Of a stretch of DNA of 42,241 bases, positions 1 to 42,241 are shown piece after piece. Made by a program: the position numbers and the translations under genes. Origin of the DNA: an uncultured Opitutia bacterium (GTDB taxonomy: Bacteria > Verrucomicrobiota > Verrucomicrobiia > Opitutales > CAJWYM01); contig CAJWYM010000026.1 in assembly GCA_913049555.1 (NCBI GenBank), forward strand, positions 1 to 42,241, read 5' to 3'. The notes beneath the pieces are model-generated. The model was not told where the DNA came from, searched no databases, and was given only the letters and a program-made list of their open reading frames with translations. Within the stretch, counting starts at the first letter, position 1. The number at the start of each line of letters is the position of its first letter.

Positions 1-1982
1 AGGCGCAAAAAGCAGAAATGATCCTCCCCTCGGGAGATAATATTATTCATTTCATTTCGGAAAATAAACAAATCGAAGGAATCGGATATGTAAAGGCCAG
101 AAAGCTACACGAGCAATTTGGAGATGATTTAGTAACTATTATTGAAGGCAATCAAATAGACTTATTGACACACATTATATCTCCAAAATCAGCCAATTTG
201 CTCTGCGATGTTTTCGCCAAAAACAAACTTCTGAGAACACTCCAGTGGCTTGATCAGGAAGGCGTTGAATTGTCTGTAGCTCAAAAGGTATCTAAGTTCT
301 ATGGGAATAGAACGCAACTGTTCATCGAAGACAATCCGTATCGTTTACTGAGCTTTTGCTCCAAGTGGAAAATCGTGGATCAACTCGCAACGAAAAAGTT
401 CGGCATTCAAGAATCAGACCCAAGAAGGTTGACAGGAGCCGTCCAAGAATCTCTCTACAAAGCTTTTAAGAATGGCTCAACTGCACAATCTGCGAACGAG
501 CTGAAAAAGCATTTATACTCCTTGTTTAGTTCCTCAAAGATCAATCGTAGTTCGGATCCAAACGGATCCGTTTTACAAGCGATGGAACCATCAGAGCTTG
601 TGGATAAGGCCCTGAACCTTGGTGCCAGGGAAGGCCTATATTATATAAAAGACGATCTTTATCTGGCTGCTGGAATCTGGGAAATTGAAAAGAAAATCGC
701 TCAATTCATTTCCAGTAAATCCAAATCCCTGAAACCAGCAAAAAACAATTTTTCAAGAGTCCTTTCCAGCTTTCAAAAAGAGGAAGGTTATCTACTTACT
801 GCCGAGCAAGCAAACGCTGTTATCACATCAGCAAACAACTCTTTCTCACTGATTATTGGCGGTGCTGGCACGGGAAAAACAACAGTGCTTAAATGCTTAT
901 ATAATGTGATTCAATCTTCTAATCCGGATGCAACAATCCATCAATTAGCCTTGAGCGGCAAGGCCGCTCTTAGAATGACTCAGGCAAGTGGTAAGAAGAG
1001 TCTTACTATCGCTTCGTTCTTGAGGGATATAAAACCAGAGGAACTGCCAAAAGGCGTGTGGATCGTAATCGACGAGGCAAGCATGACTGATGTGTTGTCG
1101 TTTTTCCGGGTAATAACAAAACTACCCGAAAATTGTAATGTTGTGCTAGTTGGAGATGATTACCAACTTCCTCCAGTAGGACCAGGCCTAGTCCTACATG
1201 CACTTGTTAATAATCCCAGAATCCCGCAAACAAGACTTAAAGTGGTAAAACGACAATCAGACGAGTCAGGTATTCCGCTGGTTGCCTCCAGTATCAGAAA
1301 TGGAAATTGGCCAACACTGAGCAGTGATCTAAGTAGTGGAGTGTCTTTTATCCCTTGCGATCCATTTGATCTTAGCTCTAAATCCATAGAGGTTTTACAA
1401 TTTTTAGGGCCCTCAAATACACAAATCATATCTGCTACTAGAGGAGGCCATGGGGGTTGCAACCAGATTAATAAACTCTGTCAGAGCACGAACCCAGAAA
1501 AGTTCATAACGTACATGGATGAGGAATACGGGGAAATAGAGTTCCTCAATAGTACTAGTGGTTTTAAGGTAAATGACCCTGTTATGTTCACCCGGAACGA
1601 TTACAATAGAGGCCTTCGGAATGGATCTATCGGTGTCATAAAATCTACCAGAAAGTCCAAATCAATAGGAGATTATGTGTGTGAAGTAGAATTTGACACT
1701 GGAACAATAGATCTGGATGCGGATGATCTAGAGGACTTGCAATTAGCCTACGCAATAACAATCCACAAGAGTCAGGGAAGTCAGTTCAATAACGTGATTG
1801 TTCCAGTCCGAAACAATATTTTATTGGATCTGACACTACTCTATACTGCAGTAACGCGAGCTGTGCATAAGGTGGTTCTAATTGGGGATGAGAATGCAGC
1901 TAAAAGCGCCATTACAAAGATTGCCTCCGATAAAAGGCTGATTGGTCTTTCTTCTTTTTTGGCTAGTAATAAATCCATTTAA
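1..1982 (+). CDS. RecD2-like DNA helicase (5'-truncated by the window edge)
   Basis: This is a superfamily 1B helicase of the RecD/RecD2/TraA type, expected to unwind DNA 5'-to-3' with ATP. Numbering from the ATG at 18, a helix-hairpin-helix-like region with GIG is at about 20-45. Walker A GGAGTGKTT is at 281-289 (Lys287), the DEAS Walker B box at 352-355, then a VGDDYQLPPVGPG motif, and near the C-terminus AITIHKSQGSQF and LLYTAVTRA, which are typical of RecD2 motifs V and VI. The reading frame stays open from 18 to the left edge, and RecD2 proteins are usually over 700 residues with an N-terminal OB-like domain. The 654 residues seen are therefore probably the C-terminal majority of a longer protein. 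No recB or recC gene is in view, which favours a stand-alone RecD2 type. The helicase call is firm; the exact subfamily is inferred. Confidence 0.88.
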   Translation, partial: AQKAEMILPSGDNIIHFISENKQIEGIGYVKARKLHEQFGDDLVTIIEGNQIDLLTHIISPKSANLLCDVFAKNKLLRTLQWLDQEGVELSVAQKVSKFYGNRTQLFIEDNPYRLLSFCSKWKIVDQLATKKFGIQESDPRRLTGAVQESLYKAFKNGSTAQSANELKKHLYSLFSSSKINRSSDPNGSVLQAMEPSELVDKALNLGAREGLYYIKDDLYLAAGIWEIEKKIAQFISSKSKSLKPAKNNFSRVLSSFQKEEGYLLTAEQANAVITSANNSFSLIIGGAGTGKTTVLKCLYNVIQSSNPDATIHQLALSGKAALRMTQASGKKSLTIASFLRDIKPEELPKGVWIVIDEASMTDVLSFFRVITKLPENCNVVLVGDDYQLPPVGPGLVLHALVNNPRIPQTRLKVVKRQSDESGIPLVASSIRNGNWPTLSSDLSSGVSFIPCDPFDLSSKSIEVLQFLGPSNTQIISATRGGHGGCNQINKLCQSTNPEKFITYMDEEYGEIEFLNSTSGFKVNDPVMFTRNDYNRGLRNGSIGVIKSTRKSKSIGDYVCEVEFDTGTIDLDADDLEDLQLAYAITIHKSQGSQFNNVIVPVRNNILLDLTLLYTAVTRAVHKVVLIGDENAAKSAITKIASDKRLIGLSSFLASNKSI

Positions 1983-2019
1983 TACTCCTTACCCCTCGGG
2001 TGAATTGAGCTCTGCTCAA

Positions 2020-2040
2020 GAGGGCAGACAGCCCTTCTTC
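2020..2040 (+). terminator. Possible terminator after the helicase gene
   Basis: An AGGGC/GCCCT stem with a 5-base loop is followed by a pyrimidine-rich tract. A 6-bp TTGAGC/GCTCAA hairpin lies directly upstream at 2005-2019. The stem is short and the U-tract is poor, so this is only a candidate. Confidence 0.3.
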
Positions 2041-2062
2041 TTACACTCTTTATATTTTTAAG

Positions 2063-2134
2063 CTATTAATGTATCCTTAAGGCAAAAACAAAAATTAGCT
2101 AAAAAAAACGTCAATTTATGTTAGAATATTTAAT
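2063..2134. repeat. 72-bp direct repeat, copy 1 (upstream of vapB)
   Basis: Seventy-two bases here match 2641-2712 with three substitutions and no gap. Similarity then fades through a short indel. Copy 1 ends 15 bases before the vapB start region and so probably carries its promoter (a TAGAAT box lies at 2122-2127). The two copies are 578 bp apart and flank the antitoxin and the toxin remnant. Confidence 0.9.
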
Positions 2135-2149
2135 TGGATTGTAAATTAT

Positions 2150-2350
2150 ATGCATATGAGAATGACACTTAACTTAGAAGATGAACTTTTAAACAAAGCT
2201 ATGAGTGCTACTGGTGTATCTACTAAAACAGAAGTAATACATCTGGGCTTAAAAGAATTAATAAAAAGAAAAGCTATCCAGAACTTAGTAAATGCAGGGG
2301 GGAGTGATCCTAAAGCAAAGCATATAAGAAGAAATCGTGATAATAGTTGA
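2150..2350 (+). CDS. vapB: VapB-type antitoxin (ribbon-helix-helix)
   Basis: This small protein matches the VapB antitoxins that neutralise PIN-domain RNases and repress their own operon. The start MRMTLNLEDELL is the usual ribbon-helix-helix opening, the middle has TKTEVIHLGLKELI, and the tail GGSDPKAKHIRRNR resembles the toxin-binding end of this family. Three in-frame ATGs (2150, 2156 and 2162) could serve as the start, and family members usually begin near the second or third. The stop codon overlaps the beginning of a vapC reading frame, as in intact vapBC operons, but that toxin is cut short, so the antitoxin appears orphaned. It may still act as a repressor or protect against a related toxin encoded elsewhere. 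The direct repeats around it suggest rearrangement. Confidence 0.82.
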   Translation: MHMRMTLNLEDELLNKAMSATGVSTKTEVIHLGLKELIKRKAIQNLVNAGGSDPKAKHIRRNRDNS

Positions 2351-2414
2351 TACATCAATCTGGATAGATCACTTCAATAAGTCAGAAGATCATTTAATTG
2401 AGCTTCTGACATGA
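2337..2414 (+). pseudogene. vapC: VapC PIN-domain toxin remnant
   Basis: A GTG at 2337 overlaps the end of vapB and opens a frame reading VIIVDTSIWIDHF, the hallmark N-terminus of VapC toxins, including the first catalytic Asp of the PIN domain (VDTS). It ends at a TGA at 2412-2414 after 25 residues, where intact toxins run to about 130. No continuation of the PIN domain is visible in any frame of the AT-rich stretch that follows, so most of the gene is missing rather than shifted out of frame. The fragment cannot be an active RNase. It is evidence of a former vapBC operon. Confidence 0.8.
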
Positions 2415-2938
2415 CGAAAATAAAATAAATAAGTAAAAACCTTTCATTTTTTAAATGTAAAACGTTTTTTTTAAAAAAATGTAAGTTTTTAAGTAAGCTT
2501 TTTTACTATTTTTTATCAATTTTTCCAAAAAAAAGTGTAATTATTTATTGTAAGCGATTTTATTTTCCTAAATTATTATTAATAAGCTAAATATTCCTTC
2601 ATTCACTCACTCACTTACATTTTTTACCTAAAGTAATCCACTATTAATGTATCCTTAAGACAAAAACAAAAATTAGCTAAAAAAAACGTCACTTTATGTT
2701 GGAATATTTAATCGATTACTGTAAAAAGTGTAAAGTTTTTTTGGACTTAAAAAGCTAGAAAATTACTTTTTTAACCAAATTCAAAATATCATATTCATAA
2801 GTTGTTATAAATGAACTATCCACTCACTCACTTTACATTTTATCGTCAGTATAACAGATGATAGAAAATCTCAGCAACTTAATTAAAAAGGGATCTAATT
2901 TTTGGCAAATCTTTAAATTGAGTTTTGAATGACTGTCT
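2415..2938. other. AT-rich non-coding stretch with short repeats
   Basis: No gene is visible in these 524 bases, which are extremely AT-rich. They hold the second 72-bp repeat. A CACTCACTCACTT-type motif running into TACATTTT occurs twice, near 2604-2622 and 2821-2840. Inverted-looking relatives of the form GTAAAAAGTGTAAAG lie near 2720. It probably contains the decayed end of the toxin locus. It also lies just downstream of tsaD on the other strand, but I see no convincing tsaD terminator. Confidence 0.6.
2641..2712. repeat. 72-bp direct repeat, copy 2 (downstream of vapBC remnant)
   Basis: This matches 2063-2134 with three base differences. No antitoxin gene follows this copy, so it is either a duplicated promoter segment or one boundary of a lost or mobile segment. 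Confidence 0.9.
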
Positions 2939-3982
2939 TTAGCTCAATCGCCAATTTGGTTTGAAGCTAATTTCCATAGTCTCTGAGTTTTTTAATTCAC
3001 ACCCTTTTTTTAAATTTGCTAAATAAGCGGCAAAGGCGATCATACCAGCATTGTCTCCAGTGTGAGATTTCTTTGCTAAATAAACAGGCGTTCTGGAATT
3101 TTTTCCAAGATTTGTTAGGGACTCTCTCAAAAGGGTATTATTAGCTACGCCTCCTGAAAGTCCGATACTAGAGTAATTTTTAGTTATTAAAACTTGTTTG
3201 GTTTTTCGAATAATTTGATCTACAACAGCTTTTTGGTAACTGGCACAAATAGAGTTTATGGAGGAGTTTAATTGATCGTCATCCATTTTTTCTATCAAAT
3301 ACCTTAAACTAGTTTTGAGACCTGAGAAGCTAAATTTCATATCCTGCGGGGAGGAAAAGGCTCTTGGAAAAGAATACTCACGGGGGTTTCCGTCTAGGCT
3401 GAGTTTTTCCATTTGAGGGCCTCCGGGATAAGGGAGACCTAGTAATTTTGCTCCTTTGTCGATCGCTTCACCGGCAGCGTCATCTACGGTCTCAGCTAAG
3501 ATTGTAATTTGAAGGTTTTTGGTAATTTCAAAAAGCAGTGTGTTTCCACCTGAAATCACTAAACCCAGGTGAGGAAAATAGTTGGAAAAGCTGTCTTTAA
3601 AATGGGGAGGATTTTTTTCAAAACAGAATATAAAAGGAGAAAACGCATGCGCTTGAAGATGATTGATGGGAATGAGCGGTATTTTATAGTAGCTAGCTAA
3701 TGATTTTGCAGTAGAAATTCCCATTGCAAGACAGCCAGCTAGACCTGGACCTTGAGTGACTGCTATGGCAGACGGTATTAAATTCGCCAATTTTTTTTTG
3801 ACAGCTCTAAGTAGGTTAGGGAAATGAGTCAAGTGTTCTCGGGTTGCTAGATCAGGAACCACTCCTCCATATTCACTGTGTAATTCGATTTGAGAATGAA
3901 TCCATTCACCGTAAAAACCGAGTTTTGGATCTAGCAATGCTATGGCGGATTCGTCACAGGAACTCTCGATTGCGAGAATCAT
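2939..3982 (-). CDS. tsaD: tRNA N6-adenosine threonylcarbamoyltransferase TsaD
   Basis: TsaD transfers threonylcarbamoyl to A37 of ANN-decoding tRNAs in the cytoplasm, with partners TsaB, TsaC and TsaE. Starting at the ATG at 3982, the 347-residue length is typical. It opens with MILAIESSCDES. The metal ligands HLQAH are at 108-112, followed by SGGNT at 144-148, VDDAAGEAIDKGAKLLG near 166-182, YPGGP, FSFSGLKTS, SGGVANN and TGDNAGM. Many family members have SGGHT where this protein has SGGNT. A longer open frame reaches 4099, but those 39 residues lie inside the upstream gene. The ATG at 3982 makes a 4-base ATGA overlap with that gene's stop, so the two are probably translationally coupled. 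Confidence 0.95.
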   Translation of the reverse strand: MILAIESSCDESAIALLDPKLGFYGEWIHSQIELHSEYGGVVPDLATREHLTHFPNLLRAVKKKLANLIPSAIAVTQGPGLAGCLAMGISTAKSLASYYKIPLIPINHLQAHAFSPFIFCFEKNPPHFKDSFSNYFPHLGLVISGGNTLLFEITKNLQITILAETVDDAAGEAIDKGAKLLGLPYPGGPQMEKLSLDGNPREYSFPRAFSSPQDMKFSFSGLKTSLRYLIEKMDDDQLNSSINSICASYQKAVVDQIIRKTKQVLITKNYSSIGLSGGVANNTLLRESLTNLGKNSRTPVYLAKKSHTGDNAGMIAFAAYLANLKKGCELKNSETMEISFKPNWRLS

Positions 3983-4473
3983 TCGTCTTCGAGATCCTCT
4001 TCGATCGTAATAATCCCTTGGGCACTGTTTTCTGAATGATCCATGGGGATCTTGTTGTTGGTGGTAACCATCAACACAGGATGTTTGGTTTTTATCCAAA
4101 TATTGTGCTCTTTAGCAATTTTAGCTGGGAGGCTTTCACAAGCTTCACCAACACTTTCTACTGGATATCTTGAACCCTTAGGGGATGCATTAAAATCATA
4201 CGATGCTTTGAATAGTTTCTCTTTTGCTGTGGCAGGATTGTCATCTTCTGGGATTTGAACGACCCAACCAGTTAAATCTTTTCCATCAATCACACCCTCT
4301 GGGTCTGAAACGAGGGTAATAAACTGTTTTTTGACAGGTTTTGGTTTCTCTTCATCCTGCTGTGCATCTAGTTCTGAATTCAATTCCTCGAGGATTTGAG
4401 CGATTTTAACCGTTTCTAAGTTGTTTCGCTTTAATATAAGTTTTACAAGATCGAGGTCTGCTTTTTTTGCCAT
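3979..4473 (-). CDS. Conserved-looking protein of unknown function, coupled to tsaD
   Basis: I do not recognise this 164-residue protein. It starts with a lysine-rich helical segment (about 1-35, MAKKADLDLVKLILKR), followed by an acidic, proline-lysine linker (about 36-50). The rest is a probably globular domain with FITLVSDPEGVIDGKDLTGWVV, HNIWIKTKHPVLMVTTNN and a strongly acidic tail (EEDLEDE). There is no signal peptide or membrane segment, so it is likely cytoplasmic. Its stop overlaps the tsaD start by four bases, so the two are co-expressed. Its promoter must lie in the 80-bp divergent region shared with the phosphorylase-like gene at 4554. The coupling hints at a link to tRNA modification or translation, but the sequence itself shows no such function. 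Confidence 0.8.
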   Translation of the reverse strand: MAKKADLDLVKLILKRNNLETVKIAQILEELNSELDAQQDEEKPKPVKKQFITLVSDPEGVIDGKDLTGWVVQIPEDDNPATAKEKLFKASYDFNASPKGSRYPVESVGEACESLPAKIAKEHNIWIKTKHPVLMVTTNNKIPMDHSENSAQGIITIEEDLEDE

Positions 4474-4553
4474 AGCTTTTCTGCTTTAATTACTGTTTAG
4501 TATTTGTGTAGGGTGAATAAAAATTTAAAACCTATTAAGAATTTTTTAAGAGA

Positions 4554-5396
4554 GTGAATCAAGGAGATATATGCATTGTAACTGCTTTCATGTTGGAGGC
4601 AGAAACTTTTATCCATAATTTAGGATTGAAGCAAGAAACCGTGTTTCGAGAATATCCCACTTTTATTGGGGAGGATGAGGGCATTCATTATACTGTATTG
4701 ATTTCTGGTTTAGGGGCTTTTAGAATGGCTCAAATGATCGCTTGGGCATTTGGAAAGACTTTAGTTCGCCCGTCAACATCGATTATAAATATTGGAATAG
4801 CAGGACATTCTAACTTAGAGTTTGGGCAAATTTTTAAGGCAAACAAGTGTGTGAGTTCATTTTCCAATGAAACTTGGTTTCCTCCGATGGTTTTGAAAGA
4901 TAGTTTGATTCAGTCTTCGCTTTATTGTGTTTCAAAGCCGGAAACGGATTATAAATTAGCAGGCGGCTATGATATGGAGAGTGCAGGATTTTTTTCTGCA
5001 ATTTCTAAGTTTGGAATACCGGAGTTGTGTCACGCTTTTAAAGTGGTTTCCGACAATCCTCAAAATAGTTGGCGGGATCTTAATAAAAGTGAAATCCCTA
5101 TGATTGTTGAAAAAAATATTTCGATCCTTATGCCTCTTTTTAAAGAACTAGGAAATCTTTCTCGAAATGAGTTGGATCTCTCCACAGAACATCCTGCTTA
5201 TGATATAATTTTAAAGAAGGCTCATTTTTCAAAGACCCAACAATTCCAACTTTCCAAATTACTCAAACGATGGGATACTTACTTTCCTCATTCGGACCCT
5301 TTGGATAAGCTTGGGAATCCTGTAAATAGCAAGCAATGGTTGCAAAAATTGACTGCTAAGCTTGATTTTCCAATGCCTTCAAAATTTTCACCTTAG
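4554..5396 (+). CDS. Nucleoside phosphorylase / nucleosidase superfamily protein
   Basis: The N-terminal two thirds match the MTA/SAH nucleosidase and purine phosphorylase fold. The first strand with Glu is at 6-20 (ICIVTAFMLEAE), NIGIAGH is at 79-85, the substrate-binding YDMESAGF is at 139-146, and VVSDNP at 164-169 holds the likely catalytic Asp. The last 80 or so residues form an extra helical region. The start is a GTG, chosen because it gives the complete first beta strand. The stop is only 6 bases before the SPL-like radical SAM gene, so the two form an operon. A radical SAM enzyme releases 5'-deoxyadenosine, which nucleosidases of this superfamily can cleave. Removing that by-product or a repaired base is a plausible role, but the substrate cannot be read from the sequence. 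Confidence 0.8.
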   Translation: MNQGDICIVTAFMLEAETFIHNLGLKQETVFREYPTFIGEDEGIHYTVLISGLGAFRMAQMIAWAFGKTLVRPSTSIINIGIAGHSNLEFGQIFKANKCVSSFSNETWFPPMVLKDSLIQSSLYCVSKPETDYKLAGGYDMESAGFFSAISKFGIPELCHAFKVVSDNPQNSWRDLNKSEIPMIVEKNISILMPLFKELGNLSRNELDLSTEHPAYDIILKKAHFSKTQQFQLSKLLKRWDTYFPHSDPLDKLGNPVNSKQWLQKLTAKLDFPMPSKFSP

Positions 5397-5402
5397 AATG
5401 AA

Positions 5403-6404
5403 ATGATCGAGCAAATTTACATTGAAGATTCGGTTCGTGAACATCCAACTACTCTGAGAGTTTGCAATCAGTTCCCCAAGGCATCGATTGTATCGATCGG
5501 TCGATATGGAGAAGTTTTCAATCGGTCCAATCAGAATTTTAGACTTCAGAAAAAGAAATCCGCTTTAATACTGGCAGAGAAACAAAATGAGACTGTATTA
5601 CCTACCCCTTCTAATTACACAATTGGGGGTTCAAAGAATTATTATTTTTCCCATATGCTGAATTGTTTGTACGATTGTCGATACTGTTTTTTACAAGGAA
5701 TGTTTCGTTCGGCAAATTATGTATTTTTCGTCAATGATGAAGATTTCAAAAAGGGTTTACAAAGTGTTCTTGATCAAGAATCAGCAAATTCTGAGGAACC
5801 TGTCTATTTTTTCTCTGGCTATGATTGCGACTCTTTGGCATTAGAAAAAATCACACAATTTACAATCCACTATTTTCCATTTTTTAGAGAAAATAAAAAT
5901 GCAATGTTGGAGCTCAGAACCAAAAGTTCAAATATTCGACCTTTGCTCTCTGTTCCTCCACTTCCTAATGCAATTATAGCTTTTACAATGAGTCCGGAGC
6001 CAATCGCTAAAGAAGTAGAGCACAAATCAGCTTCCACATTACGTAGAATCCAATCAGCCAAGAAATTAGCCCATGCAGGATGGCGCATTGGTTTAAGGCT
6101 GGATCCCTTAATTTACCATGAAAATTGGAAAGAAAATTATTCTTTATTGCTGGACCAATTATCGAAAGAAATTCCCGAGGAATCTATCCACTCCGTTACC
6201 ATGGGGCCCATGCGTTTTCCCAAAGCTATGTTTCATCGGATTCAAGAACTCTACCCAAAAGATCCACTAATTTCTGGACCCTTGCATTCGGATGGTAAAA
6301 ATGTTTCTTACGAAAAGAGCATTGAAATGGAAATGCATGCTTATTGCAAAGAACTCCTAAGCAATTACTATTCAGAAAATCGACTGTTTTGCTATGAAGT
6401 CTGA
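5403..6404 (+). CDS. SPL-like radical SAM protein (spore photoproduct lyase family)
   Basis: This 333-residue radical SAM protein has the 4Fe-4S motif CX3CX2C at Cys88, Cys92 and Cys95, in the context HMLNCLYDCRYCFLQG. That context is characteristic of the spore photoproduct lyase family. Other family-like segments are an N-terminal VREHP, FFSGYDCDSLALE near 144-156, LELRTKSSN and WRIGLRLDPL. True SPL repairs thymine dimers in spores; homologues in non-sporulating bacteria have no settled function. Nothing else here suggests sporulation, so a DNA-photodamage or other nucleic-acid role is only inferred. It is transcribed directly behind the phosphorylase-like gene, and a clear terminator hairpin follows at 6421. 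Confidence 0.87.
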   Translation: MIEQIYIEDSVREHPTTLRVCNQFPKASIVSIGRYGEVFNRSNQNFRLQKKKSALILAEKQNETVLPTPSNYTIGGSKNYYFSHMLNCLYDCRYCFLQGMFRSANYVFFVNDEDFKKGLQSVLDQESANSEEPVYFFSGYDCDSLALEKITQFTIHYFPFFRENKNAMLELRTKSSNIRPLLSVPPLPNAIIAFTMSPEPIAKEVEHKSASTLRRIQSAKKLAHAGWRIGLRLDPLIYHENWKENYSLLLDQLSKEIPEESIHSVTMGPMRFPKAMFHRIQELYPKDPLISGPLHSDGKNVSYEKSIEMEMHAYCKELLSNYYSENRLFCYEV

Positions 6405-6420
6405 TCTCAGAACGACAAGC

Positions 6421-6453
6421 ACTTTCTTAGTTTTTAAAGCTAAGAAAGTTTTT
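6421..6453 (+). terminator. Rho-independent terminator after the SPL-like gene
   Basis: A perfect 10-bp stem (ACTTTCTTAG with CTAAGAAAGT), a 9-base loop and a short T run. It ends the phosphorylase/SPL operon. Confidence 0.75.
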
Positions 6454-6510
6454 CAAATATTTACATATTTTTGGCTTTGAATGAAATCTTGCATTGGGTA
6501 AGTTGGATTC

Positions 6511-7470
6511 ATGAATATTTCTTTGGATGAATTTGGCTTTGAAGTTTCTCACGGCTATAATTTAGAAAAATTAAGAGCTGTAGACTCACCCGATTGCTTT
6601 GATGATTTTGCTAGGTTTTGGCAAGCCGCGTTTGAGGAATGTAGAAAATCAGCTCCTTTACCCGAACTTCGTTGCACGGGTGGATCTCATAAGGGTTGGA
6701 AAGTTTTTGATCTGTCCTACCAATCTACCAATGAAGTTAAAATTCAAGCTTGGGCATTGATCCCTGAAAAAAAAGTTCCAAAAAGAGCCTTTGTTATTAC
6801 CCATGGTTATGGCGGTCGAGAATGTCCAGATTATCATTTATCTTTTCAAGATTCGGTTTTAATTTTTCCATGTTTGAGAGGTTTAGGAAAAAGCAGGATG
6901 AAGCCTTTTTCCGATGATCCCAATTGGCATGTTTTGCATAATATCGACAATCGAGACCATTATATTTTGAGGGGATGCGTAGAGGATGTTTGGCAGTGTG
7001 TTCATTCGATCCTGCAATTATTCCCTTATTTAGAATCTCACATTGGCTACTTGGGGGAGAGTTTTGGAGGAGGAATTGGAGCCTTGGCTTTGCCTTGGGA
7101 CAATCGAATACAGTTAGCTCATTTGTGTGTTCCTACTTTTGGAAATCACCCTCTTAGGAATGCTTTACCATGCACGGGGAGCGGTCAAAGTATTCAAAAT
7201 CATTATAAAAAAGTGGGAGATCTTATTTACAAAACTTTGAGCTATTATGATGCGGCTGTAGCGGCTAAGTACATCAAAATACCTGTTCATTGCGGATTGG
7301 CATTGGTAGACCCAGCAGTTCCTTCTCCTGGGCAATTCTCTATCTACAATGCACTGAGTTGTCACAAAAAGGAGTTTCTTTTAGATGCAGGGCATTATCC
7401 ATATTTTGGAGAAGCAGGACAGAGAAAGTTGATGCATCAAGATATTGAGTATTTCTTTAAAGATTTATGA
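6511..7470 (+). CDS. Acetylxylan esterase / cephalosporin-C deacetylase family (CE7, AXE1-like)
   Basis: This is an alpha/beta-hydrolase of the AXE1 type, which removes acetyl groups from xylo-oligosaccharides and other small acetylated molecules. At 319 residues its length matches the family. The segment ITHGYGGR (96-103) gives the oxyanion region, LRGLGKS (122-128) matches the family's RGxGxS motif, and the nucleophile elbow GESFGGG places Ser184. Asp267 in ALVDPAVPSP and His295 in DAGHYPY complete the triad. There is no signal peptide, so it is probably cytoplasmic, like other CE7 enzymes. It sits 86 bases before another esterase gene on the same strand. The true substrate is unknown. Confidence 0.87.
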   Translation: MNISLDEFGFEVSHGYNLEKLRAVDSPDCFDDFARFWQAAFEECRKSAPLPELRCTGGSHKGWKVFDLSYQSTNEVKIQAWALIPEKKVPKRAFVITHGYGGRECPDYHLSFQDSVLIFPCLRGLGKSRMKPFSDDPNWHVLHNIDNRDHYILRGCVEDVWQCVHSILQLFPYLESHIGYLGESFGGGIGALALPWDNRIQLAHLCVPTFGNHPLRNALPCTGSGQSIQNHYKKVGDLIYKTLSYYDAAVAAKYIKIPVHCGLALVDPAVPSPGQFSIYNALSCHKKEFLLDAGHYPYFGEAGQRKLMHQDIEYFFKDL

Positions 7471-7556
7471 AGTCTTTTTAATCATTTTTAGATGAATTTT
7501 AAAAATGGTAACAAAAATGCAATTAAGAATTCATACGGAACCTGAATCATTAGAGA

Positions 7557-8285
7557 ATGCATAGAGAATATCACAAATGGCATAGTTGGCGATTAAGTCG
7601 CGACGTTGAATTATTAGTTTTTGGACACGCAGGAGCAAAAGTTTTGGTGTTTCCAACTAGAGATGGAGACTTTCAAGAATACGAGAACATGAGAATGCCA
7701 GAAGTTCTAAGAATGAAAATTGAAGCGGGGCAAATGCAACTCTATTGCTTAGATTACAGAGCAGGTGAAACTTTTTATTGTTGGTGGGCTGAGCCTGAAG
7801 GAAGAATGCACCGACATTGGCAGTACGAAGAATATATTTTGAATGAAGTTTTTCCATTCATGAATGAAAAAAATGACCATGATTGTGTCCTTGCCCATGG
7901 CTGCAGTTTCGGTGCATTTTTAGCCGCTAATATTGCTTTTCGTCACCCTCATTTATTTAAGAAGTTAGCCGCTTTTTCAGGACGATATGACCTCACTGAG
8001 GGCGTTGAAGTTTTTGGGGATCTTTTGGGGGGATTTTATAATGAGAATGTCTACTACAATATGCCGACGCATTTTCTGTCCAATTTAGACTGTAAGAAAC
8101 GTCTTCAACATTTACGAGAAATGGATATTGTATTCGTAATCGGGAATGAAGACCCTTTCAAAGGAAATAACGAGTATTTAAGCTCGATCCTAAACCAGAA
8201 AGGAATTTCTCATGACTTACATTTTTGGGACCATCGGGCCCACAGCGGCTATTACTGGCGAAGAATGGCGCCTTTGTATTTATAA
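7557..8285 (+). CDS. Esterase-like alpha/beta hydrolase
   Basis: This 242-residue protein resembles the putative-esterase group (esterase D / PHB-depolymerase-like). A conserved HREYHKWHSWRL start is followed by VLVFPTRDGDFQEYENM near 29-45. The nucleophile elbow HGCSFGA puts Ser117 in place, and ANIAFRHPHLFKKLAAFSGRYD is typical of this group. NEDP (197-200) and WDHRAHSG (224-231) supply the likely Asp and His. No export signal is visible. It lies downstream of the AXE1-like gene and may be expressed with it, giving two neighbouring hydrolases that may act on related small esters. No substrate can be assigned. Confidence 0.82.
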   Translation: MHREYHKWHSWRLSRDVELLVFGHAGAKVLVFPTRDGDFQEYENMRMPEVLRMKIEAGQMQLYCLDYRAGETFYCWWAEPEGRMHRHWQYEEYILNEVFPFMNEKNDHDCVLAHGCSFGAFLAANIAFRHPHLFKKLAAFSGRYDLTEGVEVFGDLLGGFYNENVYYNMPTHFLSNLDCKKRLQHLREMDIVFVIGNEDPFKGNNEYLSSILNQKGISHDLHFWDHRAHSGYYWRRMAPLYL

Positions 8286-8304
8286 ACTAATTTTTTCAGG
8301 GAAG

Positions 8305-8394
8305 TGGCGGATGGTGAGGGATTCGAACCCCCGGAACCATCTCTGGCTCAACGGTTTTCAAGACCGCCGCATTCGTCCACTCTGCCAACCATCC
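8305..8394 (-). tRNA. tRNA-Ser (anticodon UGA), CCA encoded
   Basis: Read on the minus strand, GGATGGT (from 8394) pairs with ACCATCC (8315 to 8309). Discriminator G and an encoded CCA end at 8305. The anticodon stem-loop GGTCTTGAAAACC shows TGA. The long variable arm (TTGAGCC...GGTTCC) and the GGTTCGAATCC T-arm identify serine. At about 90 nt the length fits a class II tRNA. It decodes UCA and other UCN codons. Confidence 0.97.
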
Positions 8395-8880
8395 GTTTGT
8401 CTTGTGGATAAGATTTAGAAAGTAGGCAATTAGCACTTTGATGTCAAGTTCCTTGTCTTAATTTTAAATCATAAGAAAAACTCGAAAAAGAGAATTAAAA
8501 TGAAGGAGGATTGAACTTGAATTCTTCACTAGAACCTTGATATCAAGCTTCAAAGATTCGGCTGCCATGATAGGAGAAAACCTTTGCGGAACCAAAAGGT
8601 CTCTTTTCAGGGTTTAATAACTCATATCGCTCTAATGTCTTTTTCTTGAATCCATATGAAAATGTGGAAATTGAAAGAATTGTAATACTCAATTTACCGA
8701 CGATCTAAATCAATAGATCTTCAAGCAGAAAGCTCTATTTTGGAGTAAGCGCATTCTTACCTTAAATTAGAGTGTATCCGAACGCCTTTTAACTCAAAAG
8801 TAATTTGTTTGATTGCTATTTCTAAATGCTTTCATCGAGGGGAAAGAATATCTAAATAAGACCTCTCAAAAGCTTTTAAA
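8395..8880. other. Intergenic region between tRNA-Ser and the RNase E/G gene
   Basis: Apart from the tRNA-Ser promoter near its left end, I see no gene, clear repeat or strong terminator in these 486 bases. Short open frames on both strands are broken by stops and look like no known protein. It contains the 3' flank of the RNase E/G gene. Confidence 0.5.
8419..8447 (-). promoter_or_regulatory. Sigma70-type promoter for tRNA-Ser
   Basis: On the minus strand, a perfect TTGACA box (8447-8442) is separated by 17 bases from TACTTT (8424-8419). Transcription would start about 15-20 bases before the tRNA. Confidence 0.7.
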
Positions 8881-10626
8881 TCAAACAATCTCCTTTCCAG
8901 TATGAAAGTCGATGATTTTAAAGTTTTCTACGTGGTAGTTAGGATCGGAACGGAAAGACATCTGAACATTGTAGGTTTCTTCTATTTCAAGAAGAAGGGC
9001 TTCGTCTTCTTTGCGCAGTCTTTCTAAAACTACAGGGTGAAGGAGGACTTTAACATACAATTCACTTTTGCTTCTGTCTTTTGCAATGTGATGCCTGCAA
9101 ACACTGACTAGTTTTCTCTGAATCTCAACACTGATGGTTCGAGCTGATTTCACACTACCACTGCCATAGCAATAGGGACACATATCATACATACCGCTTG
9201 TGTTTGATTCCTGGTGTCGTTGCCGAGTCATTTGAAGAATGCCAAGTTGAGAGATTGGGAGGACATGGGACTTTGCTTTGTCCTTGGACATTTCATCTCT
9301 CATGATGCGAAGGATTGTATTTCTATCCTTCTTGTTTTTCATATCAATAAAATCAATAATTATCAGTCCGCCCATATTTCTTAAACGGATTTGACGTGCG
9401 GCTTCATGCGCCGCTTCAATATTGGCGTTGACTATAAAGTTTTTTGCATCTTTTGCAGCCCCTTTGTGTCCCCCTGTATTTACATCAATAGCAACCAAAG
9501 CTTCTGTTTCTTCAATCACAATCTCCCCACCTGATGGCAAGGGAACTTTTCTCATGAAGGTTTGCTGGATTTGACGCTCAATGTTGAAACGTTCAAAAAT
9601 GGGGATGTTTTCGTCGAAATGAACAATTTTGGAACGAGATCGGGTGGATATTTGAGATACGGTGTCTATGACATCTTGGTAACTGCCCTTGTCATCCACA
9701 AGGACGCGATCGATATCTTCAGTAAGAAAATCTCTAACAGTTAATCCTAAAATATCCGGTTCCCTGTAAACCATTTGAGGTTTCTCTGTTTGCTGAATAT
9801 TTTCTTGAATCTGATTCCACTCTTTCAACAACATGTGCAAATCACGAATAAAGTATCTCAATCTTTTTCCCTCTCCAGCTGTCCTGACAATCAGACCCAT
9901 TCCTTCTGGAAGGGTCAATTTACTGATAATTTTTTTAAGACGGCTTCTTTCTTTTCGGTCTTCTATTTTTCTAGAAATACCGCATTGGCCAGCATAGGGC
10001 ATTAGAACTAAAAATCGTCCTGGAAGGGCAATATTAGTGGTTGTGCGAGGGCCTTTACTTCCTATTTGAGCTTTGGTTATTTGAACCACTATATCCGTTC
10101 CTATTGGATAGCGGCTTGGGATTTCTTTGATTGTTATTTTGTCGCGATTTTGTTGCTCTTTGGTTTTGTTATCTCGAACAATCTCAATACCACTGTCATT
10201 CGCAGCGGGTAAAATATCCCAGTAATGCAAAAAAGCATTTTTGGGTTGTCCAATGTCAACAAAAGCTGCTTTTAACCCGGGTTCTAAGTTTTGAATTTTA
10301 CCTTTAAAGATCGCTCCAACCATCGATTGTTGCTCCACTCGTTCGACCTCAAATTTTTCAAGAACTCCATCTACCAGTAGAGCCACCCTTTTCTCAAGGG
10401 GTTCAGAATTGATAATTAATTCTTTAAACTTTGATTTTTCTTTCTTGAAGACAGCGACAATCTTTTGCAAGAGCGGCTTTTTTTTGGCTCTCTTATTCGA
10501 TTGGTTTTTGAGCTTTTTTTTATCAATGACTTTTGCCATTTTATCAGATGGAGGAGTCTGCATCTCCTCAGAGTATTCATTAAATGTTTCAGTTATTTCT
10601 GATTCTGCTTCTGTTTTATCTTGCAT
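8881..10626 (-). CDS. RNase E/G family ribonuclease
   Basis: This is an endoribonuclease of the Rne/Rng family, used in mRNA decay and in rRNA/tRNA maturation. Residues 1-75 form a charged, lysine-rich extension. The S1-like RNA-binding domain begins near 78 ([18 protein letters not shown], then [20 protein letters not shown]) and is interrupted by an insert. The catalytic part has [10 protein letters not shown] (Asp381) and IIIDFIDM (Asp425 and Asp428), which hold the Mg2+ ligands. The Zn-link Cys pair is in MCPYCYGSG (Cys483, Cys486). The 581 residues lack the long disordered C-terminal half of E. coli RNase E, so it is closer to RNase G or a short RNase E. It follows the rodA-like gene on the same strand; rodA next to an RNase G gene is seen in other bacteria. 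The ATG at Met30 is an alternative start. Confidence 0.93.
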
Positions 10627-10719
10627 GGTGCATATCTCTCTTTTGTTAGTCGATTGCCGACTTCTTGTTGCACCGGAGCATCTTTTGTGGAAAAAATTGT
10701 TAGTCTATCAGTCATAATA

Positions 10720-11952
10720 TTATGAGTAGTCTCTTCGGTAGCGATATACGCTTTGAACCAAACCTTGGAGAATAAAACAACTGAGAACAAAAGAGCCGCC
10801 GTAACTTAAGAAGGGCAATGGTAATCCTGTAATTGGCATTATGCCAATTGTCATACCTATGTTTATAAAAATGTGAATTATGAAAATGACACTGACTCCA
10901 ACAGCGATCAAAACCCCAAATCGATCCCTTGCTTGACCAGCAATACGAATAGAATTGAGTAATAGAATCGTGTAGATACAGACAATAAAAACGCTCCCAA
11001 TAAATCCAGATTCCTCTGCAATTACCGGAAAAATAAAGTCATTGTGGGCAACTGCAGGGGGTAAATAACCAAGAGTTGCTTGTGTTCCATCTGTTAAACC
11101 TTTTCCAGTTAAACCTCCGGATCCAACAGCAATCAGTGACTGATTTAAATTCCAACTCACACCAATTCCCCTAGGGTCTACAAGCTTGGGTGCGACGAAT
11201 GCTAAAATACGGTTTCTTTGATAATCTTTCATCGGCAACCATGATTGAACCTGATAACCACCATTGTTTTCACGGGGTGCCAAATCATTCTCCACTAGGT
11301 AATTTTGATATTTGAATAAATCAACTGTAACTAGAACCAATAGTAGTGTAAATACAGCAAAAACCGTTGCGAAAAAACGCTTTGGGACTTTGGCAACATA
11401 TAGTAGAGCAAACATCATAGGTGGAAAGATTAGGGTTGATCCTAAGTCCGGTTGAGAAAAAATCAATAATATAGGTACACAGAATGTGATTCCTACCTTT
11501 GCAATAATTCGCCAGGAATCTTTAAGGTTTGTTATCTCAGAACGGGCGAGAATTGAGGATCCAAGAATAAGGGTTCCAATTTTTGATACCTCAGTGGGCT
11601 GAAATTTAAAAACTTTTAAGTCTATCCATCTTTTGGATCCTGAAATAGTATCTCCAAAAAAATGAACCATAATTAGCAAAAAAATCGCTCCTAAAAATAG
11701 AAAGTGAGCATTTTCCATTAGAAGCTTATAGTTGATAGAGGAGATACCAATGTAGAGGCAAGTTCCAATAAAAATCCATACCGCTTGTTTCATCCAATGA
11801 CTTCCACCGGAATACAACTGAGCGGAATAAATAAAAGTTATGCTGGCTATGGACAACAATGCGATGCAAGCAGGAGCAATCCAGTCCACTTTAGGATGTT
11901 CTCCTCCGGAGAAAAACCTCACTGCTTTTAGACTGATTAATATCGCTTTCAA
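10720..11952 (-). CDS. rodA: RodA-type SEDS peptidoglycan glycosyltransferase (start uncertain)
   Basis: This is a multi-pass SEDS membrane protein that polymerises glycan strands during cell elongation, together with a class B PBP. After a short cytoplasmic start come about ten hydrophobic segments. The motifs are ISGSKRWIDL, FQPTEVSKIG, SQPDLGSTL, GSGGLTGKGLTDGTQ, PVIAEESGFIGS and GLPLPFLSYGGS. The order and the DGTQ-type loop fit RodA better than FtsW. The open frame runs back to 12144, but those codons overlap the glutaredoxin gene on the opposite strand and contain no good start. A TTG at 11952 (410 residues) or a GTG at 11922 (400 residues, just before the SGGEHPKVDW segment) is more plausible. 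It probably forms an operon with the RNase E/G gene downstream. Confidence 0.88.
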   Translation of the reverse strand: MKAILISLKAVRFFSGGEHPKVDWIAPACIALLSIASITFIYSAQLYSGGSHWMKQAVWIFIGTCLYIGISSINYKLLMENAHFLFLGAIFLLIMVHFFGDTISGSKRWIDLKVFKFQPTEVSKIGTLILGSSILARSEITNLKDSWRIIAKVGITFCVPILLIFSQPDLGSTLIFPPMMFALLYVAKVPKRFFATVFAVFTLLLVLVTVDLFKYQNYLVENDLAPRENNGGYQVQSWLPMKDYQRNRILAFVAPKLVDPRGIGVSWNLNQSLIAVGSGGLTGKGLTDGTQATLGYLPPAVAHNDFIFPVIAEESGFIGSVFIVCIYTILLLNSIRIAGQARDRFGVLIAVGVSVIFIIHIFINIGMTIGIMPITGLPLPFLSYGGSFVLSCFILQGLVQSVYRYRRDYS

Positions 11953-12037
11953 GAAGATAGAGTTTGCACTTTTTTGTAGAAATAATAAGATTGAGGTTTG
12001 ACAATCTGTTAGACAATTAAAAAGTACATTAAGTATT

Positions 12038-12379
12038 ATGAAAATCAAAGCATATTTAAAACCTACATGCGGATGGAGCCAAGGAGTCCGCGCAATAATG
12101 AATAAGCACGCTCTCGATTTCGAGGATATTGACATCATTAACAAACCCGAAAATTATGCAGAGATGGTAGAAAAATCAGGCCAACCTCTTTCCCCTTGTG
12201 TAGAAATTGATGGAGTTATGCTTGCGGATGTTAGTGGCGATGAAGTAGAAGAATATTTAACTAAGAACCAATTAGTTTCTTCATCGAACGAGGAAACAGA
12301 CGTTCCCACAAACAGCGCTTGCACGGATGAGGAACATGAAAAAATGAGGCAAGATAGTAAGAACGTTCGGTTTTTCTAA
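12038..12379 (+). CDS. Monothiol-type glutaredoxin-like protein
   Basis: The protein is a small thioredoxin-fold glutaredoxin. It starts MKIKAYLKPTCGWS, so the active site is CGWS with a single Cys11, which suggests thiol transfer or glutathione-dependent reduction rather than a dithiol mechanism. The cis-proline segment is GQPLSPCVEIDG, and MLADVSGDEVEEYL is the usual C-terminal helix region. A polar tail of about 30 residues holds one more cysteine. The gene diverges from rodA. A TTGACA hexamer lies at 11998-12003, but I see no well-spaced -10 box. A hairpin separates it from gltB. Confidence 0.87.
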   Translation: MKIKAYLKPTCGWSQGVRAIMNKHALDFEDIDIINKPENYAEMVEKSGQPLSPCVEIDGVMLADVSGDEVEEYLTKNQLVSSSNEETDVPTNSACTDEEHEKMRQDSKNVRFF

Positions 12380-12410
12380 AATTATTTCATCCAATCTTCG
12401 GAATACCGTC

Positions 12411-12441
12411 GAGGCGACTGTCTCTTATGAGCAGTCGCTTC
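12411..12441 (+). promoter_or_regulatory. Strong hairpin between the glutaredoxin gene and gltB
   Basis: A 10-bp stem (GAGGCGACTG with CAGTCGCTTC, one G-T pair) with an 11-base loop. No T-run follows directly. It lies 32 bases after the glutaredoxin stop and 47 bases before gltB, so it may be a weak terminator, an mRNA-stabilising stem or an operator for gltB. Confidence 0.5.
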
Positions 12442-12487
12442 AATTATCTTTAATTGGGAATTACCAACCCAAAACACATACATAGTT

Positions 12488-15400
12488 ATGATACAATCAC
12501 CATTATACAATCCTTTACAAGAGCACGACGCTTGTGGCGTTGGTTTGATTGCAAACATTAAAGGCGAAAAATCTCACAATATCCTTAAAGGAGCAATCGA
12601 GGGTCTCAAGAACCTAGCTCACAGGGGAGCTATTGATGCAGATGCTGTCACTGGAGATGGTGCTGGTATATTGACGCAAATACCTCATCAACTTTTTAGA
12701 AAATTTTTAGAGGAAAACGGTAAATCCTTATACAACGATACTGATTTGGGTGTTGGAATGTTATTCCTCCCACTCAACGACCCCTATGCACAGGCTCACG
12801 GAAAGCATATTGTAGAAGAAGCTGTGAAAGCGGAAGGTCTTAGTTTCTTAGCTTGGAGAGAGGTTCCCATTGACAATTCTTGCCTCGGTAAAAAGGCGGA
12901 GCTCAGTCGTCCTCTGATTGTTCAGGCACTGGTTGCTAAAGGTTCCGACATGTCTGACGATGAGTATGAACGAGCTCTTTTCTTGTCCATGCGTGCTTGC
13001 ACAAGAAGAGCTGGTTTGGAAAAATTGGAAGATTTTTACATTTGCAGTTTTTCATGCAGAACCATTACATACAAAGGATTATTCAATGCTCCACAGGTTA
13101 GGAAATTCTTCTTAGATATACGGAACCCTGAGTACATCACTGCATACGCAATTTTTCATCAGCGCTTTGCGACCAATACTTTTCCTGATTGGCAGAAAGC
13201 TCAACCGTACCGAATGATGGCTCACAATGGTGAGATCAATACGATTCGAGGGAATCGCAACTCTATGAAGGCTCGTGAATTTTCCGAGCATCATGGGGTC
13301 TGGGGGGATCGATACAAAGATTTGGCTCCGATGGTTCAAGAGGGGATGTCGGACTCTGCTAGTTTTGACAACAGTTTGCAGGTGATGTCTGTTTCAGGAA
13401 GATCCTGTATTGAAGGGGTTTCGATGATGATGCCTTCCGCATGGGAAAATGATTTTACTATTCCTGAAAATATAAGAGCTTTTCACCGTTACCAGTCGGT
13501 TGTTATGGAGCCATGGGATGGCCCAGCAGCAATTGCTTTTACAGATGGTAAAATTGTGGGTGCCTCTTTGGATCGCAATGGATTGAGACCTGCTCGGTAT
13601 AAAGTCTATGAAGACGATACTTTTATTTTAGCTTCTGAAGTGGGACTAGTTCGAAGTTGGAAGGCTCCCGTCATCGAAAGTGGTCGACTTGGTCCAGGCA
13701 AGATGTTGGCGATTGATTTTGAACAAAAGAAAATTATAAAAGACGACGAGGTAAAGCAGAAGCTTGCTTCTCAGAACGATTACCCAGGTTGGTGCGATCG
13801 AAATCTATTGCGTTTTGCAGACGAAAACACAGTGCTTGAGCCAGAATTCCAAAAGACAAGCTTTACGGATGATAAAATCGTTCAAAGTCGGATTGCATTT
13901 GGATACGATAAAGACGAGGAAGAGATCATTGTTAAACCAATGCTGGAAAATGGCTTAGAGGCTATCGGATCTATGGGGGAAGACACTCCGCTTGCAGTCA
14001 TGTCTCGTAAATCTCGATTGTTGTATACGTATTTTAAACAAATTTTTGCTCAAGTAACAAATCCTGCGATTGATTCCCTGCGTGAAAGACAAGTGATGTC
14101 AGTTCACATGCATTTGGGTGGAAGATTGGGTCTTTTTCAAGAATTTGGAACGGATAAAAAGTTCGTTACTTCAAGGACACCGATTATTGTCAAAAAAGAT
14201 TACGATGAATTGCAATCTATGGAATCATTTCTTGGGAAAGTAGTCGAGTTGGACGCTACCTTTCCCATTCAAAATGGACCCGAGGGTTTAGAAGAGGCAT
14301 TAAGAAACCTAGCGATAGAGGCTGTCAAACAGCAAGAAGTAAACAATGCACGTATTATTACGATTACTGATGAGAATTTGGGGGCAAATCGATGTCCCAT
14401 CCCAATGTTATTAGCTGTAGGTGCAGTGCATCAAGAATTGGTTCGTAAGGGCAAGAGAATGGATTGCGATATCATCGCTAAGTCTGGAGAAGCCAGAGAT
14501 GTCCATCAAATTGCATGCCTGCTTGGTTTTGGTGCAAACGTTGTTTATCCTTACTTTTTGTTTGAGCTCGCTTGTGACATGGTTGAAAAGGGAGTGTGTA
14601 AAGAGGGCCTCACCGCCGAAGATGCATTCAACAATTATCGACATGCAATTGAGAAGGGAATTCTTAAAATAATGGCTAAGATGGGAATCAGCACTTTATT
14701 TAGCTATCATTCTGCTCAGAATTTCGAAGCCGTTGGTTTGAGTAAGTCTGTGATCGATGATTGCTTCCCAGGAACTGCTAGTCCGATCGATGGGATCGGT
14801 TATCGTCACATAGCAGAGGAGTCTTTGGCTAGACATGAAAAAGCATTCAATGTGGAAGAGCCCAAAGTGGATTCTGATGGATTTTATAAAGTGGCCAAGA
14901 AAGGGGACGTTGAATTTAGGGCTTGGAATTCAAAAGTGATTTCAGGAATGAACAAATTTGTCCGCAGTGGGGGTGATATTGCAAAGTTTGAACCCTTTAA
15001 AGAGGCCAGCAACAACCATCAACCTGTAACGATTAAAGATTTACTTGCATTTAAATACTCTGAAAAAGAAATAGATCTCTGTGAAGTGGAGGCTATTGAG
15101 GACATTCGTTGTCGTTTTACAACAGCAGCCATGTCTATGGGTGCTCTTTCTCCTGAGGCACATGAGGCTCTGGCTATTGCAATGAATCGAATTGGAGGGA
15201 AGTCAAATTCTGGCGAGGGAGGGGAGGACCCCATCCGTTTCCGTCCTTACGAAAACGGTGATTTAGCTAACAGCGCGATCAAGCAAGTTGCATCGGGACG
15301 TTTTGGGGTCACTGCTGAGTACCTATCCAATGCTAAGGAAATTGAAATTAAGGTAGCTCAGGGAGCAAAGCCTGGAGAGGGTGGACAATTGCCGGGTCAT

Positions 15401-17020
15401 AAAGTTTCTCAAATGATTGCAACTCTTCGCTACAGTGTTCCAGGAGTTACTCTGATTTCCCCGCCTCCTCATCATGACATTTATTCAATTGAGGACTTGG
15501 CGCAGCTTATTTTTGATTTAAAGACGGTGAACCCACGTGCAAAAGTTTGTGTAAAGTTGGTTTCCGGATCTGGTATTGGAACGATTGCGGCTGGGGTCGC
15601 TAAGGCTTATGCGGATGTTATTTTAGTATCCGGTCATGATGGCGGAACGGGTGCCTCCCCAATTTCATCGGTGAAACATGCAGGATCCGCTTGGGAGATT
15701 GGATTGGCTGAGACGCATCAAGTGCTTATGATGAATGAATTGAGAAATCGAGTTGTTCTAAGAACTGATGGCGGCATGAAAACAGGTCGTGATATTGTAA
15801 TTGCCGCAATCTTAGGGGCTGAGGAGTTTAATTTTGGTACAGCAGCTTTGATTGCTGCTGGTTGTGCAATGTTTAGGGTGTGCCACTTGAACACATGCCC
15901 AGTGGGGGTAGCAACGCAGAGGGAAGACCTAAGAGCTAAATTCAGGGGAAAACCTGAGAACATCGTTAATTACTTCAATGCAGTCGCTGAGGATGTTCGT
16001 GGGATTTTGGCAAAGCTTGGAGTGAAGTCACTGAATGATATTATTGGTCGCACCGAGTATTTGAAGCAAATAGATGATCCGTTGAATCCAAAAACTAAAA
16101 CGATCAACCTTTCAGGTCTTTTACACAACCCAGACCCTACCTTCGAAAAAGACCGTTTTCACACCCGAGAGCGGAACGATCGATTTGGAAATGAGGGTTC
16201 ATTGGATGATGACATCTTACAAGACGCCATCGATACCATCACTCACAAGTCAACCCATTTCAATGGATCTTATAAGGTTAAAAGCACGAATAGAGATGTT
16301 GGAACTCGTGTTTCAGGAGAAATTGCTTATCTGCATGGAAATAAAGGGATGCAGCCGGGATATGTTAACTTAAACTTTAAAGGAACCGCTGGTCAGAGCT
16401 TTGGGACTTTCTTGGTTCAAGGCGTTCGTATGAGCCTCATTGGAGATGCCAATGATTATGTAGGCAAGGGTATGGCAGGCGGTGAAATAATTATCCGACC
16501 TTCTGACCAAGATAAGTTTGTTTGGAGTGAAAACATCTTGATTGGGAATACTTGTTTGTATGGTGCTACGGGAGGAGTTTTATTTGCAGCCGGTCAAGCA
16601 GGTGAGCGATTTGCAGTTCGAAATTCTGGAGGAACTGCGGTTGTTGAAGGCCTTGGAGATCATGGGAGTGAATACATGACAGGGGGCACGGTTGTTTGTC
16701 TCGGAGAAACAGGGGTTAATTTTGGTGCCGGGATGAGTGGCGGTATGGCTTTTATTTTTGACGAAGCAGATCATTTTGATCGCAAATACAATCCTGAAAT
16801 GATTTCGATCAGTCGACTGGATGAAAATGAAGATATCGAAAATCTAAGTAAGTTAATCCATCATCATGCGGAACTTACTAAAAGTCCAAAAGCTCAGGAT
16901 ATTTTGAAAAATTGGGATCAATCTCTTCAAAAGTTTTGGAAAGTGGCTCCAACTTCAGTTCCAGAGGGAGTTCCCACAACTTTAAAGCTGACGGATTCAG
17001 TAGTGGCTTTGACTGTCTGA
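12488..17020 (+). CDS. gltB: Glutamate synthase large (alpha) subunit
   Basis: GltB makes two glutamates from glutamine and 2-oxoglutarate, the main route of ammonium assimilation with glutamine synthetase. The 1510-residue length is standard. A 15-residue propeptide precedes the nucleophile Cys16 (HDACGVG) of the class II glutaminase domain (about 16-420). The central domain and the FMN-binding synthase barrel follow, with SGEGGEDP, PGEGGQLPG and SGHDGGTGASP. Cys1126, Cys1132 and Cys1137 (CX5CX4C) bind the 3Fe-4S cluster. The C-terminal GXGXG beta-helix contains repeated glycine motifs such as GNTCLYGATGG and GDHGSEYMTGG. All key residues are intact. No gltD small-subunit gene is adjacent, so the NADPH-oxidising partner must be elsewhere or the enzyme is ferredoxin-dependent. 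Confidence 0.97.
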   Translation: MIQSPLYNPLQEHDACGVGLIANIKGEKSHNILKGAIEGLKNLAHRGAIDADAVTGDGAGILTQIPHQLFRKFLEENGKSLYNDTDLGVGMLFLPLNDPYAQAHGKHIVEEAVKAEGLSFLAWREVPIDNSCLGKKAELSRPLIVQALVAKGSDMSDDEYERALFLSMRACTRRAGLEKLEDFYICSFSCRTITYKGLFNAPQVRKFFLDIRNPEYITAYAIFHQRFATNTFPDWQKAQPYRMMAHNGEINTIRGNRNSMKAREFSEHHGVWGDRYKDLAPMVQEGMSDSASFDNSLQVMSVSGRSCIEGVSMMMPSAWENDFTIPENIRAFHRYQSVVMEPWDGPAAIAFTDGKIVGASLDRNGLRPARYKVYEDDTFILASEVGLVRSWKAPVIESGRLGPGKMLAIDFEQKKIIKDDEVKQKLASQNDYPGWCDRNLLRFADENTVLEPEFQKTSFTDDKIVQSRIAFGYDKDEEEIIVKPMLENGLEAIGSMGEDTPLAVMSRKSRLLYTYFKQIFAQVTNPAIDSLRERQVMSVHMHLGGRLGLFQEFGTDKKFVTSRTPIIVKKDYDELQSMESFLGKVVELDATFPIQNGPEGLEEALRNLAIEAVKQQEVNNARIITITDENLGANRCPIPMLLAVGAVHQELVRKGKRMDCDIIAKSGEARDVHQIACLLGFGANVVYPYFLFELACDMVEKGVCKEGLTAEDAFNNYRHAIEKGILKIMAKMGISTLFSYHSAQNFEAVGLSKSVIDDCFPGTASPIDGIGYRHIAEESLARHEKAFNVEEPKVDSDGFYKVAKKGDVEFRAWNSKVISGMNKFVRSGGDIAKFEPFKEASNNHQPVTIKDLLAFKYSEKEIDLCEVEAIEDIRCRFTTAAMSMGALSPEAHEALAIAMNRIGGKSNSGEGGEDPIRFRPYENGDLANSAIKQVASGRFGVTAEYLSNAKEIEIKVAQGAKPGEGGQLPGHKVSQMIATLRYSVPGVTLISPPPHHDIYSIEDLAQLIFDLKTVNPRAKVCVKLVSGSGIGTIAAGVAKAYADVILVSGHDGGTGASPISSVKHAGSAWEIGLAETHQVLMMNELRNRVVLRTDGGMKTGRDIVIAAILGAEEFNFGTAALIAAGCAMFRVCHLNTCPVGVATQREDLRAKFRGKPENIVNYFNAVAEDVRGILAKLGVKSLNDIIGRTEYLKQIDDPLNPKTKTINLSGLLHNPDPTFEKDRFHTRERNDRFGNEGSLDDDILQDAIDTITHKSTHFNGSYKVKSTNRDVGTRVSGEIAYLHGNKGMQPGYVNLNFKGTAGQSFGTFLVQGVRMSLIGDANDYVGKGMAGGEIIIRPSDQDKFVWSENILIGNTCLYGATGGVLFAAGQAGERFAVRNSGGTAVVEGLGDHGSEYMTGGTVVCLGETGVNFGAGMSGGMAFIFDEADHFDRKYNPEMISISRLDENEDIENLSKLIHHHAELTKSPKAQDILKNWDQSLQKFWKVAPTSVPEGVPTTLKLTDSVVALTV

Positions 17021-17046
17021 GTTTAAAGAACGAAAAAACCTTCATG

Positions 17047-17079
17047 AAACCTGAATCCACCTGAGATTCAGGTTTTTTT
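17047..17079 (+). terminator. Rho-independent terminator after gltB
   Basis: An 11-bp perfect stem (AAACCTGAATC with GATTCAGGTTT), a 7-base loop and a T run. It lies 26 bases after the gltB stop and just before rlmH. Confidence 0.92.
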
Positions 17080-17095
17080 ACGTAAATTATTAAAA

Positions 17096-17545
17096 GTGAT
17101 CAGTCGATTAAAATTAGTGGTAGTCGGAAAATTGAAAAACAAAGAAATAAGTTCTTTAGTAGAGGGATATGACAAAAAAATTGCCCGTTATATTCCGTTT
17201 GAAATCATTGAACTCAAAGATGCTAAGAATAAAGAAAAAGATGCTAGACGTATATTGAAAGCCATTGAAGGGCTTAAGGGGAATATTGTGGCATTGACAG
17301 AGGAGGGGATTGCTTATTCCTCGAGTCAGTTTGCTCAAAAAATTTCAACCAGTTGGCAAGGAACTTTAACTTTTATTATTGGAGGCCCGGATGGACTGGA
17401 TGAGAGGGTGAAGCAAAAAGTGGATCAAAAAATTTCTTTTTCAAAAATGACTTTTACGCATGAAATGGCCCAGTTGATTTTCCATGAACAAGTTTTCCGT
17501 GCATTTTCGATTATTCATAAAACTGGATACCATAGAGAAGGCTGA
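17096..17545 (+). CDS. rlmH: 23S rRNA pseudouridine-1915 N3-methyltransferase RlmH
   Basis: RlmH is a SPOUT-class (trefoil-knot) enzyme that methylates pseudouridine 1915 in helix 69 of 23S rRNA on assembled ribosomes. The 149-residue length fits. LKLVVVGKLK opens the protein, IVALTEEG is at 65-72, and the SAM-binding knot FIIGGPDGLDERV is near 93-105. MTFTHEMAQLIFHEQVFRA and the terminal HKTGYHR complete the fold. The start is a GTG at 17096, immediately after the gltB terminator. That close spacing means its promoter overlaps the terminator or that some transcripts read through. Confidence 0.95.
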   Translation: MISRLKLVVVGKLKNKEISSLVEGYDKKIARYIPFEIIELKDAKNKEKDARRILKAIEGLKGNIVALTEEGIAYSSSQFAQKISTSWQGTLTFIIGGPDGLDERVKQKVDQKISFSKMTFTHEMAQLIFHEQVFRAFSIIHKTGYHREG

Positions 17546-17693
17546 TTACGGAATTAAATCCAAATTCCTCATTGGAATTGAATTCTAACTGAAAATCCTT
17601 GGAACCCTTCCAATCCTAATTAGAGCTTATTATTAGGAGTTGTTGATACCATTCCATTGCTCAGGAATCAATTAGAGATCTCCTCTCTGTAAT

Positions 17694-18707
17694 TCACCCC
17701 CCTATATAAGACATTTCAACCTTTTTTTTCTGATTGGACTGAGTCGCCCTTTCTTCTGAATATCTATCTTTTCTTTGTTGCCAGCAAGAAATCAAAAGCT
17801 CGAGAAGACCTTCACGAGAAAAATTGGGGGATCTGAGAAATTGTTTTAAATTGACTCCCTTTTGGGCGAAAAGGCAGGTATAAAGTTGGCCATCTGCTGA
17901 AATTCTAGCGCGGGTGCAGTTTTGGCAAAATGGTTGGGTAACAGAGGTAATAATTCCCATTTCTCCCTTTTCCCCATATTGGTATTTCCTTGCGACCTGA
18001 AAGGTAGCGCTAGTATCTATTGGGTAGACTGGGTATCGACTTTGAACCATTAATAAAATTTCTTCAGCACTGAATACTCGATCCAGTTTCCATTGGTTGT
18101 GATTCCCGACATCCATAAATTCAATGAAGCGAACGGGAATACCTAGAGGTTCGAAATATTCTAATAATGGTAATATTTCTTGTTCATTCACTCCTTTTTC
18201 AACAACCGTATTGATCTTTACTCCCAAGCCTACTTGTTGCGCTTTTTTTATCCCTTCAAGGATTCGTTTGGTTCCTAATCCCTTGCCATTTATCTCTCCA
18301 ACTAATTTATCATCCATGGCATCCAAACTCACAGTGATGCGATGGAGTCCAGCATCTTTTAATTCTTGCGCTTGGTTCGAAAGGAGTAAACCGTTAGTAG
18401 TTAGGGCAATGTCTTTAATCTCAGGGTATCGATTCAAACCATTGATATATTTAGAAAGACCGGGTCGCAAAAGAGGTTCTCCTCCAGTAAGTCGAACTTT
18501 TTCAACACCCAATTTGATAAACTCTTCTAATAATAGATCCAGTTCTGAAAAACGGAGCCATTCTTCTTTTTTTAGAAATGGATATTTGGGCCCAAAAATT
18601 TCTTTAGGCATGCAATACTTGCAACGAAGATTGCAATTATCTGTCAAAGAAATCCTGAGATCTTTAATGAAACGATGGAGGGTATCCTGCGTTTTGAAAA
18701 GCTTCAC
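17694..18707 (-). CDS. moaA: GTP 3',8-cyclase MoaA (molybdenum cofactor synthesis)
   Basis: MoaA is the radical SAM enzyme for the first step of molybdopterin synthesis, converting GTP to 3',8-cyclo-7,8-dihydro-GTP. The N-terminal SAM cluster is CX3CX2C at Cys25, Cys29 and Cys32 (DNCNLRCKYCMP), followed by LTGGEPLLRPG. The C-terminal GTP-binding cluster is Cys261, Cys264 and Cys278 (FCQNCTRARIS... TC). The protein ends in MSYIGG, the GG tail that MoaA needs. Its 337 residues are normal. It starts 10 bases after moaD on the same strand, forming a moaDA pair. The remaining pathway genes (moaC, moaE, moeA, mog) are not in this window. Confidence 0.96.
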   Translation of the reverse strand: MKLFKTQDTLHRFIKDLRISLTDNCNLRCKYCMPKEIFGPKYPFLKKEEWLRFSELDLLLEEFIKLGVEKVRLTGGEPLLRPGLSKYINGLNRYPEIKDIALTTNGLLLSNQAQELKDAGLHRITVSLDAMDDKLVGEINGKGLGTKRILEGIKKAQQVGLGVKINTVVEKGVNEQEILPLLEYFEPLGIPVRFIEFMDVGNHNQWKLDRVFSAEEILLMVQSRYPVYPIDTSATFQVARKYQYGEKGEMGIITSVTQPFCQNCTRARISADGQLYTCLFAQKGVNLKQFLRSPNFSREGLLELLISCWQQRKDRYSEERATQSNQKKKVEMSYIGG

Positions 18708-18717
18708 ATCTTTTTTA

Positions 18718-18960
18718 TTAGCCCCCTGATACAGGTGGAATAAATACTATATGATCCCCATCTCTAAGAATTTCATTGATAGAAGTAAAATGGTCGTTGA
18801 TTGCCACTCTTATTGAATCTACAGATAGTTTGAATCCATTTTTCTTAGCTAAATCATTATAAAGTGTTTTTGCTGAGGTATTTTCGGAAATCTCTTTATC
18901 TTCTTGGCTGAGTCCACGTTGCTGTCTGAAAATAGCAAAATATTGGATATGAATTTTCAT
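18718..18960 (-). CDS. moaD: Molybdopterin synthase sulfur-carrier subunit MoaD
   Basis: This 80-residue beta-grasp protein starts MKIHIQYFAIFRQQRG and ends DGDHIVFIPPVSGG. The terminal Gly-Gly is adenylated and converted to a thiocarboxylate that donates sulfur in the MoaD-MoaE synthase. Size and tail are typical. ThiS is the main alternative, but the adjacency to moaA and the PPVSGG ending favour MoaD. A promoter for the pair probably lies in the AT-rich 70 bases before 19032, where the minus strand carries a TTGATA box. Confidence 0.92.
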   Translation of the reverse strand: MKIHIQYFAIFRQQRGLSQEDKEISENTSAKTLYNDLAKKNGFKLSVDSIRVAINDHFTSINEILRDGDHIVFIPPVSGG

Positions 18961-19031
18961 AGGTATATATTTACACGATATTTAGATAAATTAACATTAA
19001 AAACTATCAAAATGAATCTCATGCTGTTAAC

Positions 19032-20408
19032 GTGGGCAGATCTATGAATATTCATGTGGAAATTGCTAAAACTCTTGGGTTGTCTTATGAAAAGTATGCC
19101 GAGATCTTTAAAACAGAGGAGTTGTTGAGAAATTTGGACGGTGCTTTGCTTAAATCAGTATATCGTTTTCGAAAATGTTTAGAACGTCTTTCTCTTGAGG
19201 GGAGTTCGGATCGGATTCGTCCTAAAATTGAGAATTTATATATTTCGCAAGGTTTTAATAAGGGTCGGGTTTTGAATCTAGTTCGCCCCTTGCTTCAGGA
19301 TTTGCTCGCAGATTCTGAGAAGGATCGAATGAAAAAAGCAAGGAATTTGTTGGATGCGGTTGCAAATCCTAACCAACAGACGGAAGTTCCCGGAATCTTG
19401 GACAACGAATCTGTTCAGAGAAAGATACAAGTTCACAAGGCAATCACCGCTGATGGAATCATAAGATCTTCAGAAAATGCCTCTGTTTATAATTTACCAA
19501 AAAGGGTTCCCTCTATTCAGCAGGAATCCAATTCAATTCGGAAATCAAAAGTCATAAGTTTTGTAAATTGTAAATCTGGAGTGGGGAAAAGTTCAACGCT
19601 GGTTCAATTAGCAGAAGTTTTGGCTTTTGAATCAGGTAAAAGAGTTTTGGTAATAGATGCAAATTTTAATGCAGATGTCAGTTTATCACTGATTGGTGAT
19701 TTTAGAGTCGAGAGACTGGAATCTGAAGGAGCCACTTTAACTCGATTGTATCGGGATTATTCTGAAGGAAGTGATTATTTTGATTTGAATGCTTCAATCC
19801 AACGAAGGGTTTCCAATCTTTATATTGCTACTTTGGATTTGATAGTCTCAGGGATTGGATTGGAGAAAATGATCGAGCAATGCACCTCGGAGCAAATCCA
19901 TGGTTCATTGGTCCAATTGATTCAGAAAATTAAAAATCAGTATGATTACATCCTGATTGATACTCCGAATCAAAAGGGGAGTTTCTTAGAGGAAGCTTTA
20001 TTGGCGAGTGATTATTTTTGTTTTATAACTAGACCGGACAACATTGGGACATACTTTTTGGCTGATTGGGTAGAAAGTATTTCCAAACTAGCCAAATCAT
20101 CTCAATCCAATTTGAAATGTCTGGGGCTCATTTTGAATCAGTATGATGAGACTTCTTCTCTTCATAACAAGGTTAAGAGAGACTTGTCGGATCGATTTAG
20201 AAGAATGTTTTCTGGATCTGGCTTATCATCGGGCCCTGTTTTTCAATCTTCTTACCCTCTTGTGGATACATTAAAAACAACGATGCTATTTCATAGACAA
20301 GAGCCTAAAACGGTGAAAGAGAAATATGGAATTGGAAAAATGGGTGGTAAATCTGTCTATCCGATTTTATTAGACATTGCCGGCGAATTTATAAAGCGAG
20401 TCCTCTAA
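19032..20408 (+). CDS. ParA/MinD-like ATPase with an N-terminal extension
   Basis: Residues from about 170 on form a P-loop ATPase of the ParA/MinD (deviant Walker A) class. VISFVNCKSGVGKSST contains the signature Lys181 and P-loop Lys186, VLVIDANFNADVSL is the switch region, and YDYILIDTPNQ the Walker B. The motif reads KSGVGKSS rather than the usual KGGVGKTT. The first 170 residues are a helical region with no family I recognise. There is no ParB-like gene or parS-like site nearby, so plasmid or chromosome partition is not supported. Positioning of a complex, as for MinD, FlhG or CpsD-like proteins, is equally possible. The GTG at 19032 or the ATG at 19044 could be the start. Confidence 0.8.
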   Translation: MGRSMNIHVEIAKTLGLSYEKYAEIFKTEELLRNLDGALLKSVYRFRKCLERLSLEGSSDRIRPKIENLYISQGFNKGRVLNLVRPLLQDLLADSEKDRMKKARNLLDAVANPNQQTEVPGILDNESVQRKIQVHKAITADGIIRSSENASVYNLPKRVPSIQQESNSIRKSKVISFVNCKSGVGKSSTLVQLAEVLAFESGKRVLVIDANFNADVSLSLIGDFRVERLESEGATLTRLYRDYSEGSDYFDLNASIQRRVSNLYIATLDLIVSGIGLEKMIEQCTSEQIHGSLVQLIQKIKNQYDYILIDTPNQKGSFLEEALLASDYFCFITRPDNIGTYFLADWVESISKLAKSSQSNLKCLGLILNQYDETSSLHNKVKRDLSDRFRRMFSGSGLSSGPVFQSSYPLVDTLKTTMLFHRQEPKTVKEKYGIGKMGGKSVYPILLDIAGEFIKRVL

Positions 20409-20599
20409 TATTGAAGAGGATAGAGCTACGAGCAAATATAAAGTTTAGAATGGGTGAATGATTCTTGGTTGTATTTAGCGAATTCCTCAAATTTGCGACC
20501 CAGAATGGAAAACCTGAGTTCAACTCTCGCTTTCGCAAAGGTTTAAAAACCAAAATTGGATCGAGTTTTAGAAAAGGATAAAAAATATAATAAAAAAGC

Positions 20600-20628
20600 T
20601 TGATCTGAGGGGCTGGAAATGTTCTAAT
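20600..20628 (+). promoter_or_regulatory. Sigma70-type promoter for tRNA-Glu
   Basis: TTGATC (20600-20605), a 17-base spacer and TCTAAT (20623-20628), placed 20 bases before the tRNA 5' end. Confidence 0.65.
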
Positions 20629-20648
20629 TTACCCTTAGTTCGCTACAT

Positions 20649-20726
20649 GTCCCGTTCGTCTAGCCCGGCCTAGGACACCTGGTTTTCATCCAGGCGACAG
20701 GGGTTCGAATCCCCTACGGGATACCA
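20649..20726 (+). tRNA. tRNA-Glu (anticodon UUC), CCA encoded
   Basis: Acceptor GTCCCGT pairs with ACGGGAT, followed by discriminator A and an encoded CCA. The anticodon arm CCTGG-TTTTCAT-CCAGG shows TTC. The T-arm is AGGGGTTCGAATCCCCT. It has its own promoter and terminator, so it is a single-gene unit. Confidence 0.98.
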
Positions 20727-20730
20727 TTTT

Positions 20731-20760
20731 AAGCACCTTTGAAAAAAGGTGCTTTTTTTT
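20731..20760 (+). terminator. Rho-independent terminator after tRNA-Glu
   Basis: A perfect 10-bp stem (AAGCACCTTT with AAAGGTGCTT), a GAAA tetraloop and an eight-base T run, directly behind the tRNA. Confidence 0.95.
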
Positions 20761-20906
20761 GGATTGTATAAGTTTTTTTTGGCAATCGGTAAACGGATTT
20801 TAGATTCTCTTTGAATTAGAAATGAGCTTCTTTGGTTTGAATGCTGGTTTTGTTGAAAATTAAAATAGGATTTGTCTATCTTTTACAGAATGTCATTCTG
20901 GACGAT

Positions 20907-21650
20907 ATGAAACGATTCCTAAAAGTCATTGTTGTAGGTTTTATCGCCTTTGCATTCTCTTTATATTTAGTAGGTGGAGGTCTATTGAATAAGTCGATCA
21001 AAACGGGTTTAGAGACTGTGGCTCCTGATATTTTAGGAGTTCCATTGAACATTGATACTGTTGATATTTCTTTGCTTGATGGTCGTGGATCTATCGAGAG
21101 ACTTGTGATTGGAAATCCTGAGGGTTTTAAAACTGACAATCTGTTTTCGGTGAATTTTGTCGAATTAGACTTATCTATAATGTCTCTATTTTCAGGCATT
21201 GTTCATATAGAATCTATTCAAGTGGAAACCCCCAAATTCATTTTTGAGAGAAATATTCAGGGTAGCAATTTGGGAATCCTTTTAGAACGTTTAAAATCTC
21301 AGGGTAATAGGGAGGCAAGCTCAATTTCAGGTGAGGATTCTTCTAATCAAAGCGATTTGAAATTTCGAGTAGATGCATGTTCTATAAAAAACGGTTCTGT
21401 TCAGTTAAATTTAGGAGCTAGTGCTGAATTACCGATGCCTAATCTTGTCATTGAAAACATCGGAACAGAGGGTGGCATCTCTGCAAAAGATGCAATCGCT
21501 GAAATCTTAGGGAGCGTGCTGAGAAATGTTGTGAAAACAGCAGTCAGCAATCCTTCTCAAATCCTTAATCTTGGGAGTGAGCTTATTCTCGATGGTGAAA
21601 ATTCTGTGGTGGACGTTCTTGAGGGTGTTAAAGGACTGTTTGGAAAATAG
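20907..21650 (+). CDS. AsmA-like N-anchored envelope protein
   Basis: The 247-residue protein begins MKRFLKVIVVGFIAFAFSLYL, a single N-terminal membrane anchor. An extracytoplasmic region follows with segments such as VDISLLDGRGSIERLVIGNPEGF and HIESIQVETPKFIFE. This pattern, beta strands carrying GxGxIxxLxIxNPxGF, is typical of small AsmA-like proteins. The AsmA superfamily is tied to lipid transport and outer-membrane assembly, so an envelope role in a Gram-negative cell is inferred. The open frame reaches back to 20841, but the ATG at 20907 gives a proper signal-anchor. It faces the convergent gene at 21695. Confidence 0.72.
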   Translation: MKRFLKVIVVGFIAFAFSLYLVGGGLLNKSIKTGLETVAPDILGVPLNIDTVDISLLDGRGSIERLVIGNPEGFKTDNLFSVNFVELDLSIMSLFSGIVHIESIQVETPKFIFERNIQGSNLGILLERLKSQGNREASSISGEDSSNQSDLKFRVDACSIKNGSVQLNLGASAELPMPNLVIENIGTEGGISAKDAIAEILGSVLRNVVKTAVSNPSQILNLGSELILDGENSVVDVLEGVKGLFGK

Positions 21651-21694
21651 GAGTTTATGGATAGGAATCTAACCAATTGGGTAAAAATGAATCT

Positions 21695-22804
21695 TTACTT
21701 GAGTTCAAATGCATTTTTTTTATTACTGTCGAGAGTGCGGTTGTTGCTACAGATAGTTTTAAGGTTTTCACTGACTATTTCTCCCATGTGTGTGCAATAC
21801 AGAAAATTCTCATTGCTATGAAGATCTGCTAAAGATTTGCTGAGTTCTTTTACTTTTTCAACTGTGGAGTTAGGGTTTTTTCCCATCAAGTCTAATAGGA
21901 GGCTGAGTCTGTTGCCGGCTTGATCTACCCTTCGAGAAAGAAGCGTGCGCTCTTCCACTTGATATTGGTGCGCTGTGGCACGATTGATGTGCTCTAGGCA
22001 AAACAACACGATTTCATTGTTATCTTTAAAAAATTGGGGTCGGTAAAAATTGAGTCGACCACTGTAAGATTGTTGGTCAAAGTCCATTGCTCGTATTCGG
22101 ATCTGAGCTTCTTCGAAGTCATGGGTAATATCTACCACAAAATTGTAGGATCGCATATCCCCAAGAAGGCGAGCAAAACAACGCTCATTGAATTTTACCA
22201 TTTCTTTCGCGAGGCGAATGGGTTTCACCATCGCAGAGTTTTTCATCCAAGTTTCTATAAACACATCACCCGGAATTCCAACCACATGCTCCTCAATAAG
22301 AGTATCTCCTGAAATTAAATAGTGAATACGGTTGGGTGCTAAAAGGTGTTCTAATTCCAGTCCAAAAACTCGAGATGCATCTGCTTTTTTTATATAGTAA
22401 TAGTCTTGGTTGTCATTCAGCGAATTCACAATTCGTACCCGAAAAGGTTTTGAATTTCCGAAGGTGCAGAAGTCAATGCGATCTACGAAAAGGTGGTTCA
22501 TAATAGAAGTCTCCCCTCCTGCCTTGAGCATGACATATATTTTTGTTAAGGCTTGAGACATTCCAATCATTACTTCTGAGGGATAAACAACTGTAGCCCA
22601 CAGAGTATCTTTTCCCTCTGCATCTATGAGTGGAGCACATTCAAAATAATCCATAAGCTCATTATAGGTTACGGGTAGTTTTAGCTGGCGACTGTTATTT
22701 GCTAAATAGTCTCGCAATGCATCTTGAATCGGATAAAAGGGTTTTTTATTGGTTCGGAAATGATCAAAGCTCATAAGTTGATGATCATAGGGCATCGGGA
22801 CCAT
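21695..22804 (-). CDS. Protein of unknown function, 369 residues
   Basis: I do not recognise this protein. It has no signal peptide or membrane segment. Recognisable features are FDHFRTNKKPFYPIQDALRDYL near the N-terminus, a possibly beta-rich middle with NHLFVDRIDFCTFG and FRVRIVNS, and RAMDFDQQSYSGRLNFY at about 238-254. The last 90 residues are helical and polar. The MDFDQ segment, followed by a conserved-looking aromatic stretch, recalls the metal-binding loop of kinase-like phosphotransferases. However, no glycine-rich loop or HxD motif is clear, so I do not assign a kinase. It may begin at Met4 or Met11 instead. It is transcribed alone and converges on the AsmA-like gene. Confidence 0.75.
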   Translation of the reverse strand: MVPMPYDHQLMSFDHFRTNKKPFYPIQDALRDYLANNSRQLKLPVTYNELMDYFECAPLIDAEGKDTLWATVVYPSEVMIGMSQALTKIYVMLKAGGETSIMNHLFVDRIDFCTFGNSKPFRVRIVNSLNDNQDYYYIKKADASRVFGLELEHLLAPNRIHYLISGDTLIEEHVVGIPGDVFIETWMKNSAMVKPIRLAKEMVKFNERCFARLLGDMRSYNFVVDITHDFEEAQIRIRAMDFDQQSYSGRLNFYRPQFFKDNNEIVLFCLEHINRATAHQYQVEERTLLSRRVDQAGNRLSLLLDLMGKNPNSTVEKVKELSKSLADLHSNENFLYCTHMGEIVSENLKTICSNNRTLDSNKKNAFELK

Positions 22805-23065
22805 TCTTCGAGCTTGAATCTTTAATTTATTTTAAACACTTCAGATTTTTATCCTATAAATCTTTCTGATGAATTGATGAATTCAAATGTAGAAAGATTG
22901 TTTTGGACGAAATAGTTTTGAAAATCTTAAGAAATTCTGATGGATTCTGATCTTTTCTATAGTTCATGGACCCAGAGTTATTCAGTTAGACCTAATAGAT
23001 TAGGATTTATTGGAAGGATTCATTTTTGGGAGTTGTCTTGCGGTTCTGGTGGATAACTGTAGTTT

Positions 23066-23989
23066 GTGAATATGGGATTGCATAAAAGAAATTTGCACAA
23101 AGATCGGTATGACATAGACCGATTAAAAATTAGAACACCAGAACTTCTGCCATATATCAAAAAGAACCCACAAGGAGAGTCCACAATTGATTTTACCAAC
23201 TCAACAGCGGTCCGTTATTTAAACCAAGCATTGTTGGCTGAGCATTACGGTGTTGATAAATGGGCAATCCCCAATGAATATTTATGTCCTCCTATTCCGG
23301 GAAGGTCTGATTATATACATCATTTAGCCGACCTTTTAGGACATCCGGATGGCGAAAAAGTTTGCCAAGATAAGAATATTAGAGCTCTAGATATTGGCTC
23401 TGGAGCGAATTGTATTTATCCCATACTCGGTTCGCAAATTTATGGATGGAAATTTTTAGCGAGCGAAGTGGATGTGCAAGCTTATAAAACAGCCAGTCTG
23501 ATTGTTACAGCAAATCCAAATCTGGTAAATTTTATCCAGGTGAAGAAACAACCAGATCGTAATTTTATTTTTAAGCATGTAATTCAGTCCAAGCACAAAT
23601 TTGATTGTTCGCTTTGTAACCCTCCATTTCATAAGTCGGTTAGTCATGCAAAAGAAAGCAATGATCGCAAAGTTCGTAATCTTTCTAAGGGAAAAGCTGG
23701 AGCCGGGACGAGTCCTTTAAATTTTGGGGGACAAAATACAGAACTTTGGTACCCAGGTGGGGAGGTCGCATTTCTTAATAAAATGGTACACGAAAGTGCG
23801 CGATATGAGAATCAAGTTCGCTGGTTTACAAGCTTGGTATCTAGAAAAGAAAATCTTAGACCCCTAGTGTCCTTGGTAAAGAGAAAGGGTGTGAAGGATT
23901 ATAAAATTATAGAAATGAGTCAGGGACAAAAGAAGAGTAGAATTCTTGCTTGGACTTTCTTAACTAAAAAGCAACATACTGATTGGTAG
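23066..23989 (+). CDS. rlmF: 23S rRNA adenine-1618 N6-methyltransferase RlmF
   Basis: RlmF methylates A1618 of 23S rRNA. The start GLHKRNLHKDRYD matches the family's conserved GLHxRNxHxxRYD opening, and VDKWAIPNEYLCPPIPGRSDYIHHLADLL is also diagnostic. SAM binding is through ALDIGSGANCIYP (107-119), and the catalytic N-P-P-F motif is in CNPPFHKS (184-191). The 307-residue length is standard. The GTG at 23066 or the ATG at 23072 can start it, and the latter gives the usual N-terminus. It stands alone between unrelated genes. Confidence 0.94.
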   Translation: MNMGLHKRNLHKDRYDIDRLKIRTPELLPYIKKNPQGESTIDFTNSTAVRYLNQALLAEHYGVDKWAIPNEYLCPPIPGRSDYIHHLADLLGHPDGEKVCQDKNIRALDIGSGANCIYPILGSQIYGWKFLASEVDVQAYKTASLIVTANPNLVNFIQVKKQPDRNFIFKHVIQSKHKFDCSLCNPPFHKSVSHAKESNDRKVRNLSKGKAGAGTSPLNFGGQNTELWYPGGEVAFLNKMVHESARYENQVRWFTSLVSRKENLRPLVSLVKRKGVKDYKIIEMSQGQKKSRILAWTFLTKKQHTDW

Positions 23990-24078
23990 TTTTTATTTTT
24001 ATAGGGAATTTTAAAGCTTTTATTATTAGTTGAATTTTTTATTGGAATAATAAATATTTTGCTCCATATTGTATTTAT

Positions 24079-24321
24079 ATGAGCACTCAAAATAAGATTA
24101 AGTTGATATCAAACACCGGTGCAGTGATTGATATTATGATTGCATTGGCTTTTTATGTATTCATGGCCTTTGTGCTACGTTCTCATGTCCCCTCTGAGTC
24201 AGAAACGCAAATCAAGTTGTGGGCTGCTTTTTCAGCGATTCCTCTTGGTGGAACCTGTTGGTTTGCAGTCAGCATGTTTCATGTGACTTTAGTAGATTAC
24301 ATTAGAAACAGACGCAATTGA
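24079..24321 (+). CDS. Small two-TM membrane protein of unknown function
   Basis: This 80-residue protein has two hydrophobic segments, about 16-35 (IDIMIALAFYVFMAFVL) and 47-68 (LWAAFSAIPLGGTCWFAVSMF). They are joined by a short polar loop, and the protein ends in a basic tail (YIRNRRN). It resembles no family I can name. The positive-inside rule places both ends in the cytoplasm. It precedes the large coiled-coil membrane protein gene by about 130 bases and may be expressed separately. Confidence 0.7.
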   Translation: MSTQNKIKLISNTGAVIDIMIALAFYVFMAFVLRSHVPSESETQIKLWAAFSAIPLGGTCWFAVSMFHVTLVDYIRNRRN

Positions 24322-24449
24322 ACATCGATTTTGTGATATTGAATCTTTTCCTAAGTTTACCCTTTTCAGTATAAAGTTTTTCTCTCAGTTTTCAATGATT
24401 CTTGCTCTATAAGCAGGAATCATTTCATAAAGGAACACGTTTTTAGATA

Positions 24450-26954
24450 TTGAGTTTTTTCAGACAGTTAGAGTTGTTGCATGAGTTGTCCACAGAAATC
24501 CTGAAAGATGATGAATTGCTTATTAAAAGAAACCATCGAGTTCGCCGTCTTTTTGGGGATCAGTTAGAGATTCTCAACGGAAAAATTTCTGAAAATACAC
24601 AATTACTTCTGGAACAATCTCGAGTTCAGGTAAAAATTGAGCAATTAGAGATTTCTGAATTAAATCGGAATTTAAGTTTTCTAAAAGCAAAGAGGGAGCA
24701 AGTTCTAGTCACAAGTTTGGATTTATTACGTGAATTTATGGATTCCGATTTTAAGCGAGATTCTGATTCCGCCGCTTTTAGACAGCGTTTCGTTTTAAAA
24801 GACCTTGCGATCAGTTATATTGAAGATCTGAGCATCAAAATGGGAGGGGATTGGTTATTCCAAATTCAATTGATTCGCCAATCCTTTCTAGAAAAAGTTA
24901 AAAAAACACTTTCTATTGAAGGGATTTCTTTTGATGAATTAAAAAAAATTGGTGAAGATAGTTTCGATGATTTCAAACAATTGATCGGAGAGGCTACCCA
25001 ATTAATTGGTGAATTAAAAAATTCTTTATCCTCCATTCCTACTCAAAGATATAAAATCCATTATGAGGATCTTAATAATTGGAAGATTGAACTGAATGAA
25101 AAGAAAAAAGAACTCAACGACTTAGTGTTAAAGTTTGGGTGTGAATTTCCTCAAAATATCGAAGAGGGTTCGGAGTTAGAAGGTTCATTCTTGTTGAATT
25201 ACGCAACTTTTTCCAAAACAGAACTCCCCCTATCGATTTATGAGATCAAAGAGTTGGCGAAGTTTTCAAAAAAAGAAGGATCTTTTTATGAGGAAACGCT
25301 AAAAATACTTTCCGCTCGAGAAGAACAAATTGAAAAACTTTTTAAAGATTACAAAAACGATCAATTCTTACTGGGTGAGTGCAGAAAGAAGCTTTTTACC
25401 GGTCATATTCGAGAGGCAGAAAAAAGTTTTGCCCAAAGCAATCGACGTTTTTCAGATATTGGTTACGTAGATTTTACCAAGTTCATTCATCAGTTTACTC
25501 AAGTTAGGCAAGAGATGGAAAAATGTGTTGAGAAATTATCTCTCAACGATGAAGATCCTTCATTTTTCAAATTAATCCTTAAAAATGGAACAAGCATTGT
25601 AGGTGAGGAGGAAGTGAGGATGTCTATTGAAAAAATTCAGAAGAAAATCACTCGTTTGCCTTCTTGTCTCTTTAAGGAAAGGTTGGAGCAAGAAGTATTG
25701 GAGCATATTCGATTTATAGAGAGTAGAAAAAATGTTCAGAATGAGAGTCGAAGTGTTGCTCGATTTGCATCTTTATTTGTTCTCGTTTTATTGCTTTCAA
25801 CTTTTGGCTATTTTTGTTTTGGTTGGTTGTCCAAAGAACCTGAGGGAACCCCTTATTTCATCGATTTAGATTCCGATTTAGTAAATAAGGTCGAAGTATT
25901 AATCGCAGGAAGTACAATTATGCCCAAACCATTGCATAATTTTGACAGTCATCGATATCCATTGCCGACATCTAAAGAATTATTAGTTTTTCGCTCTGCT
26001 GATCTTGGAGATTTTCATTTGGACGTTGACCTAAAAAATATTTCATCCATTAACATGTCCGCTGAAGTCCGAGCTCTTTTAGAGGGTAAAAAAATATCTG
26101 ATATTCAGGTTATATTGGATAAAAGTCTGAATGACTATGTGAGTCTTAATTTGGAATATGAAAAAACAAAAAAAAGGGTCTCAGATTTATTGATTCGTAA
26201 AGAATTGTCTGAAAACACACTGAATAGTTATTATGAACGATATCCTGCTTTTGCAGAAAAAGCCCAATCCGAATTTCAACATGAGGCCAGTGAGAACTTT
26301 AAAAGAATCAAAAACCAAATTCACATACACAAGGAGGCTAAAAAGTCCTTAGAAAAGGACTTGAAATCGATCCAATTGGAAACGGTGAAAAAAATAAATC
26401 AATTTATTCTAGAGAATGTTTTGTTAGAGCCCATTTTAGAAACGGATTCAGCTGAAAAAGTATTTGAAACGGATTTTTTTAAGGATGGTGACAGCAGCGT
26501 GGTGGCCAGAGGAAGTTTAAAGGCTCGATCAGAATTAATCGTAGATCGGTTGTTGCAACCCAAAATCAATGATCTCAATGGCAATCAAAACCGCTTGCAT
26601 CAGATTATTTACTTAAAGCATTTTCCGGTTCAAATTCGAGACCAGGCCTTGAGAGACGAAGTAAAGTTGAATTATGAAAAGTGGAGGGCTCTAGCGAATG
26701 GTTATGATGAAAAGTTAGAAATCCTAGAGTTAAAGTTAGAGACTCATTTAATACAGGCAAGGAATCAACAAAATGAATTTTCAGATTTTAATCTGGTGGT
26801 TAAACCTCTTAAGCTAGCGGTTCAAGATTTAGATCGATTGATTGTCAACGAAGAATCCAGACTCAAATTATTTAAGGAAAAAATGGAGAGTTTGGACACC
26901 AATGTAGCAGATCTACAGGGTGAAACGAAAACTGAATCAGTGCGTTTGAATTAG
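24450..26954 (+). CDS. Large coiled-coil protein with one central membrane segment, unknown function
   Basis: I do not recognise this 834-residue protein. Residues 1-430 are almost entirely charged helix rich in Glu, Lys and Leu, with long coiled-coil-like runs. One membrane segment, about 437-457 (FASLFVLVLLLSTFGYFCFGW), follows. A short compact domain at about 465-545 (TPYFIDLDSDLVNKVEVL...) comes next, then a second coiled-coil half to the end. With a single internal TM, the two coiled-coil arms lie on opposite sides of the membrane, so it could bridge cytoplasm and periplasm. The start appears to be a TTG at 24450. A structural or scaffold role is a guess. It ends at a convergent hairpin. 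Confidence 0.75.
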   Translation: MSFFRQLELLHELSTEILKDDELLIKRNHRVRRLFGDQLEILNGKISENTQLLLEQSRVQVKIEQLEISELNRNLSFLKAKREQVLVTSLDLLREFMDSDFKRDSDSAAFRQRFVLKDLAISYIEDLSIKMGGDWLFQIQLIRQSFLEKVKKTLSIEGISFDELKKIGEDSFDDFKQLIGEATQLIGELKNSLSSIPTQRYKIHYEDLNNWKIELNEKKKELNDLVLKFGCEFPQNIEEGSELEGSFLLNYATFSKTELPLSIYEIKELAKFSKKEGSFYEETLKILSAREEQIEKLFKDYKNDQFLLGECRKKLFTGHIREAEKSFAQSNRRFSDIGYVDFTKFIHQFTQVRQEMEKCVEKLSLNDEDPSFFKLILKNGTSIVGEEEVRMSIEKIQKKITRLPSCLFKERLEQEVLEHIRFIESRKNVQNESRSVARFASLFVLVLLLSTFGYFCFGWLSKEPEGTPYFIDLDSDLVNKVEVLIAGSTIMPKPLHNFDSHRYPLPTSKELLVFRSADLGDFHLDVDLKNISSINMSAEVRALLEGKKISDIQVILDKSLNDYVSLNLEYEKTKKRVSDLLIRKELSENTLNSYYERYPAFAEKAQSEFQHEASENFKRIKNQIHIHKEAKKSLEKDLKSIQLETVKKINQFILENVLLEPILETDSAEKVFETDFFKDGDSSVVARGSLKARSELIVDRLLQPKINDLNGNQNRLHQIIYLKHFPVQIRDQALRDEVKLNYEKWRALANGYDEKLEILELKLETHLIQARNQQNEFSDFNLVVKPLKLAVQDLDRLIVNEESRLKLFKEKMESLDTNVADLQGETKTESVRLN

Positions 26955-26978
26955 AGGGTAAAAACATTCCCCCTCTAA
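26951..26978. terminator. Inverted repeat between convergent genes
   Basis: A perfect 8-bp stem TTAGAGGG/CCCTCTAA with a 12-base loop lies between two convergent genes and overlaps the stop codon of the left one. Its symmetry fits a bidirectional terminator, but no T-run follows. Confidence 0.45.
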
Positions 26979-26991
26979 CACGAATGATTGC

Positions 26992-27567
26992 TTATTGATA
27001 TTGAAGTAACTTTTTGTACAATTTTAAACTAATCCATGCGTCCGTCGCTGCATATTGAATTTGCTGAACACTCAATTTTCTATTGCCCCAGTTTGAAACT
27101 TGCGAACCTTTAGAAACTCTTGATTTGAGAATAATGGCTGTTAATTTTCTCAATCCAGTATTTGAAATCCCTAGATTTTGAGACATCTTTGGAATGTTTA
27201 AAAAACCTGCAGCGATGAAGTGCGAGTATTCTTGGAGTTCTATAATGTCATCATGTAAGGCAACCCCTACTTTTAAAATATCAGAATTTGTTAGGATAGG
27301 AAGGGCCCAATCTATCGATTTTAAATGATTCAATTGAAATAAATAAACACATTCCTCCGTTCCAAGTTGAATCAGTGCGGGTAAGTGTTTATCACCTTTT
27401 TTAAAGGTAGGTTGGCTCTCAGTATCAAAACCTAAAACTTTTTCATTTAATAATATTTTTGCAGCTTTTTCTGCATCCTCTATTTTCTGAATAAGTTGAA
27501 TTCTGCCTTCATAACGAACCAAAGGAAGATCATTGACTTCTTGGTTGCTAATCGTTTCTTGGAACAT
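26992..27567 (-). CDS. RNase D-like 3'-5' exonuclease (DEDDy)
   Basis: This 191-residue protein is a stand-alone DEDDy exonuclease domain without the HRDC domain of RNase D. Motif I is LGFDTES (Asp48, Glu50), motif II GVALHDDI (Asp106/107) and motif III YAATDAW (Tyr172, Asp176). Other typical segments are PALIQLGTEECVYLF and LSVQQIQYAATDAW. It likely trims RNA or DNA 3' ends in the cytoplasm. Its start overlaps the end of the thioesterase gene by 20 bases, so the two are co-transcribed, although no biochemical link is obvious. Confidence 0.9.
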   Translation of the reverse strand: MFQETISNQEVNDLPLVRYEGRIQLIQKIEDAEKAAKILLNEKVLGFDTESQPTFKKGDKHLPALIQLGTEECVYLFQLNHLKSIDWALPILTNSDILKVGVALHDDIIELQEYSHFIAAGFLNIPKMSQNLGISNTGLRKLTAIILKSRVSKGSQVSNWGNRKLSVQQIQYAATDAWISLKLYKKLLQYQ

Positions 27568-28021
27568 TCCTAATTGGGTTCATAGATTCTTGAGGACATT
27601 CTTCCAATTTGTTTAACAATTCTGCTGGGAGCTGGATTGGATTCATATCCATAGAATCTGGATCTCGGCGAACATAAACGGTTGTAAAACCGCCTTTAGC
27701 AACCTGAATTTTAGAATTTTTTTCCAATTTATTAATTCTAAAGAAAAATTCGATAGCACGGATTTTAATCGCTTTTATATAGAGATGAACTTCAAACTCT
27801 TCTTCAAAGTATAGGGGTGCTTGAAAAGAGGCATTTGCTCGAACCCTAGGCCAACCTCGGGTTTCATCGTTGCCAATGTAAACCAATGGAAATCCAAGTT
27901 CTCTAAAGAAAGAAGCTTCTGCTCTCTCCATATAGCGAAAGAAGTTTGAGAAGTGAACAATGCCAGCCATGTCTGTCTCTGAGAATTCCACTTGCCCAGT
28001 AATTTTGTGATGGTAAGCCAT
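27548..28021 (-). CDS. Acyl-CoA thioesterase, YbgC/FadM-type hotdog protein
   Basis: The 157-residue protein is a 4HBT hotdog-fold thioesterase that hydrolyses acyl-CoA or related thioesters. The active-site segment VEFSETDMAGIVHFSNFFRYMERAE includes the catalytic Asp of the family, and FQAPLYFEEEFEVHLYI and AKGGFTTVYVRRD complete the fold. A longer open frame reaches 28072, but the ATG at 28021 (MAYHHKITG) matches family starts. It is followed with a 20-base overlap by the RNase D-like gene. In other bacteria YbgC sits with tol-pal genes; here it does not. Confidence 0.87.
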   Translation of the reverse strand: MAYHHKITGQVEFSETDMAGIVHFSNFFRYMERAEASFFRELGFPLVYIGNDETRGWPRVRANASFQAPLYFEEEFEVHLYIKAIKIRAIEFFFRINKLEKNSKIQVAKGGFTTVYVRRDPDSMDMNPIQLPAELLNKLEECPQESMNPIRNVPRND

Positions 28022-28296
28022 AGTTAATAATGATGAAGAGCTGAATTTCTGTTTAGAATACAAACTAAACATAGAGATTGATTAGAAAAAATCCAGATTT
28101 TAAAAATAGATACACCTTGGAGTGGATTCTATAGATCCTTGTCGGACAAATAAAATGTGCTAGCAATCATTATTGATTGATGAATCAATGAAAGGGCAAC
28201 TTGTTCAAAGTCACTAAATGCTAAAACTTAATTTACTGTCAATTCATTGAAACAATGAAAAAAGGGACAAAGACATAATGAAAAACTAAAGAGAGT

Positions 28297-29016
28297 TTAG
28301 AACGGCAAATCGTCCTCGTCTTCGTCATTGAAATCAAAAGAATCGTCTTGATCAAATGGCTTGCGCTTGCAATCTTGGATTACCCGTAACCAAAGCTCTC
28401 TGAGATCAAAAAGATGTGCATATGATTCTTGTTGGAATTTATTATTTTTAATAGTTCCAATAAATGAAAAGGCTTTGTTAAGCTCTAAAAAAGATCTTTT
28501 TAGGTGAGCGATAGCTAAGGTTAAGTCACCGAGGTCCAGAGCATTGACGCCTAAAATGGATTCAAGTTCCATTTTGTGCAAACAGTTGGACAATCTAAAA
28601 ATATCCAAGGCAGTGATTCGCGGATTTTCGGTGTGGAGCCATTTTTCCAAGTCGCTTAAAAGGCTATGTATCAATCCTTCGATTGCTATGAATGCAGGAT
28701 GCTTATTGAGACTGAGGGGCTCGTTGAAGGTTTCATCCTCCTCTAAATTCATGAAATTTTCAAAAGCTTTTATCAAAGCATCTGATTGTCTTTCAGAATC
28801 GTTTTGATCCCAGTCTAAAGCACTCCAACCCATTTTAAAAGCGGTGTGATCGAGTCGGTCTTTTTGACCACTGAGTTCCTTGTATTTTAAAGTAAATTCT
28901 TGAACACTTTGATCAATAGAAACTAGGAACTTGTTCCAGTCACTCTCATTCCAGTCTAAATCACCAGTATCTTCCCAATCACCATCAAAAAATTTATCAA
29001 AATCGGAATTACTCAT
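28297..29016 (-). CDS. Acidic protein with an SSB-like C-terminal tip, unknown function
   Basis: I know no family for this 239-residue protein. Its N-terminus is rich in Asp and Trp (DGDWEDTGDLDWNESDWNKF), the middle (about 40-215) is predicted helical, and it ends FDFNDEDEDDLPF. The last residues, DDLPF after an acidic run, match the C-terminal tip of bacterial single-strand DNA-binding protein (canonical DDDIPF), which binds RecO, RecQ, PriA, exonuclease I and others. No OB-fold of SSB is visible. An inferred role is to dock SSB partner proteins or to mimic SSB. It is divergent from nadD-uvrA. Confidence 0.8.
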   Translation of the reverse strand: MSNSDFDKFFDGDWEDTGDLDWNESDWNKFLVSIDQSVQEFTLKYKELSGQKDRLDHTAFKMGWSALDWDQNDSERQSDALIKAFENFMNLEEDETFNEPLSLNKHPAFIAIEGLIHSLLSDLEKWLHTENPRITALDIFRLSNCLHKMELESILGVNALDLGDLTLAIAHLKRSFLELNKAFSFIGTIKNNKFQQESYAHLFDLRELWLRVIQDCKRKPFDQDDSFDFNDEDEDDLPF

Positions 29017-29127
29017 GCCTAATTACCTCCATTGTTGGTTTAATTAAATGTGACATAGTTATTTCTAAATGCAACCAAGAAAGTATTTTTCTTGTGTAGT
29101 TGGATCGAATCTCGCGATATTATAATT

Positions 29128-29730
29128 ATGTCTAAGAAAGTAATTTTTGGTGGATCTTTCAATCCAGTAACTTTGGGTCATGGAACTGTGATTAGTCGAC
29201 TGGAGGAGGCTGGATTTCAAGAAATTATTCTTTTACCGTGTTTCGATCATTTTCACGGAAAAGAACTCGAATTGTCAAAAATTCGTTTAGAAATGTGCAG
29301 GCGCATGTTTCGGAACTGGAAGGGCGTTCGTGTTTCAAATTTTGAAATTAAAAACCAACTTACTGGGGCAACCATTGATTTGATCCAAGCGTGGTTGGAT
29401 CATTATGGGGAGGTGGAGGATTTGTTCTTTCTCATCGGAACTGACAATGCGAATTATTTTCATAATTGGAAGTCTTGGCGAGAGTTACAGAGTTTAGTAT
29501 CTTTCTTAGTTATGGAGCGACCGGGAGAACCTTTGTTGGAATCTGGGAAATGGTGCCTGCAAGAGCCTCATCTATGGTTGCCTATAAAACGCTCTTATAA
29601 TCAGGTTCTTTCCTCCTCTTTGTTTCGTGATAAAATGAAAAAAGAGTTATATAAAGAGGCTCGTAAATTGGTTTCTCCCAAGGTATGGAATTTTATTAAG
29701 AAACAGGGACTCTATCAACAGAATGACTAG
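29128..29730 (+). CDS. nadD: Nicotinate-nucleotide adenylyltransferase (NadD-type)
   Basis: NadD joins ATP and nicotinate mononucleotide to make deamido-NAD in NAD synthesis. The nucleotidyltransferase motif GGSFNPVTLGH is at 8-18, with Thr15 where most NadD proteins have His of the HxGH box. FLIGTDNANYFHNW (101-114) is the substrate loop, and SSSLFR (162-167) corresponds to the ISSTxxR motif. At 200 residues its length fits. The open frame reaches back to 29092, but the ATG at 29128 starts the usual first strand. Its end overlaps the uvrA start by eight bases, so the two genes are translated in tandem. Confidence 0.85.
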   Translation: MSKKVIFGGSFNPVTLGHGTVISRLEEAGFQEIILLPCFDHFHGKELELSKIRLEMCRRMFRNWKGVRVSNFEIKNQLTGATIDLIQAWLDHYGEVEDLFFLIGTDNANYFHNWKSWRELQSLVSFLVMERPGEPLLESGKWCLQEPHLWLPIKRSYNQVLSSSLFRDKMKKELYKEARKLVSPKVWNFIKKQGLYQQND

Positions 29731-32700
29731 ATCTATAGACTTTATAAACCTCAAAGGGGTTCGCCAAAACAATCTAAAAGGGGTCGATCTTAAGATCCCA
29801 TTGCGGAAGTTGACAGTTGTTACAGGAGTGAGTGGGGCAGGAAAGTCTTCTTTGGTTTTTGATACTTTACATGCAGAGGGGCAGCGAAGGTATGTTGAAA
29901 CTTTCAGTCCTTATGTTCGTCAATTTATGGATACACTAGATCGACCGGATTTGGATGAGATTGAAAATATTCGCCCCTCGATAGCTATTGAACAAACGCA
30001 TGCTATTCGAACCTCTCGATCCACCGTGGGAACGATGACAGAGTTGACGGATTATTTTAAAGTATGGTTTTCAGAAAATGCTGACTTAATAGATCCTGAA
30101 AGTGGGAAAAAAATTGAGGACAACAATCGTAAAAGGGTTGTTGAAAACTTTCTTGGCTGCTATTTAGGTCAAAGAATATTGGTTGGCTTTTGTGTCAAAA
30201 AAGGAAAGAGTTCATGGAACTCGTTGTTAGAGGTTCTTTTGGCGCAAGGATATTCTAGATGTCTTTTGGAGGATGGGGTTCACAAGATTCATTCAAAGAG
30301 AGTCGAAGATTTTCTAACAGATGCTGAAAATCTTTACATCGTGCAGGATCGAATTTCTGTTCTTGAAAATTATAAAGCCCGATTGCTTGAAGCTGTGGAG
30401 CAAAGTTTTAAAGCGGGCAAAAATTGTCTTTGGGTCTCTAAAGATGAAGATGCTTCCATTTCAAAAAGTGAATTCTTTTATGAAGGTTTTTATTCGGATT
30501 CTGGCAAAAAGTTTCAACATTCATCCCCTTCATTGTTTTCATTCAATTCTCCTATCGGGGCATGTCCAGAATGTAAAGGATTTGGATACTCGATAGAAAT
30601 TGATTACAAATCTGTAATTGCAGACAAGAATTTATCAATTTCAGAGGGAGCCTTGAAGCCAATAGAGGGCTTTGCTGGGGGAGATGTTTTCAACAATTTA
30701 CTTCGAAATTTTAAAAGGAAAAAGTTTTCACTCGATACGCCTTGGTATCAATTGCCAGAGCAGGTTAAAGACTATGTGTTCCATGGAGATCAAGATTATA
30801 TTGAGGAATCAGGTCAATGGTTTGGAGTGAAAAGTTTTTTTGATTGGTTAGAAACGAAGACCTACAAAATGCATGTTCGGATGTTTTTGTCACGTTTCCG
30901 CACTTACAATATTTGCCCGAGTTGTCATGGCAAACGATTGAGAAAAGAAGCTCTGTGGTGGAAATGGCAGGGTCACACTCTTCCGGATCTCTATCAAATG
31001 CCCATTGAAAATCTCTTAACTTTAATCAATCGTAGCAACTCTATTGCTGGAGTGGAGGAATATGACTTTTTACCGGTTGCACTCAGGGAGATTGTGACTC
31101 GTCTAGGGTTTTTGGTTGAGGTTGGATTAGGATATTTAACTTTAGATCGAACGAGCAGAACTTTAAGTGGTGGTGAAATTCAGAGGGTCAATCTTACCAG
31201 TTGTATTGGGACGTCCTTGACAGATACTATTTTTGTTTTAGATGAGCCCTCTATAGGATTGCACTCCAGAGATATTGGTCGCTTGGTGAAAATTCTACGT
31301 CGGTTGACCCGCCTAGGAAATACAGTGGTCGTTGTTGAGCATGACGAGGCGATTATGAAGGCAGCAGATTTTTTGGTAGAAGTGGGTCCAAAACCTGGAG
31401 AGCGTGGGGGGTATATCGTATTTGCAGACCATGCTAAAAAGATTCTAAAAAGTTCTAAATCTCTGACGGGTTTATATCTTTCTGGGAAAAAAGAAGTGGA
31501 ATGTAGAAATCAGCGTAGAAAAATTGTTAAAAGTGGAAAGAATCAAACTCCAGAACTTTGGCTAAAGGGAATTGTCAAAAATAACTTAAAGGGTCTAGAT
31601 GTATCAATTCCTTTGCACCGATTTGTTTGTTTGAGTGGAGTATCGGGTTCAGGCAAGTCTACTTTAATGAATTCGGCGATTCATCAAGGTCTCTTAGCTC
31701 TTCACGGTAAGCGGGTGAAAGACATTGCAAAATTTAAAGATATTGGAACTACGATTGCATTTTCTGAAGTTGTTTTTGTGGATCAGACTCCTTTAAGCAG
31801 ATCTTCCAGGTCTAATATTGGTATTTATAGCAAAGCTTGGGAGGAGGTTAGAAAATTATATTCAAAAATATCCTTTGAAAATAGTGGAGACCTTAAGCCA
31901 GGAAGCTTTTCATTCAACAGTGGAACGGGTCGCTGTCAAGAATGTGGGGGTATGGGTGAAGTCAAAGTGGAAATGCAATTCCTTTCAGACGTTTTTGTTA
32001 CTTGTCCCAGTTGTAATGGCAAACGGTTCAATGATGAGGTATTGTCAGTTCATTTCAAAGGAAAAAATGTCCTTGAAGTTATGGATTTGACCGTGAATCA
32101 GGCGGTTGATTTTTTTGGAGAATTTCCCAAGATTGTGAATCGATTAGGTATCATACAGTCGGTTGGCCTTGGGTATTTGCGAATGGGTCAAACTCTTTCA
32201 ACCCTCTCCGGAGGAGAGGCTCAAAGATTAAAATTAGTCCGATACTTAGAATCTAAGAAAGTGGGTTTGAAGGAGCATAGAATTTTACTGCTGGATGAAC
32301 CCACAACTGGATTGCATCGGGAGGATATAGGGGTTTTGCTTCAAGTTTTTCAAAAATTAGTGGATCGAGGAAATAGCTTGATTGTCATTGAGCATCAAAT
32401 CGATGTTCTAAAGTCCGCGGATTGGATCTTGGAGCTTGGACCTGAATCAGGAGCTCGAGGGGGTTCTCTTGTCGGTTCTGGAACACCCGAGAGGATTGCC
32501 CAAGGGGATTCATTCACCGCTCCATTTTTGTCTGAAGCTTTGAAGATGAAAAAGAGCGTGGTTTCTGATTGTAAAGTGGAAGAATTCTCTTCATCGACTT
32601 CTTACAGGAAACGATTCCAAAGCAAGGGTTCCAGAGCTATTGAAATTGTGGAGGCCACTGAAAATAATCTTAAAAATGTATCGGTCCAAATTGAACCCAA

Positions 32701-35248
32701 TCAACTCACTGTAATTACGGGTGTCTCTGGTTCCGGTAAATCCACCTTAGCTTTTGACATTCTATTTTCAGAAGGACAGAGGCGATTTATGGAATCTTTG
32801 TCCTCCTATACAAGGCAATTTGTGGAGCAATTGAATAAACCATCCGTTCGAGGAGTGTACGGTCTTTCTCCTTCCGTTGCTATTCAGCAACGGCAGACTG
32901 TTGGCAATCGTAAATCAACGGTAGCCACAATTACGGAGGTAGCTCACTATCTTAGATTGCTGTATGCTCGAGCAGGAGTGATTGTAAACCCTGCCACCGG
33001 CAATCGGGTTGAAAATCAATCTCTGGATGAGATTCTGGGTCGACTATACAAAACCATTGAATCCAATAAAAAAAGTCCCCACCTTTATTTGTTAGCCCCT
33101 AGAATTCGGAAAAGAAAAGGGCATCATGAGCCCGTTGCTAATTGGGCTGAAAATTTGGGGTATTCTGCGCTTCGCTGCGATGGCGAGATTATTCTAATAA
33201 AGGATTTCATAGGATTAGATCGTTACAAGGAACACTCGGTTGAGGTAGTAATCGCAGATTTTGGAATTGAAGGAGCCAATAAATTAGATTCTAAAAATAA
33301 AAACAAATTTCGAGAACAGATTGAAAAAGTCTTACATTTAGGAGGGGACACTTGTCTGATCTCGGATAGTGAAGGGAATGAGATTTCTTGGTTTTCCACT
33401 AAAAATTCAGATCCGGAAACCGGGGATGCTTTTCAAGAACTGGATCCTAAAGATTTTTCATGGAATTCAACTCGTGGATGGTGCGAGAAATGCCAAGGGC
33501 ATGGTCGAATTTGGAAAGAAGTTAAGAAAGGCCAATGGATAGATCTGGGCGAATGTTCCAGTTGTGAAGGAGAAAGATTAAACGACCTGAGTCGATTGGT
33601 CGTTTTAGACCTTGAGGATGGGGGTGTCATTCGATTGCCTGAATTATTAAAGCTTTCTGTTCAAAATTTATTAAAGAAATTGGATCAAATTGTTCACAAA
33701 AAAAGAGTAAAGCCTATCTTGGAGAGTATTTTACCCGAGATTCATGAACGTCTAAACTTTATGGAAGAAGTTGGCTTGAGTTATTTATCTCTAGATAGAT
33801 CGGCGACTACTTTGTCAGGTGGGGAGGCACAAAGAATTCGTTTAGCATCTCAGCTTGGCTCCTATCTATCAGGAGTATTATATGTTTTGGACGAACCTTC
33901 GATCGGTTTGCATGCAAGAGACAATGACAAGTTGATGCAAGCTCTTGAAGCATTGAGGGACCGTGGGAATACGGTTTTGGTTGTGGAGCATGATGAGGCA
34001 ATCATGAGGCGTTGTGATCAAATCATTGATATGGGTCCTGGTGCTGGAATTCATGGGGGTGAAGTCGTGGCTCAAGGAACTCCCAAAAAGTTGATACAAT
34101 CAGCTAAATCTCTTACGGGCAAAATGCTCAAAGAAGGTATGGAGCATCCGATGAGAGGGAATTATCGGGAGGTTAAAAGGTCGAAAAAGGGGTTGGACCC
34201 GAATTGGATCGATCTTAAAGGGGCTTCGCTCAGAAATTTAAAAAATCTGAATGTTCAATTCCCCTTGAATCGATTGATTGGTATTTGTGGAGTCTCGGGT
34301 GCCGGCAAATCGACCTTGGTAAAAGAAGTTTTATTGCCCTCCTTGCAATTGTCGATTGAGAAAAGACTCAATAAATTGAATGCAAAAACTTTCTTGAAGT
34401 TCTCGAACCATGAGGAGAAATGTCCTTTTAGGGAATTAATAAATGGAAATAAAATCACACGTGTATTGGAGGTAGATCAGTCTCCAATAGGAAAAACCCC
34501 TCGTTCAGTCCCTGCAACTTATATTGGTTTGTATGATTGGATCCGTAAAATTTTTACTTCTTTACCTGAATCAAAAATTCGTGGTTTTGACAGGGGACGT
34601 TTTTCATTCAACGTTAAAGGGGGTCGATGTGAAACTTGTGGAGGTTTGGGAAAAGTTGGAGTAGAAATGAACTTTTTACCCAAAGCGTATGTCAATTGTG
34701 AGGAATGCGATGGAAATCGCTACAGTCAAGAAACCAACGAAATTCTCTACAAAGGCAAAAGTATTTCAGAGGTCATGCAACTAAGTTTTGAAGAAGCGCT
34801 CCTTTTCTTTGAAGCACATAAAAAACCAAAAGAGATTTGTGAATGGATGGTCCAAGCTGGATTGGGGTACATTCGATTGGGTCAATCCTCGCCGACTTTA
34901 TCAGGGGGTGAAGCTCAAAGGATGAAAATAGTCTCAGAACTTTCAAAGGGAGGAGGTTACAGCGACCTTCAATCCGCCAAAGGGCGAGAAACCCTTTATG
35001 TTCTAGAAGAGCCCAGTATTGGTTTGCATTTATCTGACTGCAAACGATTGATTGAAGTGTTGCATCATCTGGTAGACCAAGGGCATTCGGTACTTATTAT
35101 AGAGCACAATACGGATTTATTAGCTGAAATGGACTGGTTGATTGAATTGGGTCCTGAAGGGGGAGAAAAAGGAGGGGAGCTACTTTTTCAAGGAAATTTT
35201 GAAACTATCAAACAGTGCCAAGAAAGTATCACAAGTGCTTATTTGTAA
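29723..35248 (+). CDS. uvrA: Tandem-duplicated UvrA, excinuclease ABC subunit A
   Basis: UvrA finds bulky DNA damage for nucleotide-excision repair and loads UvrB. Standard UvrA is about 950 residues with two ABC modules. This 1841-residue protein has four, so it is effectively two UvrAs in one chain, as in chlamydiae. Walker A lysines are at 41, 645, 1006 and 1529. Signature motifs LSGGE start at 481, 828, 1364 and 1726. Cys pairs of the Zn modules begin near 281, 398, 738, 1254 and 1636. The second half keeps the RSVPATYIGLYD motif (about 1592-1604). In the first half the same place reads SRSNIGIYSKAW. The fourth Walker B is LEEPSIGLH instead of LDEP. One chain may thus act as a built-in dimer with a specialised first half. 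Confidence 0.96.
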   Translation: MTRSIDFINLKGVRQNNLKGVDLKIPLRKLTVVTGVSGAGKSSLVFDTLHAEGQRRYVETFSPYVRQFMDTLDRPDLDEIENIRPSIAIEQTHAIRTSRSTVGTMTELTDYFKVWFSENADLIDPESGKKIEDNNRKRVVENFLGCYLGQRILVGFCVKKGKSSWNSLLEVLLAQGYSRCLLEDGVHKIHSKRVEDFLTDAENLYIVQDRISVLENYKARLLEAVEQSFKAGKNCLWVSKDEDASISKSEFFYEGFYSDSGKKFQHSSPSLFSFNSPIGACPECKGFGYSIEIDYKSVIADKNLSISEGALKPIEGFAGGDVFNNLLRNFKRKKFSLDTPWYQLPEQVKDYVFHGDQDYIEESGQWFGVKSFFDWLETKTYKMHVRMFLSRFRTYNICPSCHGKRLRKEALWWKWQGHTLPDLYQMPIENLLTLINRSNSIAGVEEYDFLPVALREIVTRLGFLVEVGLGYLTLDRTSRTLSGGEIQRVNLTSCIGTSLTDTIFVLDEPSIGLHSRDIGRLVKILRRLTRLGNTVVVVEHDEAIMKAADFLVEVGPKPGERGGYIVFADHAKKILKSSKSLTGLYLSGKKEVECRNQRRKIVKSGKNQTPELWLKGIVKNNLKGLDVSIPLHRFVCLSGVSGSGKSTLMNSAIHQGLLALHGKRVKDIAKFKDIGTTIAFSEVVFVDQTPLSRSSRSNIGIYSKAWEEVRKLYSKISFENSGDLKPGSFSFNSGTGRCQECGGMGEVKVEMQFLSDVFVTCPSCNGKRFNDEVLSVHFKGKNVLEVMDLTVNQAVDFFGEFPKIVNRLGIIQSVGLGYLRMGQTLSTLSGGEAQRLKLVRYLESKKVGLKEHRILLLDEPTTGLHREDIGVLLQVFQKLVDRGNSLIVIEHQIDVLKSADWILELGPESGARGGSLVGSGTPERIAQGDSFTAPFLSEALKMKKSVVSDCKVEEFSSSTSYRKRFQSKGSRAIEIVEATENNLKNVSVQIEPNQLTVITGVSGSGKSTLAFDILFSEGQRRFMESLSSYTRQFVEQLNKPSVRGVYGLSPSVAIQQRQTVGNRKSTVATITEVAHYLRLLYARAGVIVNPATGNRVENQSLDEILGRLYKTIESNKKSPHLYLLAPRIRKRKGHHEPVANWAENLGYSALRCDGEIILIKDFIGLDRYKEHSVEVVIADFGIEGANKLDSKNKNKFREQIEKVLHLGGDTCLISDSEGNEISWFSTKNSDPETGDAFQELDPKDFSWNSTRGWCEKCQGHGRIWKEVKKGQWIDLGECSSCEGERLNDLSRLVVLDLEDGGVIRLPELLKLSVQNLLKKLDQIVHKKRVKPILESILPEIHERLNFMEEVGLSYLSLDRSATTLSGGEAQRIRLASQLGSYLSGVLYVLDEPSIGLHARDNDKLMQALEALRDRGNTVLVVEHDEAIMRRCDQIIDMGPGAGIHGGEVVAQGTPKKLIQSAKSLTGKMLKEGMEHPMRGNYREVKRSKKGLDPNWIDLKGASLRNLKNLNVQFPLNRLIGICGVSGAGKSTLVKEVLLPSLQLSIEKRLNKLNAKTFLKFSNHEEKCPFRELINGNKITRVLEVDQSPIGKTPRSVPATYIGLYDWIRKIFTSLPESKIRGFDRGRFSFNVKGGRCETCGGLGKVGVEMNFLPKAYVNCEECDGNRYSQETNEILYKGKSISEVMQLSFEEALLFFEAHKKPKEICEWMVQAGLGYIRLGQSSPTLSGGEAQRMKIVSELSKGGGYSDLQSAKGRETLYVLEEPSIGLHLSDCKRLIEVLHHLVDQGHSVLIIEHNTDLLAEMDWLIELGPEGGEKGGELLFQGNFETIKQCQESITSAYL

Positions 35249-35315
35249 AATTTTACCAAGATTGTATTTCTATAAGAAGTGCATCCAGTCATACTGCTTC
35301 AAAAAGTGTCACCTA

Positions 35316-35993
35316 CTAGGAAAGCAGATGGGTTTGGAGGGTTCTTAATATGAGGGTTTCTAGAGATAGGTTGATTTCAACAAGCCTCTCTTGTAATTTT
35401 TTTGTTTTTTGAGGATGGTTCCTCATTAAAAATTGTAGGATTTGATTTTTCTTAATCTGTATTTTTTGTTTGTGCCAATCTAGTTTTTGAGATCTGGCAA
35501 ATGCTTTTAATTCATTTTTTACAGTTTCTCTAAATAAATGATACACTGTGATTGTATTGGCAGAACTTCCTTGAAGGATCCACTTTCTTACAGGATGACC
35601 AAACACAGAAAAAACATCATTGATCGTTCCTTTATCTTTGTGATTTTTAGAGCCGATACCATACTTTGGATGGAATAGTTTGTCTAAAGACTGGATTTGT
35701 CCCAACTCGACCATCATTTTAGTTTGTTTTGCTAATAAATGAATCATCGCATCTTTATCTCGATAAAATTGGTCATAATATCCCCAATCCTGATCTACAA
35801 CTGTGAAGTTAGGATTGGTTAATCTCTCAAACATTTTAGGGTTCTTTGATAAATATTCGGAAATGATTTTTCGGGAATCCAATCCTATCCAGTCTTTGTT
35901 GTTTCCTATTTCAATTTTATACTCCGTTTCAGCAATTATAAAAGGAGAGAACATAGGGAACATACATAGGAGCAAAAATCGAATGAATTTCAT
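35316..35993 (-). CDS. Small exported protein of unknown function
   Basis: The ATG at 35993 gives MKFIRFLLLCMFPMFSPFIIAETEY, a clear cleavable signal peptide with a likely cut after the Ala near residue 21, so the 225-residue product is periplasmic or outside. I recognise no domain. The mature part has IGLDSRKIISEYLSKNP and DQDWGYYDQFYRDKDAMIHLLAKQ, followed by a helical, basic C-terminal half rich in Lys, Gln and Leu. A longer open frame to 36077 lacks the signal sequence at its start and is less likely. It is divergent from the sensor/channel operon and shares its promoter region of about 200 bases. Confidence 0.72.
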   Translation of the reverse strand: MKFIRFLLLCMFPMFSPFIIAETEYKIEIGNNKDWIGLDSRKIISEYLSKNPKMFERLTNPNFTVVDQDWGYYDQFYRDKDAMIHLLAKQTKMMVELGQIQSLDKLFHPKYGIGSKNHKDKGTINDVFSVFGHPVRKWILQGSSANTITVYHLFRETVKNELKAFARSQKLDWHKQKIQIKKNQILQFLMRNHPQKTKKLQERLVEINLSLETLILRTLQTHLLS

Positions 35994-36201
35994 AGTAAGG
36001 TTTTCCAAGTGCCTAACTTTTAATATCTTTGATCTTGCATGAATTCGGTATTTGAGAAAAATTAAAATCCTACCCACTTTTATTGCCCAATGGATCCTCT
36101 ATACAAGAGCAACTCTCCTCTAATCGTCAACGATTTTTCTTTTCAGAATTTTGTTACAAGGGTTTTATTGGCATTCTTGATCCTATCAATCCTCTCAATC
36201 A

Positions 36202-38115
36202 ATGAATAGTTTAAAAAAGAAGATCTTGATTGGCATTGCTTTTTGTCTTCTCTTAGGAATCCTTAGCAACGGAATTTTAATGCACCACTTTGGGCGTCAA
36301 CCCATTATTGAGGAATCCTTTAAATCGATTCAGAACGTTGGAGACAATTTAGTTTATCGAATTTTGTCTAGGATGCGGGAGTATGAAACCTTTTTGAAAT
36401 CTATTGTAGGGGTTTCCAACGAATTATGGTCCAAACCCGACGATTTCGAAGGGGCTATTTTAAATATGTTGGGCTTGAATAAAGACACCCGAATCCGATC
36501 TATTACGGTTTATGGTCTGGCAGACAAACAAGGAAAAAGCTGGAGTCGTAGTCAAGGATTGTCATGGGATCAAGTGTCGGTGAAACAAGAGGATTTAGGG
36601 AAGTTTGAATGGTATCGCATTGGTAAAATTTTCGAGCCCAACCGATTGTACTGGAATCGGGCTCATTTAGATAACTTTAGTAACGAACTCGTGGTAACTG
36701 GAATCTATAAAACCGTTCTTAAAAATAATCAGGAGCTTTTGGTTTCCATAGACCTTCAACTTACAGGTCTGAATGCAATTACAGAAAAACTAGAAAAAGA
36801 TATTGATGGCTCTTACATCTTCATTACAGACCAATCCAATCAAATGTTGGTTTCCTCTGCAAAAATGAAAAAAAGAACCCAAGGTACAAGGTTTAGAAAT
36901 ACAAATGATTTCAAGGAAATGTATGAAAATTTTGAACCCATTAATGACGTTTTTGATAACATGAAGGAATCTGTTTTAGAGGCCGCGGTTCAGATGCCGA
37001 GTTATAATTCTGATAGATGGAGCGATCTGAAGGTGGATGATCTGGATGAGGATTATTTAAAATTATCCCTTGCAATTGGTATGGATCCACTCATTCGAGC
37101 TACTTTTTTTTCTCGGAAAGAATTTTCTGACGATTTTGTCATCCAAGACTCTTGTGCTTTGTATACTTTTTATGTCCCTGATACTTATTGGAAATTAGGA
37201 ATTGTAGTCCCCTCCAGCTATGAAACCTCTGTTGCCTCAGCGGTAACTCGTCTCTTCTATTTGAATTGGATTGGAAGTGGTATCGTCGTTTTATTCTTAA
37301 TTTCATGTTTGTTGAATCGATTCATAAAACAGCCACTTTCTCAATTAAAGAGTCATTTGGATTCATTGATTGCAGCAATTGAAAAATCGAATTGGTTGCA
37401 TCTTAAAGAGATGTCAGCGGTCAGATTCGAGGCAAATGAATTTGGTTCGATTCAAAATCAAATGGTCTCACTCTTACAACAAATTTTAGGAATCCATGAA
37501 AGAGGAAAAAAAGAAAAAGAAGTCATCAAACAAAACCTGAAAAATATTCAGCAAAATCGAGACAAGGTTTTAGATCGATGTGAAAAATTAGACCAAGAAG
37601 CTAAATTTCTAAAACTTGAGATTCAGAAATATGTAGATGAAGAAAATGAAGAATTGAGTGCTGAACCAGAAAAAAGTGTTAAGACCGAAAAAATCTTTAA
37701 AGATCTCATTAGAAACTCGAAAGGTCTGCCATTGACGGTTGTTCCAATATGGAACCAAATTATTTATTTACCCTACATAAACTGTTTTATAAACGATAAT
37801 TGGGAATCACAACATACCAAATTCCTAGAAATGATGATCCGTTCAGAAAATAAATTCGTCCTTTTGTCTTTAACAGGTTTGTCCGTCGATAAAAGCTCAA
37901 AAAGTGTTGAGAGAATTCTTCAACTAAGGCGATCTTTGGTGAGTGCTGGGATTCAAGTATATTTTATTAATGCAGGTAGTTTTGTTGCAACTGAGTTTGC
38001 AAAGTCTTCCGATCATTCTCAAATTTTTACTTTTCGTTCTATTCAAGATACTCTTCAACAAATTTGGTCTCAATTGGATTTGAACAATCAATTGCCCCCT
38101 AGAGCCTCTTCTTAA
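36202..38115 (+). CDS. Membrane sensor with extracytoplasmic domain, HAMP-like linker and C-terminal STAS domain
   Basis: A first TM segment (about 8-28) and a second (about 355-373) bracket a 325-residue extracytoplasmic region. Its pattern (SITVYGLADKQGKSWSRSQG, VVTGIYKTV, LVSIDLQLTGL, GSYIFITDQSNQMLVSS) is that of a double-Cache sensor. Behind TM2 comes KQPLSQLKSHLDSLIAAI, a HAMP-type linker (about 375-430), then a coiled coil (435-480). The C-terminal domain (about 510-620), LTVVPIWNQIIYLPYIN... LLSLTGLSVDKSS... LRRSLVSAGIQVYFIN, follows the RsbR-type STAS pattern. There is no kinase, methyl-accepting or GGDEF domain, so the output is presumably protein-protein contact. It lies 20 bases before the channel gene, which makes it a likely partner or regulator. 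Confidence 0.78.
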   Translation: MNSLKKKILIGIAFCLLLGILSNGILMHHFGRQPIIEESFKSIQNVGDNLVYRILSRMREYETFLKSIVGVSNELWSKPDDFEGAILNMLGLNKDTRIRSITVYGLADKQGKSWSRSQGLSWDQVSVKQEDLGKFEWYRIGKIFEPNRLYWNRAHLDNFSNELVVTGIYKTVLKNNQELLVSIDLQLTGLNAITEKLEKDIDGSYIFITDQSNQMLVSSAKMKKRTQGTRFRNTNDFKEMYENFEPINDVFDNMKESVLEAAVQMPSYNSDRWSDLKVDDLDEDYLKLSLAIGMDPLIRATFFSRKEFSDDFVIQDSCALYTFYVPDTYWKLGIVVPSSYETSVASAVTRLFYLNWIGSGIVVLFLISCLLNRFIKQPLSQLKSHLDSLIAAIEKSNWLHLKEMSAVRFEANEFGSIQNQMVSLLQQILGIHERGKKEKEVIKQNLKNIQQNRDKVLDRCEKLDQEAKFLKLEIQKYVDEENEELSAEPEKSVKTEKIFKDLIRNSKGLPLTVVPIWNQIIYLPYINCFINDNWESQHTKFLEMMIRSENKFVLLSLTGLSVDKSSKSVERILQLRRSLVSAGIQVYFINAGSFVATEFAKSSDHSQIFTFRSIQDTLQQIWSQLDLNNQLPPRASS

Positions 38116-38135
38116 ATGAGTGAGGTATTTTATAA

Positions 38136-41100
38136 ATGAAGAAGATTTTCATTTTATTTATTGTTGTTCGGGTCTTACTTATGCTTTTCAGCAAGGTCTC
38201 GAATTTTGATAAAGAGTTGGAACTCACAATTGCAGTAGTCGCTCCAATCTCAGGGGAATCAAGCTCCTTGGGTCAGTCAATGGTTGACGGTGCTAGGTTG
38301 TATGTCGACGAAGTGAATCGCTCTGGTGGGATTGACGGCAAAAAAGTGGCCCTTGAAATTTATGATGATCACAATGATCCGCTTCGAGCAAATGATATAG
38401 CAATCGACATTGTGGAGGCAAATCAAGCGTTTGCTGTTTTAGGTCATTACAGTAGTCCTTGTTCCTACGCAGCCGGAAAAATATATCAGAAGTACGGAAT
38501 TCCTGTTATTTCACCCACTGCCACTGCTCCTTACTTGACTGCAAATAATGATTGGTATTTCCGGAACCTGTCTAGTGATTCAATGCAGGGCCGATTTTTA
38601 GCAAATTATTGTGATCGTGTATTTGGCATCGATACGGTTCATGTGTTATTTGAGGATTCAAATTATGGTCGTGACCTAGCTCAAACTTTTGGAAAAGAAG
38701 CCGTTCGATTAGAAATTGACGTTGCAGATTTCGTTTCGTTTGATCCAGACGTAGAGACCGCTTTTTCCCAAGATTTAAAATCTGTTGTTAAAAAACTCAA
38801 AAATACCCCAATAAAGGATTTCATTTTTTTAGCATGTGGTCCTGAAATTGGAGCGAAATTAGTAAAAAGACTGAAAGATGAGGGTATAAAAAATTCGATC
38901 ATTGCCTCTGACAAGCTTTCAAACCCAAAATTTACCGAATTGCTTGCTCTGGCGCCTAGAGAAAAACTAAGCCCAGGATATTACAGCAATGGAATTGTGG
39001 TGGCAACGCCCCTGATTTATGACAGTGCCAATGAGCTTGCTCAAACGTTTCGATCTGATTTTGAGTCAGAATATGAAAGGGAACCCAACTGGATTTCTGC
39101 TTACTCTTATGATGCAATCCGTCTACTGCTGGTTTCCGCAGATGAAAAAGAGATTTCTGGGGAAATGAGTGCACTTCGCATGGAAAGAAAGCAGATTCGT
39201 GAACATTTGATTTCAATGAATAGTATGGAGTTTGCCATTCCTGGAGTTACAGGACCCAATTTTTTCAATATTACAGGAGATGTGATAAAACCTATTTCTA
39301 TGGGAACTTATCGAAGTCAAAGAATTGTATCCGCTTTGAATCAATTGCAAGTCGTTCCAGATATAAACGAGTTTAATAACTTGGAAGAAGTTTCAAATTC
39401 GGGACAAATCATTCAGCTTGAGAATCAATATTTCTATCAAACTCAGGTCGTTTATACAGGTATGGAGCTTCTCAACATTCATGAAATTAAAATGGATGAA
39501 ATGGTGGCCGATATGGATTTTTATTTATGGTTTCGTTATCGTGGAGACTTTGACGCAAAGTCGTTAGAATTTATTAATTCAAAGGATGTGATTGAAATTG
39601 GAGATCCTATTGAGAGCAATCAACAAGGGGGCCTCAAGTATGATCTCTACAAAATAAGGGGAAAATTTAAGCTGAATTTTACGGGCCGCGAACAATTTGA
39701 TGAGGAAGTTCTTGGCCTTTCTTTTAGAAATAAAAACCAATCTAGGAATAAATTGATTTTCGTGGTGGATGTTATTGGGATGGGAATTCTGGAAAGCAAT
39801 GGTCTATTGAATCGACTGACCAATATAGAAAATTGGCTAGAATCTTCAATTAATTTTGGAATTGTGAAAGCAGAGGCATTTCAAAATGCTTCAAAGTTCC
39901 CAACTCTTGGAAATCTTGAATACCTAAACTCACAAAAAGAGGGAGTTCACTACTCACAGTTTAATTATTTGCTCCATTTGAAAAAAAATCAACTGACCCT
40001 GAGAAATGGAATTTCTGAAGAAATCGCCTACTTTTTGCTAGACTTAAGTTTAATTATGATCGTTGTTTATGCGTTTAACGATCGAATTCCGATCGTTCGT
40101 CTGTTTCCTCGTTTTATCTGGGTTTTACAGGCTGTTTGCGATTTGATGTTACTGCTTTCTTTAGAGGTATTGCTTATTCTGTATCTACAAGGAAAACAAG
40201 TCTCGTCCTACAATCTAGAGACGATTGTAACTCTTTTTGATGTTTTATGGTGGTTGATTCCGGCAATCAATTTGATAACGGTTTTAAAGATTTTTGTCTG
40301 GAAACCCATTGAAAAATCCTCAGGGAATGAAATCCCCAGGTTATTGATTTCAACAATCTCTATTATTATTTTAAGCAGTGCCTCATTTGGGGTTATGGCT
40401 TTTGTTTTCGATATGAAAGTTACTGGTCTTTTGGCAACGTCCGGTATGATTGCAGCCATTATTGGTCTAGCCTTACAGATGAATTTATCAAATATAATTT
40501 CCGGAATTACGATCAGCTTAGAAAAGCCATTCAAAATAGGGGATTGGGTGAAGGTAGGGGAGCAAGAGGGAAAAGTTTTGGAAACAAATTGGAGAACCAC
40601 TCGACTAGAAACCAGAGATGAATCCGTTTTATGTATCCCTAATAGTGTCGTATCCGATTCTCATATACATAATTTTCACTATCCAGATGATCTCTTTTTA
40701 TTAGAAATGTCTTTGCAGATAGATTTAGCGCACCGCCCAGAGAGAGTGGAGAAGATTTTGATGGATGCAGTCATGGATACAGAGGAAATGTTAAAAGAAC
40801 CTAAACCCACGGTGGACATTGAGGTGGGTTCTCATTCTGTTACTTATTCGATCACTTTTGCTGTCCGGGATTATGAAAGAAGGGATGACTATTTAACGAT
40901 TGCTTGGAAATATGTTTGGAATCATCTTAATCGGGCTGGTATTACTCTAGCCTCTAATAGAAGTCAAATTGAGATGATTCAGCGCGAATCGCCAGTCTTG
41001 AAAGATGGGTTTCACGATCCGGCTGAATTGATGTTAGACATTGATATTTTTCGACCTTTTAAGAAGTCTGAAGTACTGGAGCTCCTAAATGGGGTTTCTA

Positions 41101-41510
41101 TGGGGTTGTATAAATCTCAGGAAAAAATTATCAGACAGGGAGATGATGGGGAGTCTTTATTCATAATTTTAGAGGGAACCGTTGAAATTTGGATTGAAAT
41201 TGCTGAAGGTAAAGAAATTGAGGTTGCCCGAATGGGACCTGGTAAAATCTTCGGTGAAATGTCTTTATTGACAGGAGAAGCTCGAACGGCAACTGTTATT
41301 TCAACAACAGAGAGTCGCTTGATTGAAATCACGAAAGAGGATTTTGCACCTTTAGTTGCCAAGTACCCAAGTTTTGCTGAGGAACTAAGCGGGGTTTTAG
41401 TGGATCGAAAACTACGAAATCGAGTTTCCTCTGAAGAGCTAAACTCCAAAGAGAGCGAACATGCTACCCAGCATTTAATCAATCAAATTCGTGGTTTTTT
41501 TGCATTGTAA
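38136..41510 (+). CDS. Ligand-binding, MscS-type channel with a cyclic-nucleotide-binding domain (multidomain fusion)
   Basis: After an N-terminal hydrophobic segment (about 4-18), residues 28-405 form a LivJ/Leu-Ile-Val-type binding protein (IAVVAPISGESSSLGQSMVDGARLY, GGIDGKKVALEIYDD, VLGHYSSPCS, YGIPVISPTAT). Residues about 428-625 are a second, beta-rich extracytoplasmic domain (MDFYLWFRYRGDF). About five TM segments follow (631-648, 658-685, 698-720, 736-758, 763-790). The last is the MscS pore helix, and the MscS beta domain continues with ISLEKPFKIGDWVKVG...GKVLETNWRTTRLET and IPNSVVSDSHIHNF. Residues 970-1095 are a cyclic-nucleotide-binding domain with phosphate-binding cassette FGEMSLLTGEARTATV (Glu1041, Arg1050). 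The protein is probably an inner-membrane channel gated by a periplasmic ligand, cNMP, membrane tension or a combination. It shares an operon with the STAS sensor. Confidence 0.9.
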   Translation: MKKIFILFIVVRVLLMLFSKVSNFDKELELTIAVVAPISGESSSLGQSMVDGARLYVDEVNRSGGIDGKKVALEIYDDHNDPLRANDIAIDIVEANQAFAVLGHYSSPCSYAAGKIYQKYGIPVISPTATAPYLTANNDWYFRNLSSDSMQGRFLANYCDRVFGIDTVHVLFEDSNYGRDLAQTFGKEAVRLEIDVADFVSFDPDVETAFSQDLKSVVKKLKNTPIKDFIFLACGPEIGAKLVKRLKDEGIKNSIIASDKLSNPKFTELLALAPREKLSPGYYSNGIVVATPLIYDSANELAQTFRSDFESEYEREPNWISAYSYDAIRLLLVSADEKEISGEMSALRMERKQIREHLISMNSMEFAIPGVTGPNFFNITGDVIKPISMGTYRSQRIVSALNQLQVVPDINEFNNLEEVSNSGQIIQLENQYFYQTQVVYTGMELLNIHEIKMDEMVADMDFYLWFRYRGDFDAKSLEFINSKDVIEIGDPIESNQQGGLKYDLYKIRGKFKLNFTGREQFDEEVLGLSFRNKNQSRNKLIFVVDVIGMGILESNGLLNRLTNIENWLESSINFGIVKAEAFQNASKFPTLGNLEYLNSQKEGVHYSQFNYLLHLKKNQLTLRNGISEEIAYFLLDLSLIMIVVYAFNDRIPIVRLFPRFIWVLQAVCDLMLLLSLEVLLILYLQGKQVSSYNLETIVTLFDVLWWLIPAINLITVLKIFVWKPIEKSSGNEIPRLLISTISIIILSSASFGVMAFVFDMKVTGLLATSGMIAAIIGLALQMNLSNIISGITISLEKPFKIGDWVKVGEQEGKVLETNWRTTRLETRDESVLCIPNSVVSDSHIHNFHYPDDLFLLEMSLQIDLAHRPERVEKILMDAVMDTEEMLKEPKPTVDIEVGSHSVTYSITFAVRDYERRDDYLTIAWKYVWNHLNRAGITLASNRSQIEMIQRESPVLKDGFHDPAELMLDIDIFRPFKKSEVLELLNGVSMGLYKSQEKIIRQGDDGESLFIILEGTVEIWIEIAEGKEIEVARMGPGKIFGEMSLLTGEARTATVISTTESRLIEITKEDFAPLVAKYPSFAEELSGVLVDRKLRNRVSSEELNSKESEHATQHLINQIRGFFAL

Positions 41511-42041
41511 AAAAGCTGTCTAAAAAAATTAAAATAAATTGAACGTTTTTCTCAACCAAGAGTCTAAATCTATGTAAACAATATTTTGAAATTATGGTTT
41601 GTTGTTTCGTTTAGTTTGTAGTTTGTTAAAAGGCGTATTTCATTTTGAGGTACGCCTTTTGTTTGATTGGGTTTAAAGGTGTAATTTGATTGTCTCTAAT
41701 TCAAATTGCGCATTAATAAACCTGAATTTTACTATTTGTAATTCAAAACGAAAAGTTTGAGTTTAATAAGTAACCTCAAACTGTATCTAAACAATTTTGC
41801 AAGTATGTTAAAATACAAAAAGTGGAAATAGGATTAACGTTTAGAATTATAGTTTTTAAAGTCAAAGATTGTGGTAGAAAAAAAGAGTTAGAGCTCTTGT
41901 TAGACTAGGTAAATAGGAACACAAATAATTAACCACTACAATGATTAGCGGATTGCAAAATGTTCACTCGATACCGTTTACAGGTAGGGGATCAATATAC
42001 ATAAAATTACCCAGCTTTAAAGCTTGGAGTTTTCCGAGATT
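41511..42041. other. Non-coding AT-rich region after the channel gene
   Basis: No gene is visible in these 531 bases. They contain the terminator at 41628 and an exact 12-base palindrome AGCTTTAAAGCT at 42013-42024, just past the stop of the partial minus-strand gene. Nothing else stands out. Confidence 0.55.
41628..41660 (+). terminator. Rho-independent terminator after the sensor/channel operon
   Basis: A perfect 10-bp stem AAAAGGCGTA/TACGCCTTTT with a 13-base loop, 117 bases after the channel stop. The A-rich left arm and T-rich right arm would let it work in both directions. Confidence 0.75.
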
Positions 42042-42241
42042 TTATGCTGAAAATCTACCCGATGGTCTGGATGAGGGACTTTCAACCTTCACAGAGTGTT
42101 TATAGGTTTGGTGAACAGCGGTAGCTCTTGTTCTTTTAAAACCAGCCTTTTTGCTTGCAAGGCGATTGATTTCAACCTCGTCTTCTAAAAGTGATAGATT
42201 TTTGGACTGTTTAGATAAGACCGCTTCAATTCTTTTCTTGA
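42042..42241 (-). CDS. 3' end of an unidentified gene, cut by the window edge
   Basis: On the minus strand a frame is open from the right edge to a TAA at 42044-42042, giving about 66 residues. The fragment is basic and largely helical: KKRIEAVLSKQSKNLSLLED, then INRLASKKAGFKRTRATAVHQ, and a Ser/Pro-rich end SSRPSGRFSA. The codon choice and lack of stops look like real coding sequence. I cannot name the family, and the N-terminus is outside the window. Confidence 0.55.
   Translation of the reverse strand, partial: KKRIEAVLSKQSKNLSLLEDEVEINRLASKKAGFKRTRATAVHQTYKHSVKVESPSSRPSGRFSA

Follow-up and report, generated by a model that had tools for sequence, protein, structure and literature searches.

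In the window, by which we mean the whole stretch of 42,241 nucleotides analysed here from an uncultured Opitutia bacterium, one stop-free reading frame with an ATG start encodes a protein (P0001) that probably belongs to a widespread and apparently undescribed family of bacterial receptor-channels, combining a natural pore swap with gating by ligand and cyclic nucleotide (cNMP). In this architecture, the extracellular half of a PBP-fused pLGIC, consisting of a periplasmic binding domain (PBP) and a Cys-loop-type ligand-binding domain (LBD), would have been placed on a bCNG-like MscS pore carrying a cytoplasmic cNMP-binding (CNB) domain. Most likely, P0001 is an extracellular-ligand-gated MscS-type channel tuned by cNMP from the inside.

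Three of the four domains (Table 1) are matched by Pfam models above their curated cut-offs: Peripla_BP_6 at residues 30–377 (E 3.1e-41), MS_channel_2nd at 784–848 (E 2.3e-21) and cNMP_binding at 992–1077 (E 2.7e-23). The closest PDB matches are Leu/Ile/Val-binding proteins, MscS/YnaI and the CNB domains of PKG/PKA, and we regard the identity of the four domains (PBP-I, pLGIC-type LBD, MscS pore and CNB) as nearly certain. These matches bear out a preliminary description of the sequence, which had listed a LivJ-like periplasmic binding module (28–405), about five TM helices ending in an MscS pore and beta domain (763–850) and a complete CNB domain with its cassette sequence (FGEMSLLTGEARTATV, residues 1039–1054); the order PBP-I, MscS, CNB, for which it had proposed a domain search, was recovered here and again in many phyla. 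What its list overlooked is the pLGIC-type LBD at residues ~402–620.

Table 1. Features of the receptor-channel gene and its product (window coordinates; aa, residues of P0001)
Feature	Position	Strand	Evidence
Single-chain receptor-channel, 1124 aa: PBP-I / pLGIC-type LBD / 5 TM incl. MscS pore / CNB	38136..41510	+	ORF, Pfam, AF2
N-terminal hydrophobic signal or anchor helix, aa 1–25	38136..38210	+	Hydropathy, AF2 helix 2–21
LivJ-type periplasmic binding domain, type I fold, aa 28–400; contacts S107, T130, Y177, D259	38217..39335	+	PF13458 E 3.1e-41; PDB 4gnr, 3hut, 2liv; conservation
pLGIC (Cys-loop receptor)-type LBD, predicted beta sandwich, aa 402–620	39339..39995	+	AF2 pLDDT 87; Foldseek AChBP E 7e-10; hhalign E 7e-73
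Degenerated Pro-loop position, aa 515–524, FTGREQFDEE (pLGIC class: FDFxxYPFDxQ)	39678..39707	+	Motif counts by class
TM helices 1–4, aa 628–757	40017..40406	+	AF2 secondary structure, hydropathy
MscS pore-lining helix, TM3a/b equivalent, aa 763–796	40422..40523	+	PDB alignment, bCNG alignment, AF2
MscS pore helix end and beta domain, PF00924, aa 784–848	40485..40679	+	Pfam
MscS alpha/beta cage domain, aa ~849–945	40680..40970	+	PDB alignment to MscS up to aa 927; AF2
CNB domain, aa 992–1077; phosphate-binding cassette aa 1039–1054 with E1041, R1050	41109..41366	+	PF00027 E 2.7e-23; conservation

The ~220 residues between the binding domain and the membrane (402–620) carry no Pfam or NCBIfam annotation, and a sequence profile of this region from the MscS-bearing proteins matched no PDB chain, for which reason fold comparison and a sister class of proteins were used instead. 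The AF2 model, predicted from alignment rows of MscS-carrying relatives only and including no pLGIC rows, is a beta sandwich with a mean pLDDT of 87 and a pTM of 0.80. The best 50 Foldseek matches of this model in the PDB are all AChBP (E 7.2e-10, probability 1.00), with TM-scores of 0.5–0.6 (0.60 by target length) and an rmsd of about 5 Å; residues ~402–620 are therefore predicted to have the fold of a Cys-loop receptor LBD. Trp465 and Arg467 of this domain are invariant in the MscS-class members. The proposed identity of the domain as a pLGIC-type LBD rests on this modelled fold and on the sequences of the sister class.

Four fusions, the first to be found, served as queries for a genome scan, which returned 47 loci in two classes. 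The first has the order PBP-LBD-TM-MscS, with or without a CNB domain; in the second, PBP and LBD are followed by four TM helices matching Neur_chan_memb (PF02932; E 1.4e-7 in L066, above the cut-off, and 7e-6 in L071), giving proteins of ~730–780 residues, or longer ones where a C-terminal solute-binding domain is present. An LBD profile of the second class finds ELIC, GLIC and GABA-A chains in the PDB (E 5.6e-7), and extending the profile into the TM region lowers the E-values of the GABA-A, ELIC and GLIC matches down to 2.4e-18, which identifies these proteins as genuine pLGICs. Aligned with hhalign, the LBDs of the two classes match over the whole domain (E 7e-73, 35% identity). Even with regions that reached into the membrane part, the alignment ended at the pre-M1 residue, leaving the idea that TM1 is a remnant of the pLGIC M1 helix unsupported. 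As judged from these alignments, the two classes have their outer half in common and diverge at the first membrane residue, which is the pattern of a pore swap.

The pLGIC class has peculiarities of its own. Two members (L066:5986-9549 and L067:5749-9513) carry a second, C-terminal extracellular domain, SBP_bac_1, and so have binding proteins at both subunit ends. Two other loci (L070:3025-10422 and L072:244-7677) encode two tandem PBP-pLGIC paralogues behind a secreted-looking protein of 921/960 residues, which has a PBP-I-like domain at its start and a further solute-binding-protein-like half; from this layout, bacterial pLGICs may include hetero-oligomers with a binding partner of their own. 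Both receptor versions, MscS-type and pLGIC-type, are found within one genome in three cases (L041/L070, L040/L072 and L051/L073).

In pLGICs, the Pro-loop couples the sensor to the pore. Of 24 pLGIC-class members, 22 carry the motif [FY]PF[DE]x[QH]; none of 47 MscS-class members does, P0001 reading EQFDEE at this position; the shorter form Y/FPxD is likewise absent from P0001 (EQFD) and from all 47. In addition, PF02932, the 4-TM pore, has no match in P0001 or in the genome that carries it, an MscS pore standing in its place. Because neither of these two defining features, 4-TM pore and Pro-loop, was found in it, P0001 is not a pLGIC, even though the other pLGIC feature, an AChBP-fold beta-sandwich LBD, is predicted by the model. 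The Pro-loop proline is the single most conserved position of pLGICs, and LBDs without the motif could escape detection (Jaiteh 2016, PMC4795631). The missing motif may be the reason why the PBP-LBD-MscS family went unnoticed.

In a tree of PBP plus LBD, a single branch splits the two pore classes (support 99/98, and 99 with more rows), and the tree of the LBD by itself gives the same split (support 99, or 77 without the Pro-loop columns). The PBP by itself gives a tree with no single split (4 changes, AU p 0.027); the two pore classes may thus have traded PBP domains, and a joint move of PBP and LBD in one event finds no support in this tree. These trees are unrooted; as the Pro-loop goes back to the ancestor of the superfamily, the MscS class is most simply taken as the derived one. 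In an MscS-core tree, in which the donor bCNG was sought, the fusions separate from the plain bCNGs of the window's order with the exception of the long-branched L051.

Turning to the membrane part, the AF2 model has five helices before the beta domain (628–648, 658–686, 691–729, 735–757 and 763–796). The PF00924 match and a PDB match to MscS at residues 708–927 (E 2e-16) provide the defining homology by which P0001 is, at the sequence level, an MscS superfamily member, and the pore-helix motif GLALQxNLSNIxSG is well conserved. Since bCNGs of ~500 residues align to P0001 from about residue 648, the helix at 628–648 appears to be an addition, required if the N-terminus is to lie outside. The helix at residues 1–25 is likewise predicted to place the N-terminal half outside, for a modelled topology of an N-terminal signal or anchor helix, external PBP and LBD, five TM helices, and MscS cage and CNB inside. 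The same topology accounts for the position of the C-termini, internal in the MscS class, which has a CNB added there, and external in the pLGIC class, in which L066 and L067 carry a second solute-binding domain. The pLGIC family is pentameric and the MscS family heptameric; by analogy, a five-type sensor on a seven-type pore makes stoichiometry a candidate mismatch in P0001.

LivJ contacts its alpha-amino-acid ligand through residues that we take to be Ser79, Thr102, Tyr150, Tyr202 and Glu226. Four of them have kept equivalents in P0001 (Ser107, Thr130, Tyr177 and Asp259); the equivalent of Tyr202 is Cys234, and this tyrosine is not conserved among MscS-class members. Across 47 such members, Ser107 is kept in 42, Thr130 in 37, Tyr177 in 38 and the acidic residue at 259 (Asp) in 28, with all four contacts present in 27 and at least one missing in 20. 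We give an amino-acid-like ligand even odds. A sodium:dicarboxylate (glutamate-type) symporter gene directly adjoins the fusion gene in Leptospiraceae and SAR324 (L045:9420-10712 and L047:498-1874), a weak hint at acidic amino acids.

On the cytoplasmic side, P0001 shows the bCNG feature of an MscS pore with a C-terminal CNB domain bearing the cassette glutamate and arginine (Glu1041 and Arg1050), both kept in 31 of 36 aligned rows. The same genome encodes four class III nucleotide cyclases, so that cNMP is available, and some MscS-class members have no CNB or a degenerate one (L047 and L050). We lean slightly towards modulation of P0001 by cNMP. The preliminary description had staked its reading on contact residues surviving across homologues in both domains: they are largely kept, with Tyr202 lost and one or more binding-domain contacts absent in the 20 members mentioned above.

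Mechanistically, an outside ligand would bind and close the periplasmic binding domain, the LBD ring would pass the motion on to TM1 and the MscS pore would open, with cNMP bound inside shifting the gating. The outcome would be a flux of ions and osmolytes under the control of an outside solute and an inside messenger. We moderately favour a ligand-gated P0001 over an only structural role. The fuller proposal could fall either way: an MscS pore of heptameric type would be opened by a sensor of the neurotransmitter-receptor type (PBP-I plus Cys-loop LBD) that is unrelated to it, cNMP would act as a second signal from inside, and the LBD would either have been rebuilt as a seven-membered ring or work across a 5:7 symmetry mismatch, by a coupling that took the place of the Pro-loop. 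The earlier view, in which P0001 is a bacterial equivalent of the ligand-gated channels and an outer ligand and an inner messenger meet at one pore, fits this anatomy and is supported in part. It was incomplete in that the parallel extends to homology through the putative Cys-loop-type LBD; some members, besides, have no CNB.

The alternative that survives best, although we consider it unlikely, is an ordinary bCNG or MscS channel gated by tension or cNMP, whose outer domains are vestigial or a scaffold and whose external half senses nothing. Such a channel would agree with a pore and CNB that are canonical by Pfam, with the disappearance of the Pro-loop coupling motif and with the loss of some pocket residues in part of the family. 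However, a useless 600-residue half would decay, whereas PBP and LBD are kept in essentially every complete member across many phyla, with Trp465 and Arg467 unchanged and the four contacts intact in more than half of the members (27/47); moreover, a protein that no longer has the pLGIC TMD would be expected to lose the Pro-loop too. Far less probable is a signalling receptor in which conduction matters little, with the MscS part as a module for oligomerisation and transmission and the CNB end as the output. CNB domains are signalling modules in many proteins, and non-conducting channel homologues exist in other families, but ten sampled members keep the pore with no CNB in the stretch read, so the CNB cannot be the general output, and conservation of the pore-helix motif also speaks against this reading.

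The architecture of P0001 recurs widely. The same domain order was found in Desulfobacterota, Thiotrichales, Leptospiraceae, Chloroflexota, SAR324, Planctomycetota and Azospirillum. Complete genomes or isolates carry it in one open frame each (a plasmid of Azospirillum sp. B510, Desulfonema magnum, Oceanospirillum sanctuarii and Xenococcus sp.), and it is present in MAGs of Desulfobacterota, Leptospiraceae, Chloroflexota, SAR324, Calditrichota and Planctomycetota. Loci read from genome samples comprise 25 PBP-LBD-MscS-CNB, 10 PBP-LBD-MscS without CNB and 12 PBP-LBD-pLGIC pore arrangements, counts that include a few repeats of genomes seen earlier and in which "without CNB" means none in the stretch read. 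An LBD of either class occurs in 35 of 291 genomes sampled from the class of Desulfonema. The chance that the fusion is a one-off, or an artefact of assembly or gene calling, is negligible: the window is a single contig out of 102 in its assembly, and very few genomes of its order have the family, but the complete genomes and isolates of D. magnum, Azospirillum spp., Oceanospirillum and Xenococcus rule it out, and the recurrence that the preliminary description had called for is amply seen.

In samples of the window's own phylum (1/289) and order (1/273), the fusion was found only in the window's genome, whereas the order is rich in plain bCNGs; on this distribution, the copy in the window may be an acquisition. 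Some 20 bp upstream of the channel gene lies a 637-residue, sensor-like ORF (36202–38115) with a weak single-Cache match, a coiled coil and a STAS-like C-terminus, likely in the same operon. As a conserved partner it was rejected, with no relative near other fusions or on plasmids. Elsewhere, the window encodes a double-length UvrA (29723–35248) whose single chain of 1841 residues combines repeated ABC units with two UvrA interaction domains. In D. magnum, a Roc-COR GTPase with leucine-rich repeats is encoded upstream of the fusion gene (L038:3033-5723).

Among known systems, the bCNG channels are MscS superfamily members with a C-terminal CNB domain, according to the passage of PMC4560390 that cites Caldwell 2010. 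Those of ~500 residues from the window's order align end to end with the pore helix, vestibule and CNB of P0001 at 25–30% identity; unlike the bCNGs of the order, which have no large outer domain, P0001 adds ~620 residues of PBP and pLGIC-type LBD and a fifth TM helix before the pore. Fusions of PBP-I to ordinary pLGICs have been described in Magnetospirillum and Bradyrhizobium (Tasneem 2004, PMC549065). They share with P0001 the order PBP-I then Cys-loop-type LBD (the hhalign match given above), but P0001 has MscS(-CNB) for the Neur_chan_memb pore, a lost Pro-loop and a C-terminus predicted inside, making a CNB possible. The prokaryotic channel DeCLIC likewise has a further periplasmic domain before its pLGIC ECD, although its NTD lobes are not PBP-I and its pore is a normal pLGIC pore (PMC12664993). 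LivJ and LivK, the branched-chain amino acid binding proteins, share the type I PBP fold and several contact residues with P0001, whose binding domain is instead fused to a channel and has lost the Tyr202 equivalent. Ionotropic glutamate receptors would work alike in that PBP-I outside and a pore belong to one chain; they are not homologous as a whole, since P0001 has no P-loop K+-channel-like pore and, by Pfam, no PBP-II LBD split by such a pore. A search of the open-access literature found no description of a pLGIC-type LBD on an MscS pore.

Until now, the sensor of a pLGIC has been assumed to go only with its own 4-TM pore, and the Pro-loop to mark the superfamily without exception. If the assignment made here is right, a Cys-loop LBD survives without its own pore and Pro-loop, on another pore, in many bacterial phyla. 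Domain databases miss such LBDs, Pfam and NCBIfam being blank over this region, and the Azospirillum fusion protein is annotated as an ABC transporter substrate-binding protein. In effect, nature would have moved a neurotransmitter-receptor sensor onto an unrelated pore. As a chimera made by nature, the family would be a place to ask how force is passed on by a Cys-loop LBD and whether ring size can change, and would offer a handle on what bacterial pLGICs and bCNGs sense.
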